Shown: positions 1 to 64,000 of the stretch, one piece after another
Numbering within the stretch: position 1 is the first letter of the stretch
Layout: each line of letters starts with the position of its first letter
From: a virus
Length of the DNA: 64,000 nucleotides
Virus record (IMG/VR): IMGVR_UViG_3300018080_000020
Coordinates: 1 to 64,000 of that record
Reading direction: 5' to 3' (one strand)
The notes under the pieces: model-generated
Told to the model about the DNA's origin: nothing
The model's input: only the letters and a program-made list of their open reading frames with translations
The model's database searches: none
Made by a program: the position numbers and the translations under genes

Positions 1-51
1 GTCTAAGCGTGAAGGTCATACACGTTCCTTGAAGGAATTTAGAAATAATTT

Positions 52-80
52 GGAAGGGAGTCGCTGATGACCTCCCTTCC
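52..80. terminator. Hairpin near left edge, possible terminator
   Basis: A 9-bp perfect stem (GGAAGGGAG 52-60 with CTCCCTTCC 72-80) is followed on the plus strand, after about 9 nt, by a run of six T (90-95). It lies just downstream of the minus-strand tRNA-Thr, so it could end transcription from either side. The offset of the T run makes the call weak. Confidence 0.35.
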
Positions 81-99
81 TTCGGGGTGTTTTTTAAAA

Positions 100-175
100 T
101 GGAGCTACTGGTAGGATTTGAACCTACAACCATGTGCTTACAAGGCACGTGCTCTACCGTTGGAGCTACAGCAGC
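100..175 (-). tRNA. tRNA-Thr (anticodon TGT)
   Basis: Full cloverleaf on the minus strand. The acceptor is 7 bp with one G-T pair, the anticodon loop CTTGTAA gives TGT (reads ACA), the T loop is canonical and CCA is encoded at 100-102. It stands apart from the main array, on the other side of the small virion genes. Confidence 0.95.
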
Positions 176-182
176 TTATTTA

Positions 183-971
183 TTAACTAAGTATCGCATG
201 ACCGTAAAACCTAAGAATGAACTGACCAGCAGTGTACGTACCTTCTGAGGCTGTAGTATCCCCTTCAGTCATATAGATATAGTCATTAGTAGTTATTGTG
301 GTGGGAAGAATATTCTGATACAGACTGCCAATTGCAAGACCGCCTGTGTTAAACAGATAATCATTGCTGGCTGCCTCATCATACCCAAGCTCTCCACCAG
401 AGTTTAAGGTTATGTTAATATCTGCAGTCGTGTCAGTACCTGCAGGTGTCTCAAGGCAAATAAGCTCAACCTTGTATACAACACCGTAAGTTGCAGTCAC
501 AATCTTACCAATGTATGCATCTGGTGCTTCTGTCACAAGGCCGATAACATCGTCAGCAGCATCACCTTTAACCCCAAGACCTGTTAGGTCAATCTGAATC
601 TCCGTACAAATATCACCGTTAGGTAGATTGTAGCGATACGTCTTTGGGGCAACCCCAGTTCCGATGGCTCCGGCCCCGTGCTCTGCTGTTTCTGCAGATC
701 CAAGAGCAGTCACCTCGCCAGTCACATTACCAGTAACATTTCCTTCTACATTGCCAGTAACGTTTCCTGTTAAATCACCAGTGACATCACCTTCAACATC
801 ACCAGTAAGATTCCCAGTCACATTATTATTTATAGTACAACTTGAAATAGTCTTGTTTGTCAAAGACATAACTGCTGAAGGAAACCATCTATCAAATACG
901 TCTGAAAGAACCTTCTTAGCCTTTGAATCAACACCATCAAGTATATGAGCATAATCTCTCAGGTTAGCCAT
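183..971 (-). CDS. Virion protein with collagen-like G-x-V-T-G repeats
   Basis: 262 aa, start ATG after AGGAGG. Residues about 48-90 are short repeats of the type GNVTGDVEGDVTG, which suggests an elongated beta or collagen-like trimeric stalk. The following domain (about 95-262) is clearly paralogous to the whole of the neighbouring 198-aa protein: both share a GDA..D.IGL segment, a VY..E.ICLETP segment and a C-terminal FI/VIRFYGH. A fibre or appendage tip role is inferred from composition and from grouping with virion-type genes. No enzymatic motif is visible. Confidence 0.7.
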   Translation of the reverse strand: MANLRDYAHILDGVDSKAKKVLSDVFDRWFPSAVMSLTNKTISSCTINNNVTGNLTGDVEGDVTGDLTGNVTGNVEGNVTGNVTGEVTALGSAETAEHGAGAIGTGVAPKTYRYNLPNGDICTEIQIDLTGLGVKGDAADDVIGLVTEAPDAYIGKIVTATYGVVYKVELICLETPAGTDTTADINITLNSGGELGYDEAASNDYLFNTGGLAIGSLYQNILPTTITTNDYIYMTEGDTTASEGTYTAGQFILRFYGHAILS

Positions 972-985
972 GGTCTACCTCCTTT

Positions 986-1582
986 TTAGAAGCCGGGATG
1001 ACCATAGAATCTGATAACGAATTTACCAGCACCATAAACACCAGTTGTGGCACCAGTATCGCCTTCTCCAAGGTAAAAGTAGTCATTAGCTGTAAGCTTA
1101 GGAGTATTATCCACAGCCATTTCACCAACAACCCAGTCTCTCGCAGCAGCAATGACTGTATCATCTACAGCACCATCATATGCCACGTCATTATCATCTT
1201 CTGCCATAAGGTCAATGTCCTGCTCAAATGTAGCAGTTGCCTCAGTAGGAGTTTCCAAACAGATCATCTCTATACGGTAAACATAACCATACTCAGCAAC
1301 AGTGTACTGATCGAAATAGGCTGCTCCACCAGCAGCAAGGCCGATAGCATCACCCTGAGCGTCACCCTTACAAGCAAGGCCTTGGATGTCAAGTCTGTGC
1401 TCAACTATCTTTATACCATTTACAGTGCCTGTAAGCTTTACTGGTTCCTCTCCTGTTCCAAGAAACCCGGCACCGTAATTAGGTGTAACTACTTTTAAAA
1501 AGTCAGGATTCGTTAACGCATCCAGAACAACCTTTCTTGTAGTCGAGTCTAAAAGTTGTAAATCATGATTGCTTATTGCCAT
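986..1582 (-). CDS. Virion protein, paralogue of the 262-aa repeat protein
   Basis: 198 aa, start ATG with AAGGAG upstream. It matches the C-terminal domain of the downstream 262-aa protein along its length (KGDAQGDAIGL, VYRIEMICLETP, VYGAGKFVIRFYGH) but lacks the glycine-valine repeat stalk. The pair therefore arose by duplication, with gain or loss of a stalk. I infer a surface-exposed structural role. Function is otherwise unknown. Confidence 0.7.
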   Translation of the reverse strand: MAISNHDLQLLDSTTRKVVLDALTNPDFLKVVTPNYGAGFLGTGEEPVKLTGTVNGIKIVEHRLDIQGLACKGDAQGDAIGLAAGGAAYFDQYTVAEYGYVYRIEMICLETPTEATATFEQDIDLMAEDDNDVAYDGAVDDTVIAAARDWVVGEMAVDNTPKLTANDYFYLGEGDTGATTGVYGAGKFVIRFYGHPGF

Positions 1583-1631
1583 TGTTCATTTCTCCTTGTT
1601 AGTATGAGCTTAGTATTAAGACCCGTTTAAA

Positions 1632-2219
1632 TTAATAATTATCTATATCTACTTCTTCCCATACGTAATGGAAGGACATAGAAGCACCAGTAGCTACTGT
1701 TGAGTCAGTCACAACAGCGTAGCCCGGTGAAAGAATAATACTACCTTTAAGGTCAAGAATATTTGGGCCTTGTCCACCATACTTAACGGAGTCAGCACCC
1801 TGACCAAGTTCAGCAACTGTCTTACAAACAACTGGTGCTACAATAGTAGCAGCTTCGTCTGCAAGGGCTTGTGAATTCATAGCTCCACCAGCCTTAGCTG
1901 TCTTAACAGTCAACTGAGCAGCAAGACCGGACACAGTAGTAATAGCAAGTGATAGGATAGACTCACCAGTAACAGCATCCTTTGTTGCCCAACCGAACTC
2001 ATGAAGAATATAGAACTTACCTGATGTGGCAGGATTACCAAGGGCAAGACCAGTAAATGTCGTATTAAGTGTTGTAGAACAGTCAACAACTGTGGCTGTG
2101 TTAACATAAAATAGCCTGTCTTCAAGTGCTGCTCTCGCAAGGTCACTTCTTACAATAGGGCTTCCGTTAGGATCTACAAGAACAGGTAGTCCTAACCCGG
2201 CATTAGTTTTTCCGTACAT
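1632..2219 (-). CDS. Putative virion structural protein
   Basis: 195 aa, ATG preceded by AAAGGAG. It is rich in small and beta-branched residues (Ala, Thr, Val, Gly), has no signal peptide, membrane segment or catalytic motif, and resembles phage decoration or appendage proteins in composition. It sits in a same-strand run with two pairs of paralogous virion-type genes. I do not recognise the family. Confidence 0.6.
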   Translation of the reverse strand: MYGKTNAGLGLPVLVDPNGSPIVRSDLARAALEDRLFYVNTATVVDCSTTLNTTFTGLALGNPATSGKFYILHEFGWATKDAVTGESILSLAITTVSGLAAQLTVKTAKAGGAMNSQALADEAATIVAPVVCKTVAELGQGADSVKYGGQGPNILDLKGSIILSPGYAVVTDSTVATGASMSFHYVWEEVDIDNY

Positions 2220-2263
2220 AATTTTCTCCTTTACTCGTTATACATTGTTATTTTGTTAGTAGG

Positions 2264-2428
2264 TTAAACTCTCTCATCCTTTACCCACATACCGTTGTGC
2301 CAAATATACTGCTCACCAGTATCTACAAAATAAATAGTAGATCCCTCAGTGATCCCAGAGCTCGGTCTGGGATCTGAGGAATGAGCTTGCCAATGGTATG
2401 TCTTATGCATAATTTCTACAACAGCCAT
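2264..2428 (-). CDS. Small protein, virion-type
   Basis: 54 aa. The start is the ATG at 2428-2426, because AAGGAGG lies 5 nt upstream; the reading frame is open further upstream but that part overlaps the next gene and has a non-coding composition. The sequence has a short beta-rich motif (STIYFVDTGEQYIWHNGMWV) typical of small phage tail or fibre-associated proteins. Function unknown. Confidence 0.6.
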   Translation of the reverse strand: MAVVEIMHKTYHWQAHSSDPRPSSGITEGSTIYFVDTGEQYIWHNGMWVKDERV

Positions 2429-2438
2429 GGTAACCTCC

Positions 2439-2963
2439 TTAAATTCCTTGTGGCAAATTATCAGGATGTGGATACACAGGCCCAACAACTTGATAGACTG
2501 TTGCAAGAGCGTTAATATTAGTTGTGCCAAGAGTACAACCATTACCATCAATAAGAACGATAGCAATACACACGTAGGTGCTTGGGTCAAACATAGGAAT
2601 CTTACATTCAACGTCAGCATCAAGTGCTAAGTCTCCGGCAAGGTCAATACGTAGTCTGCCATCTGCGTCTGCAAATACTGCAAGGTACTGACTGTATGTG
2701 TCAGGCACTACAAAGCCTTCAGCATCACCCTCAACACTAATTGTTGATGTGTCTGAAGACCAGTCAGCATCATCCTCTACTGTCAATGATGGGATAAGAA
2801 CACCATCAATATAACACATAGCAGTTCCTGTTGTAGCAGGATCTGCAGCAGCAAAGGCTACTGCTTGTGTAGCTATATTGTATGTGTTAGCAAATGCCAT
2901 CAGCATTTCAGCAGCATTATGATTAAACAAAGAGGCATAGTTTGAGTCGTTATAATCTCCCAT
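2439..2963 (-). CDS. Virion protein, paralogue of the 230-aa neighbour
   Basis: 174 aa, ATG after AGGAGG. N-terminal (Y.IATQ.V), middle (IDGVLIPSLT) and C-terminal (FDPSTYVC; GPVYPHPDNLP) segments match the adjacent 230-aa protein, so the two are a tandem duplication. This copy lacks the carbohydrate-binding-like insert seen in the neighbour. I infer a structural role. Confidence 0.65.
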   Translation of the reverse strand: MGDYNDSNYASLFNHNAAEMLMAFANTYNIATQAVAFAAADPATTGTAMCYIDGVLIPSLTVEDDADWSSDTSTISVEGDAEGFVVPDTYSQYLAVFADADGRLRIDLAGDLALDADVECKIPMFDPSTYVCIAIVLIDGNGCTLGTTNINALATVYQVVGPVYPHPDNLPQGI

Positions 2964-2975
2964 AATATCCTCCTC

Positions 2976-3668
2976 TTAGTTTTTAGGCAGGTTAGCTACT
3001 GAAGGGAACACAGGCCCAATCTGTTGGTAAAACGTTCCATCAGTTCCAAAGTCTACACCACCGTCTGTGTCACCAAATGTAACAGCAGCAGATGCAGCAT
3101 CATTAGCATAGTCAATCCAGCCAACAACACAGTAGACTGATGGATCAAAGTAAGGCACATCAGGTGTAGGTGCTGTACCGATAGCAGTATCGTCAGACGC
3201 TCTCCAAACACCAAGAGTGCCATCAGCATCTGCAGTTACCATAATAAGAATACGGTAATCGTCTGCAAGTTCTTGTCCAGCCAAGTTAGGTAGTGCTTGC
3301 CAGTTAGAGTCACCGTCAGTAGGCTTTGTGTTCTCTGTTGATGTGTGTGCTACCAAGCACTTCCAGTACTTAACGCTTGAAGATGCTGCTGTACCAGTAT
3401 ATACAGTAGTATCGGCTGAGTAAGCTGTACCAGCAGCCCATGCTGTCGTAATTTCGTCTGATGTAATCAGAAGCTCAGCATCAGCAGTAAGTGCCGGAAT
3501 GTACACACCATTGATTACACATGACGCTGTACCAGTTGACTGAATGTTGTAGACGTTAGTACCATCTACAGCAATAGTCTGTGTTGCCATGTTGTACGTA
3601 GTCATGAACGCAGCAAGGTGTTTCATGTGTACGTGTGAGAATTTACTTCCCCAATTGTTAGTTGCCAT
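2976..3668 (-). CDS. Virion protein with carbohydrate-binding-like insert
   Basis: 230 aa, start ATG with AAAGGAG upstream. The framework matches the 174-aa neighbour (VINGVYIPALT; FDPSVYCV; GPVFPSVANLP). Between about residues 73 and 128 it carries an extra segment with W.AGTAYS.DT.VY, YWKCLVAHTST and a final W, the usual pattern of CBM5/12-type carbohydrate-binding modules. That makes host-surface binding plausible. First virion gene after the tRNA array. Confidence 0.65.
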   Translation of the reverse strand: MATNNWGSKFSHVHMKHLAAFMTTYNMATQTIAVDGTNVYNIQSTGTASCVINGVYIPALTADAELLITSDEITTAWAAGTAYSADTTVYTGTAASSSVKYWKCLVAHTSTENTKPTDGDSNWQALPNLAGQELADDYRILIMVTADADGTLGVWRASDDTAIGTAPTPDVPYFDPSVYCVVGWIDYANDAASAAVTFGDTDGGVDFGTDGTFYQQIGPVFPSVANLPKN

Positions 3669-3687
3669 AGTTATTTCTCCTTTGTTT

Positions 3688-3711
3688 GGACGGTTACCAG
3701 CAAGTCCGTCC
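3688..3711. other. Hairpin between tRNA array and virion genes
   Basis: Inverted repeat GGACGG (3688-3693) and CCGTCC (3706-3711) with a 12-nt loop, just upstream of the ribosome-binding site of the 230-aa gene. No T run follows, so it may be a processing or 5' stabilising hairpin rather than a terminator. Confidence 0.4.
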
Positions 3712-3746
3712 TGTTATTAATCAGTTGCTGGTTGTCAGGTTAGAAG

Positions 3747-3826
3747 TGGTAGCCTTGAGGGGAATTGAACCCCTGTCCATGGATTGAAAGTCCATGCACT
3801 TTATGCCAGTTAAGTTGTACAAGGCC
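3747..3826 (-). tRNA. tRNA-Glu (TTC)
   Basis: Minus-strand cloverleaf; the anticodon stem ATGGA/TCCAT encloses CTTTCAA, giving TTC (reads GAA). CCA is encoded. Only 2 nt separate it from tRNA-Cys, which suggests one polycistronic tRNA transcript. Confidence 0.93.
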
Positions 3827-3828
3827 AT

Positions 3829-3902
3829 TGGAAGCCGTGTTGGGAATTGAACCCAAAACAGACGGTGTTGCAGACCGTAGCCAACCCAGTTGGATCACGG
3901 CT
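3829..3902 (-). tRNA. tRNA-Cys (GCA)
   Basis: Acceptor AGCCGTG/CACGGCT, anticodon stem ACGGT/ACCGT enclosing CTGCAAC, anticodon GCA. CCA encoded. Confidence 0.93.
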
Positions 3903-3926
3903 ATGTGGAGGCCCCGAAGGGCCGTA

Positions 3927-4001
3927 TGGTAGCCCCGGTAAGAATCGAACTTACTTCAAACACCTTGTAAGGATGTCATCCATCCATAGGATCTCAGGGC
4001 T
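3927..4001 (-). tRNA. tRNA-Val (TAC)
   Basis: Acceptor AGCCCTG/CGGGGCT with one T-G pair, anticodon loop CTTACAA giving TAC (reads GTA). CCA encoded. Confidence 0.92.
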
Positions 4002-4003
4002 GT

Positions 4004-4077
4004 TGGTAGTCCAGAATGGATTTGAACCATTTTCTGAGCCTTATAAGGACTCTGCTCTACCATTGAGCTACTGGACG
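4004..4077 (-). tRNA. tRNA-Ile (TAT), reads ATA
   Basis: Anticodon stem GAGTC/GGCTC encloses CTTATAA, so the anticodon is TAT and it reads the rare codon ATA directly, unlike the usual bacterial lysidine-modified CAT tRNA. The first acceptor pair is a C1-T72 mismatch. CCA encoded. Confidence 0.88.
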
Positions 4078-4080
4078 TTA

Positions 4081-4159
4081 TGGTTGAGAGGGAAGGATTT
4101 GAACCTTCGCATACTTAGGATTTCACCCTAAAGCTACTACCAGACTGAGCTACCTCTCA
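4081..4159 (-). tRNA. tRNA-Phe (GAA)
   Basis: Acceptor TGAGAGG/CCTCTCA, anticodon stem TTAGG/CCTAA enclosing GTGAAAT, anticodon GAA. CCA encoded at the end. Confidence 0.9.
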
Positions 4160-4165
4160 ATATTG

Positions 4166-4255
4166 TGGAGGAAGGTGAGGGATTTGAACCCCCATGGCTG
4201 TTACACCAATGCTGTTTTCAAAACAGGTAGACTGTTCCCCACTGTCAAACCTTCC
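4166..4255 (-). tRNA. tRNA-Ser (TGA)
   Basis: Class II tRNA with a long variable arm. Acceptor GGAAGGT/ACCTTCC, anticodon loop TTTGAAA giving TGA (reads TCA). Its 5' end overlaps by 11 nt the 3' end of the HNH endonuclease gene. Confidence 0.9.
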
Positions 4256-4601
4256 CAAGCTCTTCATGTATCTCGCAGTGACAGTTTGCACATACTAAGA
4301 TACATTTTTCAGCTTCTTTTAATGCTGCTTTAAAGGACTTATTATAAAGTAAAGTAAAAACATTCCCCTCTTTTTTTGTTGGATTTGTATGGTGGAATTG
4401 TAAAGTTGGCAAAGAATCATACCCACATTTTATACACTTACCACCAAACTGTTTTACAAGTTTATTTTTCTTATGTATCCTATTAGCCTTTCTTTTCTCT
4501 CTATAACAAGCCAAGCATCTATAAGAATTATTTCGTCCTTTCCTTTTCCGGTGAACCGTAAGACCGTGTTTAGGACACTCACGTTCCTCATAACGTGCCA
4601 T
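4245..4601 (-). CDS. HNH homing endonuclease-like protein
   Basis: 118 aa. The start is ATG 4601-4599 because AGGAGG sits 6 nt upstream; an earlier in-frame ATG would place that site inside the gene. The protein is basic, with two Cys pairs (C..C near residues 33-36 and CIKCG near 56-60), a LQFHHTNP segment and CANCHCEIH at the C-terminus, the His-Me-finger HNH layout with zinc-binding cysteines. It sits between two tRNA-Ser genes, the stop codon lying inside the next tRNA, which fits a mobile nicking endonuclease inserted in the tRNA array. An operator-like palindrome is just upstream. Confidence 0.85.
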   Translation of the reverse strand: MARYEERECPKHGLTVHRKRKGRNNSYRCLACYREKRKANRIHKKNKLVKQFGGKCIKCGYDSLPTLQFHHTNPTKKEGNVFTLLYNKSFKAALKEAEKCILVCANCHCEIHEELGKV

Positions 4602-4620
4602 TGATTCCCTCCTGTTAATA

Positions 4621-4636
4621 TTCACTTGTGAGTCAA
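4621..4636. promoter_or_regulatory. Operator-like palindrome (site a)
   Basis: TTCACTTGTGAGTCAA; the reverse strand reads TTGACTCACAAGTGAA. One copy of the recurring TGACTCAnAAGTGA motif, 20 nt upstream of the HNH gene start on the minus strand. Confidence 0.6.
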
Positions 4637-4656
4637 TTTAAAGAAAAAAAAAAATT

Positions 4657-4743
4657 TGGCGATAGGTGCTGGATTCGAACCAGCAGAGCTTGTTAGACTC
4701 TACAGGTTAGCAACCTGCTGCATTACCATTCTGCCAACCTACC
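4657..4743 (-). tRNA. tRNA-Ser (GCT)
   Basis: Class II tRNA with long variable arm. Acceptor GGTAGGT/ACCTATC, anticodon loop TTGCTAA giving GCT (reads AGC), discriminator G, CCA encoded. It overlaps the stop codon of the 74-aa gene and is followed on the minus strand by a T-rich run. Confidence 0.92.
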
Positions 4744-4963
4744 GTGTATATTTTTCATATAAGTCCATAATCTCGTCTGTCAATGTATACCTATCATGAT
4801 ACTTATTTAGGACAACGTTGAAGCACTCACACGCATATAAAAGGAGTTCTTCAACGGTCATCGAGTTAAGTTGCTCATACTCGTCAAAGTGAGCGTCCAT
4901 ACATCGATCACACGAACAGTCTTCATCATGAAAACACCTGAATAGAATCTCTCTATCTATCAT
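4739..4963 (-). CDS. Small cysteine-containing protein
   Basis: 74 aa, ATG with AAGGGGAG 4 nt upstream. Acidic, largely helical by composition, with CSCDRC near residues 17-22. Its stop codon TAG lies inside the 5' end of tRNA-Ser(GCT), so both cannot be mature from one transcript. I do not recognise the family. Confidence 0.6.
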   Translation of the reverse strand: MIDREILFRCFHDEDCSCDRCMDAHFDEYEQLNSMTVEELLLYACECFNVVLNKYHDRYTLTDEIMDLYEKYTR

Positions 4964-4986
4964 ATAACTCCCCTTTATACGTTATT

Positions 4987-5060
4987 TGGTAGTTCCAAAT
5001 GGGATCGAACCATTATCTAACGATTATCGGTCGTTTGCTCTACCTTTGAGCTATGGAACT
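4987..5060 (-). tRNA. tRNA-Ile (GAT)
   Basis: Acceptor AGTTCCA/TGGAACT, anticodon loop CCGATAA giving GAT (reads ATC/ATT). CCA encoded. Confidence 0.94.
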
Positions 5061-5061
5061 A

Positions 5062-5139
5062 TGGAACCCCTGAGAGGATTCGAACCTCCATAATTTTACG
5101 GCTTAGAAGACCGTTGCCATTCCGTTTGACTACAGGGGC
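5062..5139 (-). tRNA. tRNA-Arg (TCT)
   Basis: Acceptor GCCCCTG/CAGGGGT, anticodon stem ACGGT/GCCGT enclosing CTTCTAA, anticodon TCT (reads AGA). CCA encoded; 1 nt from tRNA-Ile(GAT). Confidence 0.92.
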
Positions 5140-5142
5140 TTA

Positions 5143-5218
5143 TGGACTCGCAGGTGAGATTCGAACTCACATGTTGCTTGGTTCGTAGCCAAGTGCCTGT
5201 CCGTTAGACTACTGCGAG
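5143..5218 (-). tRNA. tRNA-Arg (ACG)
   Basis: Acceptor CTCGCAG/CTGCGAG, anticodon loop CTACGAA giving ACG (reads CGN family by A-to-I editing). CCA encoded. Confidence 0.92.
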
Positions 5219-5220
5219 TC

Positions 5221-5294
5221 TGGTAGGCCGTAAAGGAATCGAACCTTTGTAGAATGGTTAAAAGCCACTTATTCTGCCATTGAATTAACGACCT
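5221..5294 (-). tRNA. tRNA-Lys (TTT)
   Basis: Acceptor AGGTCGT/ACGGCCT, anticodon loop CTTTTAA giving TTT (reads AAA/AAG). CCA encoded. Confidence 0.93.
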
Positions 5295-5299
5295 AAAGA

Positions 5300-5374
5300 T
5301 GGCTGCAACGGTAGGGGTCGAACCTACATCTTTCCGGTTAACAGCCGGACGCTTTACCATTAAGCTACACTGCA
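5300..5374 (-). tRNA. tRNA-Asn (GTT)
   Basis: Acceptor TGCAGTG/CGTTGCA with wobble pairs, anticodon stem CCGG/CCGG enclosing CTGTTAA, anticodon GTT. Discriminator G, CCA encoded. Confidence 0.93.
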
Positions 5375-5379
5375 GTGTT

Positions 5380-5452
5380 TGGTTGCAGGGGTTGGAGTCG
5401 AACCAACGGAGGCGAGCTTATGAGACTCACGTGAATACCCATTCTCCCTGCC
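5380..5452 (-). tRNA. tRNA-Met or Ile2 (CAT), atypical D arm
   Basis: Anticodon loop CTCATAA gives CAT. The acceptor has a G1-A72 mismatch, the D arm seems reduced to GAAT/ATTC with a 4-nt loop, and the anticodon stem has two T-G pairs and no GGG/CCC, so it is unlikely to be a normal initiator. It could be elongator Met or a lysidine-type Ile tRNA. CCA encoded. Confidence 0.75.
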
Positions 5453-5456
5453 ATAC

Positions 5457-5530
5457 TGGAAGCCCAGACTGGAATTGAACCAGTGTCACGTGATTCAAAG
5501 TCACGTAGCCATCCATTAGCTTACTGGGCA
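5457..5530 (-). tRNA. tRNA-Gln (TTG)
   Basis: Acceptor helix GCCCAG/CTGGGC with an unpaired T1-T72; a weak first pair is usual in bacterial tRNA-Gln. Anticodon loop CTTTGAA gives TTG (reads CAA). CCA encoded. Overlaps the 3' end of the 76-aa gene by 10 nt. Confidence 0.9.
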
Positions 5531-5751
5531 TTATGTCTTCTTTTTACAAAGTCTTCAATATCCGCATGAAAAATATCCGGGTAGTCCTGTGCCCATCGAA
5601 TAGCTGCCTCTCTAAGAGGCTTGCAAGGCCACCTGTATCTATCCTTGATATTACCAGCAAACTCACGTCTGTACCCATGGTACGCAATATACATTAGTTC
5701 CCGGTCATCTAACTCATGTGCCGGGTGCATTGGATCTGCAAAGCTCATCAT
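5521..5751 (-). CDS. Small conserved-type phage protein
   Basis: 76 aa. Its ATG overlaps the stop of the upstream lipoprotein gene (TAATG), so the two are translationally coupled. Basic and aromatic-rich with a YHGYRREF segment. The stop TAA is inside tRNA-Gln. I do not recognise a family. Confidence 0.65.
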   Translation of the reverse strand: MMSFADPMHPAHELDDRELMYIAYHGYRREFAGNIKDRYRWPCKPLREAAIRWAQDYPDIFHADIEDFVKRRHNAQ

Positions 5752-6200
5752 TATTGAAACATCCCCAAGAGAGCCTTTTGCTGCTTAATGTGCTTACGCA
5801 GTAGCCCAATGTCAAAATCGTTGATTGACATTTCGATGCCCTGAAACTGAGTGAACGTTTCTGTTAACAGTATGAGCTCTACCGAATAGCTGTTGTTCAA
5901 GTACCCAGTAACCAGCATAATGTAGTTTGTAAGCTCATTATACGATACAGACTCAAGCATACTCTCTACAGAATCAAGGAATGCTAAACACTCAGCCTTT
6001 GTGATAGCATCAGACTTGATTAGCTCTACGTTTATAAGCTTAAACATCAAGTTCAACTGCTCAGGACTCGTATGCATTGTGTCGCATACCTTACAGATAA
6101 CACTATTATCTGCCTCAGGTGTTGCACATATCTGGCTTGTTGCACAACCGGACAACAGGAACAGAAAAGCAACACAACCAGTTAAAAGTTTCTTGAACAT
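5751..6200 (-). CDS. Putative lipoprotein
   Basis: 149 aa. The start is ATG 6200-6198, which has AAGGAGG 9 nt upstream and begins a classical lipoprotein signal peptide (MFKKLLTGCVAFLFLLSGC, lipobox LSGC); an earlier ATG lacks a ribosome-binding site. The mature part is helical with no catalytic motif. It could be an outer-membrane lipoprotein for superinfection exclusion or a spanin-like part; this is inference. It is embedded in the tRNA array. Confidence 0.75.
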   Translation of the reverse strand: MFKKLLTGCVAFLFLLSGCATSQICATPEADNSVICKVCDTMHTSPEQLNLMFKLINVELIKSDAITKAECLAFLDSVESMLESVSYNELTNYIMLVTGYLNNSYSVELILLTETFTQFQGIEMSINDFDIGLLRKHIKQQKALLGMFQ

Positions 6201-6329
6201 TTTGGTATGCCTCCTTTTATATTGAGAACAACAAGTACCATTCCAGTGTATATTTTTGTCAGGTAATTTTAGTGTCACTAAGTTATCCCTCAACCATCCT
6301 CAACACACCTTAGTTCTCAAAATATTTAT

Positions 6330-6404
6330 TGGGGTGATCGGTCAGAGTCGAACTGACGTTAGAGGGGTCACAGTCCTCAGCGTTACCGTTACGCCACGAC
6401 CACC
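6330..6404 (-). tRNA. tRNA-His (GTG)
   Basis: Acceptor GTGGTCG/CGATCAC with discriminator C73 and an encoded G at position -1 (6404), the identity elements of tRNA-His. Anticodon loop CTGTGAC gives GTG. CCA encoded. Confidence 0.95.
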
Positions 6405-6414
6405 ATAAGTTGTT

Positions 6415-6489
6415 TGGTGGAGGCAGGAGATTCGAACTCCATCTTCTTAGGTGCAAACCAAGTGCTCTCCCGGGTTGAGCTATACCCCC
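6415..6489 (-). tRNA. tRNA-Ala (TGC)
   Basis: Acceptor GGGGGTA/TGCCTCC, anticodon loop TTTGCAC giving TGC (reads GCA). CCA encoded. Confidence 0.92.
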
Positions 6490-6496
6490 ACATGTA

Positions 6497-6520
6497 CCAG
6501 AAGGCTACATTTGCTTCTGG
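6497..6520. other. Hairpin in tRNA spacer
   Basis: CCAGAAG (6497-6503) pairs with CTTCTGG (6514-6520). On the plus strand it is followed by ATTTTTT and so looks like a terminator, but no plus-strand gene precedes it. In the minus-strand tRNA transcript it would be a spacer stem-loop. Role unclear. Confidence 0.35.
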
Positions 6521-6532
6521 ATTTTTTATTAT

Positions 6533-6607
6533 TGGCGATCTGTACCGGACTTGAACCGATAGCTTCTGGGAGACAACCAGATATGTTACCATTGACACCA
6601 ACAGACC
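6533..6607 (-). tRNA. tRNA-Asp (GTC)
   Basis: Acceptor GGTCTGT/ACAGATC, anticodon stem TCTGG/CCAGA enclosing TTGTCTC, anticodon GTC. Discriminator G, CCA encoded. Confidence 0.93.
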
Positions 6608-6608
6608 G

Positions 6609-6682
6609 TGGTCAGAGATGCTGGAATCGAACCAACCACACCACCCTTCCAAGGGGCAGCAGACACCTTGCCGTTATCTCTG
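6609..6682 (-). tRNA. tRNA-Pro (TGG)
   Basis: Acceptor CAGAGAT/ATCTCTG, anticodon loop CTTGGAA giving TGG (reads CCA). CCA tail encoded; 1 nt from tRNA-Asp. Confidence 0.92.
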
Positions 6683-6683
6683 A

Positions 6684-6760
6684 TGGTAGCCAAGGAGAGA
6701 TTCGAACTCTCATCTAATCGGGTTTAAGCCGATCAAGTCTGCCGATTGCATCACTTGGCT
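6684..6760 (-). tRNA. tRNA-Leu (TAA), short variable arm
   Basis: Acceptor AGCCAAG/CTTGGCT, anticodon stem ATCGG/CCGAT enclosing CTTAAAC, anticodon TAA (reads TTA). The D region resembles tRNA-Leu, but only 5 nt (TAGAT) separate anticodon and T stems, where bacterial tRNA-Leu has a long variable arm. Confidence 0.88.
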
Positions 6761-6763
6761 ACA

Positions 6764-6840
6764 TGGTAGCGGATCTGGGAGTCGAACCCAGAGCATCTTG
6801 ATTTTGAATCAAGCACGTCTGCCAGTTGCGCCAATCCGCT
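6764..6840 (-). tRNA. tRNA-Leu (CAA), short variable arm
   Basis: Acceptor AGCGGAT/ATCCGCT, anticodon stem CTTGA/TCAAG enclosing TTCAAAA, anticodon CAA (reads TTG). Variable region only ATGCT (5 nt), again without the class II arm. CCA encoded. Confidence 0.88.
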
Positions 6841-6846
6841 AAAGTT

Positions 6847-6924
6847 TGGTAGCCACTCAGGGATTCGAACCCTGACTGATATGGTTCTAAGCCATACGCC
6901 TCTGCCAAGTTGGGCTAAGTGGCT
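6847..6924 (-). tRNA. tRNA-Leu (TAG), short variable arm
   Basis: Acceptor AGCCACT/AGTGGCT, anticodon stem TATGG/CCATA enclosing CTTAGAA, anticodon TAG (reads CTA). Variable region only TCAGT (5 nt). It is the third Leu tRNA in a row with this form. Its 5' end overlaps the stop of the 96-aa gene by 2 nt. Confidence 0.88.
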
Positions 6925-7213
6925 ATATTCTTCTAAACATATCGATAACAGTGCTTGGATCATTGGTTGGTGTAACAGAATCACCGTTCAAGAATCTCAC
7001 TAACTCATCAAGCATTACCCTGAAGGCTACAAGCTGCGATCTTATATCTGTTGATGGAACACCGATAGCGTCCAGATCTGCAGTGTCCATTCGCTGTAAG
7101 AATTCTGACAGGTCACTTAGCCTGTTAACCATCCTGTTAAGATCCGTAGCTACACTTTGAATTACACTGTATAAAGTACTTTTACTTGGAATTTGTGCAT
7201 CGTTTAACGCCAT
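6923..7213 (-). CDS. Small protein within tRNA array
   Basis: 96 aa, ATG with AAAGGAG 5 nt upstream. Mostly helical, acidic-basic balanced, with a Leu/Val heptad-like stretch (about 25-80) that could form a coiled coil. No motif recognised. The TAG stop overlaps tRNA-Leu(TAG). Confidence 0.65.
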   Translation of the reverse strand: MALNDAQIPSKSTLYSVIQSVATDLNRMVNRLSDLSEFLQRMDTADLDAIGVPSTDIRSQLVAFRVMLDELVRFLNGDSVTPTNDPSTVIDMFRRI

Positions 7214-7286
7214 TACTGCTCCTTTAAATTAGTTAGTCTGTACTTATCCCTACATTGTATTATACAAAACAGTATAATTTTTTGTA

Positions 7287-7370
7287 TGGTGGGTCAGGAT
7301 GGAGTTGAACCATCACAGCCCGGGGGCCACAGATTTACAGTCTGCTTATCTCGCCAATGAATGCCGACCC
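7287..7370 (-). tRNA. tRNA-Tyr (GTA)
   Basis: Class II tRNA with a GC-rich variable arm. Acceptor GGGTCGG/CTGACCC, anticodon loop CTGTAAA giving GTA. CCA encoded. It shows that the phage retains long variable arms where expected (Tyr, Ser). Confidence 0.93.
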
Positions 7371-7384
7371 ATAAAGTGGCTTGT

Positions 7385-7614
7385 TTGGTTATAGAGGCAC
7401 AAGCCAATAAGCCTCTCTGTAGCTCTCCCACGGTCAACGCATCGTCCAGTTGCTTATTCCCGGCTCTCTACGTTTGAGATGGTCATAACCGTGTTCTTGA
7501 CCGTATGCTACTAAATTATTTCAGTGGGAGGGGGTTGCTTGAAGTTGGGAATCTTAAGTTACGCTGCGCTGCAGTCCAACTCCCCTCTATCCCATTTTAT
7601 TTTGACCACTGAAA
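7385..7614 (-). ncRNA. Structured non-coding RNA in tRNA array, RNase P-like features
   Basis: No gene fits here, but the minus strand is full of long complementarities: TTTCAGTGG/CCACTGAAA (7519-7527/7606-7614), ATAGAGG/CCTCTAT joining both ends (7391-7397/7584-7590), GAAGTTGG/CCAACTCC (7541-7548/7576-7583), ACGGTCAA/TTGACCGT (7430-7437/7497-7504) and a GTAGC/GCTAC extension. Near the 3' end it reads ACAGAGAGGCTTATTGG, similar to the RNase P RNA CR-V segment ACAGAAnnnGGCTTAT, and it ends in an AACCA. The other RNase P core segments are not convincing by eye. A structured RNA is likely; its class is open. Confidence 0.6.
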
Positions 7615-7617
7615 GCT

Positions 7618-7687
7618 TGGCAGGAAGGTGGGGAATCGAACCCCACTACAGAGTTTTGGAGACTCCGTTGATCCCAGATCCCGACCT
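7618..7687 (-). tRNA. tRNA-Trp (CCA anticodon), degenerate
   Basis: Anticodon stem GGAGT/ACTCT encloses CTCCAAA, giving CCA (reads TGG); T arm TGGGG/CCCCA is canonical and the 3' CCA is encoded. However, only about 14 nt separate acceptor and anticodon stems, so the D arm is truncated, and the acceptor has two mismatches. It may be a decaying or specialised tRNA. Confidence 0.65.
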
Positions 7688-7692
7688 ATATT

Positions 7693-7770
7693 TGGAGCGA
7701 CCTGTGGGAATCGAACCCACGTCCTACAGCTTGGAAGGCTGGCATCTTATCCAGTTAAGACGAAGATCGC
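7693..7770 (-). tRNA. tRNA-Gly (TCC)
   Basis: Acceptor GCGATCT/AGGTCGC, anticodon stem CCAGC/GCTGT enclosing CTTCCAA, anticodon TCC (reads GGA). CCA encoded. First tRNA of the array in transcription order. Confidence 0.93.
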
Positions 7771-7773
7771 TTG

Positions 7774-7932
7774 TTAAAACTTCTCCTCATTAATCCATTC
7801 CAGCCAGTCAATCTCTTTCATGACAGCGTGTGCTATCTCGTCCACTAACTGCAAAGCCTCTGCCTCTGCCCCGGGAAACCTCTTGAGGACAGGCTCTTCT
7901 ATGATCTGTTTTAAAGTTGATAGTCTCATCAT
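7774..7932 (-). CDS. Small helical protein
   Basis: 52 aa (MMRLSTLKQIIEEPVLKRFP...). The start overlaps the stop of the 82-aa gene as ATGA, indicating coupled translation. Acidic C-terminal half (EIDWLEWINEEKF). No family recognised; supported by overlap and coding composition only. Confidence 0.6.
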   Translation of the reverse strand: MMRLSTLKQIIEEPVLKRFPGAEAEALQLVDEIAHAVMKEIDWLEWINEEKF

Positions 7933-8177
7933 ACCTTATTCAGGCCTATACGTTTACGTTTCTGGCAAATGCGAATTAGTTTAGTTGTCATATAGTTGGA
8001 CAGGTTGTACCTGTAAATTAACCAACTTCTGCTTGGGTTTTTGTTATAGTCCTTTTCGAACTGCCTAAAGATCTTAGGAACGATACACTCCTCTTCAAAG
8101 CTCTCTACCGTACCTAAGAAGGCCAAGCTCCTCTCTAAGTCAGTGTCTGTGTCATCAAGATCACTATAGCCTCGCAT
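7929..8177 (-). CDS. Small charged protein, first gene of the minus-strand early unit
   Basis: 82 aa. N-terminal acidic (DLDDTDTDLE), C-terminal basic (LIRICQKRKRIG). The ATG at 8177 directly abuts the stop of a two-codon minicistron (ATG AAA TAA, 8186-8178), and the AGGAGG at about 8192-8197 is better placed for the minicistron than for this gene. Operator-like palindrome and promoter lie just upstream. Function unknown. Confidence 0.6.
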   Translation of the reverse strand: MRGYSDLDDTDTDLERSLAFLGTVESFEEECIVPKIFRQFEKDYNKNPSRSWLIYRYNLSNYMTTKLIRICQKRKRIGLNKV

Positions 8178-8186
8178 TTATTTCAT
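8178..8186 (-). promoter_or_regulatory. Two-codon minicistron ATG-AAA-TAA
   Basis: Placed 5 nt after a strong AGGAGG and directly before the ATG of the 82-aa gene. Translation of such a leader could control initiation of the next frame by termination-reinitiation. That role is inference. Confidence 0.4.
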
Positions 8187-8199
8187 GGTTACCTCCTGA

Positions 8200-8213
8200 T
8201 CATTAGTGAGTCA
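8200..8213. promoter_or_regulatory. Operator-like palindrome (site b)
   Basis: TCATTAGTGAGTCA; the minus strand reads TGACTCACTAATGA. It lies between the minus-strand promoter at 8259-8288 and the ribosome-binding site of the 82-aa gene. Confidence 0.65.
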
Positions 8214-8258
8214 GTCTCATTAAAAATTTTTGGAAGAGTCTATCTCCCTCTATACCTC

Positions 8259-8288
8259 ATAATATAAGCATTAATTTCCATTTGTCAA
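8259..8288 (-). promoter_or_regulatory. Minus-strand sigma70-like promoter
   Basis: On the minus strand TTGACA (8288-8283), an 18-bp spacer ending in TA, then TATTAT (8264-8259), followed by a GA...ATAGAGGG stretch. Same layout as the promoters at 18324 and 36714. Likely to drive the 82-aa and 52-aa genes and perhaps the tRNA array. Confidence 0.75.
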
Positions 8289-8399
8289 GAGCCACAAAGT
8301 GGTACTTATTAAGAAAGTTCTGGATTTATTCATAAGTGATTAAGTTTACTAAAATAAAAAATTCTCGTATATAAATATTTTTTAAAAAATATTTTACAA

Positions 8400-8720
8400 G
8401 ATACCTATAGTAACTATATGGATACTAAAAGCTACTATTGTTACATATAGTATTCCTATAGGTTAGTTAAGTGTACTAAAGTACCTAAAAGATATTTAAG
8501 CTAATATATACTTAAAGACGAAGCTGGTATCTTGTAGTGTCTTCTGGTTACTAATGGTTACGAATAGAACACTTAATAGATACTAATAGTATACCTAAGA
8601 ATATTATGTAAACTTTTAGTACCGCCCCGGCTGCTAAGCTTACAGATAGTACTGTAGGCTGAGTGTTTAGGTTGTAAGGATAATATCTCCAGAATATCGC
8701 CCAAAATCCCAGAAAAATTT
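8400..8720. other. AT-rich repeat-containing stretch, candidate origin
   Basis: Very AT-rich sequence with loosely repeated short words (TACTAAAAG, GTACTAAAGTACC, GGTTACTAATGGTTACG, ATAGTAT). No gene is convincing on either strand. It lies between divergent transcription units, upstream of replication genes. Origin function is inferred from position and composition. Confidence 0.3.
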
Positions 8721-8763
8721 GTGTACGAGCATATATATTATACATGGAAACGGGGTGACCCTA

Positions 8764-8800
8764 CCCCCCCCGGGGGGTATCCCCCCAAGCCCCCCCCCCC
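8764..8800. repeat. C8-G6 palindrome and C11 homopolymer tract
   Basis: Eight C, six G, TAT, six C, AAG, then eleven C. The minus strand therefore has G11, G6 and G8 runs, able to form a G-quadruplex, and the C/G block forms a hairpin. It contrasts sharply with the AT-rich surroundings. Homopolymer length may be imprecise in the assembly. Confidence 0.6.
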
Positions 8801-8806
8801 ATGTCG

Positions 8807-8852
8807 TGTGCACATATAATGGAACGTGCGTGTGTTCCTTAAATATGCACAT
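8807..8852. other. Nested stem-loop
   Basis: Outer TGTGC(AC)ATAT pairs with ATATGCACA and an inner GGAAC pairs with GTTCC. It directly follows the C-tract and may be part of an origin or of a leader RNA. Confidence 0.4.
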
Positions 8853-9069
8853 GTGTGAGCGTGGCTTTGTCTGGATGTTACAAACACACAACTCAGTATC
8901 TTGTGTGATTACAGGATGCTATCTAAATGGTACATAAACCGTGTTAATACCATATTAATAAAGGCATCATCTGGGCTGTAATTAACTCAATTATGAATAA
9001 CTACTATTTGCACTATCTGTAGAGTCCTATGAACAGCAGAACCAGAACAGTGTAGTTGCCCTATACCTC

Positions 9070-9099
9070 ATAATATAAGCACTCTCTGAGAAAATACAA
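9070..9099 (-). promoter_or_regulatory. Second minus-strand promoter-like site
   Basis: TATTAT (9075-9070) is preceded by an 18-bp spacer and a weak -35 TTGTAT (9099-9094). A 21-bp direct repeat (9061-9081) is identical to the -10 region of the 8259-8288 promoter (8250-8270). Confidence 0.5.
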
Positions 9100-9347
9100 C
9101 CCATAGGTTTGTATATTTTAATTACCTAAACACAGCAGCCATTGTAACCTGTAGCAATAACAGAAGGTATACAGATTGTCACCTTAGCACACTACAAATC
9201 AGAAATGATCATAAACTAAGGGTAGCATCAGCATTCCAGAGATATTTTTTATTTAGTGTATTTCTGGTAGCTTAAGCCCTACATCGTCTCACTTATGATT
9301 TATTGTTTGACTTCGACATACAAAACCAACAAACAAGGGAGGGAAAC
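9100..9347. other. Leader of the plus-strand early operon
   Basis: No gene seen. It includes an operator-like GTCTCACTTATGA (9286-9298) and a TTGACT at 9307. The promoter of the plus-strand operon is presumably here, but I cannot fix a -10/-35 pair. Confidence 0.3.
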
Positions 9348-10439
9348 ATGAGAACACGGCAACAACTGGAAAGCATGAGCGTGGCTGACCTGAGAGTCTA
9401 TGCCCGTGCAAATCAGGATCAGCACTCACTCACCGGAGTGCAGATTGTCGGTATGCGAAAGGCCGACCTTATTAATAGCCTTCTGGGTGAGCAACAAGGT
9501 GCTATCACCAACCCAGAGATTGATCTGGCTGAAGTTCTGGCCTACGCTTTGAATGGCAAGGTACAGGGTCAGGTCAATATGGATCAGGTCAAGACTCTGG
9601 TCGATAGTAGCATCAGGGAATCTGAAGACATGCTCGTAGACTTATTTGAAACCATGATCGACAAGATCGATACGGTGAAAACCGTAGAGGTCAAAAGCCT
9701 TACCACTGGCGAGACTAAGGACATTGGCGTTGCTCATTGCCAGTTTGAAAGGGTCTTAACGTGTGTTGCTAACCGGGTTAACGTGTACATGTGTGGTACG
9801 GCAGGTTCTGGCAAGACCTACCTTGCTGAGCAAGTAGCAGAGGCACTTGACCTTCCCTTCTACGCCATTTCTGTAGGCCTCCAGACGAGCAAGTCTGACC
9901 TGATCGGCTATAACTCAGCAAACGGTGAGTATGTTAGCACGCTTCTTAGACAGGCCTATGAGTTTGGTGGAGTCTTCCTGATCGATGAGATCGATGCAGG
10001 TAATCCAAACGTTCTTACGGTTATTAACGCCATGACAGCAAACTCAGTGGCATCATTCCCGGACAGGATGGTTAAGAAACATGATGATTTCGTGCTCTTA
10101 GCATCTGCTAACACCTATGGTCGTGGGGCCGACAGGCAGTATGTAGGCAGGAACCCGATTGATGGTGCTACCTTGGATCGGTTCTTTGTCATCGATATTG
10201 ATATTGATGAAACTCTTGAAATGAGACTTGCACCGGATAAAGACTGGTGCAAACGTGTACAGGCTATACGTTCAGCCATCCATGACCTTAAAGAAAAGGT
10301 CATCTGTAGCCCCAGAGCATCCATCACTGGTGGGAAGATGGCTTTGGCAGGGGTAAGCTATGATGACTTGGAAGATGCCTTTATCTTCAGGGGTATTAAC
10401 CCAGAGATCAAGGACAAAATTTTGCGGAGGGTATCATAA
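9348..10439 (+). CDS. AAA+ ATPase, MoxR-like
   Basis: 363 aa, start ATG 9348 after GGGAGGG. Walker A GTAGSGKT at about residues 149-156, Walker B VFLIDEID at about 209-216, then an SANTYGRGADR segment and a DRF motif like the sensor/arginine region of MoxR-type ATPases. The N-terminal 50 residues resemble a short helical DNA- or partner-binding segment. The next gene starts on the stop codon, suggesting a two-component ATPase/partner pair as in MoxR-VWA systems. Substrate unknown; cytoplasmic. Confidence 0.85.
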   Translation: MRTRQQLESMSVADLRVYARANQDQHSLTGVQIVGMRKADLINSLLGEQQGAITNPEIDLAEVLAYALNGKVQGQVNMDQVKTLVDSSIRESEDMLVDLFETMIDKIDTVKTVEVKSLTTGETKDIGVAHCQFERVLTCVANRVNVYMCGTAGSGKTYLAEQVAEALDLPFYAISVGLQTSKSDLIGYNSANGEYVSTLLRQAYEFGGVFLIDEIDAGNPNVLTVINAMTANSVASFPDRMVKKHDDFVLLASANTYGRGADRQYVGRNPIDGATLDRFFVIDIDIDETLEMRLAPDKDWCKRVQAIRSAIHDLKEKVICSPRASITGGKMALAGVSYDDLEDAFIFRGINPEIKDKILRRVS

Positions 10440-11143
10440 TGAAGGTAATCATGCCAAAGAGTAAGCTGTCAGACTTTGCTATCATTGAGTTTGATGGGCA
10501 TCAGGACGTTCTGGACTACCTTGCAACCTACCCAGAAGAGTTTGAATCATACTCAGGCTCCCACTGTGATCTAAGCCCCACAAACTTTCATCCATGGTCG
10601 TGGAATGAGACAATACAGTTCATGCAGACCGGGTGGCCTGAAGGCGTAGCAGACGTAAACATCCTTGCAGAGTCAATCAGGACAAGGATTGATGAAAATG
10701 TTGATCAGTACAACATTAGCTTTGATGTGACTGGTGATTTCATCGATATGGGTCGCTTTGTCGATGGTACACCTGAGTGTTGTGGCCTGATCACGCTTGA
10801 ACCTATGCCACAAGAGAGCATTAATATTGTAGTAAATATTGGTGCTAACGCAGGTGTGAGTGCAGAGTCTATGAAGACCCGTGGTGGTGCTCTGGTAGCA
10901 CTGATTGACAACCTGCAAAAGAAGTACTTCGTAAACCTGCAATTAGTCAATAACACTGAGAGAGACAACCAAGGACATGAGTATAACACACGGCTTATCT
11001 TCAATGTCAACATGCAGAATGAGTACAGCCGTGACCTGTTAGCATTCTACCTGTCAAACATTTGTATGCTCCGCAGGGTCTGCTTTGCGATACGTGAAAT
11101 GTTTATGAACGCTGATGAGGATCATAGTCATCATATTTATTAG
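10439..11143 (+). CDS. Partner protein of the AAA+ ATPase
   Basis: 234 aa, ATG overlapping the ATPase stop (TAATG). Contains a mixed alpha/beta middle with an INIVVNIGANAGVSAESMKTRGGALVALID stretch that reminds of a VWA/cochaperone-like fold but lacks a clear metal site. Its coupling to the ATPase is the best clue. Ends with a His-rich tail (DEDHSHHIY). Confidence 0.65.
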   Translation: MKVIMPKSKLSDFAIIEFDGHQDVLDYLATYPEEFESYSGSHCDLSPTNFHPWSWNETIQFMQTGWPEGVADVNILAESIRTRIDENVDQYNISFDVTGDFIDMGRFVDGTPECCGLITLEPMPQESINIVVNIGANAGVSAESMKTRGGALVALIDNLQKKYFVNLQLVNNTERDNQGHEYNTRLIFNVNMQNEYSRDLLAFYLSNICMLRRVCFAIREMFMNADEDHSHHIY

Positions 11144-11154
11144 GAGGTATTATT

Positions 11155-11409
11155 ATGGGTTACCTACAAGCAACAGAGTTTGCAGAGAAAACATCGATTG
11201 AACAAGGCGTAGAATGGCAGCTTCGGTCTAACCATTACCCACCCGTACCGTTTGAAATGATTCCGGTTGCTATAGAAGCAATTGAGGCATGTACTGGACT
11301 GGATCATAAAAGATTGATTAAGACACCTTTTGAGCATAGACGCTACGGCTTCAAGGTTCCGGCATGGGAAATTGTGGCAAATTTACACCTTGAACCATGG
11401 GTCGGATAA
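11155..11409 (+). CDS. Small hypothetical protein
   Basis: 84 aa, ATG 5 nt after GGAGG. Aromatic and proline-rich, with RRYGFKVPAWEIVANLHLEPW near the C-terminus (shown in part). No family recognised. Last gene of the first plus-strand cluster before a new promoter. Confidence 0.65.
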   Translation: MGYLQATEFAEKTSIEQGVEWQLRSNHYPPVPFEMIPVAIEAIEACTGLDHKRLIKTPFEHRRYGFKVPAWEIVANLHLEPWVG

Positions 11410-11417
11410 TTTTTTTC

Positions 11418-11447
11418 TTGACAATGACTCAGAAGTGATTATATTAA
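11418..11447 (+). promoter_or_regulatory. Plus-strand promoter with embedded operator
   Basis: TTGACA (11418-11423), 18-bp spacer, TATTAA (11442-11447), then GATTAATAGAGGG. The spacer itself contains TGACTCAGAAGTGA (11425-11438), the recurring palindromic motif, so a protein bound there would block polymerase. Confidence 0.8.
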
Positions 11448-11492
11448 GATTAATAGAGGGCACATATATTTCTTAAGCTAAGGGAATCACTT

Positions 11493-11825
11493 ATGAAACA
11501 CAACGAATATCAGTTAAAGCACCGTGGCAGATGGGTAATCGATACAAGCCACGCCTTAGATCGGATGGATGAGCGTGATGTAGAACTTAGAAATGGCTCA
11601 CTCAGGGCCATGGTAGACAGAGTCATGGGCCTCAAGAACTATGCAAGATTGCCATATAACACTGAGTTCTTCGTATGGTTCCGTTCCATGCAACAAGGTG
11701 CTATCGTGGCCCATAGGCGTGACACTAAGTCAGGATCGAAAAAGCTCCACTTCTTTGTTGTAACCGTATACCCTAAGGGCAAGAGGCCTGAGCAGGGTAG
11801 GAATAAAACTATAACCATTAAATAA
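11493..11825 (+). CDS. Small basic protein with H-A-L-D-R-M motif
   Basis: 110 aa, ATG about 10 nt after AAGGGAA. The segment SHALDRMDER at residues 19-28 resembles the HAxxRMxxR motif of DUF4258/BrnT-like RNase-fold proteins, and the rest (beta-rich, basic C-terminus) is compatible. It could be a small nuclease- or toxin-like protein. No antitoxin-like neighbour is obvious. First gene after an operator-controlled promoter. Confidence 0.6.
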   Translation: MKHNEYQLKHRGRWVIDTSHALDRMDERDVELRNGSLRAMVDRVMGLKNYARLPYNTEFFVWFRSMQQGAIVAHRRDTKSGSKKLHFFVVTVYPKGKRPEQGRNKTITIK

Positions 11826-11834
11826 GGAGGTCGC

Positions 11835-12020
11835 ATGTATGCAATCCGCAGGAGATCAACCGGAGAAATCGTTGAAAGTGGATTTGCCAAAAGGCAAGAG
11901 GGTAAACCAAAAAGGGATAACCTTAATGCTGATCATTACGGCAAATCGCCAGTACCTGACAACTTTAGAGAATTTTACATTGTCAGATCAGTCAATCATC
12001 CCAAAGGCCTAAGTAAATGA
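11835..12020 (+). CDS. Small basic hypothetical protein
   Basis: 61 aa, ATG 5 nt after AAGGAGG. Begins MYAIRRRSTGEIVESGFAKR, a short beta hairpin-like pattern common in small phage proteins. Its stop TGA overlaps the next start (ATGA). Confidence 0.65.
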   Translation: MYAIRRRSTGEIVESGFAKRQEGKPKRDNLNADHYGKSPVPDNFREFYIVRSVNHPKGLSK

Positions 12021-12139
12021 TGATTGAATTAATATCCTTCATTATTCAGTTAATTATCTTTATAGGGCTGCTACTTCCAAGAGATTATGATAAAATGGTT
12101 AAAGATGCTGAGCATTATTATCTTGGAATGTACGGTTAA
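12017..12139 (+). CDS. Small membrane protein
   Basis: 40 aa; starts on ATGATG overlapping the previous stop. Residues about 3-20 (IELISFIIQLIIFIGLLL) form a transmembrane helix, and the rest is polar. Could be a small inner-membrane regulator; function unknown. Confidence 0.6.
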   Translation: MMIELISFIIQLIIFIGLLLPRDYDKMVKDAEHYYLGMYG

Positions 12140-12151
12140 AGGAGGTTTACC

Positions 12152-13096
12152 ATGACACAAACCATTGAAAGAGTAGCACAGTTTACTGACTTGAATACTC
12201 AGGACATAGACAAAGCAATGTATAACTCAGGCTATGACTTTGAGGTAGCCATGAAGCCCCTGTATCTGCAAGATGGCACAAAGGTATGGGATAAGCAAGC
12301 TGTTGTTCGTACAGATACTAACAAATACCTTGGTGCAGTTGGTATGCAGACAAGGCACGTGCAGCCTAAAGACTTTTATGCCATGGCTGCGGAGCTTATT
12401 AACAGCACTGGAGGCAGGATCAATCAGGGTATCACTATGAGCAACGGTGCAGTGATCGGTGTATCCTTTACTCTGGACAGTGTTGAGTACGTTACAGGTG
12501 ACGTGATTGACCTTAACTTTCTTATGCTAACATCTTATAACTCGGCCTATGCCATTCTTGGCAGGGCCTTGTCTCATCGGTTCTTCTGTCTAAACCAACT
12601 CCCCTCTTCTCAAAAACTGTTTAACATCAAGAACACTACCGGGAACCTTCAGAGACTTCAGACTGCTACTAAGATGCTCGGCTACTACGGCAAAGAAATG
12701 CAGGACTTTAATACTAAGATGAAACTTCTTTCTGGCTTTAGGATGAGTGATAGCATGGCTTTAGAGTGGTTCAGCAACCTACTGCCTCAGCCTAAGAAGG
12801 ACAGTAAGAGGTCTAACAGTATTTATACAAATACTATAGAGACTTTCACTGAGTGTTTAGTTAACGGTATGGGTGTAGATCATCCCGGTGTAAGACAGAC
12901 CGGATATGGTGCACTGAATGCACTGACTGAGTTCTGCAACCATTACCGTAGCACTCGGGTGGCAGATGGTAAGAGTAAGGCTCAGGTAAAGTTTGAGAGT
13001 CTGGTTCTGGGTGGCAGCAATGATAAACTCATGGCTAAAGGCTTTGAGAGTCTTGTAAAGATCGCTCAGACCACACCTTCAGGTTCCATTGTATAA
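12152..13096 (+). CDS. DUF932-type phage/plasmid protein
   Basis: 314 aa, ATG after AAAGGAGG. The order of motifs, a short N-terminal segment on modifying input (W.KQAVVRTDTNKYLG.VG), a central SVEYVTGDVID..FLM and a C-terminal helical part, is that of DUF932/TIGR03299 proteins, common on phages and plasmids. Role undefined; sometimes proposed to be in recombination or replication. Well expressed-looking codon use and good ribosome-binding site. Confidence 0.7.
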   Translation: MTQTIERVAQFTDLNTQDIDKAMYNSGYDFEVAMKPLYLQDGTKVWDKQAVVRTDTNKYLGAVGMQTRHVQPKDFYAMAAELINSTGGRINQGITMSNGAVIGVSFTLDSVEYVTGDVIDLNFLMLTSYNSAYAILGRALSHRFFCLNQLPSSQKLFNIKNTTGNLQRLQTATKMLGYYGKEMQDFNTKMKLLSGFRMSDSMALEWFSNLLPQPKKDSKRSNSIYTNTIETFTECLVNGMGVDHPGVRQTGYGALNALTEFCNHYRSTRVADGKSKAQVKFESLVLGGSNDKLMAKGFESLVKIAQTTPSGSIV

Positions 13097-13109
13097 CCTC
13101 AACACAAGG

Positions 13110-13127
13110 CCCATACTTAGGTATGGG
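13110..13127 (+). terminator. Stem-loop after DUF932 gene
   Basis: CCCATAC-TTAG-GTATGGG followed by TCTTT. A modest intrinsic terminator or attenuator. Confidence 0.45.
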
Positions 13128-13170
13128 TCTTTACGAGATCGTTTAACCTGAGGCAAATAGGGAGGTCAAA

Positions 13171-13398
13171 ATGAACATGCAATTACAATCACTCAAGGAC
13201 AGACTGGCAAATGATCTTTTCGGTATGACAAAGGCAGAGGCCGTTGAGCAGGGTATCTGTATAGACTGTAAAGAACCTGCACTACCTAACTGCTACTCTG
13301 ATGCTGGTGTGCGTGAGTACTATATCTCAGGCATGTGTGAGGAGTGCTTTGACAACATGTTTAAGGAAGATAATCTTCCGATTAACAAGGAGGATTAA
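13171..13398 (+). CDS. Zinc-ribbon small protein
   Basis: 75 aa, ATG 5 nt after GGAGGT. CIDC (about residues 30-33) and CEEC (about 56-59) form a four-cysteine zinc site; the segment REYYISGMCEECFD is typical of a small phage zinc protein. Next gene starts on its stop codon. Confidence 0.7.
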   Translation: MNMQLQSLKDRLANDLFGMTKAEAVEQGICIDCKEPALPNCYSDAGVREYYISGMCEECFDNMFKEDNLPINKED

Positions 13399-13676
13399 TG
13401 AAAATTCGTGCTATCATTGAGGTCGCAGAGCATGATACTGCAAAGCTTTACATGATCGCTGATTATGATTCTTATCAGGAAAGAATAATATGGTATCAAC
13501 AGATGGTCATTGACTGTAGACCCTTTGCTGATCATACGTTAGATGCATTACAGTTCCATGGACTTACAATTGACGTAGACGGTTGTAGGTTCTTTGACGT
13601 GATTGGTAATATTAATAAAACAGGAAACCTTATTGACATTGACTTTGTAAAGGAGGAAGAGAATGAAGAGGACTGA
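13398..13676 (+). CDS. Small hypothetical protein
   Basis: 92 aa; starts TAATG on the previous stop and ends overlapping the next gene by 14 nt. Acidic C-terminus (VKEEENEED). No family recognised. Confidence 0.65.
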   Translation: MKIRAIIEVAEHDTAKLYMIADYDSYQERIIWYQQMVIDCRPFADHTLDALQFHGLTIDVDGCRFFDVIGNINKTGNLIDIDFVKEEENEED

Positions 13677-13992
13677 GGTTAAGTATCGTAAAATGAAGAC
13701 TGATAGTGTATTAGTTCTTGGTATTAATAATTGTGCATCTATGAAGCAGATTGAGGAAGAGTTTGGATATGATATTAAGTCTATGTATATTGCAGGATAC
13801 CCAAGATATTTAAACGGCATGGGTAATACCGTTGTAGTAAGGGAAGCTATTGATAGGGTGTATAAATTAAAACCCGGACTTGTATATACAAAGAGTGGCT
13901 TTGCTAAGATTATCCATATAATGAAACAGTCCGGTGAACGCCTTCATGAACTTACTCAATCCTTAGAGAATGCTGAGATCATTAAGATCTAA
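13663..13992 (+). CDS. Hypothetical protein with possible N-terminal recognition helix
   Basis: 109 aa; AAGGAGGAAGAG upstream. Segment CASMKQIEEEFGYDIKSMYIAGYPRY looks like a short helical DNA-binding-like region, but no helix-turn-helix pattern can be stated with confidence. Tightly coupled to the upstream gene. Confidence 0.6.
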   Translation: MKRTEVKYRKMKTDSVLVLGINNCASMKQIEEEFGYDIKSMYIAGYPRYLNGMGNTVVVREAIDRVYKLKPGLVYTKSGFAKIIHIMKQSGERLHELTQSLENAEIIKI

Positions 13993-13998
13993 ACCAAC

Positions 13999-14014
13999 CC
14001 CACTGAAAGGTGGG
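13999..14014 (+). promoter_or_regulatory. GAAA-tetraloop hairpin over a ribosome-binding site
   Basis: CCCACT-GAAA-GGTGGG, with the start ATG at 14019. The GAAAGG that would serve as Shine-Dalgarno is in the loop and 3' stem, so the hairpin could control translation of the 50-aa gene. Confidence 0.45.
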
Positions 14015-14018
14015 CACG

Positions 14019-14171
14019 ATGAAACATGAAATACATATAATATCTGATGATGGTATCCCGTTTGTCTTTGATACCTATGAGTCAATGGAGCAAGCAAAGA
14101 TCTTTAGGCTGATGCTGCTTGCAATGTACAAACCAGAACAGGTTATAATTAGGAGGGCAACCAGTGAATGA
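14019..14171 (+). CDS. Small hypothetical protein
   Basis: 50 aa (MKHEIHIISDDGIPFVFDTYESM...). Starts after the GAAA-tetraloop hairpin and overlaps the start of the next gene. No family recognised. Confidence 0.55.
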   Translation: MKHEIHIISDDGIPFVFDTYESMEQAKIFRLMLLAMYKPEQVIIRRATSE

Positions 14172-14376
14172 TTATGGAGTAGCATGGGTAGGTGGAGTGA
14201 AAAATCAGAAACAAAAACCGTTCTATGCATATAGAGAGATAAAGAGGGGCAAGAACAAGGGTAAGTACCAAATCACTTTAACAAACGGTAGACGTGAGGA
14301 CGGTTCTATCAGACCCGGAGATCCAGTGATCGTTCCAGAGTCTGATATAATAAGGTTTCCGGGGGAGACTATTTAA
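14164..14376 (+). CDS. Small basic protein
   Basis: 70 aa; start GTG 14164 with AGGAGGG upstream. Basic, beta-type composition with a GDPVIVPESDIIRFPGE ending. Followed by TAATG coupling to the next gene. Confidence 0.6.
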   Translation: MNDYGVAWVGGVKNQKQKPFYAYREIKRGKNKGKYQITLTNGRREDGSIRPGDPVIVPESDIIRFPGETI

Positions 14377-14621
14377 TGGCACGTGCCTTAAAAGAATGGA
14401 TAGATGAGCCAACAGAGTTTCGGTTTCATCCAGAAATAACAAAGATCCTATATGAACCTGCACTAATCGGTGTGGTCTTTGGATACTGGGATCGATTATT
14501 AGAGATCTGTTATTATAATATGGATAAGCCCAACTTTATAGTATTATACATGGTGCTTGGATCATATCCGTTAAGTGTTTACATTAAGAATGGATGTTTA
14601 ACTATTACAAATGACTGCTAA
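14376..14621 (+). CDS. Small hypothetical protein
   Basis: 81 aa; starts on the previous stop. Hydrophobic central part (about 33-70), not long enough to call a membrane helix with confidence. Unknown. Confidence 0.55.
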   Translation: MARALKEWIDEPTEFRFHPEITKILYEPALIGVVFGYWDRLLEICYYNMDKPNFIVLYMVLGSYPLSVYIKNGCLTITNDC

Positions 14622-14772
14622 ATCAACATATAAGAAGGATAAGAAAGCCAAGCAAGAGAAGCTCGGTAAGATCAGGATACCTACGCCTCCAACAGGTGGT
14701 GCTATCTTTAAGGATAAGAAAAAATATACCCGGAAACAGAAGCATAAAAAATCCATAGAATCGGATGTGTGA
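14611..14772 (+). CDS. Small very basic protein
   Basis: 53 aa, about one third Lys/Arg (MTAKSTYKKDKKAKQEK..., KKKYTRKQKHKK). Overlaps the previous gene by 11 nt and is followed by tandem terminators. Likely nucleic-acid-binding by charge only. Confidence 0.55.
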   Translation: MTAKSTYKKDKKAKQEKLGKIRIPTPPTGGAIFKDKKKYTRKQKHKKSIESDV

Positions 14773-14819
14773 TGCACAAAAAAATGTGCACGATGCACAG
14801 AAAAATGTGCATTCTTTTT
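14773..14819 (+). terminator. Tandem near-identical terminator hairpins
   Basis: TGCACA-AAAAAA-TGTGCA (14773-14790) is followed directly by ATGCACA-GAAAAA-TGTGCAT (14793-14812) and TTCTTTTT. Two copies of the same stem, the second with a T tract, end the operon. Confidence 0.75.
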
Positions 14820-14915
14820 ATAATTATTAACACACTTATGATTATAACTATGTTATTTATTTAGGCTTTACGATAAATCGGGCATGTGGCATAAAATTTG
14901 CTACAAATTTCAATC
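14820..14915 (+). other. Non-coding spacer
   Basis: AT-rich, with a weak operator-like ACACTTATGATT near 14832. No gene seen. Confidence 0.3.
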
Positions 14916-14945
14916 TTGACATAACCATTATTAGGCTTATAATAA
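14916..14945 (+). promoter_or_regulatory. Plus-strand promoter
   Basis: TTGACA (14916-14921), 18-bp spacer ending in TTA, TAATAA (14940-14945) overlapping a TATAAT. Same spacing as the other phage promoters. Drives the MarR-type regulator unit. Confidence 0.65.
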
Positions 14946-14966
14946 CAAAAAAAGGGGGCAGGAACT

Positions 14967-15047
14967 ATGGGCAGGTTCTTTTGTAAGTTCCGTTTGTTAC
15001 ACAGAAAGATCGTCTTTATAATAGTGAATTACCAGTTACACTGGTAA
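14967..15047 (+). CDS. Possible 26-aa leader peptide
   Basis: ATGGGCAGG... to TAA: MGRFFCKFRLLHRKIVFIIV and six more residues. Preceded by GGGGGCAGGAACT. Basic and hydrophobic. Its end overlaps the palindrome upstream of the regulator gene. Weakly supported. Confidence 0.3.
   Translation: MGRFFCKFRLLHRKIVFIIVNYQLHW
15029..15047. promoter_or_regulatory. Perfect palindrome upstream of MarR-type gene
   Basis: TTACCAG-TTACA-CTGGTAA, 41 nt before the regulator start. Size and symmetry fit a winged-helix dimer site, suggesting autoregulation. Confidence 0.55.
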
Positions 15048-15087
15048 CTTAAAATGAGGGTGGATGGTCGGGATATAGGGAGGTATT

Positions 15088-15465
15088 TTGAAGGAGCTAA
15101 TTTATTTCAATAGACTATTGGACTTTATTAGTAACTCTATCAACAAGGACATTGCCTTTCCACAGTTAAGAATCCTTATTCTGGTTGCAAACAATCAGGG
15201 TATCACTCAGGGTGAGCTTGCAAAGATCTTAAGAGTACCAAAGGGAACAGTGTCCAGAAATGTCATTAAGCTTGCCGACCTTCTAACTCAGGATTCTAAG
15301 GGTATCTGGAAACAGCGTGGCTATGGCTTAGTTGAACAAAGGCCTGATCTGGATGATCCAAGAAAGAGTGCTTGTTTCTTGACCAAGAAGGGAGCTAAGG
15401 TTGTACATGACCTTTCTAAACTGGTTACAAAAGGAGCATCAGACATTGGACTATTTAAGAGCTAA
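15088..15465 (+). CDS. MarR-like winged-helix regulator
   Basis: 125 aa; start TTG 15088 with AGGGAGG 4 nt upstream. Segment PQLRILILVANNQGITQGELA, then ILRVPKGTVSRNVIKLADLL (recognition helix with KGTVSR), then a beta-wing region ending in KSACFLTKKGAKV, the layout of MarR family DNA-binding domains. Dimer-binding repressor or activator of phage genes; a palindrome is just upstream. Confidence 0.8.
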   Translation: MKELIYFNRLLDFISNSINKDIAFPQLRILILVANNQGITQGELAKILRVPKGTVSRNVIKLADLLTQDSKGIWKQRGYGLVEQRPDLDDPRKSACFLTKKGAKVVHDLSKLVTKGASDIGLFKS

Positions 15466-15634
15466 AATAGACAATACAGAGATAGTATATGAGGACGGAG
15501 TCGGCATTGAAATTCAAACGGATTCTGATAGCACGTTTACTGCTTTTAATGATATGAATGACATGAACACCTTTCAGTCTATAATTGCCGGTATATCTAA
15601 GCTCATTGCCAAGTTAATTTCAACTCAAGTATAG
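15446..15634 (+). CDS. Small acidic protein
   Basis: 62 aa from TTG 15446, which has AAAAGGAG upstream; an earlier ATG at 15401 would be longer but lies deep in the regulator gene. Acidic with a hydrophobic C-terminal helix (SIIAGISKLIAKLIS). Overlaps the regulator end by 20 nt. Unknown. Confidence 0.5.
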   Translation: MDYLRAKIDNTEIVYEDGVGIEIQTDSDSTFTAFNDMNDMNTFQSIIAGISKLIAKLISTQV

Positions 15635-15640
15635 CTTTAA

Positions 15641-15674
15641 ATAAGAAACAGGGTACTCAGTGCCCTTTTCTTAT
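15641..15674 (+). terminator. Interrupted hairpin before primase
   Basis: ATAAGAA...GGG pairs with CCC...TTCTTAT around a short loop. No clean T run; probably an attenuator or partial terminator. Confidence 0.4.
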
Positions 15675-15686
15675 GCTTACAGGAGA

Positions 15687-15700
15687 TCACTTGTGAGTCA
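15687..15700. promoter_or_regulatory. Operator-like palindrome over primase start (site f)
   Basis: TCACTTGTGAGTCA overlaps the GTG start codon (15693) of the primase gene. Bound protein could block translation-coupled transcription there. Confidence 0.55.
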
Positions 15701-16499
15701 CTTATCAGATAAATACTTTGACCCGGAACAGCCGTTACATGAGACAAGAAAGTTTCGTCATGATGCCTGTAGCATCGGAAAGAATAAAGCCTTAGCAGTT
15801 ACACGTACAGAAACAGGATGGCTGTATATTTGTCATCGGTGTGGTATTAAGGGAATGAAGAGGCTAAAGGGATTGAGTCCATCGGATACTGTTAGGTTCA
15901 TTACTTCTCAGAAAGCACTACCAAGGGTAGTAGATGATGAGGTAGTACTACTACCTGATGACTACACTACAAGTATTCCTGACAATGGACTCGTTTACTT
16001 GTACAATTACTTAACTGATAAGGAAATAGAGTACTATAGGGTAGTATATAGTAATTCTCTAAATCGAGTCATATTCCCGGTTTATGATGGCAACTCTTTG
16101 GTAACTTGGCAGGGAAGATACCTTGGTGAACCTGACCCAAAGATTCCTAAATGGTTTAATCAAAGAACTAAGAGTAAAAAACATAATTACTTTAAGGTAA
16201 AGAGAGGTAGTAATACATTAGTAATAGTAGAAGATATTCTTTCTGCTATACGTGTAGGCAGGGTAGTAGACTGCTACGCAGTGCTTGGCTCTTATATTCC
16301 TGATGAGCTTATAAAAGAAATAAGTAGGGTTTATTCTGAGTTCAGGATCTGGCTTGACTATGACAAGCTTAAGGCTTCACTAAGATACCAGAAGAAGTTT
16401 CAAATGCTCGGTTTAAAATGTAAGGTTATCAGTACACTGTTAGATCCAAAGTGCTACGGAACAAAAGAAATCGAAAGGAGGGTTTATGGTCAAGTGTAA
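15693..16499 (+). CDS. DNA primase, TOPRIM type
   Basis: 268 aa from GTG 15693, chosen because AGGAG lies 7 nt upstream; an in-frame GTG at 15660 has no ribosome-binding site. N-terminal zinc motif: H...C (FRHDACS) and CHRCG near residues 43-47, as in DnaG/T7 gp4 primases. TOPRIM-like part: LVIVEDILSA (about 172-181), VDCYAVLGS, then IWLDYDK where the usual DxD is changed to DYDK. Makes RNA primers for lagging strand synthesis; helicase is a separate gene at 18418. Confidence 0.8.
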   Translation: MSHLSDKYFDPEQPLHETRKFRHDACSIGKNKALAVTRTETGWLYICHRCGIKGMKRLKGLSPSDTVRFITSQKALPRVVDDEVVLLPDDYTTSIPDNGLVYLYNYLTDKEIEYYRVVYSNSLNRVIFPVYDGNSLVTWQGRYLGEPDPKIPKWFNQRTKSKKHNYFKVKRGSNTLVIVEDILSAIRVGRVVDCYAVLGSYIPDELIKEISRVYSEFRIWLDYDKLKASLRYQKKFQMLGLKCKVISTLLDPKCYGTKEIERRVYGQV

Positions 16500-16767
16500 G
16501 AATTTTTCGTTTAACAGTATGTTCTGGATTCCTGACTATATGGAAGATGGAATAGAAAATTATATTAACTACGGGCTTGAGCCGGGTGGTTTCCTTACTG
16601 CTATCATCTGTAATGACCTTAAGTCAGCAGTCATGAGGGCTGATGGTCAGAACATAGGTAACATCCCGGCATACGTGGCCTACTTTTACAACCATGCACC
16701 AATAGACTGTTGGGGATCATATGATCTGATGGTTAAATGGTGTGAGAAGGGGGGTTTAAATGGATGA
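16486..16767 (+). CDS. Hypothetical phage protein
   Basis: 93 aa; AAAGGAGGG upstream, overlaps the primase end by 14 nt. Segment DGIENYINYGLEPGGFLTAI and NDLKSAVMRAD is the pattern of a small protein family common in phages near replication genes. Function unknown. Confidence 0.65.
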   Translation: MVKCKNFSFNSMFWIPDYMEDGIENYINYGLEPGGFLTAIICNDLKSAVMRADGQNIGNIPAYVAYFYNHAPIDCWGSYDLMVKWCEKGGLNG

Positions 16768-16828
16768 GATAAGGTAGAATATATGGACGTACATGAAAAC
16801 TTCGGATGTAAATTCTTTGAGAGGAAAG

Positions 16829-16993
16829 ATGGCAAAACTAACAAAAGAACAGGCTGAACAAATAGTAAGCCAAGACAGGGTAATTGAATGGATTACCCGG
16901 ACTATGAAAGGAGAGGATCTTGAATTTAGAACCTTTATCACAGAAGGAAAAAGAGGATTGGATAGAGAGGATCAAGCAGATGTCGCAGATTGA
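16829..16993 (+). CDS. Small charged helical protein
   Basis: 54 aa from ATG 16829 after GAGAGG; upstream in-frame ATG lacks a site. Lys/Glu-rich helix. Overlaps the next gene in another frame by 74 nt, so one of the two may be shorter. Confidence 0.5.
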   Translation: MAKLTKEQAEQIVSQDRVIEWITRTMKGEDLEFRTFITEGKRGLDREDQADVAD

Positions 16994-17135
16994 AATGGCC
17001 CGGTTGTGGAGGTTTGCACCTTCAGGGCATCCTATATTTAGCACACTGAATGATCCATTGTTTCAGATATTTGAGGAACGGTTTCAGGAACTGGGAGGTA
17101 TGACTCCCAAAATTTCAAAGGCAATAGGGTGGTAG
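16920..17135 (+). CDS. Small hypothetical protein
   Basis: 71 aa from TTG 16920 with AAAGGAGAGG upstream. The C-terminal part (RLWRFAPSGHPIFSTLNDPLFQIFEERF) is seen in small phage proteins of unknown role. Unknown. Confidence 0.55.
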   Translation: MNLEPLSQKEKEDWIERIKQMSQIEMARLWRFAPSGHPIFSTLNDPLFQIFEERFQELGGMTPKISKAIGW

Positions 17136-17136
17136 A

Positions 17137-17319
17137 ATGAGCTATAAGATTATTAAGAATGCTGCAAAGTGTCTTAAGTGTGGTGACGTGATTGAGTCTA
17201 AGTATCGTCATGACTTTGTAGAGTGCTCTTGTGGTGCAATCTTTGTGGATGGTGGTCATGACTACTTTCGCAGGGGTGGTAACCCAGAAGATATAGAAGA
17301 CCTATCGGAGGTAGAGTAA
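17137..17319 (+). CDS. Zinc-ribbon small protein
   Basis: 60 aa. CLKCG (about residues 12-16) and CSCG (about 30-33) make a short zinc ribbon; HDYFRRGG is also seen. Coupled to the next gene through TAATG. Confidence 0.7.
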   Translation: MSYKIIKNAAKCLKCGDVIESKYRHDFVECSCGAIFVDGGHDYFRRGGNPEDIEDLSEVE

Positions 17320-17795
17320 TGCAAATAGCAACATATGCTCATAAAATTTTTGATATAGCAGAACAATCAGAACAATATGTATATGCTGAAAAAGTCTTTG
17401 ATGTAAGGAAAGAGGCGTTAAAAGAATTAAAAAAATATGCAGAAACACTAACTCAAGGAGACACTATGAAAAACAAAAAATTAGTTCCAACCGGTAAAAT
17501 GTTATGGATAAAGGATCTTATTCTTCATTCAGACCCAAGTGATCAGGAAAAGGCTAATTTTATTAAAACTATGGCTGATTGGGGTTATGCTTATAATGAC
17601 TTTAAATATGTTGACCAAAAGCTATTAGACTATGCCTCAAAGTCAGGGTGCTTCGTGAACTGGTTAGTGAAGTATGGCTATGCAGAATGGGAAGACATAA
17701 AGCTAAAGTTTAAACCAGTTACTCTTAACCTTTTTGAACCATTTACTCTTAACCTTAAGGTTAACACAACAGTTATGGAGACAGGTAGAGAATAA
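17319..17795 (+). CDS. Hypothetical protein with possible internal start
   Basis: 158 aa from the TAATG. A second ATG at 17466 has its own AAGGAG and would give a 109-aa product, so two proteins may be made. A short repeated LNLFEPFTLNL element lies near the C-terminus. Unknown. Confidence 0.6.
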   Translation: MQIATYAHKIFDIAEQSEQYVYAEKVFDVRKEALKELKKYAETLTQGDTMKNKKLVPTGKMLWIKDLILHSDPSDQEKANFIKTMADWGYAYNDFKYVDQKLLDYASKSGCFVNWLVKYGYAEWEDIKLKFKPVTLNLFEPFTLNLKVNTTVMETGRE

Positions 17796-17833
17796 GGCCA
17801 GAGAACTTGGATACTACTATAAGGGGTAATAAT

Positions 17834-18055
17834 ATGATCTATCAAGAACAACCAAGCTGTAATAGGTGTAAGGCCCAGTGCCGGGGTAACAAGATTAAGA
17901 ACAGGTATGCTGACTTAGAGGTTAACTGTAATCGTTGGGTAAGCCCAAGTGGTACATTTATGTTAGCAGAGTTAGCACTTGCACACCCTACAAGTCTGAA
18001 TGAGGCACTGTCTGTTTTACCCTTTGACGTTAACCTTAACTTTTTCTTAAAATAA
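17834..18055 (+). CDS. Small cysteine-containing protein
   Basis: 73 aa from ATG 17834 with AAGGGG 7 nt upstream; a TTG 27 nt earlier is possible but has a poor site. C..C..C (CNRCKAQC) and a later C. Unknown. Confidence 0.55.
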   Translation: MIYQEQPSCNRCKAQCRGNKIKNRYADLEVNCNRWVSPSGTFMLAELALAHPTSLNEALSVLPFDVNLNFFLK

Positions 18056-18067
18056 CAGGAGGATAAC

Positions 18068-18289
18068 ATGGCAATTGCTGTAGACTCAATAATACGTGCT
18101 AATAATACACGTATGTTTAGAAGAACCGTAAACATTCCCGGGCTTCGTGGTGCAGGAGAGTTATTCAAGTATGGGGGATCTATGCCCAGTACATGGCACT
18201 ATAGGAGAATTGATCAAGATATTGCTGGCTCATGTCAAGCTATATGTAGAGCACTATCTAAAAAAATAAGATCAGAAGATATAATTTAG
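18068..18289 (+). CDS. Small hypothetical protein
   Basis: 73 aa, ATG after AGGAGG. Basic N-terminal half (RANNTRMFRRTVN), no motif recognised. Last gene before a new promoter. Confidence 0.6.
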   Translation: MAIAVDSIIRANNTRMFRRTVNIPGLRGAGELFKYGGSMPSTWHYRRIDQDIAGSCQAICRALSKKIRSEDII

Positions 18290-18310
18290 GTAAATTTTTT
18301 TTTAAAAAAG

Positions 18311-18325
18311 TCTCACTTGTGAGTT
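18311..18325. promoter_or_regulatory. Operator-like palindrome (site g)
   Basis: TCTCACTTGTGAGTT overlaps the first bases of the -35 box at 18324. Confidence 0.65.
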
Positions 18326-18353
18326 GACAAAGTAAAAATCGTGACTATATTAT
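18324..18353 (+). promoter_or_regulatory. Strong plus-strand promoter
   Basis: TTGACA (18324-18329), 18-bp spacer ending in TA, TATTAT (18348-18353), followed by GATTAATAGAGGG exactly as at 11448. It drives the helicase-polymerase operon and is flanked by operator-like sites on both sides. Confidence 0.85.
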
Positions 18354-18387
18354 GATTAATAGAGGGTAATATTTTTTTTTTCTTGAC

Positions 18388-18403
18388 TGACTCATAAGTG
18401 AGA
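18388..18403. promoter_or_regulatory. Operator-like palindrome (site h)
   Basis: TGACTCATAAGTGAGA, between the promoter and the helicase start. Confidence 0.65.
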
Positions 18404-18417
18404 CACAGGGGGCACTA

Positions 18418-19638
18418 TTGATAGACGTAAGCGTATTAAAACCACTTTTAGTTAAAGATACTTATAATAACTATAAGAATATTTTAGCTCAGATACCAAA
18501 TATGGAACATGAGCTTAGGGTAATCTTAGACACTATAAAGACTTACTATAATAAGTACCCTGATAAGGCTGATATTAGTGTAGATGAGCTTAAAATACAC
18601 TTTAATAACCAGTATCCAGCAATTAAGAATCGTCAGACATTACTGGCCCTGTTCGATAGATTTGAAAAGGCAGACGTTAAGAATATACAGTTACTTATAG
18701 ACAGTATTAATCAGTTGTCTGAGATAGCTGTAGCCAGCATGATTACTGAGGACTGTATTGAGATCGTTAACAACTATAAGCCTGACAGCCTACAGGCTAT
18801 TCAAAAGCACTTAGAGTTTTACCAGCACCTTACTGATACGCTCTCAACTTCAGAATCTAAGGTTTGTAAGCTAACACTTACGGAACTGCTTAGACTTGAC
18901 TCTGATGAGTACGGTATCGATTGGGAACTTGACTTCCTTAAAAACAATATTGGATCACTTAAACCCGGTACTTTAGGTCATATATTTGCCTATTCAGAGA
19001 CAGGTAAAACAAGCCTTGGTGTATTTGAGGCCGTTAACTTTGCTAAAAAGATAGCAGCACCTGACTGTATTCTATACCTTGGCAATGAAGAGTCGGTCAC
19101 CAGAACAAAGCTTAGAGCGTACTGTGCATTCTCTAAATCAGAAAAGCCATCCGTGCGTGCCTATCAGGACAAGATTGAAGCATCTTGGGATAAACATATT
19201 GGGGATAAGCTTAAGTTCATTGATGATGTCCAGACGATGGCTGAGGTCGAACAGTACATTCAAGACTTCAGGCCAAAGATTGTCTTCATTGATCAGGGCA
19301 CTAAGGTTTACATTCCCGGGGATTACTCAGAAGTCAAGAAATTACAACAGCTATACAACAGATACAGGCAGCTTGCCGGACAAAACAACACGGCAATCAT
19401 AACACTTGGTCAAGCAGATGCTACCTGTGCAAATAGAAGATACTTAAAGCTGAATAACATGGACATGTCAAAGGTAGGTATCCCGGGAGAGCTTGACTTA
19501 GCAATCGGGATCGGGAAGACGGATGAGGAAGGATTTGAACAGAGGCGGTATCTTTCTATCTGTAAGAATAAGTTAACCGGGTCTTTAGATACCGGAGAGG
19601 TTGTCTTCTATAACACTAAGTGTACGTTTGAAAACTAA
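18418..19638 (+). CDS. DnaB-like replicative helicase
   Basis: 406 aa; start TTG 18418 with AGGGGG upstream. N-terminal helical domain, then RecA-like core: Walker A with SETGKTS at about residues 192-198 (a variant of GxxxxGKT), GNEES segment, Walker B IVFIDQG at about 287-293, and IITLGQAD. It is separate from the primase, unlike T7 gp4. Unwinds DNA at the fork for the polymerase further downstream. Confidence 0.85.
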   Translation: MIDVSVLKPLLVKDTYNNYKNILAQIPNMEHELRVILDTIKTYYNKYPDKADISVDELKIHFNNQYPAIKNRQTLLALFDRFEKADVKNIQLLIDSINQLSEIAVASMITEDCIEIVNNYKPDSLQAIQKHLEFYQHLTDTLSTSESKVCKLTLTELLRLDSDEYGIDWELDFLKNNIGSLKPGTLGHIFAYSETGKTSLGVFEAVNFAKKIAAPDCILYLGNEESVTRTKLRAYCAFSKSEKPSVRAYQDKIEASWDKHIGDKLKFIDDVQTMAEVEQYIQDFRPKIVFIDQGTKVYIPGDYSEVKKLQQLYNRYRQLAGQNNTAIITLGQADATCANRRYLKLNNMDMSKVGIPGELDLAIGIGKTDEEGFEQRRYLSICKNKLTGSLDTGEVVFYNTKCTFEN

Positions 19639-19648
19639 GGAGGAGGTT

Positions 19649-20116
19649 ATGTTAAGGGGAATATCTGAAGAAGACTTAGTCTTTCTTAAAAAATTTTTTG
19701 ATAAGATTAAGGTTAATGCAGAGACTGACTGTTGGGAATGGCAGGGTAGTACTAATTCTGGTGGCTATGGTAACGGCTTTGAAAAACTGGGTGCTCATGT
19801 ATGGTCTTATAAGTTTTTCGTTGGCCCTGTGCCTAAAGGATTGCAGGTATGTCATAGCTGTCATAACACTATCTGTGTTAACCCACTCCACCTTAGCATT
19901 AATACTGATCCCGGTAATAAGGCACAGAGTAAGGGTAAGATAGGTCGTAAAAAGGGAGAGCCTTTTCGTAAGTTAACAGAGGAGCAGGTTATTGAAATGC
20001 GTAGAAGGTATCGTGAGGAAGATATTAACATGGTTAAGCTTGCAAAGGATTATCCTGAAGTTACATACAGGCAGGTAAAACATATTATAAATCGTATCTG
20101 TTGGAAACATATATAA
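19649..20116 (+). CDS. HNH endonuclease with DNA-binding tail
   Basis: 155 aa from ATG 19649 after AAGGAGGAGG. HNH_3 pattern: CWEWQGSTNSGGYG, AHVWSYKFFVG, then CHSCHNTICVNPLHL as the metal-binding core (about 72-88). C-terminal KLTEEQVIEMRRRYRE...YRQVKHIINR is a NUMOD-like helix-turn-helix. Free-standing homing endonuclease inserted in the replication operon. Confidence 0.9.
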   Translation: MLRGISEEDLVFLKKFFDKIKVNAETDCWEWQGSTNSGGYGNGFEKLGAHVWSYKFFVGPVPKGLQVCHSCHNTICVNPLHLSINTDPGNKAQSKGKIGRKKGEPFRKLTEEQVIEMRRRYREEDINMVKLAKDYPEVTYRQVKHIINRICWKHI

Positions 20117-20141
20117 ACTATCAATATTAGGAGGTAAACTT

Positions 20142-20903
20142 ATGGCTAAGTCTAAGCTTCATCAGTTACTGGCAGTGGAAGGTGACCTTGGTGGTATCGC
20201 TGGCAAGGTTACCCTTGAGACAAGAACCAATTTTACAAAGCACCCTGACCGTTATATGGGCCATCGTACTTCAGTCGAACCCTTTGATGAGGGTGCAGCT
20301 AAAGAGGCTGATGACATTAAGGCCTTGGATGATACGGTCAAGGCTAAACTGGACTATACTGCGGAACACCTGTCCAGATACTTGGACTGTGTCCTTCAGA
20401 AGGAGGCCACTAATCAGGTCGCTTGTGCTGATCTGGTAGTGGACGGTGTCACTATCGCTACTAACCTTCCGGCTACCTTCTTGCTTGGCTTGGAGAAGAA
20501 GCTGAAAAATATTCGTGATAGCATCTATCAGGCTATCCCTACACTGCAGCCCGGTGTACACTGGGAGCTTGATCCCAGTCAGGGTGAGAACGTGTACAAG
20601 CGTGTACACCCTGAGGAACGCTTTCGCACAAAGCGTGTCCGTAAGAACCACGTGCTGGCTGAGGCTACTAAAGAACACCCGGCACAGGTAGAAATGTTCA
20701 CTGAAGACGTGAACGTAGCCCGGGTGGTAAAGAACGTCTGGTCTGGGATGATCAGTGTGGCTGAGAAGTCTGCCCTGTTAGGCCGGGTAGAGAAGCTTCT
20801 TCGTGGAGTTAAAAAGGCACGTCAAATTGCCAATAATACTCAAGTGGTAAAGGTCACTGTCGGCAAAGAGTTGTTTGACTATATTAATGCTAACAGTGTT
20901 TAA
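20142..20903 (+). CDS. Conserved protein next to permuted tRNA-like RNA
   Basis: 253 aa, ATG 6 nt after AGGAGG. Begins MAKSKLHQLLAVEGDL; mostly helical, with a DLVVDGVTIATNLPATFLLGLEK middle, a KKVRKNHV-like basic patch (FRTKRVRKNHV), KEHPAQVEMFTEDV, and a basic C-terminal helix KLLRGVKKARQIANN. From memory, proteins of this overall shape recur in many bacteria and phages without known function. The structured RNA at 20905 starts right after the stop, so protein and RNA probably form one transcript and may form an RNP. This is inference. Confidence 0.75.
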   Translation: MAKSKLHQLLAVEGDLGGIAGKVTLETRTNFTKHPDRYMGHRTSVEPFDEGAAKEADDIKALDDTVKAKLDYTAEHLSRYLDCVLQKEATNQVACADLVVDGVTIATNLPATFLLGLEKKLKNIRDSIYQAIPTLQPGVHWELDPSQGENVYKRVHPEERFRTKRVRKNHVLAEATKEHPAQVEMFTEDVNVARVVKNVWSGMISVAEKSALLGRVEKLLRGVKKARQIANNTQVVKVTVGKELFDYINANSV

Positions 20904-21054
20904 TAGTTTGGGTTAAACTAAGCCTTAGCTTGAGCTTTAAAGGGTGGTGCTGGTATTGATACCTTAATTTGCACTGCTTTTAGCGTCAGTCTTTTGACCC
21001 AACAAGCTCAGTAAAGGTCTGCAAAATCCAGTAATCGGCATAGAGTCTGCCTTT

Positions 21055-21092
21055 AGTCAAGGTCGGGGGTTCGAATCCCTTACGCCCCACCA
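21055..21092 (+). tRNA. Permuted tRNA, 3' half (T arm, acceptor, CCA)
   Basis: AGTCA (anticodon stem 3' side), AGGTC variable loop, GGGGG-TTCGAAT-CCCTT T arm with two G-T pairs, ACGCCCC acceptor, A73, CCA (21090-21092). It has no D arm or matching acceptor upstream; its partner lies downstream at 21111. Confidence 0.8.
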
Positions 21093-21110
21093 CTTAAAAA
21101 GAACACTTGA

Positions 21111-21140
21111 GGGGCGTTAGCTCAGTGGTAGAGCATGACA
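21111..21140 (+). tRNA. Permuted tRNA, 5' half (acceptor, D arm)
   Basis: GGGGCGT acceptor, TA, D arm GCTC-AGTGGTA-GAGC, A26, TGACA. GGGGCGT pairs perfectly with ACGCCCC at 21082-21088, and TGAC with GTCA at 21056-21059. No T arm follows. The anticodon loop is not continuous, so no anticodon can be assigned. Confidence 0.8.
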
Positions 21141-21314
21141 ATTTAAGCTTAAGTCTCTATGGTTGATGGAAGAGTGCAGGTATCATCATTTTGACATCGA
21201 TGATAATACAACTTGGGGGTGACAGGAAGGTTATCCAGTCATCCCCACTTATAACCCTAATATCGGCTTGGCCCCGGACATAGCCGGGGTCAGGCCAACA
21301 TCTTCGGAGGAAAC

Positions 21315-21539
21315 ATGATAGAAAACTTTGCAAAGGTTATAGAGATAGCTAATAAAGACTATGACGGACACTTTACTATTTTTAAGTTTACAACTGGCTA
21401 TAAGGTAGTGTTCGGAACTCCGGGCATGGATGTGAAAGATCGTAAGATCCTTTATAAACAGGTTCCTCAGTGTATGGATTTAGATAAAGCGTTTCTTCAT
21501 GCTATCGCTCATAAACCTGTTTTAAATTTTGGAGGATAG
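21315..21539 (+). CDS. Small hypothetical protein
   Basis: 74 aa, ATG after GGAGG. Contains FKFTTGYKVVFGTP and a C-terminal helix. Unknown. First gene after the structured RNA. Confidence 0.65.
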   Translation: MIENFAKVIEIANKDYDGHFTIFKFTTGYKVVFGTPGMDVKDRKILYKQVPQCMDLDKAFLHAIAHKPVLNFGG

Positions 21540-21540
21540 A

Positions 21541-21894
21541 ATGAAATCACAAAACTGTACTACTTGCAAATGGGGCCAGTTAAAGCTCTGGAAAGAGGAT
21601 CAAAAGAAGTCGACAGAGAAGTGTAATTCCTGTGTACTTTATAACAACTGGGAACCAATTTCAGAAGTAAAACAAGGGCCACCTAAACCCAAAGGGATAC
21701 AATTGTTTGAGGCAGTTGCCTGTGGCCTACATGAATGGGATATGTGGCACAAATGTTTAAGGCAACCAGACTTAACGTATGTTCCTTCTGATCCCAGTGT
21801 AGTGGTCGAAAGGTTCAACAATGATATATTCTTTAGTAGGATGGTTAAAAATATAATGGAACTAATCAAGGGGATATATGATGGCAGAGATTAG
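21541..21894 (+). CDS. Cysteine-rich small protein
   Basis: 117 aa from ATG 21541, 5 nt after GGAGG. CTTCKWG (about 5-11) and KCNSC (about 28-32) suggest a zinc site; the C-terminal half is helical. Unknown. Confidence 0.65.
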   Translation: MKSQNCTTCKWGQLKLWKEDQKKSTEKCNSCVLYNNWEPISEVKQGPPKPKGIQLFEAVACGLHEWDMWHKCLRQPDLTYVPSDPSVVVERFNNDIFFSRMVKNIMELIKGIYDGRD

Positions 21895-22105
21895 AAGAAT
21901 AACAAAAAGGGGTGTAAAATACTTAATATACCAAAAAAGTATCAGGATAGATGGTGTTCCCGGTAATATCTTTTTTCAAAGAGAGCCAAACGGAATGGAC
22001 ATTGAGTTCCTTGACAGGGTCGTTGAGCTTGGTGAGCATAGAATGAGGGAAAAAATTAAGGCTATTGAAAAACAAAGAGAGGTACTGTTAAATGGTAGAT
22101 TATAA
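21878..22105 (+). CDS. Small basic protein
   Basis: 75 aa; AAGGGG upstream; overlaps both neighbours. N-terminal beta (KRGVKYLIYQKSIRIDGVPG), C-terminal charged helix. Unknown. Confidence 0.6.
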   Translation: MMAEIRRITKRGVKYLIYQKSIRIDGVPGNIFFQREPNGMDIEFLDRVVELGEHRMREKIKAIEKQREVLLNGRL

Positions 22106-22664
22106 GTTCTATATAGATATGGACGGTGTTTTCGTAGACTTCCTACAGGGGTGTGCTAACTATTTTGGAGTTGCAAAGAGGCTTGAGAATGATTGGCCTA
22201 AGGGAGAGTGGGGAAACGCAAAAATTATTGAGGACTTCTTCGGTGTAAGTGAAGACGTATTCTGGGATGAGATTGGCTATCCCGGTTTCTGGTCAAGTCT
22301 AACCTATACCCTTGATGGTAAAGCTTTCTTAGATTTTATATATCAGTATAAACCAACAATACTAACTACTCCATGCTATCGTGGTGCTGATGGTAAACAA
22401 ATGTGGATTAGAAAAAATATGACATCCTATTGGAGAGACAGAAGGTATATCTTTACACCACAGAAGCATCATATTTCAGGCCCCGGGAAGGTTCTTATTG
22501 ATGACTCTGATAGGAACATTAAAGAGTGGGAAGACTATGGTGGTATAGGTATTTTATATCCACGTCCTTGGAATAGGCTTCACTTTATATCTAACCCACT
22601 CTCCTTTGTAAAGGGCGCTGTTAATCATACACTTTTTAATAACAGGTTTGAATTCGTAAGCTAA
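22092..22664 (+). CDS. HAD-type 5'(3')-deoxyribonucleotidase
   Basis: 190 aa. Motif I FYIDMDGVFVDF (nucleophile D and D+2, residues 7-18), motif II threonine in LTTP (about 97), a positively placed Lys and C-terminal VLIDDSDRNIKEWE (motif IV). Dephosphorylates deoxynucleoside monophosphates. It fits the nucleotide pool genes further downstream. Confidence 0.8.
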   Translation: MVDYKFYIDMDGVFVDFLQGCANYFGVAKRLENDWPKGEWGNAKIIEDFFGVSEDVFWDEIGYPGFWSSLTYTLDGKAFLDFIYQYKPTILTTPCYRGADGKQMWIRKNMTSYWRDRRYIFTPQKHHISGPGKVLIDDSDRNIKEWEDYGGIGILYPRPWNRLHFISNPLSFVKGAVNHTLFNNRFEFVS

Positions 22665-22673
22665 GGTTTCTTA

Positions 22674-24569
22674 ATGCGTGTAATAGCTCTGGACTTTGAG
22701 GCAACTACAAAGCCATTACTTCATCCTTGGATAGACGGTGCTTATGCTGTTATGCTATCAATCGTTGATAACACTGGCTTTAGAAAGTCATGGGTGTTTA
22801 ACCATGATGAGCTATACAATCATGGTGATGATCCGTGTAAACAGGCTGATGATATAAAAGAGATCCAAGAGGAGATTAATCGGTCTGACAGGATGGTGGG
22901 CCAGCACCTTAAGTTTGACCTTAACTGGCTTAAACACCTAAATATAGACTTTAGTAATATAAAACTTTATTGCACTAAAATAGCTGATTATATAATTAAC
23001 GGTCATGCAAGGATTGGTTATAGTCTGAATGATATTTGTAAAAGGCGTGGCATTCAGCTAAAGCATGATGATGTTAGAATGTACTGGGAACAGGGCTATG
23101 AGACAAGCCAGATACCCTTAAATATTCTTGTACCCTACTGTGAGAATGACTGTGATATTACACTTCAGGTGTATTATGATCAAATATCTGATATTAAAAG
23201 GCTTGATCTGATAAGGCCTGTATCCTTAGCCTGTAACTTAATGGGGCTGCTATCAGAGATTGAGTGTACCGGAATGAAGGCTGATAAGGATCTTGGCATG
23301 ATCTTAGTCAGTGATATTCAGCAACAGCTTGACCTAATAGACCTTGGCCTTAAAGAAAAGCTCGGAGATATTAACCTATCTTCAGGTGATGAACTATCTG
23401 CTGCCCTGTTTGGTGGGATACTTAAACGCCCGGGCCGGGAGCAGGTTCACAGGAAACTTAAGTCTGGTAAGATAAAAACATACACCAGAAAGTGTGTAAA
23501 TGAAGTTCCTATTGATGGTGCTGGTTTTACACCAGCCAAAGGTACAGAGACAAAGAAAAAAGGCTACTATCAGACTAACAAAGGGGTTATAGAACAGCTT
23601 GGCGCAAGGACTAAGGTTCAAAAGGATATTAAGAAGGGCCTCATATCAAGGTCTGCTATTGCTCAGTCCTTAGAGTCTCTCTGGGGTGAGAATGGAACTG
23701 GTATTATAAATAAAATACAGTCTGACGGTTGCATTCACCCACAGTACAACCAAACCGTAACGGTAACCGGGAGGCTAAGTTCTCAAGACCCTAACGGTCA
23801 AAACCTTCCCCGGGAAGGAACCTCACCTATAAAACGGATATTTATTCCACGCTTTGATCAGATAGTATCTGCTGATCTTGCACAGCTTGAGTGGCGTGTG
23901 TGTGCCCTACTATCTCAAGATCCTATTATGATCCAAGAGATCTGGGATGGTTCTGATGTTCACGGTGATAATGCTATCAACTTCTTTGGTGACATTGAGT
24001 ATCGGAAGACCGCTAAGTTTTTTACGTTCAGAATGATCTACGGTGGCAGTGCCTATGGTTTCTATATGGACTATAAGATGCCCAACTTCTCACTTAAAAA
24101 ATGGGAAGGTATAGTTGATGCATTCTATAATAAGTACGCTGGCCTTCGTGACTGGCAAATAAAAAACGTGAGGCACGTTATAAAGCATGGAACATTAACA
24201 ATACCTTCGGGTAGGTTTTTCAAGTTCAATAAAATAAAGGGAGAGTATTCTCCAAGACAAATTAAGAACTACCCTGTTCAAGGTTTCTCGTTTGATATTG
24301 TTAAACTTGCTATGCTTATAATTAAGAAAAAGGTTCAACACTTAAAATCACTAATGATAGGTCAGGTTCATGATGAGGTAGTATTCGATAACTATAGGCC
24401 TGAGTTTAAAGATCTTGGAAGAACCTGTATAATGGTTTTTGAGAACCTTCCAAACTATATGAAAAGTTATTGGGGCTTTGACTCTAACGTTCCGTTTACT
24501 GGTGATATAGAGAGAGGCCCTAACTATGAGGCAATGAAGGAGCTTCTAAGAGAATATTTTTTTAGTTAA
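22674..24569 (+). CDS. DNA polymerase, family A with 3'-5' exonuclease
   Basis: 631 aa. Exonuclease: LDFEATT (residues about 5-11, DxE), HLKFDLNWL, and YCENDCDI (about 156-163). Polymerase: motif A SADLAQLEWR at about 398, motif B RKTAKFFTFRMIYGG at about 443, motif C GQVHDEVVFD at about 562. Length is usual for T7-like family A enzymes. It replicates the phage genome together with the primase and helicase. Note: an insertion-rich segment with several Lys (about 255-300) separates exonuclease and polymerase. Confidence 0.93.
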   Translation: MRVIALDFEATTKPLLHPWIDGAYAVMLSIVDNTGFRKSWVFNHDELYNHGDDPCKQADDIKEIQEEINRSDRMVGQHLKFDLNWLKHLNIDFSNIKLYCTKIADYIINGHARIGYSLNDICKRRGIQLKHDDVRMYWEQGYETSQIPLNILVPYCENDCDITLQVYYDQISDIKRLDLIRPVSLACNLMGLLSEIECTGMKADKDLGMILVSDIQQQLDLIDLGLKEKLGDINLSSGDELSAALFGGILKRPGREQVHRKLKSGKIKTYTRKCVNEVPIDGAGFTPAKGTETKKKGYYQTNKGVIEQLGARTKVQKDIKKGLISRSAIAQSLESLWGENGTGIINKIQSDGCIHPQYNQTVTVTGRLSSQDPNGQNLPREGTSPIKRIFIPRFDQIVSADLAQLEWRVCALLSQDPIMIQEIWDGSDVHGDNAINFFGDIEYRKTAKFFTFRMIYGGSAYGFYMDYKMPNFSLKKWEGIVDAFYNKYAGLRDWQIKNVRHVIKHGTLTIPSGRFFKFNKIKGEYSPRQIKNYPVQGFSFDIVKLAMLIIKKKVQHLKSLMIGQVHDEVVFDNYRPEFKDLGRTCIMVFENLPNYMKSYWGFDSNVPFTGDIERGPNYEAMKELLREYFFS

Positions 24570-24571
24570 AC

Positions 24572-24589
24572 TGACTCACTAATGAGTCA
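24572..24589. promoter_or_regulatory. Perfect operator palindrome (site i)
   Basis: TGACTCACTAATGAGTCA, an inverted repeat of TGACTCA with 4-nt centre, 15 nt before the start of the exported protein gene. Best symmetric example of the motif. Confidence 0.7.
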
Positions 24590-24603
24590 CTATAGGAGGA
24601 GCT

Positions 24604-25038
24604 ATGTTTAAAAAGTTAAAATCACTATTCGTATCATTATTATTAACTGTAAGTCTTGTTTGCCCGGTTCATGCTATCACATGGCACACGGCAGATCAGG
24701 CAACGGTAGCTTGGCAGAAACCTGCAACATACTCGTCAGGTGCTACTATACCTGATGATGTTATTCTTGAGTATGAAATTTTTTCTGCACTTCAGGCTGA
24801 TAAGTCTGATGCCGGAGAACCTATCGCTCGTACAGGTAACCTACAGAAAGTTTTAACCATGACCGTTGAGGGTAAACACTACATTGGTGTTAGGGCTGTT
24901 CGTGTTGATAATGGAGAGGACGTTACCTATTCAGAGATAGCTTGGTCTGACAATGCGGTTGCCTGTCAGGACGGTAATACTTTTGGCATTGTGTACTTCC
25001 TTGTTCCTAACATGCCATTCGGTCTTATTAAACAATAG
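24604..25038 (+). CDS. Secreted fibronectin-type-III-like protein
   Basis: 144 aa, ATG after AGGAGG. Signal peptide MFKKLKSLFVSLLLTVSLVC, cleavage likely after VHA. The mature part (TVAWQKPATYSS..., LEYEIFSAL, HYIGVRAVRVDNGE...EIAWSD) has the pattern of an FNIII beta sandwich. Exported phage protein in the early region; may alter the cell surface (superinfection exclusion). Inference. Confidence 0.65.
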   Translation: MFKKLKSLFVSLLLTVSLVCPVHAITWHTADQATVAWQKPATYSSGATIPDDVILEYEIFSALQADKSDAGEPIARTGNLQKVLTMTVEGKHYIGVRAVRVDNGEDVTYSEIAWSDNAVACQDGNTFGIVYFLVPNMPFGLIKQ

Positions 25039-25046
25039 GAGTATTT

Positions 25047-25313
25047 ATGTCACAGGATAAGTGGAACCTAAAGTCAGCAATAGCTTGTGTTACTCGTAAC
25101 GGTGGTACTGTTAAGAATGATACCGTTACCCATCCACAGCCCGGGCTTAAGGTGCTTGGGGCCATGGATTATCTCAAGAGCGTGTGTAAATATACTCAGT
25201 CGTTTGAGAAAGAGAAACCAAAAAAACAAAAGGAGGTACATACAGATAAGGATGACCAACCCAGAGTGGTTGTAATTAAGAAACGTAAACCAAAAGCAAA
25301 GGAGGATATTTAA
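25047..25313 (+). CDS. Small basic protein
   Basis: 88 aa. C-terminal half very basic (KEKPKKQKE, KKRKPKAKED). Possibly nucleic-acid-binding. TAATG coupling to the next gene. Confidence 0.6.
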   Translation: MSQDKWNLKSAIACVTRNGGTVKNDTVTHPQPGLKVLGAMDYLKSVCKYTQSFEKEKPKKQKEVHTDKDDQPRVVVIKKRKPKAKEDI

Positions 25314-25777
25314 TGCTTGTTACGGTAAATGATTGGTACACTGAAAAGCGTACCTCAGCAAAGGGAAAGTCATATGATGTGACTGTGTTTAAAGGGATTA
25401 AACATGGCTATCAGGATGACCCGGATGAGGACTGGGAGAAGGCTCTCGTTACGTTCGGACGTGACGGTGAGTTTGCTGAAGAGATTAAGTCCTATGGTAA
25501 GGGTGCTCAGTTGCTTATACGCCATGAGAGAAGACGTATAAATGATAGGCAACTCTGGAAGATTATTGAGATTGAACCGTGGGGTGATACAGAGGTTCAG
25601 GTTCCTAATGATGGAGCTAAGAAGGAAATTCCACAGAGTGAACTTGCACTTTTAGAAATGATAGCAAAATTGAAAGCTCAAGTTGAAGAGCTTTCCGGTG
25701 GTAAGGATATTAAGTCATCTGTTGAGTCTGACTCTGAGTTAAAGGAGCCTGAGCTTCCTGATGATGTTCCATTCTAA
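25313..25777 (+). CDS. Single-stranded DNA-binding-like protein
   Basis: 154 aa. N-terminal 90 residues are OB-fold-like in composition (DVTVFKGIKHGY, AQLLIRHERR), followed by a low-complexity acidic linker and ending EPELPDDVPF, matching the acidic tip (DDxxPF) that bacterial SSBs use to recruit partners. Likely coats ssDNA at the fork. Confidence 0.7.
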   Translation: MLVTVNDWYTEKRTSAKGKSYDVTVFKGIKHGYQDDPDEDWEKALVTFGRDGEFAEEIKSYGKGAQLLIRHERRRINDRQLWKIIEIEPWGDTEVQVPNDGAKKEIPQSELALLEMIAKLKAQVEELSGGKDIKSSVESDSELKEPELPDDVPF

Positions 25778-25792
25778 AAAATTTCTTTTAAC

Positions 25793-25806
25793 TAACTCAC
25801 TTCTAA
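25793..25806. promoter_or_regulatory. Operator-like site (site j)
   Basis: TAACTCACTTCTAA, directly before a stem-loop; weaker match to the motif. Confidence 0.4.
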
Positions 25807-25809
25807 TCT

Positions 25810-25831
25810 GGTGGGGGTTAATTCCCCCACC
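25810..25831 (+). promoter_or_regulatory. Hairpin with overlapping GAAA-tetraloop alternative
   Basis: GGTGGGGG-TTAATT-CCCCCACC, immediately followed by CACC-GAAA-GGTG (25827-25838), the two being mutually exclusive. The start codon is at 25843, so they may switch the ribosome-binding site. No T run, so not a simple terminator. Confidence 0.45.
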
Positions 25832-25842
25832 GAAAGGTGACT

Positions 25843-26310
25843 ATGGCGTATATCAAGTTTAACCGTGCAGCATATGATGCGTGTGACTTTGCTGCTAAGG
25901 ATATAATTAGTAAATACTTAAATAAACGTGGGTACTACACGCTTGCTGAAGAGAAACAAGACGCTGACATTAAAGCTTTAAAGCCAGTAGCACTTTCTGA
26001 TGGAGATATTTTATATGATAAATATTTTTATGAGGGCGAGATTAAGTCCGGTTGGGTTGGCGATTGGCCTGAAAAGTTTAAGGATGTTCATATACCAAAG
26101 CGTAAGGAAAGGCTTCTTGAAAAACATGCAGGTTGGCCTTTAAAGTTTTGGGTAATATCGGGTGACTTTAAAAAGGCATGGGAGATTGACTCAAAATTTT
26201 TAAAAAAAGAATACTTAAAAGAGATTGCTAACACACGTGCTTGGACTGGTGAGTACTTCTACTGTATACCAATAGAGCACTGCAGACTAATTAACTTGGA
26301 GGAATTATAA
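25843..26310 (+). CDS. Nuclease-like or regulator protein of unknown family
   Basis: 155 aa from ATG 25843 with GAAAGG upstream. Has D.DI.AL, GEIKSGWVGDW (E-x-K) and basic KRKERLLEKH, compatible with a PD-(D/E)XK nuclease fold in which E and K serve as catalytic residues. Assigned with low confidence. Confidence 0.5.
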   Translation: MAYIKFNRAAYDACDFAAKDIISKYLNKRGYYTLAEEKQDADIKALKPVALSDGDILYDKYFYEGEIKSGWVGDWPEKFKDVHIPKRKERLLEKHAGWPLKFWVISGDFKKAWEIDSKFLKKEYLKEIANTRAWTGEYFYCIPIEHCRLINLEEL

Positions 26311-27209
26311 TGAAACTTGAAAAGATACCGCCACTATATGATGCGTTCAAGGAATATCAAAAAGTATACTCAAGCCTTGGTGCTGACTATAGTGTGACTG
26401 ACCTTATTCGTCCTCCAAGGATCGTTCAGTTGTTTAAACGCTACGGCAAGCTGATCGATAAAGAGGTTAGAGTGCTGGATACGCTTAGCTCTTTTCGTGG
26501 CAACGCTATCCATGACTTCTTTCGCAAGATGTTATACCGGATTGTACAGCAAAGACAGACAGAGGACTACCTGTTAGAGACAAGACTCTGGGATAGGATT
26601 AACGGACGTAAGATCTCAGGTGCAATTGACTGTCTTCATAAAACAACACTGTATGACTTTAAGACCTGCTCCGTATGGAAGAAGATCTTTGGTCAGTATA
26701 TAGACTGGGAGAATCAGCTTAACCTATACTGCTTCCTATTATACCTTGTTAACAGACCAGTAAAAGATATTGCAGTCATAGCTTGGTATCAGGACTGGGA
26801 TAAGCTTAAGGTCTTTAATGATAAGAAGTATCCACGGCAAGAAATGGAGCTTATACCATTAAACCTTTGGGATATTAAGACTCAGCATAAGTATATAACA
26901 GATCGTATTGAACTACACAAGAGTGCTGAATTTTTATCTGATGATGACCTTCCAGAGTGTACGGTAGAAGATATGTGGGCCAAGGAAGACACATGGGCTG
27001 TGTATAAGTTGACTAAACAGGGCAAGTTGCCCGGTAAGGCAAGTCGGGTATTAAAGTCAAAGACTGATGCTGATAAATGGGTAGCAAAGAAAAAGACAGG
27101 TGAACATAAAATAGTATTTAGGCCCGGGGAAAGGACACGCTGTGAGCACTGGTGTCTGGTAGCACCTTACTGTAATCAGTTTCAAAACTATAAGGAGGAA
27201 AATAAATGA
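26310..27209 (+). CDS. RecB/Cas4-like PD-(D/E)XK exonuclease with Fe-S cysteines
   Basis: 299 aa, AGGAGG upstream. GNAIHDFF (about 70-77), ISGAIDC (about 108-114), LYDFKTC (about 119-125, D and K catalytic), QLNLYCFLL. C-terminal CEHWCLVAPYC provides clustered cysteines for a Fe-S cluster as in Cas4/AddB. Probably degrades or processes ssDNA/dsDNA ends during replication or recombination. Confidence 0.8.
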   Translation: MKLEKIPPLYDAFKEYQKVYSSLGADYSVTDLIRPPRIVQLFKRYGKLIDKEVRVLDTLSSFRGNAIHDFFRKMLYRIVQQRQTEDYLLETRLWDRINGRKISGAIDCLHKTTLYDFKTCSVWKKIFGQYIDWENQLNLYCFLLYLVNRPVKDIAVIAWYQDWDKLKVFNDKKYPRQEMELIPLNLWDIKTQHKYITDRIELHKSAEFLSDDDLPECTVEDMWAKEDTWAVYKLTKQGKLPGKASRVLKSKTDADKWVAKKKTGEHKIVFRPGERTRCEHWCLVAPYCNQFQNYKEENK

Positions 27210-27520
27210 GAAGGGTAATAATTAAACCTATGACAGAGAGTGTAGTAGACATCACTAATACAAAAGAGTTTAAAACATACGTGATGTTTACTCGTAATGA
27301 TGCCTACCTGTTAAAGAAGTGTAACCCGGTAGGTAAGTCAGGAAAGAAATGGTGCTGGATTAACCTCTTTCATCCCGGCAAGGTCATTGGATTCTTCACA
27401 CCTACATTTATAGACCAAATTCAGTTTGGTGTCAGCCAGTTTAGAGTTTTTGAATGTGATCATGTCGGTGACTTGATTGACCTTCTTCAAGACTATGAAG
27501 AAGACTTACTGAGAGACTAA
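27206..27520 (+). CDS. Small hypothetical protein
   Basis: 104 aa; ATGA overlap with the exonuclease and TAATG overlap with the resolvase, so probably a partner in DNA processing. Mixed alpha/beta, no motif. Confidence 0.65.
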   Translation: MRRVIIKPMTESVVDITNTKEFKTYVMFTRNDAYLLKKCNPVGKSGKKWCWINLFHPGKVIGFFTPTFIDQIQFGVSQFRVFECDHVGDLIDLLQDYEEDLLRD

Positions 27521-27969
27521 TGGCAAGACGCTTCTATAAAAAAGGCCCACGTAAGCCAAAGAAAAAGATTACTTACAGGGGCCAAAAGTTTGCGTCAAAG
27601 GCAGAAGTAATCTTTGCTCAGCAGTGTGATAAGCTCAAGATACCATGGATGTATGAGCCTGAGAAATGGGATTGGGTTCCACCAATAAAGAAGTACACAC
27701 CAGACTTTAAAATAATGAGAAAGGACGGTAGCTTCTTTTATGTTGAGTTCAAAGGTTACTTCAGATCTGAGGATAAAACCAAAATGATCGCTATTAAAAA
27801 ACAGTATCCACACTTAGATGTTAGGTTTGTATTCGCAGACGCAAGCAAGCCAGTTGAGGGTGCTAAGCCAAGAAAGGACGGTACTAAACTTTCAAACGCA
27901 GAGTGGTGTGAACGTTACGGCTACCTCTGGGCTGATAAGTTTATGCCGGATGAGTGGTTAAAATGTTAG
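27520..27969 (+). CDS. Holliday junction resolvase, T7 gp3-like
   Basis: 149 aa. FASKAEVIFAQ (E), YTPDFKI (D), FYVEFKGYF (ExK) give the PD-(D/E)XK site, and ADKFMPDEWLK near the C-terminus matches the end of T7 endonuclease I. Length is the same as gp3. Resolves branched DNA before packaging. Confidence 0.88.
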   Translation: MARRFYKKGPRKPKKKITYRGQKFASKAEVIFAQQCDKLKIPWMYEPEKWDWVPPIKKYTPDFKIMRKDGSFFYVEFKGYFRSEDKTKMIAIKKQYPHLDVRFVFADASKPVEGAKPRKDGTKLSNAEWCERYGYLWADKFMPDEWLKC

Positions 27970-28103
27970 CTTTTTTAAACTTCATTGCATCGGTTGTATG
28001 GTTACTAATACTTATCCTTATTGGCTCAGCAGTTTTAGGGTGGCTCAGCTACTGTGCTGGATTAGTGATTAAGGATGTTCTTGAGGATAAAGGAGATAGG
28101 TAA
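27963..28103 (+). CDS. Small membrane protein
   Basis: 46 aa; overlaps the resolvase end. Residues about 3-34 are hydrophobic (one or two membrane helices), C-terminus charged (KDVLEDKGDR). Stop overlaps the dUTPase start (TAATG). Confidence 0.6.
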   Translation: MLAFLNFIASVVWLLILILIGSAVLGWLSYCAGLVIKDVLEDKGDR

Positions 28104-28531
28104 TGCTAAAGATAAAAAGACTCCATAAGGATGCTGTCATACCAAAGTATCAAACAATGTGGGCCAGTGGTTTTGACCTGCATGCAATATATGATGAGAA
28201 TATACCACCACTTTCTGGCTCCATTATTGCTACTGGTTTAGCCTTTGAGATTCCCCGGGGATATGAGGTACAGATAAGGCCCCGGTCTGGACTCTCAATT
28301 GAACACCCAAGCTATATTGCTAACACGCCCGGAACTATTGATTCTGACTACCGTGGAGAGATTAAGATTATAGTATATAATCATTTACCATACGGCTGGT
28401 CAATTTCAAAGGGTGAACGTATAGCACAGGCTGTGCTTGCACGTGTCTATCAAACTGAATTCAAAGTTGTGGATGATTTGGTAGAGTCTGCCCGGGGAAC
28501 CGGAGGATTCGGGAGCACAGGGAATGGATGA
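28103..28531 (+). CDS. dut: dUTPase
   Basis: 142 aa. All trimeric dUTPase motifs in order: SGFDLHA (1), RPRSGLS (2), NTPGTIDSDYRGEI (3), ERIAQAV (4), RGTGGFGSTG (5). Hydrolyses dUTP to dUMP, which feeds ThyX and keeps uracil out of DNA. Confidence 0.97.
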   Translation: MLKIKRLHKDAVIPKYQTMWASGFDLHAIYDENIPPLSGSIIATGLAFEIPRGYEVQIRPRSGLSIEHPSYIANTPGTIDSDYRGEIKIIVYNHLPYGWSISKGERIAQAVLARVYQTEFKVVDDLVESARGTGGFGSTGNG

Positions 28532-28667
28532 AACACTACTACTCTACACGCTACAGGATATTGCTGATCAGTTGCGTGTACACCTTATGGTGAAGCCGTT
28601 GGATGATATTGTCGAGAATGCAGTAAAAGATATTGAAGAATTAATTGATCAATTTGAGGAAGACTAA
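28524..28667 (+). CDS. Small acidic helical protein
   Basis: 47 aa (MDETLLLYTLQDIADQL...EELIDQFEED). Overlaps dUTPase by 8 nt and the next start by 1. Probably a dimeric coiled coil; no function recognised. Confidence 0.55.
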   Translation: MDETLLLYTLQDIADQLRVHLMVKPLDDIVENAVKDIEELIDQFEED

Positions 28668-29035
28668 TGAATGGTAAACGTGCAAAGGCAATAGCTAAAA
28701 GGACAAGGGAGTTCCTGTTAGCATTAAATATTTCGTTAGGTGAAGGTTATAATGAGTATCATCAGGATGACAACTGTATGTCATGGGAACTTGCTAAGGG
28801 CAGGGATGGTAGGCTCTTAAAAGATCCTACAGGATACTATCTTCGTAAGCCTGTAATGAACCCGGGAACTATAAGGACTAAATGGAAGTTTCGGTTATTC
28901 TATAGGTGGCTGAAGAGAATGTATAAGGCTAAGGATGAGGGTGCTTTAGTAATACTAAATGCTACCCCGGATGAACTAATAAGACTTGCAGGTATAATGG
29001 AGGAACAGCAAAATGTTAAACAACTCAGTAGCTAA
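28667..29035 (+). CDS. Basic hypothetical protein
   Basis: 122 aa. N-terminus KRAKAIAKRTREF, then mixed; ATPDELIRLAGIM near the end. Possibly DNA- or RNA-binding by charge. Confidence 0.6.
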   Translation: MNGKRAKAIAKRTREFLLALNISLGEGYNEYHQDDNCMSWELAKGRDGRLLKDPTGYYLRKPVMNPGTIRTKWKFRLFYRWLKRMYKAKDEGALVILNATPDELIRLAGIMEEQQNVKQLSS

Positions 29036-29219
29036 AATCGTTAAAGGCTTTATTAAGATCCAGAAAAAGTTAGAGGCACACTCTAAGAAACAAGAAGAAA
29101 GGATGATTGAGCTTCACACAAAGATTGTGACACTTGAAGATCAACACTTCACCTGTGCAAAAGAGGCATCACAGGCAAGAAAGATTGCAGTTAAAATCCA
29201 AAAATTCTTGGAGGACTGA
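29013..29219 (+). CDS. Small coiled-coil protein
   Basis: 68 aa; GGAGG upstream. Heptad-type helix through most of its length (KKLEAHSKKQEERMIELHTK). Overlaps neighbours. Confidence 0.6.
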   Translation: MLNNSVAKIVKGFIKIQKKLEAHSKKQEERMIELHTKIVTLEDQHFTCAKEASQARKIAVKIQKFLED

Positions 29220-29380
29220 TGGGAAACATCATTGTTTATTGTAATGTTTCTGGTGTACGTAGACGCTGCACCCTGTGTATAGATAATACATACACCTGTT
29301 GGGTAAAGGTAATGATTGGTGCTAAGTCCTTTATAATTATTAAACGCCACAAGTTAAAGCATAATGTGAGGTATGTATGA
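29219..29380 (+). CDS. Small cysteine-containing basic protein
   Basis: 53 aa (MGNIIVYCNVSGVRRRC...), four cysteines, very basic C-terminus. Overlaps the next start as ATGA. Confidence 0.5.
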   Translation: MGNIIVYCNVSGVRRRCTLCIDNTYTCWVKVMIGAKSFIIIKRHKLKHNVRYV

Positions 29381-29526
29381 AAGATTCCAGAAGGGTAGAT
29401 GAGGAAGCAGTCATCTGTGCATACTGCTTAAAGATTATCCATAACGTTTTCTATGATGAGGTAGTTGTAAGGTGTCCTCATTGCAACCACGTTTCAGGTA
29501 TTAAGGATAGTAATAGTCATGATTAA
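29377..29526 (+). CDS. Zinc-ribbon small protein
   Basis: 49 aa with CAYC and CPHC separated by about 15 residues, a classical short zinc ribbon. Overlaps the next start. Confidence 0.65.
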   Translation: MKDSRRVDEEAVICAYCLKIIHNVFYDEVVVRCPHCNHVSGIKDSNSHD

Positions 29527-29890
29527 ACTAACTCAGAAGTGTTTATCAATACTTTTTTGTCTACTGTTCTTTTCTTGTGCTATGCCAATGAAGGAATGGG
29601 ATAAGACAGATCAGGCACTAATGACCAGTTATACTGTAATAAATATTATTGATATTGGTCAGACCAGAGAGATTCTTGATAACTCAAGATACCATGAGCT
29701 TAATCCGGTTATGAAAGATATGAGTCCTGATACTGCAACCCTATTCATGGCTGGAACTAATGTTGTACTATACTACAGTGCTGATTGGATTGGTGATGAG
29801 TATAGAACACCATTACTTACTGTAGCAAACTGTATCAAGATTGGGTGTGTTGGTAAAAATATTTCTATTGGACTTGGCTTCGGCTGGTAA
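29519..29890 (+). CDS. Putative lipoprotein
   Basis: 123 aa. Signal peptide with lipobox FFSC near residue 20 (CLSILFCLLFFSC), later hydrophobic stretches and a DIGQTREIL...YHELNPVM segment. Membrane-attached; could act in superinfection exclusion. Its first codons contain an operator-like TAACTCAGAAGTG. Confidence 0.65.
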   Translation: MIKLTQKCLSILFCLLFFSCAMPMKEWDKTDQALMTSYTVINIIDIGQTREILDNSRYHELNPVMKDMSPDTATLFMAGTNVVLYYSADWIGDEYRTPLLTVANCIKIGCVGKNISIGLGFGW

Positions 29891-29902
29891 GGGGGGGTAC
29901 TT

Positions 29903-30136
29903 ATGTATGAAATAAAAATGAGAGAGAATGAGTTTGATGAGTATAGAACAGTGCTTGAAATATACTATAACGGTAAGCTTTTAAATGAGTATTATGACGG
30001 TGGTGAACCGGAAGACAACTTATTCTGCCGTGACTGGAATTGGATTTCAACTGAACTTAAACGTGCCTATAGGTTAGGCCGTGAGGATGGTGCAAATAAA
30101 ACTGACACGTTAGTAATACTACCAAAGGATGCTTAA
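29903..30136 (+). CDS. Small hypothetical protein
   Basis: 77 aa, ATG after GGGGGG. Acidic, aromatic-rich. Coupled to the reductase gene by TAATG. Confidence 0.6.
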   Translation: MYEIKMRENEFDEYRTVLEIYYNGKLLNEYYDGGEPEDNLFCRDWNWISTELKRAYRLGREDGANKTDTLVILPKDA

Positions 30137-32016
30137 TGTTTAATACGCCATACCAAGAATTTATATACAAGAAGTCATATGCCCGGTGGATGCATGATGA
30201 GTGTAGACGTGAACAATGGATTGAAACTGTTGTAAGATATTCTTGTTTCATGAAGCAGTTTGTTCCTGATAAGCATAGAGGTAGCTTTGAAACTGCTATT
30301 GATGCAGTACGTAGACTTGATGTTATGCCAAGCATGAGGGCACTCTGGACTGCTGGCCCTGCCTTGGCTCGGGATAATATCTGTGGGTATAATTGTGCAT
30401 ACCTTATTATTGATCATCCAAAAGCGTTCGCTGAGTTAATGTATATTCTACTGAACGGTACAGGTGTAGGATTCTCAGTTGAACGTCAGTACACAAATAA
30501 ACTACACCCAGTACCAGAAGTACTTAAGCTCTCACCTAACGTTATTCAGTTTGCTGATAGCAAGAGGGGATGGGCTGAAGGTTACTATAAGTTTTTGCTT
30601 GAACTTTGGAGGGGCCGGATCTGTGGCTATGACCTATCTAAGGTTAGACCATACGGATCTATACTTAAAACTTTTGGTGGTAGAGCCTCAGGGCCTGAGC
30701 CACTGGAAAGACTCTTGGAGGTAACACGTGCAATTTTTGAGAATGCTAAAGGACGCAACCTCAGTAGTTTGGAGTGCCATGACATTTGTTGTCATGTTGC
30801 CAGTGTGGTTGTTAGCGGTGGTGTCCGTAGGTCTGCTTGTATTAGCCTGTCTAACCTATCTGATGATAGATTGGCTAAGTGTAAAAGTGGAGACTTTTTT
30901 AGAGTAGATCCACAAAGATCCTATGCTAACAACTCTGTAGCGTATACTGAAAAGCCTGATCAGAGAAAGCTTATTTCAGAGTGGATGAAACTTATTGAAT
31001 CACACTCCGGTGAGCGTGGGATATTTAACCGTGTAGCAGCAGACATAAAGGCACAATCAACAAGACGTGAAACTGGCTATGACTGGGGCTGTAATCCTTG
31101 TGGTGAAATTATCCTCAGGCCTTTCCAGTTCTGCAATCTCACTGAGGTTGTTGTAAGGGCTGAGGATACACAACCAACGCTCATTAAAAAGGTTGAGGCT
31201 GCAACTATACTTGGGTGTGTACAGAGTACGCTAACTGACTTTAAGTTTATCAGGCAACAGTGGAAGGACAATTGTGAAGAAGAGAGACTCCTTGGCGTGT
31301 CTCTTACTGGCCTAATGGATAATACTTATTTTAACCATACGTCTAACTATGTAAAAAGTTATCTTAAAGAGTTAAAAGAAGTAGCAATAAATACTGCAAA
31401 GCGTTGGGCTAAGATTCTTAATATAAACGTACCAACAGCAATAACTACTGTTAAGCCTTCCGGCACAGTTAGTCAGCTTGTTGGGTGCTCTTCAGGACTA
31501 CACACAAGGCACGCCAGTTATTATATAAGGCGTGTTCAAATGACGGATAGTGATCCTCTCTGCAAACTATTAATAAATCAAGGCATGGCTGCTACACCTG
31601 TCTTTGGTAGTGCTAACACGGTAGTGTTTGAATTTCCAATCAAGTCACCTGATTATTCTGTTGTTTCAAAAGACGTGTCTGCTATTGAGCAGTTAGAGTA
31701 TTGGCTAATGTTAAAAAATTATTGGTGTGAACACAATCCAAGCTGTACCATCACGGTTAAACCGGATGAGTGGATAGGTGTTCTTAACTGGATAGATAAG
31801 AACTGGGATAGTATCTGTGGATTATCGTTCTTTCCTGCTTCTGACTCTGTCTATGAACAAGCACCCTATGAGGAAATAGATGAAGATACTTATAACAGCA
31901 TGGTCGATAGTATGCCTACTGTTGATTTCAGTAAACTTGATCATTATGAGTCCAAGGATTATACCCAAGGCTCACAAGAATACTCATGTACAGGTAACGC
32001 CTGTGAGTTACTATAA
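30136..32016 (+). CDS. Adenosylcobalamin-dependent (class II) ribonucleotide reductase
   Basis: 626 aa. MPSMRALWTAGPA and NGTGVGFSVE near the N-terminus, NPCGEIILRPFQFCNLTEV at about residues 320-338, PSGTVSQLVGCSSG near 438-451, and a C-terminal C-x4-C tail (SCTGNACELL) for reductant exchange. Length and the single chain match the monomeric RTPR type that uses B12 and no radical partner subunit. Makes deoxynucleotides with dut and ThyX. Confidence 0.9.
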   Translation: MFNTPYQEFIYKKSYARWMHDECRREQWIETVVRYSCFMKQFVPDKHRGSFETAIDAVRRLDVMPSMRALWTAGPALARDNICGYNCAYLIIDHPKAFAELMYILLNGTGVGFSVERQYTNKLHPVPEVLKLSPNVIQFADSKRGWAEGYYKFLLELWRGRICGYDLSKVRPYGSILKTFGGRASGPEPLERLLEVTRAIFENAKGRNLSSLECHDICCHVASVVVSGGVRRSACISLSNLSDDRLAKCKSGDFFRVDPQRSYANNSVAYTEKPDQRKLISEWMKLIESHSGERGIFNRVAADIKAQSTRRETGYDWGCNPCGEIILRPFQFCNLTEVVVRAEDTQPTLIKKVEAATILGCVQSTLTDFKFIRQQWKDNCEEERLLGVSLTGLMDNTYFNHTSNYVKSYLKELKEVAINTAKRWAKILNINVPTAITTVKPSGTVSQLVGCSSGLHTRHASYYIRRVQMTDSDPLCKLLINQGMAATPVFGSANTVVFEFPIKSPDYSVVSKDVSAIEQLEYWLMLKNYWCEHNPSCTITVKPDEWIGVLNWIDKNWDSICGLSFFPASDSVYEQAPYEEIDEDTYNSMVDSMPTVDFSKLDHYESKDYTQGSQEYSCTGNACELL

Positions 32017-32032
32017 AATAGAGGAGGAGATA

Positions 32033-32506
32033 ATGCCAATGAACCCCGGGCAACTTCGTAAACTGATAACTGATGTACTTATTACAATGGACATGTACAG
32101 CAAGAATGCTGTTGAGCTACTTATGCTAACAGCAGCACAGGAGAGCCATTGTGGTGAGTATATAGAGCAGCTTAACGGCCCTGCTTTAGGCATCTTTCAG
32201 ATGGAGCCAAATACATATGAGGATACTTTTAGCAATTACTTAATGTATAAACCAAGGCTCCTTAACAAGGTTAAAGATCTGTTTGTGTTACATGACTATG
32301 TTGACATTCCTGACCTTAACCTTCGTGGTAACCTTATCTTACAGATAGCTATGGCTCGTATTTATTATATGAGGTTCAGTGAGCAACTACCTGACCATAA
32401 CAACGTAGAAGCCATGGCTCAGTACTGGAAGAAATACTGGAATACTCCTAAGGGTAAGGGTCATGTAACTGAGGCAAAAAACAACTATATGAGGTATGCG
32501 GTATAA
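32033..32506 (+). CDS. Transglycosylase-like muralytic protein
   Basis: 157 aa from ATG 32033 after GAGGAGG; longer in-frame start lacks a site. MLTAAQESHCGEYIEQLNGPALGIFQMEPNTYED contains E-S then GIFQ-M typical of SLT-like lysozyme folds (shown in pieces). No signal peptide. Possible cell-wall hydrolase; alternative is an ejection-associated hydrolase. Confidence 0.5.
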   Translation: MPMNPGQLRKLITDVLITMDMYSKNAVELLMLTAAQESHCGEYIEQLNGPALGIFQMEPNTYEDTFSNYLMYKPRLLNKVKDLFVLHDYVDIPDLNLRGNLILQIAMARIYYMRFSEQLPDHNNVEAMAQYWKKYWNTPKGKGHVTEAKNNYMRYAV

Positions 32507-32526
32507 AATAATTAAGGAGATATAGC

Positions 32527-33144
32527 ATGGAAGACAAAGACAAAGGTTTTACTGTAGGCAAGATCACATTCGGTGGAAAGGGCAGTCTAAGTGACTTTCC
32601 AAATTCTTTTAGCAAGGTACAGGCAACCAGTGAAACACCACGTGAGTTTAACACTGGCTCGGTACGTGACTCACGGGAAGGCAAGGGTAGGTTTGATCTG
32701 GTAAGCCCCATAGCAATGCAAAGGATTGCAAAGCACTATGAGAATGGTGCAAAGAAGTATAAGGACAGGAACTGGGAAAAGGGCCAACCAGTCATGAGTT
32801 ACCTTGACTCTGCAGAGAGACATATTAACAAGCTTAAGGAAGTGAAACTTAAGGGCTTACCGTTAGATGAGGATCATATTGCAGCGTCATGCTGGAACCT
32901 TATGGCAATCATGCATATGGAAGAAATGGTACGTTGTGGTTTGCTTCCAACTGATTTGATTGACTACCCGGGGCCAATGCCTAAGATAGAGGGTAGACCA
33001 TACAATGATCCAAGGAACGTTAGGTTTGGTGTAGACGGATTGGATATTAAAACTGACACTATAAGTAGCCACCAGTTGTGTAGCCGTAGTAGTTATTGTG
33101 AGAATACTAAGTGTGAAAGACACCCTGACAGTGTGAATGAATAA
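32527..33144 (+). CDS. dATP/dGTP diphosphohydrolase-like protein
   Basis: 205 aa, AAGGAG upstream. RFDLVSPIAMQRIAKHYENGAKKYKDRNWEKG and SYLDSAERHINK, then EDHIAASCWNLMAIMHM are the segments of the family (PF18909-type) related to MazG-like all-alpha NTP pyrophosphatases. Likely balances purine dNTP pools. Related enzymes occur with 2-aminoadenine genomes, but no PurZ is seen here. Confidence 0.75.
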   Translation: MEDKDKGFTVGKITFGGKGSLSDFPNSFSKVQATSETPREFNTGSVRDSREGKGRFDLVSPIAMQRIAKHYENGAKKYKDRNWEKGQPVMSYLDSAERHINKLKEVKLKGLPLDEDHIAASCWNLMAIMHMEEMVRCGLLPTDLIDYPGPMPKIEGRPYNDPRNVRFGVDGLDIKTDTISSHQLCSRSSYCENTKCERHPDSVNE

Positions 33145-33153
33145 GGAGACATA

Positions 33154-33303
33154 ATGGAAAAGTGTAAATCTTGTGTACACTATGACAAAGAAAAGAGTAA
33201 TAAGAATTGGGTAGTATGTAAAGGGATTATGCCAGTAGATGTTATACTAAGTGGAACATCTGAAAATTGCAAGAACTATAAAAAGAAGGATAAGGAGTCG
33301 TAA
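33154..33303 (+). CDS. Small zinc-binding protein
   Basis: 49 aa. C..C near the start (CKSC), VC and NC later, giving a four-cysteine pattern. Lys-rich end. Coupled to the next gene by TAATG. Confidence 0.6.
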   Translation: MEKCKSCVHYDKEKSNKNWVVCKGIMPVDVILSGTSENCKNYKKKDKES

Positions 33304-33530
33304 TGCAACCAGATAAACCATTGTTCGGTGGGCCTATTATGCAAGCGTGTAAGGGCTGTTCTAAAATTGTTGATCACTTTGGTATTGAGTGGTGCTCAGT
33401 ATACCCTTATCCAGACAGAATTTGGGCACGTGGTGAATGCTTTTTCAACCGTACAAAAAAAGAAGGCCCAAAACGTAAGGTACGTGTCGGGCAATTGAAA
33501 ACTAAAAGGAATAGAGGTAAGCTGAGATGA
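33303..33530 (+). CDS. Small cysteine-rich basic protein
   Basis: 75 aa. CKGCSK near residues 15-20, WCSVYP and CFFN, then a basic tail ending KTKRNRGKLR. Zinc-binding and probably nucleic-acid-binding. Confidence 0.6.
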   Translation: MQPDKPLFGGPIMQACKGCSKIVDHFGIEWCSVYPYPDRIWARGECFFNRTKKEGPKRKVRVGQLKTKRNRGKLR

Positions 33531-33662
33531 AGTTAAAGACTAATAAATGATGTTATTGTCCAGTGCACAAAGTATGAGAGGAAGGGCCAAATGTCTCTCT
33601 CTGATATGAGAGATATTGCTACTATTATTAACCCTAACAAGAACAAGATAGGATTATTATAA
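33527..33662 (+). pseudogene. Small frame-disrupted reading frame
   Basis: ATG AAG TTA AAG ACT AAT AAA then TGA; in the +1 frame a reading frame continues to 33662 (DVIVQCTKYERKGQMSLSDM...). One indel would join them to about 44 aa. It may be broken, or translated from an internal ATG at about 33591, so it is only tentative. Confidence 0.35.
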
Positions 33663-33674
33663 AGGAGGCGTAAT

Positions 33675-33878
33675 ATGAAAAAGGTAACAACAATTAAGGG
33701 ATGGGCTATTAAGTCTAAGAATGATCAAGAGTACCTTGATGATGATAGTATGCTTCCATTTAGCGGAAGTATTAAAATATTCAAGCTCAAAAGGGATGCT
33801 GTTGCTGATATTAAAAATGCTGGCACTGTAGAGGATGAAATACCTGTTAAGGTTGAGCTTGAGCTTCGTGAGGTATAA
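33675..33878 (+). CDS. Small hypothetical protein
   Basis: 67 aa, AAGGAGG upstream. Lysine- and aspartate-rich, beta-type N-terminus (KVTTIKGWAIKSK). Coupled to next gene by TAATG. Confidence 0.6.
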   Translation: MKKVTTIKGWAIKSKNDQEYLDDDSMLPFSGSIKIFKLKRDAVADIKNAGTVEDEIPVKVELELREV

Positions 33879-34036
33879 TGACTGTCAGGTATTTTAAACA
33901 CAGGGCAGGACGTTTCCAGTGGACTATAAAGGAATGGGAATGCTGTGGTCACATTTGGCAACTAATGTTAAGTAAAAATTATCCTGAACGGTATCACTGG
34001 AAACCTGTCTGTCCAACATGTGGGAGGTCTAAATGA
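33878..34036 (+). CDS. Small zinc-finger-like protein
   Basis: 52 aa. C-C-x-H (ECCGHIW) and CPTC at the end form a possible zinc site. Overlaps the next start (ATGA). Confidence 0.55.
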   Translation: MTVRYFKHRAGRFQWTIKEWECCGHIWQLMLSKNYPERYHWKPVCPTCGRSK

Positions 34037-34287
34037 TAAGGCTTAATGATAAGTGGGGAATTAAGTTTAATGAGTTATCTGTTGATGTCCTTGAGATCCG
34101 GGTAAACCAAAAGACCGGAAAAGAGTATACTACGCCCAGATTCTACTTTCCTAACCTTGAGACTGCACTGTGTGGTATCACTGATCGTAGCTTGGTTGAC
34201 TGTGAGTCATGGAAGTGTGTAGTAGACCAGATAAAAGAACTTAAGGCTGAGATTAAGGAAATGGTTAGCCAAATTAATGCTACGTAG
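34033..34287 (+). CDS. Small hypothetical protein
   Basis: 84 aa. Basic-acidic mixed with NQKTGKEYTTPRFYFPNLETAL, and a C-terminal helix. Unknown. Confidence 0.6.
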   Translation: MIRLNDKWGIKFNELSVDVLEIRVNQKTGKEYTTPRFYFPNLETALCGITDRSLVDCESWKCVVDQIKELKAEIKEMVSQINAT

Positions 34288-34334
34288 GCTGTGTGAGAGC
34301 CTCACCAGTGGACTATTTTTAAAGGGGGAATATA

Positions 34335-34976
34335 ATGATATTAATCAGGCCAAGTTTTTCAATCATGAAAATAACCTCAGATCCACTTAGGCTAATAGAG
34401 GTTGCTGGACGTACCTGTTATAAGTCTGAGGATAGGATCACGGCAGAGTCTTCAGAGAGATTTGTTAATATGGTAACCAAGCGTGGTCATCACTCTGTTA
34501 TTGAGCACGCTATAGCTACAGTTAAGATTGTGTGTGACCGTGGTGTAACACATGAGCTTGTTCGTCACAGACTCTGTAGCTTCAGTCAGGAGTCTACCCG
34601 GTACTGCAACTATGCTGGTGGTGTTACATTTGTTATTCCACCGTGGGTTAAAATTGACCCGGGAACGTATGAGAATAAAGAATACCCAAGGTCAAAACAA
34701 ATATCAGTATCAGACCTATGCTGGTTTGTATATATGATGGATGCTGAGCATGAGTATAAACAGTTATTACACTTAGGCTGGTCACCAGAGAAGGCCCGGT
34801 CAGTGCTGCCTAATTCAACCAAGACTGAGATAGTCGTGACTGCAAATGTGCGTGAGTGGAGACACATCTTTAAGCTCAGGTGCTCTAAGGCTGCTCATCC
34901 ACAAATGAGAGAGATAATGAAGCCTATGTTAGCAGAGTTCAAAAGACGGGTTCCGGTTATCTTTGATGATTTATAA
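34335..34976 (+). CDS. thyX: Flavin-dependent thymidylate synthase ThyX
   Basis: 213 aa, AAGGGGG upstream. The signature RHRLCSFSQESTRY at about residues 76-89 is the ThyX motif RHRxxSxxxxSxR. Uses FAD and methylenetetrahydrofolate to make dTMP from dUMP, complementing dut. Full length. Confidence 0.95.
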   Translation: MILIRPSFSIMKITSDPLRLIEVAGRTCYKSEDRITAESSERFVNMVTKRGHHSVIEHAIATVKIVCDRGVTHELVRHRLCSFSQESTRYCNYAGGVTFVIPPWVKIDPGTYENKEYPRSKQISVSDLCWFVYMMDAEHEYKQLLHLGWSPEKARSVLPNSTKTEIVVTANVREWRHIFKLRCSKAAHPQMREIMKPMLAEFKRRVPVIFDDL

Positions 34977-34985
34977 GGAGGGCTA

Positions 34986-35339
34986 ATGAGTGAACAGGAT
35001 GAAGTATTTAATAATGCAATACTGAAGGCTGAACTTATCGGTAAGCCTTGTGGTATTAGACACTTTTTGAATGAAGGCATGATGGCAGTTACATATATAA
35101 ACCAGAAGTTCCGTGGCTTCAGGGCTGTTATACCTATCTGTCAGATCTGTGTAAACAGGTTAGAACATGATGACTGGGTATTATTATACTGTGTACGCTG
35201 TAACCAGTCAATATGGATCTATAAGCCGGAGTCAATTAGTCCAACCAACTATAAAAAAGGTGAGCACATTAAGTGGCTGGACTACTGCAAGTTTTGTTAC
35301 GGACTAACAGAAGAACAGCTAATTAAAGGAGAGAGATAG
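34986..35339 (+). CDS. Multi-cysteine zinc protein
   Basis: 117 aa, AAGGAGGG upstream. CQIC, YCVRC and YCKFC form two possible zinc sites. Function unknown. Confidence 0.65.
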   Translation: MSEQDEVFNNAILKAELIGKPCGIRHFLNEGMMAVTYINQKFRGFRAVIPICQICVNRLEHDDWVLLYCVRCNQSIWIYKPESISPTNYKKGEHIKWLDYCKFCYGLTEEQLIKGER

Positions 35340-35343
35340 ATAG

Positions 35344-35556
35344 ATGAGTAGTATAGAAATGAAAGTATCAAACCCGGAAGATGTACAGGTTACACTAACA
35401 ATAACTTGGAAGCTGTCAACCTTTAAACAACTAAGCAAGTCATTATATAAAACAGATGACTTCATGCTCTGGCCTGTAAATGAACTCAGGACTGCTATCA
35501 GGGATTTGACCAACCAAGTTGAGGCTACTAACTTGGCTGATCTAAATCCTAAATAG
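35344..35556 (+). CDS. Small hypothetical protein, last gene of the plus arm
   Basis: 70 aa. AGAGATAGA upstream; ends 8 nt inside the convergent integrase gene. Contains DVQVTLTITWKLSTFKQL and a helix. Unknown. Confidence 0.6.
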   Translation: MSSIEMKVSNPEDVQVTLTITWKLSTFKQLSKSLYKTDDFMLWPVNELRTAIRDLTNQVEATNLADLNPK

Positions 35557-36670
35557 TTTCCTGATCAAAGCACTTGTCCAATCTATTGACAGCATCCTGA
35601 CCTTGATTAGGCATCAGGTGAATATACCTCATGGTGGTTTCAATTTTCTTGTGCCCCATGAGGTTTCTTATTGTTACGATGTTCTCACCTTCAATTGCCA
35701 GCCAGCTTGCAAAGGTGTGTCTCAGGGTATAAAAGATAACACGCTGCAATCTATTCTCTGCATCCTTGTTTAGGCCAAGCTCATCAACCAGTCTGTTAAA
35801 GAGCCTCATATTATACCTTTCAGTGAACAGGAGCTTATGTTTTAACATAGGTATCACATTACTACCCACAGCCATATTTAAACGCTCCATAAGGATCTCA
35901 CGTAGCGTAGGGCACATTGCAACAGACCTTGACCGGGCCTCACTGGGGTCTTTAGTTTTCTCTACCGTGATAACGTTGTTCCTGAAGTCAATGTTTCTGC
36001 CATATAATCTCATGACCTCACCACGCCTTAGGCCAGTGTATAGGCTAATAGCAGCCTGACAGTGCAGGTCACTATCAACCTCTTTAAACTTAGCAAGCAT
36101 GGCCTTGGCTTCAGCATGTGTCAGGAATCTGGTTCTCTTATTGTTAACCTTTTTCTTTTCAACATTAGAAACCGGATTCTGACCTTCAAACAATCCCCAT
36201 TTAATCATCTTGTTAAAGATGGCTCCAAGCAAGTGTAGGTTCATGTTGATTGAACCGTCAGAGAGTGGCTCACCGTTTACCCTTTTCCACTTGGCCTTAG
36301 CCTGTTCAATCTTAAGGGTTGTAACGTCTGATAGCTTCAGGCCACCAAAGTAAGGCAACAGGTGATGTGTGTACCTGCTCTCATCCACATTAATGGTGCT
36401 CTTTCCTTCTGACTTTAACCAAGCATGGTACGTTTTCCATGCATCATTTAGCTTAATATCTTTCTTTTTCTTTGGAAGGATCTTGCCAAACTTAGCATCC
36501 CTCATACGCTCATGCCGGATCTGTACGGCATCCTTGATCTTTACCGGGCCAAGGGTTTCCCATACCTGTTCCCCGGATACATAGTAACATATTCTGATAG
36601 ACTCTTGACCACGCTTTGTCTTATACCCATATATCCCGGGGTTCTTTCCAACCTTATAAACCTTAGACAT
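35549..36670 (-). CDS. int: Tyrosine-type integrase
   Basis: 373 aa. Start ATG 36670-36668 with GGAGGA upstream; longer starts run into the promoter. SAM-like arm-binding part with ...WKTYHAWLKSEGKST, core with TGLRRGEV (first catalytic Arg, about 214), RHTFASWL (His, Arg, about 312), GHKKIETTMRY (His and Tyr, nucleophile about 345-349). Catalyses attP/attB recombination, so the phage is probably temperate. Confidence 0.92.
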   Translation of the reverse strand: MSKVYKVGKNPGIYGYKTKRGQESIRICYYVSGEQVWETLGPVKIKDAVQIRHERMRDAKFGKILPKKKKDIKLNDAWKTYHAWLKSEGKSTINVDESRYTHHLLPYFGGLKLSDVTTLKIEQAKAKWKRVNGEPLSDGSINMNLHLLGAIFNKMIKWGLFEGQNPVSNVEKKKVNNKRTRFLTHAEAKAMLAKFKEVDSDLHCQAAISLYTGLRRGEVMRLYGRNIDFRNNVITVEKTKDPSEARSRSVAMCPTLREILMERLNMAVGSNVIPMLKHKLLFTERYNMRLFNRLVDELGLNKDAENRLQRVIFYTLRHTFASWLAIEGENIVTIRNLMGHKKIETTMRYIHLMPNQGQDAVNRLDKCFDQETI

Positions 36671-36684
36671 AAAAAAATCCTCCT

Positions 36685-36699
36685 GCATTAGTGAGTTAA
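36685..36699. promoter_or_regulatory. Operator-like palindrome (site l)
   Basis: GCATTAGTGAGTTAA; minus strand TTAACTCACTAATGC, between the int promoter and int ribosome-binding site. Confidence 0.6.
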
Positions 36700-36713
36700 T
36701 TGCCCTATTAATC

Positions 36714-36743
36714 ATAATATAGCAACTATATCAGTAGTGTCAA
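36714..36743 (-). promoter_or_regulatory. int promoter
   Basis: Minus strand TTGACA (36743-36738), 18-bp spacer ending in TA, TATTAT (36719-36714), then GATTAATAGGG. Same design as the early promoters. Confidence 0.8.
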
Positions 36744-36975
36744 GAGGATTTTTGTTAATTTATTATTAATATTTTTTTCCTCATAAGCCATTATAATGAT
36801 TATTGATTCATATGTGATACCTTTCTAAGTTCTTTTAAAGATTAAAATATTAAAACATATCGGCTCATTAGTGAGTTAGCATCTTGTAGTTCCTTTACAA
36901 GACTTATTTTATAGTTTTCTTTTATAAACAATAGTTTAAACTTTTTCATTAGTGTGATATTAACTTATTATTAAT
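36744..36975. other. AT-rich region upstream of int, candidate attP
   Basis: Non-coding, very AT-rich, with another operator-like CTCATTAGTGAGTTA (36864-36878). attP commonly lies beside int, but no core or arm sites can be fixed from one sequence. Confidence 0.35.
36864..36878. promoter_or_regulatory. Operator-like palindrome (site m)
   Basis: CTCATTAGTGAGTTA, same motif as site l. Confidence 0.5.
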
Positions 36976-37212
36976 TTATCCTATAGATGCCTTTATAATA
37001 ACACCGATCACGATCATAAGGACGGATATTGTACCACTAATGAAGGTTTTGTATAGAAAGCCCATGCCTTTTTCCAGCTTATCGATCTTTATCTTTCTTT
37101 CAGAGCACCTGTTAAACCCATCATCACTGGCAGCATGAACAAGTATTTTACACATTGAATCAATCTTACCTTCCATTCTAATTATACGTTCCCCCATTTC
37201 TTGATGATTCAT
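36976..37212 (-). CDS. Membrane protein, holin-like
   Basis: 78 aa, AGGGAGGG upstream. Hydrophilic helical N-terminal part (about 1-50, RMEGKIDSMCKIL) and one C-terminal transmembrane helix (about 53-76, FISGTISVLMIVIGVIIKAS). Beside a phospholipase-like gene, so a role in lysis (holin or spanin part) is likely. Confidence 0.55.
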   Translation of the reverse strand: MNHQEMGERIIRMEGKIDSMCKILVHAASDDGFNRCSERKIKIDKLEKGMGFLYKTFISGTISVLMIVIGVIIKASIG

Positions 37213-37214
37213 GG

Positions 37215-37616
37215 TTAGCCCTCCCTCTTCATTGTCTTGCCACTCTGGAAGGCATCATTTCCACCCATATAAACGGCTTGAAAGTATGACATTACCCTTC
37301 TTAGTCGTAGAACGTCCAGCATACCAGAATCTGCGGTAACTAATAGGGTCATGTTAACAAGGAACACAAGATCGGCTACCCTTTTATCTTTAAGCGTCTT
37401 ACCCTCACTGTACATCCAGTCATGGATCTGACATGCCAGATAGACAGACTCGCCATACATTGTGTCTGGCACAAACCAGTCACCAATATTACCCGGGCCA
37501 CAGCCACCAGTTCTTTCTTCGATCAGGTCTTCGTTTGCATTTGCAAAGCTCATCGGTGCAACAAGAGTAAAACCCTCTCTTTCGATTAATGTTAGTCTCC
37601 ACATTCCTGCTTCCAT
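37215..37616 (-). CDS. Phospholipase A2-like protein
   Basis: 133 aa. GCGPGN (residues 38-43) resembles the PLA2 calcium loop, and CQIHDWMY (62-69) resembles the catalytic CxxHDxxY, with a further Asp in KRVADLVFLVNM. The spacing recalls parvovirus-type PLA2 more than secreted PLA2. Located in the lysis region beside a membrane protein, so host membrane damage at lysis or entry is possible. Alternative: a structural remnant of that fold. Confidence 0.6.
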   Translation of the reverse strand: MEAGMWRLTLIEREGFTLVAPMSFANANEDLIEERTGGCGPGNIGDWFVPDTMYGESVYLACQIHDWMYSEGKTLKDKRVADLVFLVNMTLLVTADSGMLDVLRLRRVMSYFQAVYMGGNDAFQSGKTMKREG

Positions 37617-37617
37617 G

Positions 37618-40600
37618 TTAGCTTCTCCCTTTCACCCTTTTAACTACGTTATGCAGTAGGGTATTTCTTTGTTCTGTTAACCTGTCTATCTCTTCCCTTT
37701 TTTTCTCAGGAGATCTATTGCTCTCAGCTATCAGACGCTGTCTTGCACGAATGCGTGATATACGTTCTTGAACCTTTCTAAGATGCTTGTACCTGCTAAG
37801 TTCAATCCGATGTGTCTGTCTATACAGTCTACCCTTTATGCCCTGATGATACTTTTTGTAGTTATTCATGGCACTGTTTGCTTCATCAGATGCACGCAGC
37901 ATCTCGTAGAACTCTTCTTCAGACTTAGTCCTGTACGGTGCTGCATTCCCCTTAACGAACCTTCCGATACCAGTAATGTATCTATCACCAATCCGTGTTG
38001 CAGGATCTTCTGGATATGATGTTAGCCACTGCATAATACCCTTATCGATCATGTACATTGCTGCAGTTCCAAAACCACCCAATATGTCATTAACTAACTG
38101 GTCGATACGTTTAGGTGACACTTGGCTAATATGTTTACCGACAACTGAGCCTAACCATTTCGCAATATCGCTACTGCGTTCATTATACCTGTCAGGTGCT
38201 GGTAGGCCCTGCTCACGCAGTGACTCGATAGGAGCACCAGTAAAGAAGTTCTTGTTAGCATACTGTTGTGCTATTGGTTTAATCCATTGTGGGAATACAT
38301 CCATTCTGAACGTATCAACAATAGTGTCCTTAACAACTTTGAACAATCGTTTACCATCAACAGATCCGTTCAGGTATTGTCCAAAGAACACAGGCAGTGT
38401 TCCAAAGACAGCACCAAGTTCGAATGGAAGTGGTATGCGAAGGTGGCCTATGCCGAATGGTACATCAAAGAAGTTCATGTACTGAAGTCTCTCATAGTCC
38501 TGTAGCTCTTTGTACCGATCATCATCAGCATTCCAGCAGTGTACAACTCCTGCTAACACTGTTAGCATAGCACCACGTAGTAGTAGATTATTACGTGTCT
38601 TCTTGTCTGTGAATGTTCGACCTACCTTATATAGACCCTGAATTCTGGCGTTAAGGAACGGTATATTTCTTATTGCTGCTTGGACGATAGCTGCTTTACC
38701 TGACATGTAGAAGTCTAACAGATCCTTTGCCCGGTATCCGGCCTCTAACTTAGACTTACCGGACTCTTTAAGCCTCATGTACAGGCCAAGCCGTGCAGCA
38801 TTTTCGGATGCTTCACCGAACCTACCCCATAGCTCCTTAGCCTTAGCAAACTTATCCTTATTAGTTATATCCTTATGCAGCTTCTTAAGTGCCTTCTGAC
38901 CTGTCTTTCCTATATCACGTTGGTGATAAGCACCAGAGAAAGCACCACCCGTTGCAGCGAGCTCACGCATTATATCATCGTTCTTAATGGCGTGCTTAAA
39001 GCCTTTGATTGAATCGATCAGTGGCCTGAATGACTTCTCGATCAACGCAACGTGTGCTGTATCACGGACAAAGTTAGCCACACGGAAAGCTGGCATTACT
39101 GTCACTCCCCATGTAAGCCATTTTTTAGGCATACTTAACCATTGGCTTGTCTTTCCCTGTGAGACTGAGTGAAGGTCTATCAGTGTAGAGGCAAGTACAG
39201 GATCTTCGACACGTATCTTTTGAGCGTTACCCTTCACGTATATCTTAAGGACATTATTACCAGTAGCCTTAGTGTCTTCCTTCTTTGCAAGTCCAGCCTG
39301 AACCATAATAGAGAGCGACTTCTTTCTCGCCATATTATGCAGGGCCTCATGGAACATAAAGCCATAGTTATTTACTAAGTTCTGGACAGGATCTCCTAAG
39401 GCAGACTTACCACCTTTAAGTTTACGAATGACCTGTTTAATATCCTTTCCTCCGGCTCTCTGGAATATAGTCTCCATCTCACCAGTACTTGGATCTTCAA
39501 TCATTCTCGTAAATGGAATATAGTACTTACGTTCCCAGCCCTTACGCTTAGTAGCATCAATAATTCCTGCTTTCTCAAGAAAGTCAAGCATACCCTTATT
39601 AATACGCTCTAAGTCCTTTTCTACCTCATCCCATACCTTTCTGTTCTCTCTGTAAATTTGATCCGTATGGCTCAGTAGAATCTTAACAGTTTCAGCATCA
39701 TCAAGGTTCTCACCGAACAGGTTCTGTCTATCCTTAGCCATAAGCTCTTGTGCTGACTTACCTAAGTATCTAAAGAAGAATGGTTCCCTCTGTTCTTCTG
39801 GAAGTTTTCTTATAGCCTCAAAGAGTCCACCATCACCAGCGTTAGATGCCCAGTGCTCTTCGTATACTGGCACACCGTGCTCAAGAACCTGTCTAAACAT
39901 AGTAGGGAATGAGCTTAGCATTCTGTGAGCCTTATACCCGGACATAGCCGTTGATATATCCTTACCTTCTTCAAGTAACTTCAGTGCGTGAAGGTCATCT
40001 GCAATCCATAGTATTGCCCTATCCCAGAAGCTTAGCTCTAACCTGTTAGCAGACTTGGCTGGCTTATCCTGTGCATAACCGAACCCTTCGAATACAGCCT
40101 TGGCTTTAGGATCTTTGATACCTTCAGTCCAAGACTTAGCATACCTCACTTGTGAGTCAGTCTTTTCAAATTTTTTTTCTATGAAGTTCTTATAGTTAGC
40201 ACCAGTTACCTTGTTAAAATCATCTTTTGTAATGTTAGACTTTCCAAGTAATCTTACCGGGGCTGACTCAAACAAGCGTACTTGTCCAACCGCAGGAACG
40301 TACCATCCCTTATATCCAAGCTTTCTAAGCTCAACATCAGATGGTTTGTTTGCTTCCTTGACCTCATAGATCTCGTCAGCATTCACACGTGATAAATACA
40401 CTGGCAAGTTACCAAATCGATGTGCCTCAATACTCTTAGCGTCCTTTGGTACGTACCAGTTAGACTTATGCAAGAATCCTTCGTACAGTTCTCCTGTTTC
40501 CCAGTCCTTAATCTCATGTCTTTCAGCACCAATTTGACCTGTACCCATGTACTTAGGATCGATCTCTTTAAGCTCACCCTTTGGTGAATAGTGTATGATG

Positions 40601-43600
40601 TCCATGTACTTATTGTTAAAGTCAATTGGAATAGAGAACTTTACTTCTTTGCCCTTTATAAGTACAGATGTATAATAATTATCAAGCTTGTTGCTGAAGT
40701 TTATATTATTAAGATCACCACGATTGTATGTACCGTCTTGATAAATAAGATCACCGTTATGGATAACGCTTTCCTGATCGTACTTTTTAGCAAGGTCTAA
40801 TGCAGCCTCATTTGAAATTTCAAACACAAGGAAAGATTCTTCAAGGTTATCATACCTACCTTCAACAGGTACGTACTCGTATCCTTTATCTTGAAGTTCT
40901 TCAACAAGCCTCTTATTACGCTTCTCGTTCTCTTCACGTGATAAGGCTTTAGCTTGTGGGTTCTCAGCAGTAAGGATAGCAAAGTCTCTGGTCTTTAAGA
41001 TAGACTCTTTTGTTTTACTACCTCTAAACTCAGCCAGTGAAACCTCTATACCACCAAGTTGCAATGACTTAGGGTTACTATCGGCAAAGTATTTAGGGTT
41101 AAGTGGTGCTGCTTTAACGTTAAACGGTTTTTTACCCTTTTTATTTATATACTCTCTATACTCTTGTTCAAGGTCAGATAGCTTAGGTATCTTGCCAAGG
41201 TTAAACTTTTTAGCAAGCGTACCAGTCTTATCTGGCCCCATCATTTTATCAAGATATTCAAGAGGAGTTAAACCGTCAAGTGCAGCAGACTTTGTGTTTA
41301 GTCCCTCAGCATAATCAAACACTTCACCTTCTCGACCACCTTCTGTCTTTTGAACTTCATGTACCCATAGTGCAGCTTGAACTTGCTGCGGAGTTACATT
41401 ATAGCCTTCTTTAGATAGCTTATCTGCAATTTCAAACATCTTATGCCTTGCACTAAAGGCTTCCGGTTTTGTGAGTGCAGCGTCTATCTCTGTAAGCTCC
41501 ATTTTACCATCAGCAATATCTTGTAGTATTCTATTATTAAGCTTAGTTGGCCCATAAAATATACGATACATCCAACGGTCATTAACGGTAGCTATATCAT
41601 CACCAAGCAATGCCCGGATAAACTCTGTTACTTTAAACTGTGATGACTTCACAGATTCAGTATAGAACTTTCCACCAGTAAGTTTATTGAGCTTGCTAAG
41701 TAACATGTTTGGGAACCTTGATCTTGGCATATCAAGTTTACCCTGTAGGTATAAATATGTTTCAGTAGCCCACTTAGCATTTGTACTTACACGCCCACCC
41801 GGTGAGGTTAGTGCAAGCAGTATATTAAATATACCAGCGTCATCACCAAACTTTTCTGCTACTAATTTTTGATGGTTCTGATACCATGTTACTGCCTTAG
41901 GATGCTTATCCATCATGTATTTAACGGTATCCACATATTTATTTGTTGGTCTTTGGAACTCGTTAAACTGTCTAAGCTCTCCATACATGTAATGGCTCTT
42001 TGCAGCTTCAAGTATAAGATCTATCTGTTTAAGGTTAAGCTCTGGCGTTCTACCAGTTTTAAATACCCTTTGCAGCCAATTATTAATGAAGTCTCTTATT
42101 CTTGTCCAGATCGTTTTTCTTTTAACTGGATCAAGACCCTCAGCACGATGGGCCATAAACTCTTCTGCAAGATATATGCGTGCCTCTTCTGGCTTAAGGT
42201 TCTTTAGCTCAGGCCCATATATTTTTTTCATCTGAGTATATTCAGGTAGATCTTTAACAACATCGTGAACAGATAACATTAACTGATCAAAGTCAATATC
42301 GTTAGACTTACAGAATTTCTTTAAGCCCTCATGACCAATATGCTCATGCATCCAAATAGCAATAGCTTCATTAGTGTCTACAAGGTTATCAGAAAATAGA
42401 AAGACCTTTCCATCAGGGGTTTTCATACCCTTTTCTTTAGACAGCTTAGCATCAGAGTATTTTTTAGGTAGTTCGCTTGGATTCCTTAGAACTTTAGTGG
42501 TTAGGCCACGTGAACCCATAATATCTGTGAGTGGCTTAACTGCATTCTGAATTATCTTGTGCTTCAGCTTAGGTGCTGGCTTAGAACTCTTGGCGTACCT
42601 CACCTGTACCCTGTCAGTTTCCTTAACCTCATGGTTAGTTTGAAGCCTGTCAAGTGCTTTGTTCATAGACTCAATGCTAACATCTTCGCCTTGAGGTATG
42701 ATAAAGGTTTGTCCGGCCTTCATTGTTCCAACTGGCTTATAGGTTGTAAACTGTTCACCAACCCCTTCCCATGTACCATCATATTTTAATAGCCCGGGAA
42801 CGGATTCATTAACCTTTTTAACTACGCTCTCTGATAGTGAAGATTTGGCATAACGGATCTTACCTTGTTTTTTCAGTCTTCTAAACAGAGGCTTAAAGTC
42901 ATCGATGACCTTTTGTTTCTGAGCAGGAGTCTTAGCCTTACGCACTAACTCATCACGCTTAGTTAGGACAGAGCTAACACTATCAATATCAGCAACCTTC
43001 ATTTTAGCTTTACTGCTAAGCTTTTCTTCTTCGGTAAGCTTCTGTTTACCCTTTTGTCTCAGGGCCTCTACCTGTTCTGCCAAGCGTTTCTTTCTACCAC
43101 GCTGCAGGGCCTCACGATAGGTTTCCTTGACCTGAGCACGTGTAGTTAACTTTTCTCCGATAAGTTTAGCCTTTTCTGCTGAGCGTTTTTTAGCTTTTTC
43201 TGCAAGTCTCTTCTCAGATTCAGTTCTCTTTTTCTTCGCTGCAGCTTTCGCTTGAGCTTGGAGTTTGGAGACAGTAGGACGGTTCTGAACAATTTTTCTT
43301 TGTAGATCTTCTCGTTCAGCAGCATCTTCTTGAACTGGTTGTTTGTATGATCTTTTTCTTTCTTCATACTTCACCTGTGCCTTACCAGCCTTTTTACCAG
43401 CTATAGTTCCCTCTTCCTTACCTTGCTCCTTTGCGATCTTTGTTGCTTCTAAGTGATCAATACGATCTGTAAGAATACCAGATACTCGTTGTCCTACGGC
43501 CTGTACCTTAGGATCAGCATGGTTGATAAGTGACCTTATATTCCATCGTGCTAACTTAAGAGTACCAATATTTTCAGAGTCAGATATTAACAGGTCACGT

Positions 43601-45015
43601 GCCTTATCTAATCCCTTAGACTTAGCAGGACTCTCTCCGGCCTCTTGGATCTGTCTTGAAATATCATCAACAGCGTCAAGTGCATTACCGTCAGATTCGT
43701 TAATGTGGTTGATAAAGTGATCTAACTGTTCAGTCTTAGCCTGTTCAAGGACTGCCTGAGCATTCTCACGCTTTAACCTATCCTCACTTGCCTGTCTTTC
43801 ACCAGCATGACGTGCCTCTCTTGCCATCTCAGCGTTCATTTCAGCCTGACGTGACTGTTGTGCAGCAAGGACTTGGTTCTCTGTTTTCTGTACTTGTTTC
43901 TGTCTTTCGTACTGTTCAAGCGTAATTCCGGCTTCGGCTGTGCTTGGAGATTCAACTACCTCTGCTACCTTTTTACCTGTACCAGTCTCTGTTACAGTGT
44001 CTTGTTTTGGTCTTTCGCCTGTTTGAAGCTCCTCTTCTTCTTCAAACATTTCATCGAGATCTTTAGGCTCCTTAACCTTATCAGGATGTGCCTCATACTC
44101 TTCTATCTGTTCCTTTGTAGCTCTAAGCTTTTCGTATACCTTTTGTTTTCTTTCTTCAAAGTAATCGGCAGCATTAGCAGGGCCACTAATAACAACACCA
44201 GCACCCGGAATAAGAGCACCACCTACAGCACCTGTCTGCATAGCACGGTTTCGTTGTTCCTTGAACTCCTCACTATCTGTATACTCATCCCACATCTTGT
44301 AGAGTTCTTCTTTTGTAGCATTAGGATTAGCAGCGTACAGGTCAGCCCATACCTCAGTGTATGCTTGTATACCCTCTTCACCTGCTTCACCTAAAGCACC
44401 AGTACCAATTGCCCTTATTATATCAAATAAACGATCTCCAATTTTAGCCTTAGTGCCAAGGTGTTTTATAACACGCTTTAGAGCACCAAGTTCCAAAAGG
44501 TTACCAGCCATTTCTGCAGGTGTTGATGTGATAGCATGAAGTAAAGCAGCCTCATTAGCAACCTGTTCGTCTATACCACGATCAAGAAGCTCTTCGTTCT
44601 TTTGACCGTACAGTGCAGCAAAGGTTAATCCAGTACCGATAGGTGCATTAATAGCAGTAGCAATCATCGGTGCTGCATACGTAGCCATACCAACGACAGC
44701 ATCTTCAACTATACCAGATGATTCACCCTGAGGATCTTCAAACTGTTTACCCCACGATCTAAGTCTTTCGATCCATTCAGGTTTCTTCTTCTCTCCTTCA
44801 GGGCCTCGGAATGCCTGTGCTGCTCCACCAGCTATACCAGTAGCTACATCTCCAACTCCCTTGTCGAGTGCTTGACCTATCCGTGTAAAGGTTTCTTGTT
44901 CAAAGAACCCACGTTCAGCAGGTTCAAATCCTTCAGGTAAGTCATCATCACTCGCTGCAAATCCTTCTGGAAGATCTTCTTCCTCAACTGTAAATCCATC
45001 AGGTAGATCTGTCAT
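37618..45015 (-). CDS. Giant polyvalent virion/ejection protein
   Basis: 2465 aa, ATG after AGAGAGG. N-terminal DLPEGF-type repeats (about 4-32), hydrophobic stretches (about 90-280), a long charged coiled-coil region (about 300-690), a zincin-type HEHIGHEGL at about 885, a segment like DUF3293 (EESFLVFEI...LAKKYDQESVI) at about 1375-1410, and a C-terminal LPD38-like domain (WLTWGVTVMPAFRVANFVRD) near 1950-1980. Such multidomain proteins of podoviruses are packaged and injected with DNA. A copy of the operator palindrome lies in its coding sequence (40145-40159). Confidence 0.8.
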   Translation of the reverse strand: MTDLPDGFTVEEEDLPEGFAASDDDLPEGFEPAERGFFEQETFTRIGQALDKGVGDVATGIAGGAAQAFRGPEGEKKKPEWIERLRSWGKQFEDPQGESSGIVEDAVVGMATYAAPMIATAINAPIGTGLTFAALYGQKNEELLDRGIDEQVANEAALLHAITSTPAEMAGNLLELGALKRVIKHLGTKAKIGDRLFDIIRAIGTGALGEAGEEGIQAYTEVWADLYAANPNATKEELYKMWDEYTDSEEFKEQRNRAMQTGAVGGALIPGAGVVISGPANAADYFEERKQKVYEKLRATKEQIEEYEAHPDKVKEPKDLDEMFEEEEELQTGERPKQDTVTETGTGKKVAEVVESPSTAEAGITLEQYERQKQVQKTENQVLAAQQSRQAEMNAEMAREARHAGERQASEDRLKRENAQAVLEQAKTEQLDHFINHINESDGNALDAVDDISRQIQEAGESPAKSKGLDKARDLLISDSENIGTLKLARWNIRSLINHADPKVQAVGQRVSGILTDRIDHLEATKIAKEQGKEEGTIAGKKAGKAQVKYEERKRSYKQPVQEDAAEREDLQRKIVQNRPTVSKLQAQAKAAAKKKRTESEKRLAEKAKKRSAEKAKLIGEKLTTRAQVKETYREALQRGRKKRLAEQVEALRQKGKQKLTEEEKLSSKAKMKVADIDSVSSVLTKRDELVRKAKTPAQKQKVIDDFKPLFRRLKKQGKIRYAKSSLSESVVKKVNESVPGLLKYDGTWEGVGEQFTTYKPVGTMKAGQTFIIPQGEDVSIESMNKALDRLQTNHEVKETDRVQVRYAKSSKPAPKLKHKIIQNAVKPLTDIMGSRGLTTKVLRNPSELPKKYSDAKLSKEKGMKTPDGKVFLFSDNLVDTNEAIAIWMHEHIGHEGLKKFCKSNDIDFDQLMLSVHDVVKDLPEYTQMKKIYGPELKNLKPEEARIYLAEEFMAHRAEGLDPVKRKTIWTRIRDFINNWLQRVFKTGRTPELNLKQIDLILEAAKSHYMYGELRQFNEFQRPTNKYVDTVKYMMDKHPKAVTWYQNHQKLVAEKFGDDAGIFNILLALTSPGGRVSTNAKWATETYLYLQGKLDMPRSRFPNMLLSKLNKLTGGKFYTESVKSSQFKVTEFIRALLGDDIATVNDRWMYRIFYGPTKLNNRILQDIADGKMELTEIDAALTKPEAFSARHKMFEIADKLSKEGYNVTPQQVQAALWVHEVQKTEGGREGEVFDYAEGLNTKSAALDGLTPLEYLDKMMGPDKTGTLAKKFNLGKIPKLSDLEQEYREYINKKGKKPFNVKAAPLNPKYFADSNPKSLQLGGIEVSLAEFRGSKTKESILKTRDFAILTAENPQAKALSREENEKRNKRLVEELQDKGYEYVPVEGRYDNLEESFLVFEISNEAALDLAKKYDQESVIHNGDLIYQDGTYNRGDLNNINFSNKLDNYYTSVLIKGKEVKFSIPIDFNNKYMDIIHYSPKGELKEIDPKYMGTGQIGAERHEIKDWETGELYEGFLHKSNWYVPKDAKSIEAHRFGNLPVYLSRVNADEIYEVKEANKPSDVELRKLGYKGWYVPAVGQVRLFESAPVRLLGKSNITKDDFNKVTGANYKNFIEKKFEKTDSQVRYAKSWTEGIKDPKAKAVFEGFGYAQDKPAKSANRLELSFWDRAILWIADDLHALKLLEEGKDISTAMSGYKAHRMLSSFPTMFRQVLEHGVPVYEEHWASNAGDGGLFEAIRKLPEEQREPFFFRYLGKSAQELMAKDRQNLFGENLDDAETVKILLSHTDQIYRENRKVWDEVEKDLERINKGMLDFLEKAGIIDATKRKGWERKYYIPFTRMIEDPSTGEMETIFQRAGGKDIKQVIRKLKGGKSALGDPVQNLVNNYGFMFHEALHNMARKKSLSIMVQAGLAKKEDTKATGNNVLKIYVKGNAQKIRVEDPVLASTLIDLHSVSQGKTSQWLSMPKKWLTWGVTVMPAFRVANFVRDTAHVALIEKSFRPLIDSIKGFKHAIKNDDIMRELAATGGAFSGAYHQRDIGKTGQKALKKLHKDITNKDKFAKAKELWGRFGEASENAARLGLYMRLKESGKSKLEAGYRAKDLLDFYMSGKAAIVQAAIRNIPFLNARIQGLYKVGRTFTDKKTRNNLLLRGAMLTVLAGVVHCWNADDDRYKELQDYERLQYMNFFDVPFGIGHLRIPLPFELGAVFGTLPVFFGQYLNGSVDGKRLFKVVKDTIVDTFRMDVFPQWIKPIAQQYANKNFFTGAPIESLREQGLPAPDRYNERSSDIAKWLGSVVGKHISQVSPKRIDQLVNDILGGFGTAAMYMIDKGIMQWLTSYPEDPATRIGDRYITGIGRFVKGNAAPYRTKSEEEFYEMLRASDEANSAMNNYKKYHQGIKGRLYRQTHRIELSRYKHLRKVQERISRIRARQRLIAESNRSPEKKREEIDRLTEQRNTLLHNVVKRVKGRS
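40145..40159. promoter_or_regulatory. Operator-like palindrome inside the giant gene (site n)
   Basis: CTCACTTGTGAGTCA, fully matching the motif though inside coding sequence. Could be a stoperator-type site acting on transcription through the gene. Confidence 0.45.
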
Positions 45016-45026
45016 TTAGACCTCTC

Positions 45027-46412
45027 TTAGAATGGCATGTTAGATATGCCTCTTGGTTCTTCAGTAGTTTTTTCAGAGGCTACCCTTTTCCATTTTCCTT
45101 CTTTATTCTTTTCGTATCGAACACTTCCGTCAGTACTTTCAAGTACTGTGGCTGATACTTTCTTATAAGACTTACCGTCAGGGCCTTTAAAGGTTTTACC
45201 CTTAGTAACCTTTTTAGTATTCTCGATCTGATTACCTTTACTGTCGGTTACTTTTATTTTTTCTTTTTGAGCAAAGAACTCTGTAAGGCTATGTTTTTTT
45301 CTTAAGCCCTTTACCCACTCTGTATATTCAGGTGTGTTTTCGTCATAAGGAGGATACTCTAATTCTTCAAGATACCTTTTATAGTTTTCCTTATCTGCAT
45401 ACTTTTTAAGGAATTTTGACTCATACTCTTGTTCAGCTTCATCCCAAGAAACACCATTTTTTTCTGCAATCTTCTTAATCTCTTTTTGTCTTGGTGTTAA
45501 TCCTTTCAGGCCACTTCGATTATACTCAGCCTCAGACTTAGCTTTATCAATACCAGCAACAGTCTTTTGTTCCTCATAGCTCTTAAAGCCATTATCCTCA
45601 AGGTACTTTTGGCCTTCCTCACCTTCCCATTCATTACCTGTACCGGGTTCAGCATATACTGTCTTTACACCACCACCACGTGCTCCAATATAATCGTACT
45701 GATTAAAACTAAGTATTCTCCTACCCTTTCCGTTAGTAAATACTGTAGCATTCTTTCTTGCTTCAAGATTATCCTGTCTCCACTTTTCATCATTATAGGT
45801 CATGTATTTAAAAAACTTATTGGCACCCTCTTTTGATATACCCGGAACGTCACCTTTAAATTCAAAGTACGTTCCAATTATATTTCTAACTGCAGACTCT
45901 TGTGGAATAGGTTCCTTATGAATTTCACCAGTAATCTCATTCACAACACGCATAGTGCTATTACTATGGTTAAAATCAACTATCTTAAATCCATTATTAA
46001 TTATATTATAGTTTGGCTTTATAAGGTTCTCAAGGGCCTTATTATACTGACCACGTTTCGATTCTATAACTTTACCATCTGGTGACTTTGTAGAATTAAT
46101 CTCGACCGTAGCTTGGGCTGTTTGTCTTTGAAGTGCAAGCATAGTTGCGTTGTATCGCTTAACGTTTAAGTCCATCTTTTGGTTTTCAATTTCACCATGG
46201 ATCTTCTGTGCAGCAGCCCATGCCCTACCATCGTGTCCTTCAATCTTTGATGCATCAAAGTTTTTATCTTTTTCTAAAGCGGAAAGGTATTCACTTGTTG
46301 CACTGTTAGTTTGCATATCCTGAATATCTTTATTCATTCCTACAAGTGACCTAACACTATTTGCTATTCCCATCCAATCGTTAAATGTTGGTCTTCCGTA
46401 TTCATCGACCAT
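45027..46412 (-). CDS. Putative internal virion protein
   Basis: 461 aa, AAGGAGAT upstream. Largely helical and charged (KDKNFDASKIEGHDGR, AQKIHGEIENQKMDL); no signal. Placed before the giant protein in the transcript, like T7 internal core proteins. Function inferred from position. Confidence 0.6.
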   Translation of the reverse strand: MVDEYGRPTFNDWMGIANSVRSLVGMNKDIQDMQTNSATSEYLSALEKDKNFDASKIEGHDGRAWAAAQKIHGEIENQKMDLNVKRYNATMLALQRQTAQATVEINSTKSPDGKVIESKRGQYNKALENLIKPNYNIINNGFKIVDFNHSNSTMRVVNEITGEIHKEPIPQESAVRNIIGTYFEFKGDVPGISKEGANKFFKYMTYNDEKWRQDNLEARKNATVFTNGKGRRILSFNQYDYIGARGGGVKTVYAEPGTGNEWEGEEGQKYLEDNGFKSYEEQKTVAGIDKAKSEAEYNRSGLKGLTPRQKEIKKIAEKNGVSWDEAEQEYESKFLKKYADKENYKRYLEELEYPPYDENTPEYTEWVKGLRKKHSLTEFFAQKEKIKVTDSKGNQIENTKKVTKGKTFKGPDGKSYKKVSATVLESTDGSVRYEKNKEGKWKRVASEKTTEEPRGISNMPF

Positions 46413-46422
46413 GATAATCTCC

Positions 46423-46755
46423 TTAACTCATATAGTATGCTAACAGCCCAACACCAGCACCAATACCAGCACCCCACCAACCTAAACTGCTACCCATCTT
46501 TGCTCCTGTTGCCATGGATGCAATACTGGCACCAGCAGCGGCACCACCCATTGCTGACATAAGACCGCCACCAAACGTGTGCCCGGGTGCTTGTGTTTCT
46601 GATGTTTTAGTTCCCTTTTGAGACATACTTGCAAGTGTTCGGGATGCCTGTGCAAGCGTATTAGATGCAGCCTCCTTAGGGTCTTTTGGTTGATAGAGGC
46701 CACGAACACCAGTTCCTTGTACCCCTCTTAAGTTTAATCCAGATAGTCCAGCCAT
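46423..46755 (-). CDS. Gly/Ala-rich virion protein with membrane-like segments
   Basis: 110 aa from ATG 46755 after GGAGGA; a longer start overlaps the previous gene without a site. Residues about 58-108 are Gly/Ala/Met-rich and hydrophobic (MGGAAAGASIASMATGAK), possible membrane-spanning pore part of an ejection channel. Confidence 0.6.
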   Translation of the reverse strand: MAGLSGLNLRGVQGTGVRGLYQPKDPKEAASNTLAQASRTLASMSQKGTKTSETQAPGHTFGGGLMSAMGGAAAGASIASMATGAKMGSSLGWWGAGIGAGVGLLAYYMS

Positions 46756-46765
46756 TATATCCTCC

Positions 46766-47485
46766 TTATGCTCCTGCTCGTCTGTCAAGGCCTATAAGCT
46801 GTTCAGCAGTAGCAAGTCTTTGGAAGTTTTCAGCCTCTGCGTTTACTCTTGACACGTTACGTGCAAGTCCTGTAGCCCGGGCACGGTCAAGAGAGCTTGT
46901 TTTAAGCATATCTGCAATACGTCCACTACTTACGTTAAGGCCCATTCTTGCTGCCGATCTTCTTGCTGCAGATTCAGCACCAGATAATGATTGAGCAACA
47001 TCAGCAGCAGCCGTATCCATTCTACTTTTAACATTAATACCTGAAAGTGCCTGTTCATAGAACTCAGATGATACTGCGTGCCTTTGTGGAATAAGGTCTA
47101 TCTCAGACTCAAGCCACTCTTTCCTATAGCCAACCTCGTATGGTGTTAGCTCAAGGATTCCTTCGGCAGTTGCTTTCTGGGCTTCAAGCGTAGCAAGCTG
47201 TGTGTCAACCTCAAATGGAAGAAGCTCTAAGTTAGCTGTAATTTGTGCCTCTTCGTATGGCTTATAGGTTGTTTCCCAGTATTCAAAGTAAGCATCAGAC
47301 TGTTCTTGTTGTTTTTCAGCAATGGCAGCCATACGTGCATTGTACTCTTTATCAACCTCATTAGTAACTGTAGTTTTACTTGTTCCATCCTTGCACTGTG
47401 CTACCTCACCGAAATATTCGAACGAATCTTCTTCGATTACACTTAATGTATCAATATCAAGTACGACTTTATTATAAATCCTCAT
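46766..47485 (-). CDS. Internal virion protein
   Basis: 239 aa. Helical, Ala/Glu-rich with long coiled-coil potential (about 45-230). Same position as internal core proteins (gp14-like) of podoviruses. Overlaps the acetyltransferase-like gene by 14 nt. Confidence 0.6.
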   Translation of the reverse strand: MRIYNKVVLDIDTLSVIEEDSFEYFGEVAQCKDGTSKTTVTNEVDKEYNARMAAIAEKQQEQSDAYFEYWETTYKPYEEAQITANLELLPFEVDTQLATLEAQKATAEGILELTPYEVGYRKEWLESEIDLIPQRHAVSSEFYEQALSGINVKSRMDTAAADVAQSLSGAESAARRSAARMGLNVSSGRIADMLKTSSLDRARATGLARNVSRVNAEAENFQRLATAEQLIGLDRRAGA

Positions 47486-47999
47486 GATCTTTGCCCCTTA
47501 CGTAATAGCTAATTACACAGGTTTCACTCTTACCTTTTTTTTCATTCCATGATAAGTATGGTATTCTGCCAACGATAGTCATGCCTATTAGTTTAGCAAA
47601 CCTGATTGCTTTAATATTACTAATTGGTGTATACCCTGTTATGACGTTTAATAGGTATTCGTTATTAGCTTTAATAGACATTATATATCGTAAAAAGTAC
47701 TTACCTAACCTTATAGCATCACGTGTACTTATATCTTTTACTGTACACCAGTGACACCTTGCAGTCTTTGTTTCTACACGATTCAACCAAGCTATAGCTG
47801 CTGGTTCTTTATTTAAGTGAAGTATAAAAAGGCTACTGTTTGTTTTCATAACATAAAGAAAATCATTAGCACTGTCTATCCTGCTATTATCAAATATGTG
47901 CCCATGACCATGCTCTATGATTTTATTATACAGGCCCTTTATAAAAGAATCTTTAAAAGTCCTTATACCATCAACACTTGTATATGGTATTATTTCCAT
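47472..47999 (-). CDS. GNAT acetyltransferase-like protein
   Basis: 175 aa from ATG 47999, which is coupled to the upstream stop as TAATATG; a GTG 18 nt earlier is an alternative. Segment ARCHWCTVKDISTRDAIRLGKYFLRYIM, then NVITGYTPISNIKAIRFAKLIGMTIVGR fits the GNAT fold (motif A and B region), in the same place as acetyltransferase-like proteins of podovirus virions. Confidence 0.65.
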   Translation of the reverse strand: MEIIPYTSVDGIRTFKDSFIKGLYNKIIEHGHGHIFDNSRIDSANDFLYVMKTNSSLFILHLNKEPAAIAWLNRVETKTARCHWCTVKDISTRDAIRLGKYFLRYIMSIKANNEYLLNVITGYTPISNIKAIRFAKLIGMTIVGRIPYLSWNEKKGKSETCVISYYVRGKDHEDL

Positions 48000-48000
48000 A

Positions 48001-48207
48001 TTACTTTTTTTTGCCACTTAGTTCTTCTTTCAGTGCTCTAACTTGTTCTTGTAATGTAACTATAGTTTGCTCATAGATCTTAACCTTAAGTTCAGCCTCT
48101 GCATAAAACTTCAATAGTACATCAACAGGTATACCACCAGATTGTTTAGGATCAATTACCTTTTGTGGTTCTGCTTTCGGTTTATTCTTATTAGTTTTTT
48201 TTGCCAT
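48001..48207 (-). CDS. Small coiled-coil protein
   Basis: 68 aa. Lys-rich N-terminus, then a heptad helix KVKIYEQTIVTLQEQVRALK. Overlaps the fibre gene end by 17 nt. Could be a chaperone or trimerisation factor. Confidence 0.6.
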   Translation of the reverse strand: MAKKTNKNKPKAEPQKVIDPKQSGGIPVDVLLKFYAEAELKVKIYEQTIVTLQEQVRALKEELSGKKK

Positions 48208-51200
48208 TTATTTTTTCCTCAAGTTCAGTTAATCGTTTAGCTACAGTTTGCACACTGTCTTCATGCTTATTATCTAATTGTCTTACACATCCCCAAAGAT
48301 GTGATATGACAGCACTAAGAGAAAGAAATGGTTTACCATCAGGGTCTATCAAATTCTCACCCTTTTTTTCTACATTTATACCCTTATCTTTTTGTGGTTT
48401 TCCAGTACGTCTTGCTTTAGAAATAAGGAAGTCAGGTAATGTATCATCGTCAATTATTTCAAGACCATTATAGTCACACCTATTTCCACTGCCTTTTATC
48501 TTATGTAGTTCTGCAAGATCGTCATACTCATCAAGATGATAGTAATCAGCGATTGTATTTATATCATTAAAATGACCATCACCCCAATAGTAACTTGCTC
48601 TACCTACATCCTGATCACCATGTGTATTTGGCATCAGTGTTGGCTCTGTTGTATACTGATTTGTATACGTTAAGAAATAAAGATCACTATTATCGTGTAG
48701 GTTAAAACCAGCCCTAACAGAAGTAGAATCTGACATAGCTGAAGTAACAGCGTATCCATAAGAGTCATTCTTAGCACCAATCTGTCCTCTGGTTTCACCC
48801 CAAAGATAAATATAACTAAACCTCATTGAATCTGTTCCAAAATATATTGTACAATCACCATCTGTTGTTGGGTTTAGAGAAAATGTTGATCCTGCAGCGT
48901 TTAATCCAACCTGAATATTTGTACCACTTCCAGTGAAATTAAGAAGGCCCGGATTAGAGTTATCACCAACAAGTTGAATATCAGCACCAGCAACAACCTT
49001 CATATTTCCTGATGCTGCAATTTCTAAAGCATCTGTTGTGTTAATCTTAACCTTTCCAGAAGAAATTGTCAGTGTACCAAAATCAGTTCCCTTTAACTGT
49101 GTTGCTGTTATTGTTCCTGAGGCAATCTCAGCAGCCGTGATTGTAGTAGCAGCTATCTGATCAGCAGTAATAGTGTTTGCAGCAATAGCTGAAGCAGTGA
49201 CTGTGTTTGCATAAATATCACCACCATCAATCTTTGTGTAGTCGCTTGAGTGTGCCCAACCAGCTACATAACCTGCTGTCACATTTTCACTACCAACCTT
49301 TGCACCAGATCCAATTGTAAGCGTTGAGGTTCCAGCAGCCCACTGGAGTGGGCCAGATGCACCACCAAGATAAAAATTACCAGAACTGTCTATGTATGTT
49401 TTCCAGTTAGAAGAGTCAAAGTAGCCCATGTAATCAGCACCTAAGTATAAACCAGCACCTGATGGTGCTGCATTACCATTGATTAAACCTGCAGTAACAT
49501 CAGCACCGTCTTCCGGTTTATTTGTTCCTACAACTGACTCCCAAGATCTATATGCTGATTCGTTCCCTGATGGGTTACGGTATAAGGCATCAACTTCAGT
49601 TGCTGTTAATGCTCTACTATACATTCTGAACTCATCCAAGCCTCCATCAAAGTACTCAGAAGTAGCATCACCAATACGTAAAGTAGCAGCAGCAGCAACA
49701 TAAGTACCTGTACCAGAACCTACCTGTTCACCGTTCAAATAAATATAACACTGTTGATTATCATAAGTAACAACAATATGGTTCCATGCATCTTGTGTAA
49801 GTGCTGTATCCGATGTAACAGAAAGTGTTCCACCAGATTGATCAGTCCAAAACATAGGGTAACCAGTACTATTAAAACCAAACCTCCAACCACTGGTATT
49901 ATATACTTCCCTCTTTGCTATACCCCTTCTCCATGAAGCCGTTATATCGTCTGGTTCAACCCAAACAGAAATACTGAACGTTCCGTTATTTGTGAATGAT
50001 AAACTTGAATCATTACCACACTCAACATATTCACTATTTCCAGCATTAAAGTTTAAACCACCACCTGATACTCCGTAACTCCAAGTAGGTGTATTATAGA
50101 GTGTACCATTATTGTCAGAATCACCAGTTGCATTTATAGTTTCAGTTCCAGAGCCTTCTTCAAAAGGCCAATATCCAACAAGACTACCATCATCAGGCAC
50201 TATTGGCCTATTTGCAACTTCTCCCCAAATTTGGTTAGCGTTAAGTATAGCAGAAGTATCCCCAATATGTGATACAACAATCTCTCCTGCCTTAATGTGG
50301 GCTGACTCAATAGCATCCGCTACAATGTGTCTGGCAAGAATAGTGCCATCAACTACAAGGTTACCATCGATACCAACTACAGAAGTACCATCAACCTCAC
50401 CCTCCATTAGTATTCCGAATCGTTCCCAGTATGTTGTGTTTGGTGGCTCATCATCAGTGCTTTCAGCTATACAGCGATACTTTCTAAGTGATTCACCGTC
50501 AGTAACAGCCACAGTATCACCAACACTATATGTAACTGATGAATCCCAAGCCGGAGGATTTTCTCCTGCAAGTGCACGAATAATTCCATCAATCGTTTCA
50601 CCAACAGAGTCTTGACCATATACTAAATATCCACCGACAGTGTCTGGGTTTGGCTCCCATGTAGAATACTTAAAACCATACGATACTGACCTTACCCAGT
50701 AGTAGTAGTCTACACTGAACATTACACCATAGATCATTATATCACTCTTTGGTGGTGTTACTATTGCTACACGTTCTGCTGAGTTTGGATCGTTTATAGT
50801 TGAGGCCCATACTTCAATGTAGTACACATTATCCAGTACTGATGGATTAGTCCACTCAAGGTGGTGGAACCATGGTGCTGTTAATCCATCATTATCATAT
50901 GTAACCCTATGTAAATTAGTAGGTGGTGGAGGGGAGTTGCCCCAAACATAATCACCCGGCTGAGCTACGTAGGTTGTTACAGACGTACTATCAATCTGAG
51001 TTAGTGAGTCTAAGTACTGCTCATCAAGTAAATCACCAACAGTGACTAAACTGGTTCTACCATCCCCACGGATACCAGCAAGGTTCTCAAGAGACTCTTG
51101 TATAGCCTGTAGTGCATTCTGTACTAAGGTGTCATTTCCAATCTGTAGTTTTCCAATTGGAACATACCAGTCCTGATTTTCACTTGTAGGGTAAGTTGTT

Positions 51201-51208
51201 ACTGGCAT
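48191..51208 (-). CDS. Tail fibre/adhesin with FNIII, CBM-like and LamG domains
   Basis: 1005 aa. N-terminal attachment part, FNIII-like region (about 95-190), a CBM5/12-like module (AWDSSVTYSVGDTVAV, YRCIAES; about 220-265), a LamG/concanavalin domain (VGYWPFEEGSG to DEFRMYSRALTATEV; about 343-540), beta-helix-like repeats ATTITAAEIASGTITAT (about 690-710) and a charged C-terminus. Main host-binding protein. Confidence 0.8.
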   Translation of the reverse strand: MPVTTYPTSENQDWYVPIGKLQIGNDTLVQNALQAIQESLENLAGIRGDGRTSLVTVGDLLDEQYLDSLTQIDSTSVTTYVAQPGDYVWGNSPPPPTNLHRVTYDNDGLTAPWFHHLEWTNPSVLDNVYYIEVWASTINDPNSAERVAIVTPPKSDIMIYGVMFSVDYYYWVRSVSYGFKYSTWEPNPDTVGGYLVYGQDSVGETIDGIIRALAGENPPAWDSSVTYSVGDTVAVTDGESLRKYRCIAESTDDEPPNTTYWERFGILMEGEVDGTSVVGIDGNLVVDGTILARHIVADAIESAHIKAGEIVVSHIGDTSAILNANQIWGEVANRPIVPDDGSLVGYWPFEEGSGTETINATGDSDNNGTLYNTPTWSYGVSGGGLNFNAGNSEYVECGNDSSLSFTNNGTFSISVWVEPDDITASWRRGIAKREVYNTSGWRFGFNSTGYPMFWTDQSGGTLSVTSDTALTQDAWNHIVVTYDNQQCYIYLNGEQVGSGTGTYVAAAATLRIGDATSEYFDGGLDEFRMYSRALTATEVDALYRNPSGNESAYRSWESVVGTNKPEDGADVTAGLINGNAAPSGAGLYLGADYMGYFDSSNWKTYIDSSGNFYLGGASGPLQWAAGTSTLTIGSGAKVGSENVTAGYVAGWAHSSDYTKIDGGDIYANTVTASAIAANTITADQIAATTITAAEIASGTITATQLKGTDFGTLTISSGKVKINTTDALEIAASGNMKVVAGADIQLVGDNSNPGLLNFTGSGTNIQVGLNAAGSTFSLNPTTDGDCTIYFGTDSMRFSYIYLWGETRGQIGAKNDSYGYAVTSAMSDSTSVRAGFNLHDNSDLYFLTYTNQYTTEPTLMPNTHGDQDVGRASYYWGDGHFNDINTIADYYHLDEYDDLAELHKIKGSGNRCDYNGLEIIDDDTLPDFLISKARRTGKPQKDKGINVEKKGENLIDPDGKPFLSLSAVISHLWGCVRQLDNKHEDSVQTVAKRLTELEEKINGKKN

Positions 51209-51209
51209 A

Positions 51210-52838
51210 CTATCCCATCCTTAACATTTCTGGTGAAGCTGCAAAGAGCATACTCTCTATTGTTCTTTTTGTAGTTCCGGCTGCTGAAGCAACCTTCACA
51301 TAAAAATCATGGTAACGTGATGCCCCGGGAAGACGATGCATTAGCTGATCAGCAATTGACTGTGCTGACACTGAACCACCATCACCATAAACAGTAACCG
51401 TTACGTTCCCGGTCATTGTACCTTTAAGCTTCATACATGAGAATGAGCTTGGAAAGTCAAAGTCAAATATTTTACTCTGCCATGTATAGGCTAAGTAGTT
51501 AGTAGCATGATCATTGAACGATTCAAGATAAGCGTATGTTGTCCTGTCCATAATAAGGTGTAGCTTGTCAGTTGACTTATCAATATAACCACCTTCGACA
51601 GTTCCAGATGATCCTAAATCAAGATCGATCCATGTATCGTCTATAAACATAAATCCTGTATCAGTGCCAGACCAGAATCCAACGTACATATTATCATACC
51701 AGAATGATATAAGGTTGGCTGGTGTAAGTGCTTGCCATGCCTCCTTAGTAATAAGGTCTGGTGTAATTAGTGATGCTGATGATGAGTCAACAAGCACTAA
51801 CCCATCAGGGCTTGCATAGATAACACCAATCTGTGTTTCGATCATCGACCTTTTAGCAACACATACCTGATCAACGTTAGTTGGAATTGGGATCATATTC
51901 TCAGGTGAAGTTCCGGTAACTACATAAGTCTCAGACTCTGTACACACAACTATACTGTTGTTGTATGGCTTAATCCCAACGATGTCAGAGTCAAAGTCTA
52001 TGACATACTCATCGGGCCAAGCATACACGATGTATGGTTCACAAAGGTATAGAGAGTTTCCAGAGAACCCTGCAAGCATACCGTTAGCGTACTTACAGAT
52101 ACCTGCAAGATCACTGGGTGGTTCATCCCAATCCTCTGACTGTAGTGTATCATCCTCTACTTCGTTAAGGCCAACTCCTTCATCATAATCGTCATACGTT
52201 GTCTCTTGATCATCGATCTCATCAAGGTACTGATATTTAGCACCAGTCAGACCTGTATTTAAACGATAGATTCTTATAGCTGTAACGTTGTTCTTATTAG
52301 CAGCAGTAGGTGTTTCAATGTTAGATAATGATATATATTGGTTCTCTTGTACATCCACTGCAGCAGTAGCAGGGGATGGTGCTGACTCTTCGCCCCAACC
52401 AGTAATGTATGTATAACAATAAGAAACGGTAGCACCTATTTCTGTAGAAGAGATACCACCAATAGTGTTAAAGGTAATTGTCATTGTTTCTGTTGGGGCT
52501 ACAACACCAAGCCTTCTATGATCTGATGGATATAAAGCATCCGTATACTGCTTTGGATATGCTGCACCATCAGACACTATTAAAACTGGTGTACCGGACA
52601 CATCATGCTCAACAAAGTCACAGTCGGATGTGGAGCTAAACATTTCTGTGTCTATTGGATAAGCACTTAAAGTATCCGCATCGTATGTTGTTTCTGCTTG
52701 ATTGAGTGCTTTTAACGGCTGTATCTCACCAGACCTAAGATCTACGTTAGTAGCAAGAGTTGCTTGATTAGCAGCAAGTAACTTATCGGATAACTTAGGC
52801 ACTCTACCTTGAAACGCTTTTAAAAGAAGTCTCTCCAT
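51210..52838 (-). CDS. Tail tubular/nozzle-type structural protein
   Basis: 542 aa. Begins with a KLSDKLLAANQATLATNVDL segment and has DGAAYPKQYTD and a beta-propeller-like middle, characteristic of podovirus tail-tube/stabilisation proteins. Starts 2 nt downstream of the 217-aa gene. Confidence 0.7.
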   Translation of the reverse strand: MERLLLKAFQGRVPKLSDKLLAANQATLATNVDLRSGEIQPLKALNQAETTYDADTLSAYPIDTEMFSSTSDCDFVEHDVSGTPVLIVSDGAAYPKQYTDALYPSDHRRLGVVAPTETMTITFNTIGGISSTEIGATVSYCYTYITGWGEESAPSPATAAVDVQENQYISLSNIETPTAANKNNVTAIRIYRLNTGLTGAKYQYLDEIDDQETTYDDYDEGVGLNEVEDDTLQSEDWDEPPSDLAGICKYANGMLAGFSGNSLYLCEPYIVYAWPDEYVIDFDSDIVGIKPYNNSIVVCTESETYVVTGTSPENMIPIPTNVDQVCVAKRSMIETQIGVIYASPDGLVLVDSSSASLITPDLITKEAWQALTPANLISFWYDNMYVGFWSGTDTGFMFIDDTWIDLDLGSSGTVEGGYIDKSTDKLHLIMDRTTYAYLESFNDHATNYLAYTWQSKIFDFDFPSSFSCMKLKGTMTGNVTVTVYGDGGSVSAQSIADQLMHRLPGASRYHDFYVKVASAAGTTKRTIESMLFAASPEMLRMG

Positions 52839-52839
52839 A

Positions 52840-53493
52840 TTATTCTCCGAACCTTCTCCACTTTACCCTGTTTGGTTCATCCGTATAGTTTTGCTGTATC
52901 TTCTGCTTAGCCTGTGCCATAAAGCCTCTAAACATAACCTCATAGTAAGAGGCCATCTTTGTGTTTGTCCATGGCTGGTTAGGCATAAGCATTAGCCTTG
53001 CCTTAGCACCTGAGGCTATAGCGTCCAGCCAGTCATAGTATATAACGTTATCAATTTCTGTGATACCGTAGGTTGGCTTATATACAACCTCTAAGTATAC
53101 TTCCTCACCAGACTCAAGCTCATGTATTCTTACAGTTCCTGTATCTGGAAACGAAAAGACCTTTTGGTTCTCTTCCCTTAGATAATCCATGTAGCTTGTT
53201 TCATCCTCAAGGGATATATACTTAAGCCTCCACTCAAGACCGTCTATCCTCAGTTCCTTAATAGCTATTACATTCTTATCAGTAACATACTGGCTTACGT
53301 CAAAGTCAACATAATCGTTAATAGAATCCTCTATGTCGCTTGAAGTAAGTGTTGTGTTAAAGCTCTTCGTAAAGATCCATGTATGTTCCGCAAAGTCAAT
53401 AATAGATTGGACTACGGCTTGTTCGATAACACTGCTTGGGCAACCTATAACTTCTGGTAGTACGTGTCTTTCAAATTCACTTAGTTCAATCAT
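52840..53493 (-). CDS. Tail protein
   Basis: 217 aa. Mixed alpha/beta; EEVYLEVVYKPTYG segment. Position between tail-tubular-like genes supports a head-tail connection role. Confidence 0.6.
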   Translation of the reverse strand: MIELSEFERHVLPEVIGCPSSVIEQAVVQSIIDFAEHTWIFTKSFNTTLTSSDIEDSINDYVDFDVSQYVTDKNVIAIKELRIDGLEWRLKYISLEDETSYMDYLREENQKVFSFPDTGTVRIHELESGEEVYLEVVYKPTYGITEIDNVIYYDWLDAIASGAKARLMLMPNQPWTNTKMASYYEVMFRGFMAQAKQKIQQNYTDEPNRVKWRRFGE

Positions 53494-53503
53494 AGCTTAC
53501 CCC

Positions 53504-54211
53504 TTACTCTGCACTTGTTGTTTTAGTTGTAGTAGTGGTTGCCGATCCCGGTTTCCTATATGGGTGTAGTCCTATGTTAGGATCGAATAGTTTTTCTGCC
53601 TTGTCCTGCTGTCCAAGGGATATTAAGAATGCTTGATAATGCTGAATAGCACGTGTAGCATTAGGAGCAAAGTCAGCATCCTTTGAGTACGCACGATAAA
53701 GCATAAAGTCAATTATTGATGTTTCATAAATATCAGCAAGTCCAATATTTCCTCCTGCTGATGCTGCTGAAGGAGTATATGAGTATGCAATCTCAATATA
53801 ATTGTTACCATCAGATGGTGGTGTTACAAAATATACTAACGGATTATTTTCATCGTAAGTATAGTTATTAACATACTGTTTTGCATACTTTGTATTATGC
53901 CAGTCTGGAACGTTAGCATCAAGTATTCTTCTATCTATAATTCTAATAGTATTACCAGCAGTTGTTCCATCAGTTCCCATATTTCTAATTACGTCTATAA
54001 GGATAAGGCCACCTGTAGGTAACGCTTGCTTTGTTCCTGCAGATAATTGTACAGCAGTAGTAGTAACGTTCGCTTCAGGTTTCTCTTTGACAATTTCTCT
54101 TTGTGCATCGTTTAACCACTTAACTAACTCAGCAGCAGCCCATCGAACATTAGTAGTATCTTGCAGTACTAATTCTACTTTATCTACAATATCATTGACA
54201 GCAACTGTCAT
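53504..54211 (-). CDS. Tail tubular protein A-like / head-tail adaptor
   Basis: 235 aa. MTVAVNDIVDKVELVLQD then VRWAAAELVKWLNDAQREIV is the pattern of DUF6682-like podovirus adaptor proteins. C-terminal RKPGSATTTTTKTTSAE is low complexity. Confidence 0.75.
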   Translation of the reverse strand: MTVAVNDIVDKVELVLQDTTNVRWAAAELVKWLNDAQREIVKEKPEANVTTTAVQLSAGTKQALPTGGLILIDVIRNMGTDGTTAGNTIRIIDRRILDANVPDWHNTKYAKQYVNNYTYDENNPLVYFVTPPSDGNNYIEIAYSYTPSAASAGGNIGLADIYETSIIDFMLYRAYSKDADFAPNATRAIQHYQAFLISLGQQDKAEKLFDPNIGLHPYRKPGSATTTTTKTTSAE

Positions 54212-54222
54212 AATACTTCTCC

Positions 54223-54717
54223 TTAGTAATTAAGCATCGTATAAGGAAAGCGTTGGAATGGTCTTGTAACCTGAACCATTTTTCCATTAACCTTTTTGGT
54301 CTGTGCTCTATACTCAATAGCATCCTTGATTACTGAATCAAGTAGTACTCTTGGAATCCAAATGTCTTGTTCCTTAGGGATATAGTAGGCCTTACTATTA
54401 AGCCCAATAAATATGTAAGGAATATCATTATCAGACGTGTTATGAAACCGAACCTTAACATAACCTTGCTGACGCATGGTCTTTACAACCTCTCCATCCT
54501 CTGTTTCTTCAAGGGCCTCTTTTGCGTGTCCAAGATAAATATCACTAATCTGTAGTGCTGTAATGGCTGTCTTTCTATCAAAGGATTCAAGGTCATAAGG
54601 TAGTGCTCGATTCTCAATTATTTCCTTAATCTGATCATCCTTCATCTTCCAGTAATTAGGTGCATCCTTTTTGGATTCTTTTTTGCCTTCTAATACTTTA
54701 TCAAATTCTTTACTCAT
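54223..54717 (-). CDS. Structural protein near capsid gene
   Basis: 164 aa. Highly charged N-terminus (VLEGKKESKKDAP), beta-type middle (VKVRFHNTSDNDIPYIFIGL), C-terminal basic. Between capsid and adaptor genes; a head-completion or decoration role is inferred. Confidence 0.55.
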   Translation of the reverse strand: MSKEFDKVLEGKKESKKDAPNYWKMKDDQIKEIIENRALPYDLESFDRKTAITALQISDIYLGHAKEALEETEDGEVVKTMRQQGYVKVRFHNTSDNDIPYIFIGLNSKAYYIPKEQDIWIPRVLLDSVIKDAIEYRAQTKKVNGKMVQVTRPFQRFPYTMLNY

Positions 54718-54833
54718 ATTCTCTCCTTTGGCACTGTCACATAAAGTGGGTGTATCAAATTATCCCCATTGAAATAACCGGATGGAAGGTGGGGAGTTAC
54801 CTTCCATCCAGTATACTAACTAACTAACGATGA

Positions 54834-55907
54834 TTATGTTTGGTCATCGTCATCCGTGCAAGCTACCTCAGCACGTGCCATCCACGCATCATTAAGTATG
54901 ATGGTAGTTGTCAGGGCTTTCCATGAAACGTGTCCACGTTGGGCCAATGGGTCAGAGTCACTTGGACTTGGGTTAACAACCATAGGAACGATAGCGTCTT
55001 TACCTTTCAGGGCTACCATACCGAAAGCATCCCGGGCAAAGTAAAGAATAGGATAAACGTCAGCAACAGAGCTTGTTTCAATCACGTTAGTTCCTGAACC
55101 TGCTCCACCACCAGACCATGGTTCTATGATTGTTGATAGGACATACCTAACATCCGTAATCTTCCCAATTTCGCCTTCCCATGGAGATATGTTTCCATAT
55201 TTTTCCACAGGTACAAAACCAGTACATGCACGTAAGTCATACTCAAGATCTGGATGACATACAGCAACGAACGCAGGTGCTACAGCTTCTGTACCGTAAG
55301 AAGGTGTAGAACGAATAACTGACGTAATCGGTTTAGCAAGCTGACGCTTAAGTGTACGTGTCACTTGACGTTGAACCTTAGCAGAGAACTTTGTGTTAAC
55401 AGAAGCTCTCGCTGAACCATTAGCATACACAACGTTAGTACCAGCCTTAAGTATATTGAATCGTGCCTTTTCAACAATGATGGCTGCTTGCTCACCAAGA
55501 ATGTCAATGGCTTCCTTGAAGACAGGGTCTTCGTGTGTATCCATCACAATGTCTGTGATAGTTGTAAGGTCACCATATTGTACCAGTGTAGCTTCTACGT
55601 CTGCGTGTTCCAGAGCAGTAGCTGATGGTGTTACACCTTCGCTAAGTGTCTTAGCTGTAGGATCGAATTGACTTGTTGGATCGTCAGAGAAATAATCCTT
55701 AGGATTATATACGCCTGTTCCGATCTCAGTTAGTGTTGTGTCCAAAAAGTATCTACGGAACTTGATAGTCTTTGAACTGTTAGATGGAAGAGGTTTGGAT
55801 TGACCAAACTTTTCCAAGATTAGATAAGGCATACCTCTTTTCAGAAGTTCCTTTACTGCGAAAGCAGCAGTACGTGGAGAAATATCTCCGTATGTAGTAG
55901 TACCCAT
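54834..55907 (-). CDS. Major capsid protein, N4-gp56 family
   Basis: 357 aa. TTTYGDISPRTAAFAVKELLKRGMPYLILEKFGQ at the N-terminus (shown in family order), KTIKFRRY, EGVTPSA, YGDLTTITDI, and a C-terminal VCHPDLEYDLR with a SPWEGEIGKI and YFARDAFGMVALKG tail are the N4-gp56-type marks of the HK97 fold. Abundant capsomer protein. Confidence 0.93.
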   Translation of the reverse strand: MGTTTYGDISPRTAAFAVKELLKRGMPYLILEKFGQSKPLPSNSSKTIKFRRYFLDTTLTEIGTGVYNPKDYFSDDPTSQFDPTAKTLSEGVTPSATALEHADVEATLVQYGDLTTITDIVMDTHEDPVFKEAIDILGEQAAIIVEKARFNILKAGTNVVYANGSARASVNTKFSAKVQRQVTRTLKRQLAKPITSVIRSTPSYGTEAVAPAFVAVCHPDLEYDLRACTGFVPVEKYGNISPWEGEIGKITDVRYVLSTIIEPWSGGGAGSGTNVIETSSVADVYPILYFARDAFGMVALKGKDAIVPMVVNPSPSDSDPLAQRGHVSWKALTTTIILNDAWMARAEVACTDDDDQT

Positions 55908-55922
55908 TATATGTTACCTCCA

Positions 55923-56894
55923 TTAACCTGTGGAGATAGCGTCTTTCCAGCCAGCGTCATAATCATCCTTATCTGCCACCTTCTTATCAGGTGGCCCGGG
56001 TGATCTGCCGGGAACAGCAACGATGTCTTTCAAGCCTTTATCTACTTCTCCAGTATCAGGTTTCTTAGTTGGCTTATTTTCAGAAGTAGGGTTGACAGCC
56101 TCTTTATAGGTGTCAAACATCTCAATAATCTCAGCTTGAGAGCCGTTCTCAACAACTTCGTTGAAAACCCTTTGCTGTAGAGGGGGAAGTGTGTCTATCC
56201 ACTCTTGAAGTTTTCCAGAATCGTAAAGATTCTTCCAGTCAGGATGAGCATCGTAGACAGGTGCAAAGAACTTATCTACAGCGTCCATTTCCTGTTTCTT
56301 CTTTATATCTTCAACAGTGGGGGCAACTGCTCCTAATCGCTCGTCTGCAATTTGCTCCGCTAATTTTTTAGCCATTATAGTTAATGGCTTAACAAGTTCT
56401 GGAAACTCTTCTTGAAAGTCTTCCAGAAGTTTATCATCCTCAGAAGGAGTATCGTCATCGGACGGTTCCTTCTTTTTCGATGATTTTCTTTCTTCTGCTA
56501 ACTCTTGCTCTGCTATGTTAGCACGCTCGTTAGCCTTTCGAATCCGGCCTTCCCATGAAGACATCTTGTGTTCCATCTTCTTGATTTCTTCTAAAGCTTC
56601 CTTTAGCTTTCCATCAACCTCATGGAACTTAGCCTCCCAATTAACCTCTGGCTCAGGCTCTGGTTCAGGATCTTTGTCTTTGTCAGGATCAGGCTCTGGT
56701 TCAGGATCAGGGTCTAAGTCTTCATTAGGCTCTGGATCAGGTTCCGGTTCTGGGTCAGGTTCCTGTTTAGGAGTATCCTTATCTTTAGAATCATCCTCTA
56801 CAGGATCTTTTGTGGGGTTGACGTTAGGATCGTCACTTGCCACGGCTTCTTCAAAATACTTTTCAAACTCTTTATCTTCGTCTGTCTTAGGCAT
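55923..56894 (-). CDS. Scaffold-type protein with acidic D/E-P repeats
   Basis: 323 aa from ATG 56894 with AAGGAGG upstream. Residues about 44-83 are a tandem repeat of DPEPEPDPD units, followed by helical charged regions (EEIKKMEHKMSSWEGRIRKANERANIAE). Directly upstream of the capsid gene in the transcript, which is the usual scaffold position. Repeats on the DNA level may vary by slippage. Confidence 0.75.
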   Translation of the reverse strand: MPKTDEDKEFEKYFEEAVASDDPNVNPTKDPVEDDSKDKDTPKQEPDPEPEPDPEPNEDLDPDPEPEPDPDKDKDPEPEPEPEVNWEAKFHEVDGKLKEALEEIKKMEHKMSSWEGRIRKANERANIAEQELAEERKSSKKKEPSDDDTPSEDDKLLEDFQEEFPELVKPLTIMAKKLAEQIADERLGAVAPTVEDIKKKQEMDAVDKFFAPVYDAHPDWKNLYDSGKLQEWIDTLPPLQQRVFNEVVENGSQAEIIEMFDTYKEAVNPTSENKPTKKPDTGEVDKGLKDIVAVPGRSPGPPDKKVADKDDYDAGWKDAISTG

Positions 56895-56917
56895 TACATC
56901 CTCCTTGGTGTCCTTGT

Positions 56918-56934
56918 AACTCACTTATAAGTCA
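56918..56934. promoter_or_regulatory. Operator-like palindrome (site o)
   Basis: AACTCACTTATAAGTCA; minus strand TGACTTATAAGTGAGTT, upstream of the scaffold ribosome-binding site. Confidence 0.55.
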
Positions 56935-56950
56935 CTTGGGCCAAAAATTT

Positions 56951-57169
56951 TTAACCAAATCCTCCATCAAACTTTGAGAACTTAGTCTCACGGTTCTCTT
57001 TTAGCTTAAGAAGAAGTTTCAGAATTCTGGCCTCTCCTTGTAGCTTATATATTTCATTACCTTCCGCAACTTCAAGCTTTTCTCTCGTAGTTTTTAGAAG
57101 GTTTTCAAAGTGTGTTATGAAGAGTCCAAACGCTTTAGTATGGTACTCTTGCTGTAATCGATTACGCAA
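56951..57169 (-). CDS. Small structural-region protein
   Basis: 72 aa from TTG 57169, overlapping the portal stop by 8 nt, with GGAAGGA upstream; the longer frame has no site and runs through the portal gene. Helical, basic-acidic; possible capsid-region accessory protein. Confidence 0.5.
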   Translation of the reverse strand: MRNRLQQEYHTKAFGLFITHFENLLKTTREKLEVAEGNEIYKLQGEARILKLLLKLKENRETKFSKFDGGFG

Positions 57170-59225
57170 TTGGTTGTCCTTCCGGCATACCTGATTGTGC
57201 AGCACCTTGCTGCATTGGAGGCATACCTTGCATATGTCCACCAGATGCTGCCTTCATCCAAGCAATTGCCATTTCAAATTCACGCATTTTCTCTTCCATC
57301 ATGTCTCGCTGTTTCTGTTCAATCTTAACCTGATCACGTGACTTAATAAGGTCAAGGGCATCAAGGTCAAGGTTCTTAACAACCTCACGCAGAAGGTTAT
57401 CACGCTTAATGTACATCATATCAATATCGTTTGTTGTGGCTTGCAAGAACGTATTCAAGTGTTCTGACATTACTTCTTTTGCGATAAGTGATGAACTACC
57501 CTTAGCGTCAACTTCAAAGTCACCTTTTATATCTGGCTTATAATTAAACTGCATGTTCCAGAAGTAAAGCCCCTTTATGAATGGTACGGTAATACCATCG
57601 TCAAAGTTCTTTACCTGATCTTTAAGTGTTATGTTAGCAGCACTCATAAGCATCGATAGGCCTGAGGCTGTACGTTGAGCACCACCACTCTTACCCATTT
57701 GATCATTTCCGGCAAGATACCTTGGCGTTGTTGTTACTTCGTCAGCAAGGTCTACAAACATATTAACCATCAACATGAACTCCTGTGTATATGATGGTAG
57801 TGTATGTACAGTGATAGCATTCTGTTGTGCTTCAAGCCCAACACCATCCCTCTTGAATACCCGGAATGGAAATAAGTCTGTAGGATCTTCACCGGGTTCA
57901 AGTAAGTTCATGTTCGCTTCAATGATTGGCCCTGCTGATATAGCAGCATTGTCAAGCATAGCACGAATAGCAGCATTAAGCAGTGTTTGAACATCCCTCA
58001 TTATTGTTGGTATACCCTCTCCAAATATACTTGTATCATCCTTCTCGTAGTAGTAGAAGTGATAAGGAAAGGTTACACCACGTAATGGAGACATAATTCC
58101 CTTTACTATAACATCACCGATCATCCAGATGTTAGCAGCAAATTCAAGACCAAGCTGTTCTTCTGGTATATCTATTCCAAGTGCAATTATATCCTTTGAG
58201 CTTAAGAATCCCCAGTACTCAAGGACTTCAAACTTACCAGTACGATACACAGGGCCACCAGCACCAAGCTGTTCGTGTTCTTGTGAAGACGTTGTCTCAG
58301 GGCCTGAGGCCATGGCTCGTAACTGCTCTTCGTGAGTCTTATACGATGCGTCACCTTCCGGGTAGGCTTTTAAGTAAGCGTTTATAGCATCTCCGTTGAA
58401 GTCAGACCTTAACCCTAACTCGTACAGTTGGTTACGGTTCATTGAATACCTTTGGAATATATACCTCATGTCTTCTGACTTTCTTGCAGACATGTCTGGA
58501 TAAATATCCCAGATAGGCACAAACTCACAGTAAGGAAGCATTGAAGGAATCTCTACAGTTACCCAGTTTCCTTTCCCATCAGGAAACCATCTCTTAGCAA
58601 TCTTTTCCTTAGCGAGTGGCCCTTTAAGAATACCAGTTCCATATATACCACCAGAGTGAATGCAGTTCCTGATAATATCACGATACGCTAACTCAGCAAG
58701 CTGGTCTTCCATTTCCTTCTGCATATTATCAGATCGTCTGTTAGCCTCATCGTTAAGTATCCTCATTATCTGCTCTTGACTTGGTAATTGTCCTGATTGT
58801 GATAGCTGTTGGATCTGTTCCATTATATTCTGTTTCACTTCAGGAGATAGCTCTGGAATAGGAGTAGGTTGAATTCCCCAGTTTTTCTTTCCGTTAGCAG
58901 GGAATAATAGATCGGTCATTCTTGAAGTAACCGTCTTTACCTTTGATCTCGTAAAGCTTAAGAATGCCTTAGATCTTTTTGGATGAAGCTTCGCAAGGAT
59001 CTCTGGATCATACTCTCCACGGTACTGTCTAAGATCTTTAAGCCATCTATCTTCAACCAACTGTCTGTTACTTTCAGCAGTTTTAAATAGCCTGTTTAGC
59101 TTTTGTCCAAGAGGCGAACTATACTCAGAGTATACTGTATTAACGTCAGGGCTTTTATCAGCCTCCATAGCATCATCAAAACCCTTGTTGTACTGGGCTT
59201 GTTCTTCTCTATTTGGTGTAACCAT
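57162..59225 (-). CDS. Portal protein
   Basis: 687 aa. LKRLFKTAESNRQLVEDRWLKDLRQYRGEYD-type N-terminus (shown in part) and a SFTRSKVKTVTSRMTDLLFP segment, then a long C-terminal helix with Met/Gln-rich end (GGHMQGMPPMQQGAAQS). Size and position between head and scaffold genes match podovirus portals. Dodecamer at the packaging vertex. Confidence 0.85.
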   Translation of the reverse strand: MVTPNREEQAQYNKGFDDAMEADKSPDVNTVYSEYSSPLGQKLNRLFKTAESNRQLVEDRWLKDLRQYRGEYDPEILAKLHPKRSKAFLSFTRSKVKTVTSRMTDLLFPANGKKNWGIQPTPIPELSPEVKQNIMEQIQQLSQSGQLPSQEQIMRILNDEANRRSDNMQKEMEDQLAELAYRDIIRNCIHSGGIYGTGILKGPLAKEKIAKRWFPDGKGNWVTVEIPSMLPYCEFVPIWDIYPDMSARKSEDMRYIFQRYSMNRNQLYELGLRSDFNGDAINAYLKAYPEGDASYKTHEEQLRAMASGPETTSSQEHEQLGAGGPVYRTGKFEVLEYWGFLSSKDIIALGIDIPEEQLGLEFAANIWMIGDVIVKGIMSPLRGVTFPYHFYYYEKDDTSIFGEGIPTIMRDVQTLLNAAIRAMLDNAAISAGPIIEANMNLLEPGEDPTDLFPFRVFKRDGVGLEAQQNAITVHTLPSYTQEFMLMVNMFVDLADEVTTTPRYLAGNDQMGKSGGAQRTASGLSMLMSAANITLKDQVKNFDDGITVPFIKGLYFWNMQFNYKPDIKGDFEVDAKGSSSLIAKEVMSEHLNTFLQATTNDIDMMYIKRDNLLREVVKNLDLDALDLIKSRDQVKIEQKQRDMMEEKMREFEMAIAWMKAASGGHMQGMPPMQQGAAQSGMPEGQPIA

Positions 59226-59234
59226 ATTTTCCCC

Positions 59235-59555
59235 TTATCCTACATCAACAACTTTAAGGTCAATCGTATCCCAGATAATACCGTTTGTGTTACTGGCATC
59301 ATAGATTACAATCTCAGCCTTTGTATCCCTTATCGGTGCGTCAAGTAATGCTCCAAGCTGTAGCGTTACAACTCCCTCAGACTTTCGTGTAGAGGTATCC
59401 GCAAAGTCATCATTCTCTGAGCTAAGGTACTCAGTACCATCAACAATAATACTAACCTCTGTGATTGCGTCCATCTCATCAGAGGTCAGCTTCACACCGT
59501 TCTTCAAAAGCTGTAGTGAAAAAGTGTTATCTCTATCCTCATATACAGTATACAT
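59235..59555 (-). CDS. Small beta-rich virion protein
   Basis: 106 aa. LKNGVKLTSDEMDAITEVSIIVDGT, EIVIYDASNTNGIIWDTIDL: an Ig-like all-beta domain. Likely a head fibre or decoration protein by position. Confidence 0.6.
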   Translation of the reverse strand: MYTVYEDRDNTFSLQLLKNGVKLTSDEMDAITEVSIIVDGTEYLSSENDDFADTSTRKSEGVVTLQLGALLDAPIRDTKAEIVIYDASNTNGIIWDTIDLKVVDVG

Positions 59556-59565
59556 AATCTATCCT

Positions 59566-60351
59566 TTATGCTAACGTAATATCATATTCACCAGCAGCAA
59601 ACTTAACAGTATCACCATTATCCGGTGTTTGATTTGGAGTGGCTGTGGCCCAAAAGAGCATATTACCATCAGATGATGCATCACAAATAGCTGAGTGTGT
59701 AATTTCACCCCATGAGCCGGACGGTGTAGCAAAGGTTGAGTCTCCTGTATTTGCTGTCGCACCACCTGACGCTGCATCCCATGTGTTCTCGTTAAGCCTT
59801 GAATAATTATTCCCAGAGGGTTCTGAAATAGTACTGCCTGTAGATGAGTCTGTAGGTGCTGCATCACACAGGCATATATAAAGGTTTGTTGGAACAGTAT
59901 ATGCACCAACACCAAAAACGTGATCAAGCAACTCATTAGCAAGGTAGTCTGAGATACCCCCAGCACTGAATGATACTTCAATATCCTCATCAGGTATTGA
60001 TGGTGTATTACCACTAACAATAGCTTTTGATGAGCTTAAAGCACCATGAGCAAGCATGTTACCATCAGTCGCAGCATCATAAATTGCATAATGTGATATT
60101 GTACCCCATGATCCTGATGCTTGATTGAACGTGATAGCACCATCGTTTGTTATTGCCCGGGAAGCAGCAGTATTCCATGTTGCATGAGCCTTACGTGCAT
60201 AGTTATTCCCAGAGGGTTCTGCAATACCAGACGCATCATCAGTCGGATCTGCTGTTGACAGTGCAACATAAATTGTTGGTTGTGAGTATGATCCAACCTT
60301 AAGCACATGGTCAAGGAGTTCGTCTTCTAAATAGTTACCAATTGATCCCAT
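59566..60351 (-). CDS. Virion protein with internal duplication
   Basis: 261 aa in two homologous halves: about 1-125 and 132-261, each with LxDELLDH/LANELLDHVF, IAEPSGNNYAR/ISEPSGNNYSR and NQASGSWGTISHYAIYD/TPSGSWGEITHSAICD. Repeat proteins of this type occur in tail/decoration genes. Confidence 0.7.
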   Translation of the reverse strand: MGSIGNYLEDELLDHVLKVGSYSQPTIYVALSTADPTDDASGIAEPSGNNYARKAHATWNTAASRAITNDGAITFNQASGSWGTISHYAIYDAATDGNMLAHGALSSSKAIVSGNTPSIPDEDIEVSFSAGGISDYLANELLDHVFGVGAYTVPTNLYICLCDAAPTDSSTGSTISEPSGNNYSRLNENTWDAASGGATANTGDSTFATPSGSWGEITHSAICDASSDGNMLFWATATPNQTPDNGDTVKFAAGEYDITLA

Positions 60352-60361
60352 ATTCTTCTCC

Positions 60362-61816
60362 CTACTTTTTTAAAGCCTTTCTGTAATATGTTTTATCTAA
60401 TACTTTCCGGGCTTGTGTGAAATCTTTGACAGAAGTAATGTCACTTATATTATTCATAAGAATTTTTCTTATATATGTATCGTCAAGAACTTCAGTAAGT
60501 CCACCGGACAATACCCAATCAAGTGTTATTTCTGATAGTGCTGTCTCTACCGCTACAACACTTGAAAACTCAATGCCTCCACCATATAAGTGTACTGCTG
60601 CTAATACTGAAACAACAGCAGCCGTACTTGCAATTTCAATAGCCCTTACTATATCTATTCCTGATGTTGAAGATTGAGCACTTGAAGTACTCAATAATTC
60701 CATTACCCTATTTAAAGCTATAGTAGATAAACTTGTAGTTAAGCCTGAAGTACTTGATATACACATTGTTCGTGGTAAAGCAATGCTTGAAGTAGAGGTA
60801 GTAATGGCAGATGTTGAAGCAATAGCCATTAGTCTATTCAGATCTATACTTGATAGCAATGTTGTTACACCAGAAGCAGAGCTAAAAGAAAGAAGATTAT
60901 CTATTGTAATCTCAGCTAACGCTGTAGCAACTGCTGAAGCACTTGCGAAAGGTCTAAGAATATTTAAACCAGAGGAAGATAACGATGTTGTAATGGCTGA
61001 AGCACTTGCTAATAGTCTTGTAGCATTACAATCTATAGCTGCAGTTGACGTAGCTGCTGCTGCTGTACTGGCAAACTCATATGTTTCACTTGAACTAAAA
61101 GTTCCAGATCTTATAGCATCTATATCATCAGTAGAAAGTGAACGATTAAAAACAACAAACTCATCGATGTAGCAATCAGAATAATATGCACCATGGCTTT
61201 GTGCTCCTATTGTGAATGGTATATCTCTTGCATCTATATCATTGCTTGCATTATCAGATATATCACTACCAAGAAAGTCTGATGCAGTATCATCCCATAT
61301 TCTAAGTCTAAAAGCATGTGTAGACTGTACATATGTAAATGCTACATGATACCAACGGCCTGTAGTAAACGCTGTGCCAAAACGAAAGTCAGTATCGTAC
61401 TCATAACTTGCACCACTATTATATCCAAACACTGGTTGAGCTTTATCTGCATCATCAACCAAAAGACAAAAAACTAAGTCATCATCGTCATCCCATTTAG
61501 CTAAAAGTGTGGCGTAGTTTGGAAGACTGTTAAAGTATACCCAAAAACAAAACGAGAAGTCTTCTTCTACCGATCCGCCATCATTATCCCTAAATGGAAA
61601 TCCTGCATCCTGATCAGCATCAGATATATACATGTAATCAGTATTTGATAAGACAAACTTTGCTGATTGGCTACCCTCTTTGTATGTAGTATTTTCCTCA
61701 TCAGCACCATCGTTTGTAAGATCATTATCACCTTGAGAGTCTGTAGCAAATCCCGGTGAGTCTTCAAAGTTCCATAAGGCTACACAGTCAGCATCTCCTG
61801 AAAAGTTGTTTGCCAT
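60362..61816 (-). CDS. LamG domain plus Ser/Thr-rich repeats
   Basis: 484 aa. N-terminal LamG-like (CVALWNFEDSPG to DEFVVFNRSLSTDDI, about 10-235), then about eight 20-residue repeats of the type SAITTS..SI.LNRLM (about 255-440), and a DDTYIRKILMNN tail. Exposed capsid or tail decoration. Confidence 0.65.
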   Translation of the reverse strand: MANNFSGDADCVALWNFEDSPGFATDSQGDNDLTNDGADEENTTYKEGSQSAKFVLSNTDYMYISDADQDAGFPFRDNDGGSVEEDFSFCFWVYFNSLPNYATLLAKWDDDDDLVFCLLVDDADKAQPVFGYNSGASYEYDTDFRFGTAFTTGRWYHVAFTYVQSTHAFRLRIWDDTASDFLGSDISDNASNDIDARDIPFTIGAQSHGAYYSDCYIDEFVVFNRSLSTDDIDAIRSGTFSSSETYEFASTAAAATSTAAIDCNATRLLASASAITTSLSSSGLNILRPFASASAVATALAEITIDNLLSFSSASGVTTLLSSIDLNRLMAIASTSAITTSTSSIALPRTMCISSTSGLTTSLSTIALNRVMELLSTSSAQSSTSGIDIVRAIEIASTAAVVSVLAAVHLYGGGIEFSSVVAVETALSEITLDWVLSGGLTEVLDDTYIRKILMNNISDITSVKDFTQARKVLDKTYYRKALKK

Positions 61817-61817
61817 T

Positions 61818-63698
61818 TTATATCATTGCCTCTACTTCTGCTTGTGTAAGTAAATCATAAAAGTGAATGTTCTGAATATGGAAAGGGTAATACACACTTC
61901 TACCTATACATAATGTACCATCGTCATTGAATGAGCCATCAAAAGACTGTTGTGTTCCCCAATCCCAAGACCCAGTACTATCTTTATATCCTACCTCATA
62001 CTTTGTTCCTGAATCATCATATCCCCATCTAACTACTACAGGAATTACTTGACCACGAACAAACGAAAAGTTAGTTCCATAACAATATGTACTATGATCA
62101 TATGTGTATAGAGTTCCATTAAGATCTATAGAAGAAAGGCTTGAATTTGAATTAGCACTTGATACAAAACTTGTACCATTAGTTGCAACTATACTTTCTG
62201 AAAACCCGGGAGTAAGTAAAAACACCAACGTTCCTTCAGTAGCCTTAGAAGATACTGATGTAGTTAGAGCAGCGTTTGTGATTTGTTTTACGGATATATC
62301 ATCTATAGAACCATCACAAGCACTTCCAGCCTGAACCTTTGCATTTGAATCGGCACCGTCACATTGTATATATTCTGTCCATGTATCGTTAGTTGTCCTG
62401 CTAACTCCCGCTTCATCACCCACCATTGCTTGCATACCACCAGCAGATATGCCTGATGTTGTATATACAAACCTATAGAATGAACCAGATACCGCAGAAA
62501 TATCTTGATATATTTGAGAAGTAGAACCTGTAGCATGGGTGGCTTTTCCAGCAGCTATTGTCCATCCTGTGCCTTTTGTCCAATTAGAATCTGCTGAAAA
62601 GTCCCCATTAGTTACGAGTTCACTTCCATAAGTGGCTTCATATATAACTTCATCAGCCTCAAACGTTCCTGTTATTGTATGAACAATTATCCAGCCAACA
62701 CCAACTTGGCTGATAGTTCCATGTGCACCTGAGGCAGCACCATACACAGTATTACCTACAGTAAAAGAGCCTGTCTGAACCGTTGCGGAAAAGGACAACG
62801 TTTGTGTTTCACGCAATAAATCAGAAACCCCTGTAGGTATAGGCCAAGTGTACTCTCCAGCTTCTGTGTTTCTGGTTACTGAACTTGCTGTTGTAGGAAT
62901 TGGACTGGTTGGAAAAACTCGATCCTTTTCAAATTGACCATAATCAACAATACAAGAACCTTGAACTGATTCACCCGTCCATGTAACACCATCCGTACTA
63001 ATAGCAGGACGGACTTCTATTCTACATGTTGTGTTACCAGATCCATCGTTAGTCCTACATACATATACTCGCCACCAGTCACCGTAATCATCAATGCCCT
63101 TATAACTTGGAGTATAAGCAGCACCTGTCGGTCTGTCTATTAGTACACCAGTATTTGTATTAACAATAACATCACCAGATATAGCTGACCCAGTAATATA
63201 TCTACACCTTAACCCGGGGAATGTTACTGCTGTCTTTGTCTTCTTAAAAAACAAAGAGACACAGTGGGTTTTTGTATCATCATCAACAGATATATCTTGA
63301 TATATATGTTCTGAGGCCTCTGAAGAATCATCGGTTAATGTCCATGCTGTATTAGCCGAACCGTCAATACCTGTCTCATTTTGGGCAGTAGTACAACCAG
63401 TATTTTGCCATGGTGATGTTGTAAATGCTCTATTACGCAAGCAATAGTTAGTACTTGCAGGTTCTACCAATAAGCCCTTTGCTTCTATCCGTGCTTCGGT
63501 AGACTCAGCCTCTGTAAGGTAACCAGTGCTTGGATCGAAATACCATCCAGAAGTTGCCCTGCCACACGTACCAAGCCCAAAACCACGGCTCTGTAAACCA
63601 GTAGTATAGTGTAATGGAATAGTAAATTTTGGTGCTTGTTGATTTGCAGGTGCTCTACTGATAGGGTTAAGAGCACCACGATATAGTACCTTAGACAT
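61818..63698 (-). CDS. Head fibre/spike-type protein with carbohydrate-binding-like domains
   Basis: 626 aa. SGWYFDPSTGYLTEAESTEARIEAKGLLVEPASTN is the start pattern of phage head spike/fibre proteins (partly shown), repeated jelly-roll-like segments (SEHIYQDISVDDDT; SQIYQDISAVSGSFY) and a final YPFHIQNIHFYDLLTQAE. Likely exposed on the capsid. Confidence 0.7.
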   Translation of the reverse strand: MSKVLYRGALNPISRAPANQQAPKFTIPLHYTTGLQSRGFGLGTCGRATSGWYFDPSTGYLTEAESTEARIEAKGLLVEPASTNYCLRNRAFTTSPWQNTGCTTAQNETGIDGSANTAWTLTDDSSEASEHIYQDISVDDDTKTHCVSLFFKKTKTAVTFPGLRCRYITGSAISGDVIVNTNTGVLIDRPTGAAYTPSYKGIDDYGDWWRVYVCRTNDGSGNTTCRIEVRPAISTDGVTWTGESVQGSCIVDYGQFEKDRVFPTSPIPTTASSVTRNTEAGEYTWPIPTGVSDLLRETQTLSFSATVQTGSFTVGNTVYGAASGAHGTISQVGVGWIIVHTITGTFEADEVIYEATYGSELVTNGDFSADSNWTKGTGWTIAAGKATHATGSTSQIYQDISAVSGSFYRFVYTTSGISAGGMQAMVGDEAGVSRTTNDTWTEYIQCDGADSNAKVQAGSACDGSIDDISVKQITNAALTTSVSSKATEGTLVFLLTPGFSESIVATNGTSFVSSANSNSSLSSIDLNGTLYTYDHSTYCYGTNFSFVRGQVIPVVVRWGYDDSGTKYEVGYKDSTGSWDWGTQQSFDGSFNDDGTLCIGRSVYYPFHIQNIHFYDLLTQAEVEAMI

Positions 63699-63699
63699 A

Positions 63700-64000
63700 T
63701 TAGTATCCTGCTACTGTGGCTGGTTGGTTATACTTATTATACTTAGATGGTTTACTTCTTGCCTTTTTGTGAACCCTACCTTCAACTAATTCTAAAGCAC
63801 CGTACTGTAGTGCTTCATGGATATGTGAGTAAATATTCTTTTCAGGTTTCTCTTTGAACGGTGACTCTATATTAGATAGTAGTCTTCTTTCATACTTGTA
63901 CTCTGAAATAAAACCTTTACGTAAGTAGATACACTTTGGTGAAAGTTTAAAGCCATTAACACGCCTTAAGAAACTCACTACAGACTCACGCCTTGCTAAA
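63700..64000 (-). CDS. terL: Terminase large subunit, C-terminal part (cut by window edge)
   Basis: Frame is open to the right edge; the first ATG/GTG inside is at 63978 but the upstream codons continue without stop, so this is only the end of a longer gene. PKCIYLRKGFISEYKYE and EKNIYSHIHEALQYGALELVEG match the C-terminal end of podovirus terminase large subunits, which contain a conserved D/E-ALQY. Packaging ATPase-nuclease; only its tail is visible. Confidence 0.72.
   Translation of the reverse strand, partial: LARRESVVSFLRRVNGFKLSPKCIYLRKGFISEYKYERRLLSNIESPFKEKPEKNIYSHIHEALQYGALELVEGRVHKKARSKPSKYNKYNQPATVAGY

Follow-up and report, generated by a model that had tools for sequence, protein, structure and literature searches.

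Introduction

A group of three tRNA-Leu genes in a viral tRNA array raises the question of whether a tRNA-Leu without the long variable arm is still a working leucine tRNA, and what the missing arm means. An earlier note on this DNA described the genes (anticodons TAA, CAA, and TAG) as lacking the arm in a phage that keeps it on tRNA-Ser and tRNA-Tyr, and proposed evasion of nucleases or altered recognition by leucyl-tRNA synthetase (LeuRS). Here we analyse the 64,000-nt stretch containing these genes (the window), which is part of IMG/VR virus record IMGVR_UViG_3300018080_000020 (65,938 bases, window included).

Results

The three tRNA-Leu genes have 5-nt variable loops

The three genes, each identified by ARAGORN, Rfam RF00005, and tRNA numbering, are:

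6684–6760, minus strand: tRNA-Leu(UAA), 77 nt, 49.9 bits in Rfam
6764–6840, minus strand: tRNA-Leu(CAA), 77 nt, 55.9 bits in Rfam
6847–6924, minus strand: tRNA-Leu(UAG), 78 nt, 56.8 bits in Rfam

Each gene is matched end to end by RF00005 (gathering score, 29), has an acceptor stem with 7 of 7 pairs by numbering, and encodes both A73 and CCA. The absence of the long arm is borne out by ARAGORN, Rfam coverage, and numbering: the variable loops comprise 5 nt each (UAGAU in Leu-UAA, AUGCU in Leu-CAA, and UCAGU in Leu-UAG). The genes differ from class II tRNAs in two respects. In particular, their variable loops are shorter than the class II minimum of 10 nt, and position 13, which is G or A facing A22 in class II, is C in all three; C13·A22 is no Watson–Crick pair. 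They conform to a short-arm type defined by a variable loop of 4–7 nt, a Leu anticodon, and a Leu D-loop. The D region is Leu-like, as the earlier note had it, with A14, A15-U48, G18G19, and A20a in all three. Specifically, Leu-UAG has the complete actinobacterial-type short-arm D arm, UAGCCCAAC..GGCAGAGGC, while Leu-UAA and Leu-CAA have C13 set in a D stem that is otherwise class II-like. The RNAfold minimum is cloverleaf-like for Leu-UAA and Leu-UAG and not for Leu-CAA; misfolding in silico is common for unmodified tRNAs.

The array supplies all 20 amino acids, and its Ser and Tyr tRNAs are long-armed

The surrounding array and its long-armed members are:

3750–7770, minus strand: tRNA array (ARAGORN and Rfam)
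4166–4255, minus strand: tRNA-Ser(UGA), 90 nt, long variable arm (ARAGORN)
4657–4743, minus strand: tRNA-Ser(GCU), 87 nt, long variable arm (ARAGORN, Rfam)
7287–7370, minus strand: tRNA-Tyr(GUA), 84 nt, long variable arm (ARAGORN, Rfam)

The lengths of the Ser and Tyr tRNAs, as determined by ARAGORN, agree with the earlier description of these tRNAs as still long-armed. Together with an outlying tRNA-Thr (100–175), the array comprises 25 tRNAs for 20 of 20 amino acids; the set is completed by a tRNA-Glu(UUC) (3750–3826, minus strand) that was found by Rfam and missed by ARAGORN. The phage carries a tRNA-Ile with a UAU anticodon (4004–4077, minus strand) as well as a GAU tRNA-Ile; the UAU anticodon can read AUA without the lysidine-modified CAU anticodon. 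Scanning the array for promoters and terminators gave counts at chance level, and a Pfam scan of 20 window proteins detected no tRNA-related enzyme. The intergenic segment at 8755–8805, which separates the leftward block of genes from the rightward one, contains long C and G runs (cccccccccggggggtatccccccaagccccccccccc).

The portal protein is ~30–36% identical to portals of Roseobacter, Rhizobium, Pelagibacter, Pseudomonas, and Puniceispirillum phages. Since these relatives are mainly proteobacterial phages, the host is likely a proteobacterium. A search for a close relative with the same array, in which conservation of the arm could be tested, found none, and the relatives by portal and ATPase have few tRNAs, none of them for Leu.

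Short-arm tRNA-Leu is widespread in phages and bacteria

To search for other short-arm tRNA-Leu genes, we scanned IMG/VR viral contigs and bacterial genomes (one per species) with a pattern in which the distance from position 8 to the T loop is fixed and positions 11–13 are free, and confirmed the matches with ARAGORN. The type is common in both collections, with hundreds of cases among the matches listed.

Escherichia phage ASO1B, Cronobacter phage S13, and Erwinia phage phiEa21-4 each have 3 of 3 tRNA-Leu short and Ser or Tyr long, and Vibrio phage V07 has 2 of 2 short in the stretch read. Further cases occur in phages of Klebsiella, Pseudomonas, Enterococcus, Mycobacterium, Gordonia, and Streptomyces. 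The ASO1B Leu-UAG (2988–3066 of the stretch read) combines a short arm with a class II-like D arm and G13, which suggests a separate loss of the arm in this gene.

To estimate frequency in viruses, we drew contigs by a tRNA-Asn pattern, and hence without regard to arm length. In this sample 17 of 52 tRNA-Leu are short, versus 0 of 42 tRNA-Ser and 0 of 20 tRNA-Tyr (0 of 62 together). For a second viral sample we used a UAA pattern that is neutral as to class; at the matched site it contains 94 long and 2 short tRNAs. Because this sample is mostly long, we conclude that the frequency of short-arm tRNA-Leu varies with sub-type and sampling. There is no association of short-arm tRNA-Leu with larger tRNA arrays (P = 0.46).

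Most of the bacterial matches listed come from Actinomycetota, where the gene stands alone on the chromosome and its anticodon is UAA or CAA; 107 of the 118 loci hold a single tRNA. In an even draw of 149 Actinomycetota genomes, at least 15 have the strict UUR pattern. Short-arm tRNA-Leu also occurs in an Acidobacteria MAG, in cyanobacterial tRNA arrays, and elsewhere; the cyanobacterial arrays hold several short-armed tRNA-Leu and resemble phage arrays. The complete chromosome of Mycolicibacter MYC123 has five tRNA-Leu, two of them short (UAA and CAA) and three long (CAG, GAG, and UAG), so that UUA and UUG are read by short-arm tRNAs only. Its LeuRS must therefore charge short-arm tRNA-Leu. 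Short-arm tRNA-Leu thus coexists with class II tRNA-Leu in phages and in bacteria, and the premise that bacterial tRNA-Leu is always class II is incorrect, given the short UUR genes on many Actinomycetota chromosomes and their role as sole UUR readers in MYC123.

C13 is associated with the short arm

C13 is present in 276 of 318 distinct short tRNA-Leu and in 0 of 153 long ones, and, in sets not selected by arm length, in 11 of 25 short versus 0 of 127 long (all counts ignore relatedness). In the 153 long-arm sequences, position 13 is G, A, or T, and never C. On a tree built from 64 columns, with few branches supported, class changes 17 times, versus 61–83 times in shuffles; on a tree built without the D arm, likewise with few branches supported, it changes 40 times. 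As judged from these trees, which have too few columns for origins to be counted, the short and long classes are clustered and yet have repeatedly changed.

LeuRS elements are retained, and Leu codons align with Leu

In E. coli, A73 is crucial for recognition by LeuRS and the long arm is not; A15-U48, G18G19, and A20a matter; and tRNA-Leu variants from which the variable arm is missing retain activity (PMC9976931). A14 is among the elements listed in the same work for E. coli tRNA-Leu or mt-tRNA-Leu, and human mt-tRNA-Leu(UUR) is leucylated without a long arm, via A73 and A14 (PMC9976931). Alignment with these identity elements, which the earlier note had proposed as a check, indicates that A73, A14, A15-U48, G18G19, and A20a are kept in 3 of 3 window tRNAs. 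The proposal of altered LeuRS recognition finds no support, given that the E. coli elements are all present and that armless E. coli variants are active. The long arm is required by SerRS and not by bacterial LeuRS (PMC7609411, PMC9976931), and for this reason tRNA-Leu is free to lose it.

For each of the Leu codons of the window genes (UUA, UUG, CUU, CUC, CUA, and CUG), Leu is the most frequent aligned residue in relatives, in a test that is partly circular in that BLAST scores favour L–L matches. Recoding of Leu codons is not supported by these alignments, in which we see no sign of it.

Discussion

The genes very probably specify working short-arm (class I) leucine tRNAs that are charged by the LeuRS of the host and decode Leu as members of the array. 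The proposed sequence of events is as follows. The LeuRS of the host would read A73 and a core comprising the D-loop, the T-loop, and 15–48, rather than the long arm; because bacterial LeuRS reads these elements and not the arm, it would be expected to attach leucine to all three phage tRNAs. The six Leu codons would then be covered, with UAA reading UUA and UUG, CAA reading UUG, and UAG predicted to read CUN by wobble. An array supplying 20 amino acids may sustain translation if host tRNAs are scarce or damaged.

Other readings must account for the same genes. Evasion of nucleases, as the earlier note suggested, would mean that the short loop was selected because host nucleases that cut the variable arm of long-arm tRNAs then lose their target, leaving phage tRNA-Leu to outlast a defence that destroys host tRNA-Leu. 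That short-arm tRNA-Leu is carried by phages of hosts whose own tRNA-Leu is class II, and that the array spans all 20 amino acids, would fit this reading; we nevertheless regard it as unlikely. The variable-loop target that has been described is tRNA-Tyr, which is cut there by retron-Eco7 and Septu (PMC13096335), and it is Tyr, together with Ser, that is still long-armed in the window, just as none of the 62 viral Ser and Tyr tRNAs sampled is short. Our literature search found no described nuclease that cuts the variable arm of tRNA-Leu, which also argues against evasion, as do the stand-alone chromosomal position of the actinobacterial genes and the lack of a link between short-arm tRNA-Leu and array size. 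A variant in which arm loss is recurrent, selected, and specific to Leu in phage arrays, with C13 as compensation and an undescribed nuclease recognising the long arm of host tRNA-Leu, appears less probable still.

Charging with another amino acid, and with it a recoding of Leu codons as for yeast mitochondrial tRNA-Thr(UAG), could be entertained on the grounds that the tRNA class has changed and that A73 is common to other tRNAs as well, but is highly improbable: A14, A15-U48, G18G19, A20a, and A73 are intact in all three window tRNAs, and for all six Leu codons the commonest aligned residue in relatives is Leu. Equally improbable is that the genes are decayed or that the arm was dropped through sequencing errors. 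The Rfam scores are somewhat below those of the best tRNAs of the array, but seven acceptor pairs, an encoded CCA, and a 5-nt loop recur in all three genes, and the equivalent form is present in complete bacterial and phage genomes. Sequencing error in particular is ruled out by three separate genes with equal loop length, intact stems, and CCA, and by hundreds of equivalents.

The most likely reading of the window tRNA-Leu is thus as ordinary leucine tRNAs, of a type that has received little discussion. Our literature search, with subscription papers mostly outside its reach, found no paper on short-arm tRNA-Leu as a type, and earlier reports may exist; the association with C13 and the actinobacterial UUR set were likewise not found reported, which is weak evidence of novelty. 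The rule of thumb that is corrected is that a long arm defines bacterial tRNA-Leu. In one viral sample about one-third of tRNA-Leu, and no tRNA-Ser or tRNA-Tyr, lack the arm, which fits the known requirements of the synthetases. Recognition by LeuRS is put to a natural test by a mycobacterial chromosome in which short-arm tRNAs alone read UUA and UUG, and ASO1B, an E. coli phage, brings the question within experimental reach in E. coli.

Comparison with known systems

Class II tRNA-Leu of the E. coli type shares with the window A73, A14, A15-U48, G18G19, A20a, a 3-bp D stem, and Leu anticodons, and differs in that its variable arm is long and its position 13 is G or A. The Leu-UAG of phage T5 is long, with a 13-nt loop. 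Human mt-tRNA-Leu(UUR), likened to the window by its published description (PMC9976931), also lacks the long arm and differs in being mitochondrial.

A tRNA-Leu(TAG) with a short variable loop has been reported from tRNA clusters of Mycobacterium mucogenicum/phocaicum (PMC6582537, 2019), and, like the window genes, is a cluster-encoded tRNA-Leu. That case involves one anticodon in mycobacteria, whereas in the window all three tRNA-Leu are short and the phage has proteobacterial-phage relatives. The chromosomal short-arm tRNA-Leu(UAA/CAA) of Actinomycetota share with the window the 5-nt loop, A15-U48, G18G19, A20a, A73, and C13, and their D arm, UAGCCCAA..GGCAGAGGC, is nearly identical to that of the window Leu-UAG. 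They differ in two respects: they are single chromosomal UUR readers, whereas the phage has a short CUN reader as well, and the window Leu-UAA and Leu-CAA have G9 and G12-C23 as in long-arm tRNA-Leu, unlike the actinobacterial short tRNA-Leu.

The Felixounavirus/Kolesnikvirus arrays (ASO1B and phiEa21-4) resemble the window in having tens of tRNAs, with Leu all short and Ser long, and the ASO1B Tyr is long like that of the window. These are distant phages, and the ASO1B Leu-UAG has G13 where the window has C13.

Follow-up and report, generated by a model that had tools for sequence, protein, structure and literature searches.

The element described here is a conserved phage RNA of ~345 nt that is coupled to the gene for a DUF7873 protein and is absent from Rfam. 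This conclusion follows from its covarying stems, its retained NCCA, and its presence at every fetched DUF7873 locus with enough downstream sequence. The phages that carry it are many and unrelated, and the structure of the RNA is near certain. On balance, it is probably a structural RNA that forms a ribonucleoprotein (RNP) with DUF7873, in which the tRNA-like domains are mimics that recruit a tRNA-recognizing host factor and not decoding tRNAs.

The window is the whole 64,000-nt stretch of DNA that was analyzed and is nearly all of a 65,938-bp IMG/VR phage record. Two halves of a permuted tRNA sit in the gap after the DUF7873 gene, the T-arm/acceptor/CCA half (21056-21092) followed by the acceptor/D-arm half (21111-21139). 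Every pairing and coordinate that a sequence-only reading had claimed for these halves was found in place. The parts of the locus are as follows.

20142 to 20903, plus strand: DUF7873 gene (PF25283, 253 aa, Pfam E 1.1e-70), directly upstream of the RNA; presumed partner.
20905 to 21248, plus strand: entire structured noncoding RNA, intergenic, ends approximate; minimum free energy -111.1 kcal/mol, z -3.2; organization homologous in ~90 loci.
20905 to 21018, plus strand: 5' domain, with helices and ARCKY-type hexamer repeats.
20908 to 20913 with 20997 to 21002, plus strand: 5' domain helix P1, TTGGGT/ACCCAA; permutation support, 30 loci vs 22 expected (2 of 1000).
20931 to 20937 with 21004 to 21010, plus strand: possible crossing helix of the 5' domain, TGAGCTT/AAGCTCA.
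21019 to 21059, plus strand: 3'-side strand of the anticodon-side arm (CTGCA, CATAGAG, then anticodon stem GTCA), supported by P2 duplex energy and anticodon-stem covariation.
21019 to 21023 with 21175 to 21179: outermost flank helix, CTGCA/TGCAG.
21039 to 21045 with 21155 to 21161: outer flank helix, CATAGAG/CTCTATG.
21056 to 21059 with 21136 to 21139: anticodon stem, GTCA/TGAC.
21060 to 21092, plus strand: variable loop, T arm, acceptor 3' strand, A73, and CCA of the permuted tRNA, supported by the pairings and by covariance model R1 (86 bits).
21065 to 21069 with 21077 to 21081: T stem.
21082 to 21088 with 21111 to 21117: acceptor stem, ACGCCCC/GGGGCGT.
21089: A73; 21090 to 21092: CCA.
21093 to 21110, plus strand: spacer between the CCA and the acceptor 5' strand, 18 nt in the window.
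21111 to 21139, plus strand: acceptor 5' strand, full D arm, and anticodon stem 5' strand.
21120 to 21123 with 21131 to 21134: D stem, GCTC/GAGC (4 bp).
21140 to 21179, plus strand: internal loop (TAAGCTTAAG) and 5'-side strand of the arm (CTCTATG, TGCAG).
21180 to 21209, plus strand: hairpin at the site of the relatives' second tRNA-like domain.
21215 to 21246, plus strand: 3' hairpin with the conserved loop AGGNNA (AGGTTA at 21228-21233 in the window); its outer 9 bp covary.

The 348-nt region out-folds all 100 of its shuffles (z -3.2), and the fold includes the acceptor, T, D, and outer helices proposed earlier. A pseudoknot, also proposed for the 5' flank, can form. Its first helix has modest comparative support, but the crossing helix has none. 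At 20905-21300, ARAGORN calls no gene and Rfam gives no match at gathering thresholds. A second strong GC hairpin lies at 21265-21297, between the 3' hairpin of the RNA and the next ORF. Elsewhere in the window, positions 100-7770 of the minus strand hold 24 ARAGORN tRNA genes, all CCA-ended and covering 19 amino acids; ARAGORN calls no tRNA-Glu, and Rfam adds a further tRNA at 3750-3826.

Relatives of the RNA were reached only by using the DUF7873 protein as bait; a BLASTN search of phage records with the RNA returned none, and a strict DNA pattern of the RNA had no match in viral contigs. The bait sets were composed of viral contigs (11, then 80, with a second scan giving 285 relatives), 73 records of isolate phages (Vibrio, Rhizobium, Gordonia, Klebsiella, Serratia, Arthrobacter, Rhodococcus, Pseudanabaena, and Microcoleus), and 4 actinomycete replicons. 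Most relatives have a gap of 400-700 nt after the DUF7873 gene. Every fetched locus with enough downstream sequence holds the element (~90 phage loci and the 4 actinomycete replicons), as do all 3 loci taken from genome contigs, which are probably phage contigs. Hosts of the element-bearing phages include Rhizobium, Vibrio, Klebsiella, Gordonia, Arthrobacter, Rhodococcus, and cyanobacteria.

At nearly all loci, a descriptor scan placed a permuted tRNA on the DUF7873 strand, no more than 900 nt past the gene. None of 2,120 shuffled regions matched this descriptor, and 1.43 Mb of other sequence gave 3 matches. Loci that the descriptor missed were recovered by R1 (L028, L042, L058, L060, L084, L095, L098, and, weakly at 25.9 bits, L012), except for two cut off by a contig end. 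In the window, the best R1 hit is 21041-21158 at 86 bits, and the next, at 57.5 bits, falls within the array of tandem tRNA genes.

Across 56 aligned loci, four helices show 330 both-side changes vs 109 when shuffled and a covariation score of 0.73 vs 0.20, a comparison that is partly circular because the descriptor required acceptor, T, and D pairing. In the same alignment, 88% of cells in the 4-bp D stem are paired. Unbiased pairing tests were run because some of these pairs were required by the descriptor itself. With the T arm and D arm located separately and acceptor pairing not required, all 7 acceptor pairs form in 70 of 75 loci, with 2.1 expected and 0 of 5000 permutations reaching this number. 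The acceptor sequences are distinct in 59 of the 75. The anticodon stem, unused in selection, has a mean of 4.20 of 5 pairs vs 2.59 permuted (0 of 5000). Beyond it, the P2 duplex of the arm (anticodon stem excluded) reaches -17.6 vs -10.7 kcal/mol permuted. In the 3' AGGNNA hairpin, a mean of 8.2 of the nine outer pairs form, vs 4.7 permuted (n=30). The loci are mutually related, so all these counts fall short of independent events, but they are deeply diverged, since their DUF7873 proteins are 31-66% identical to that of the window. An absence of compensatory changes in the acceptor and anticodon stems had been named in advance as grounds for rejecting the structure; the homologues show strong covariation instead. 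Chance and assembly artefact are ruled out by the shuffled regions, by the rarity of matches in other sequence, and by the unbiased pairing in homologues.

ARCKY hexamers are over-represented in the 5' domains (155 vs 78 shuffled), with a period of 6 (13 vs 0.8 pairs at distance 6), and may mark protein-binding sites. The repeats lie on several 5'-domain strands, at 20905-21018 in the window and in relatives, and change together between phages (AGCTTC vs AAACTC type). Where the window has its hairpin at 21180-21209, 24 relatives have a complete tRNA of normal order, several with unusual anticodons. These embedded tRNAs lack CCA in 22 of 24 cases, although 109 of the 150 remaining tRNAs at those loci encode it. 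Actinobacterial members carry a second permuted tRNA instead, all but one without CCA. The tRNA bodies and D arms follow varied isotype styles (Leu, Asn, and Glu/Gln types), and the discriminator is T in 27, A in 20, G in 20, and C in 8 of 75 loci. Together with the distinct acceptors, these observations indicate that shape is kept and not amino-acid identity.

The main rival explanation is a two-piece chargeable RNA. RNase P and 3' trimming would cut out the spacer, the pieces would be held together by the acceptor stem with the CCA free, and the product would be aminoacylated and feed into translation or a different aminoacyl-tRNA pathway. In 63 of 75 first copies, the acceptor is followed by NCCA. 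Just ahead of the acceptor, the bases -3Y, -2R, and -1U/A are similar to those that precede ordinary tRNAs of these phages, a hint of genuine processing. The gene order is shared with permuted two-piece tmRNA (RF04321), as are the spacer between the CCA and the 5' half and a P2-like arm in place of the anticodon arm. Against charging, the discriminator and the 3:70 pairs vary freely; the window has G3:C70, and the alanine identity pair G3:U70 of tmRNA occurs in 2 of 75. The spacer, counted from N73, is 6-95 nt in relatives. L007, L008, and L070 have no CCA, their acceptor helix simply extending further, and elsewhere the CCA is paired with UGG in a spacer hairpin. Such hairpins, which pair the CCA with UGG or lengthen the acceptor stem (L007, L008, L013-L016, L050, L063, L064, L070, L078, L080, L101, and L103), would mask the CCA end unless opened. 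The permuted-tmRNA model scores 13.9 bits against a cut-off of 47, and SmpB was not found in 18 records. A two-piece chargeable RNA is rather unlikely.

The low permuted-tmRNA score and the lack of SmpB in those records, with a full 4-bp D stem in place of the degenerate D arm of permuted tmRNA and no G3:U70, exclude tmRNA itself. No shared tag reading frame was seen by eye in the translated 3' flanks of 7 relatives. Gordonia phage Phendrix, which has the DUF7873 RNA, also has an Rfam tmRNA match of 89 bits beside a tRNA array (L020:563-1091).

The closest known relative of the element is YrlA, a bacterial Y RNA. A permissive Rfam scan of 20800-21400 gave one clear signal, YrlA (RF02553), at 38.3 bits and E 7e-7 (cut-off 69), aligned full-length to 21040-21163; homologues score 26-38 bits. 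In both RNAs the T arm and one acceptor strand precede the other acceptor strand and the D arm, and the permuted domain stands on a long stem made by the flanks. The tRNA-like domain of YrlA is circularly permuted (PMC11472068); DusA and TruB modify it, and it recruits PNPase (PMC8394870). A prophage-borne YrlA has been recorded before (PMC8190616). YrlA is 90-150 nt and is partnered by Rsr/Ro60 and PNPase, whereas the element is ~345 nt, has covarying parts outside the tRNA body, extra domains, and an encoded CCA, and adjoins DUF7873. The sequence-only reading had stated that permuted tRNAs are known from algae and archaea but not, to its knowledge, from bacterial phages. This was incomplete, as permutation was already known in bacterial YrlA (PMC11472068) and is found beside Ro60 in two of the present phages.

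One alternative is that the element is a divergent YrlA-type Y RNA working with host Ro60/Rsr, with DUF7873 an independent neighbor. The YrlA alignment favors this, and Y RNAs linked to Ro60 in these phages reach no higher score, at only 30-37 bits. However, TROVE/Ro60 is found in just 3 of 18 records and not in that of the window. In the two records examined closely, RHph_Y65 and G006, TROVE has its own permuted-tRNA Y RNAs elsewhere, so the element is not simply the Ro60-linked Y RNA of these phages. It is also about three times longer, and its place is always after DUF7873. A diverged Y RNA is improbable. Rhizobium phage RHph_Y65 carries a Ro60/TROVE gene and a neighboring permuted-tRNA Y RNA (L111:1312-1420 and L111:2080-3648). 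Another locus has a Ro60/TROVE gene with four permuted-tRNA Y RNAs in tandem (L112:2477-3087 and L112:442-2124). Phage Y RNAs are probably under-annotated, given the low Rfam scores of those that neighbor Ro60.

More improbable still is a regulatory 3' UTR of the DUF7873 mRNA, in which the tRNA-like fold would be a processing or stability element that sets the protein level. The RNA is always downstream of DUF7873 on the same strand, and its 3' end is a GC-rich hairpin, often followed by T-rich sequence. A processing site would need neither so large and elaborate an RNA nor second tRNA-like domains and a conserved CCA, and another ORF lies between DUF7873 and the RNA in L007, L008, and L042.

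The permuted tRNA genes of algae and Thermofilum produce decoding tRNAs through BHB splicing. The element shares with them a 3' half upstream of the 5' half and complementary acceptors. It differs in that no anticodon loop can be rebuilt. Joining the halves does not form a 7-nt loop with U33, since U33 is present in 21 of 60, positions 32 and 38 pair in 31 of 60, and the stem often exceeds 5 bp. With no preference for U33 or purine 37, an often extended stem, and no intron core, a decoding tRNA in permuted form was rejected. Of the earlier description, a permuted tRNA in a large structured RNA, the permuted body, extended anticodon-side arm, full D stem, and lack of an evident tag stand; likeness to a permuted tRNA gene of the algal or archaeal kind is not supported. 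Barely credible is a permuted intron-exon system, in which the flanks would be a ribozyme that circularizes the exon and RNase P and Z cleavage would release a decoding tRNA: the order of the halves is that of permuted tRNA genes and the isotype of the body varies as if any tRNA could serve as exon, but group I and II intron models have no match even at E 10 (20800-21400), purine 37 occurs in 35 of 60, and the U33 and 32:38 counts are those given above.

GOLLD and ROOL resemble the element in being large, ornate RNAs of phages that lie close to tRNA arrays, but show no sequence match to it. GOLLD can contain (pseudo) tRNAs (PMC12286853, PMC6582537). The tRNA embedded in GOLLD is not described as permuted, and no DUF7873 link is known for GOLLD or ROOL. 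Neither had an Rfam match at gathering thresholds in the window or in 23 homologous loci, or at E 10 for the region. At one further locus, a 666-aa ORF that matches no Pfam family is followed ~220 nt later by a strong permuted-tRNA element (L110:47-2047 and L110:2266-2379). The C-terminal part of this ORF is TerD-like by eye, and the pair is possibly a third RNP of such kind.

The most likely function of the RNA, as inferred here, is that of an RNP scaffold that docks tRNA-binding host factors. The permuted tRNA body (acceptor, T, and D arms with CCA) folds atop a long arm that takes the place of the anticodon arm. To this are added the 5' domain with its hexamers, a slot for a hairpin or a second tRNA-like domain, and the 3' hairpin. 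The existence of the RNA, the folds of its tRNA body, arm, and 3' hairpin, its CCA pattern, and its strict link to DUF7873 are demonstrated. DUF7873 may bind the RNA, with the hexamers or the AGGNNA loop as candidate sites. Acting much as a Y RNA does, the tRNA-like domains could then recruit RNase P, tRNA-modifying enzymes, EF-Tu, or PNPase. This reading is favored by the position of the RNA after DUF7873 in every fetched locus with enough sequence, and by covariation in the acceptor, T, D, and anticodon stems, the arm, and the 3' hairpin. It is further favored by tRNA bodies that keep shape and not amino-acid identity, by the lack of a rebuildable anticodon loop, by the mostly CCA-less embedded tRNAs with odd anticodons, and by YrlA, which shares the topology, is a docking site for PNPase, and is a substrate of tRNA-modifying enzymes (PMC8394870, PMC11472068). 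Retention of NCCA in so many loci is beyond the need of a mimic and argues against a pure one, as do the tRNA-like leader bases before the acceptor. More tentatively, DUF7873 and the RNA may be a new class of phage RNP that displays a permuted, CCA-ended, possibly charged tRNA body, often with a second CCA-less one, to capture or redirect host tRNA or translation machinery during infection.

On the protein side, all 59 aligned homologues of the window's DUF7873 match the same Pfam family. Its AlphaFold model is confident (pLDDT 90.9, pTM 0.69). No confident structural match was found against the PDB by Foldseek (best E 0.06), against BFVD (best E 0.011), or by VIA-align, where the best was 3kdq, of unknown function (Z 8.9, rmsd 8.1). 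An hmmsearch against PDB sequences found nothing. These fold and sequence searches reveal no recognizable RNA-binding fold in DUF7873, which counts against the RNP reading. Linkage to the RNA provides a first functional hypothesis for the family. In the open-access literature, no paper was found that names DUF7873 or that concerns a phage permuted tRNA.

Already known are a permuted tRNA body in Y RNA (PMC11472068) and in permuted tmRNA, and tRNAs inside GOLLD (PMC12286853, PMC6582537). The combination, size, conserved CCA, second domain, and strict DUF7873 linkage appear to be undescribed in the open-access literature. The RNA has the look of part of an undescribed tRNA-mimicking machine of RNA and protein. 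It is present in isolated phages of Gordonia, Arthrobacter, Rhodococcus, Rhizobium, Vibrio, and Klebsiella, which makes RNA-seq and genetics feasible in laboratory strains. As a widespread and apparently undescribed structured RNA, it joins the few large phage RNAs known, such as GOLLD and ROOL, and it makes swapped tRNA halves a recurrent design among phage RNAs.
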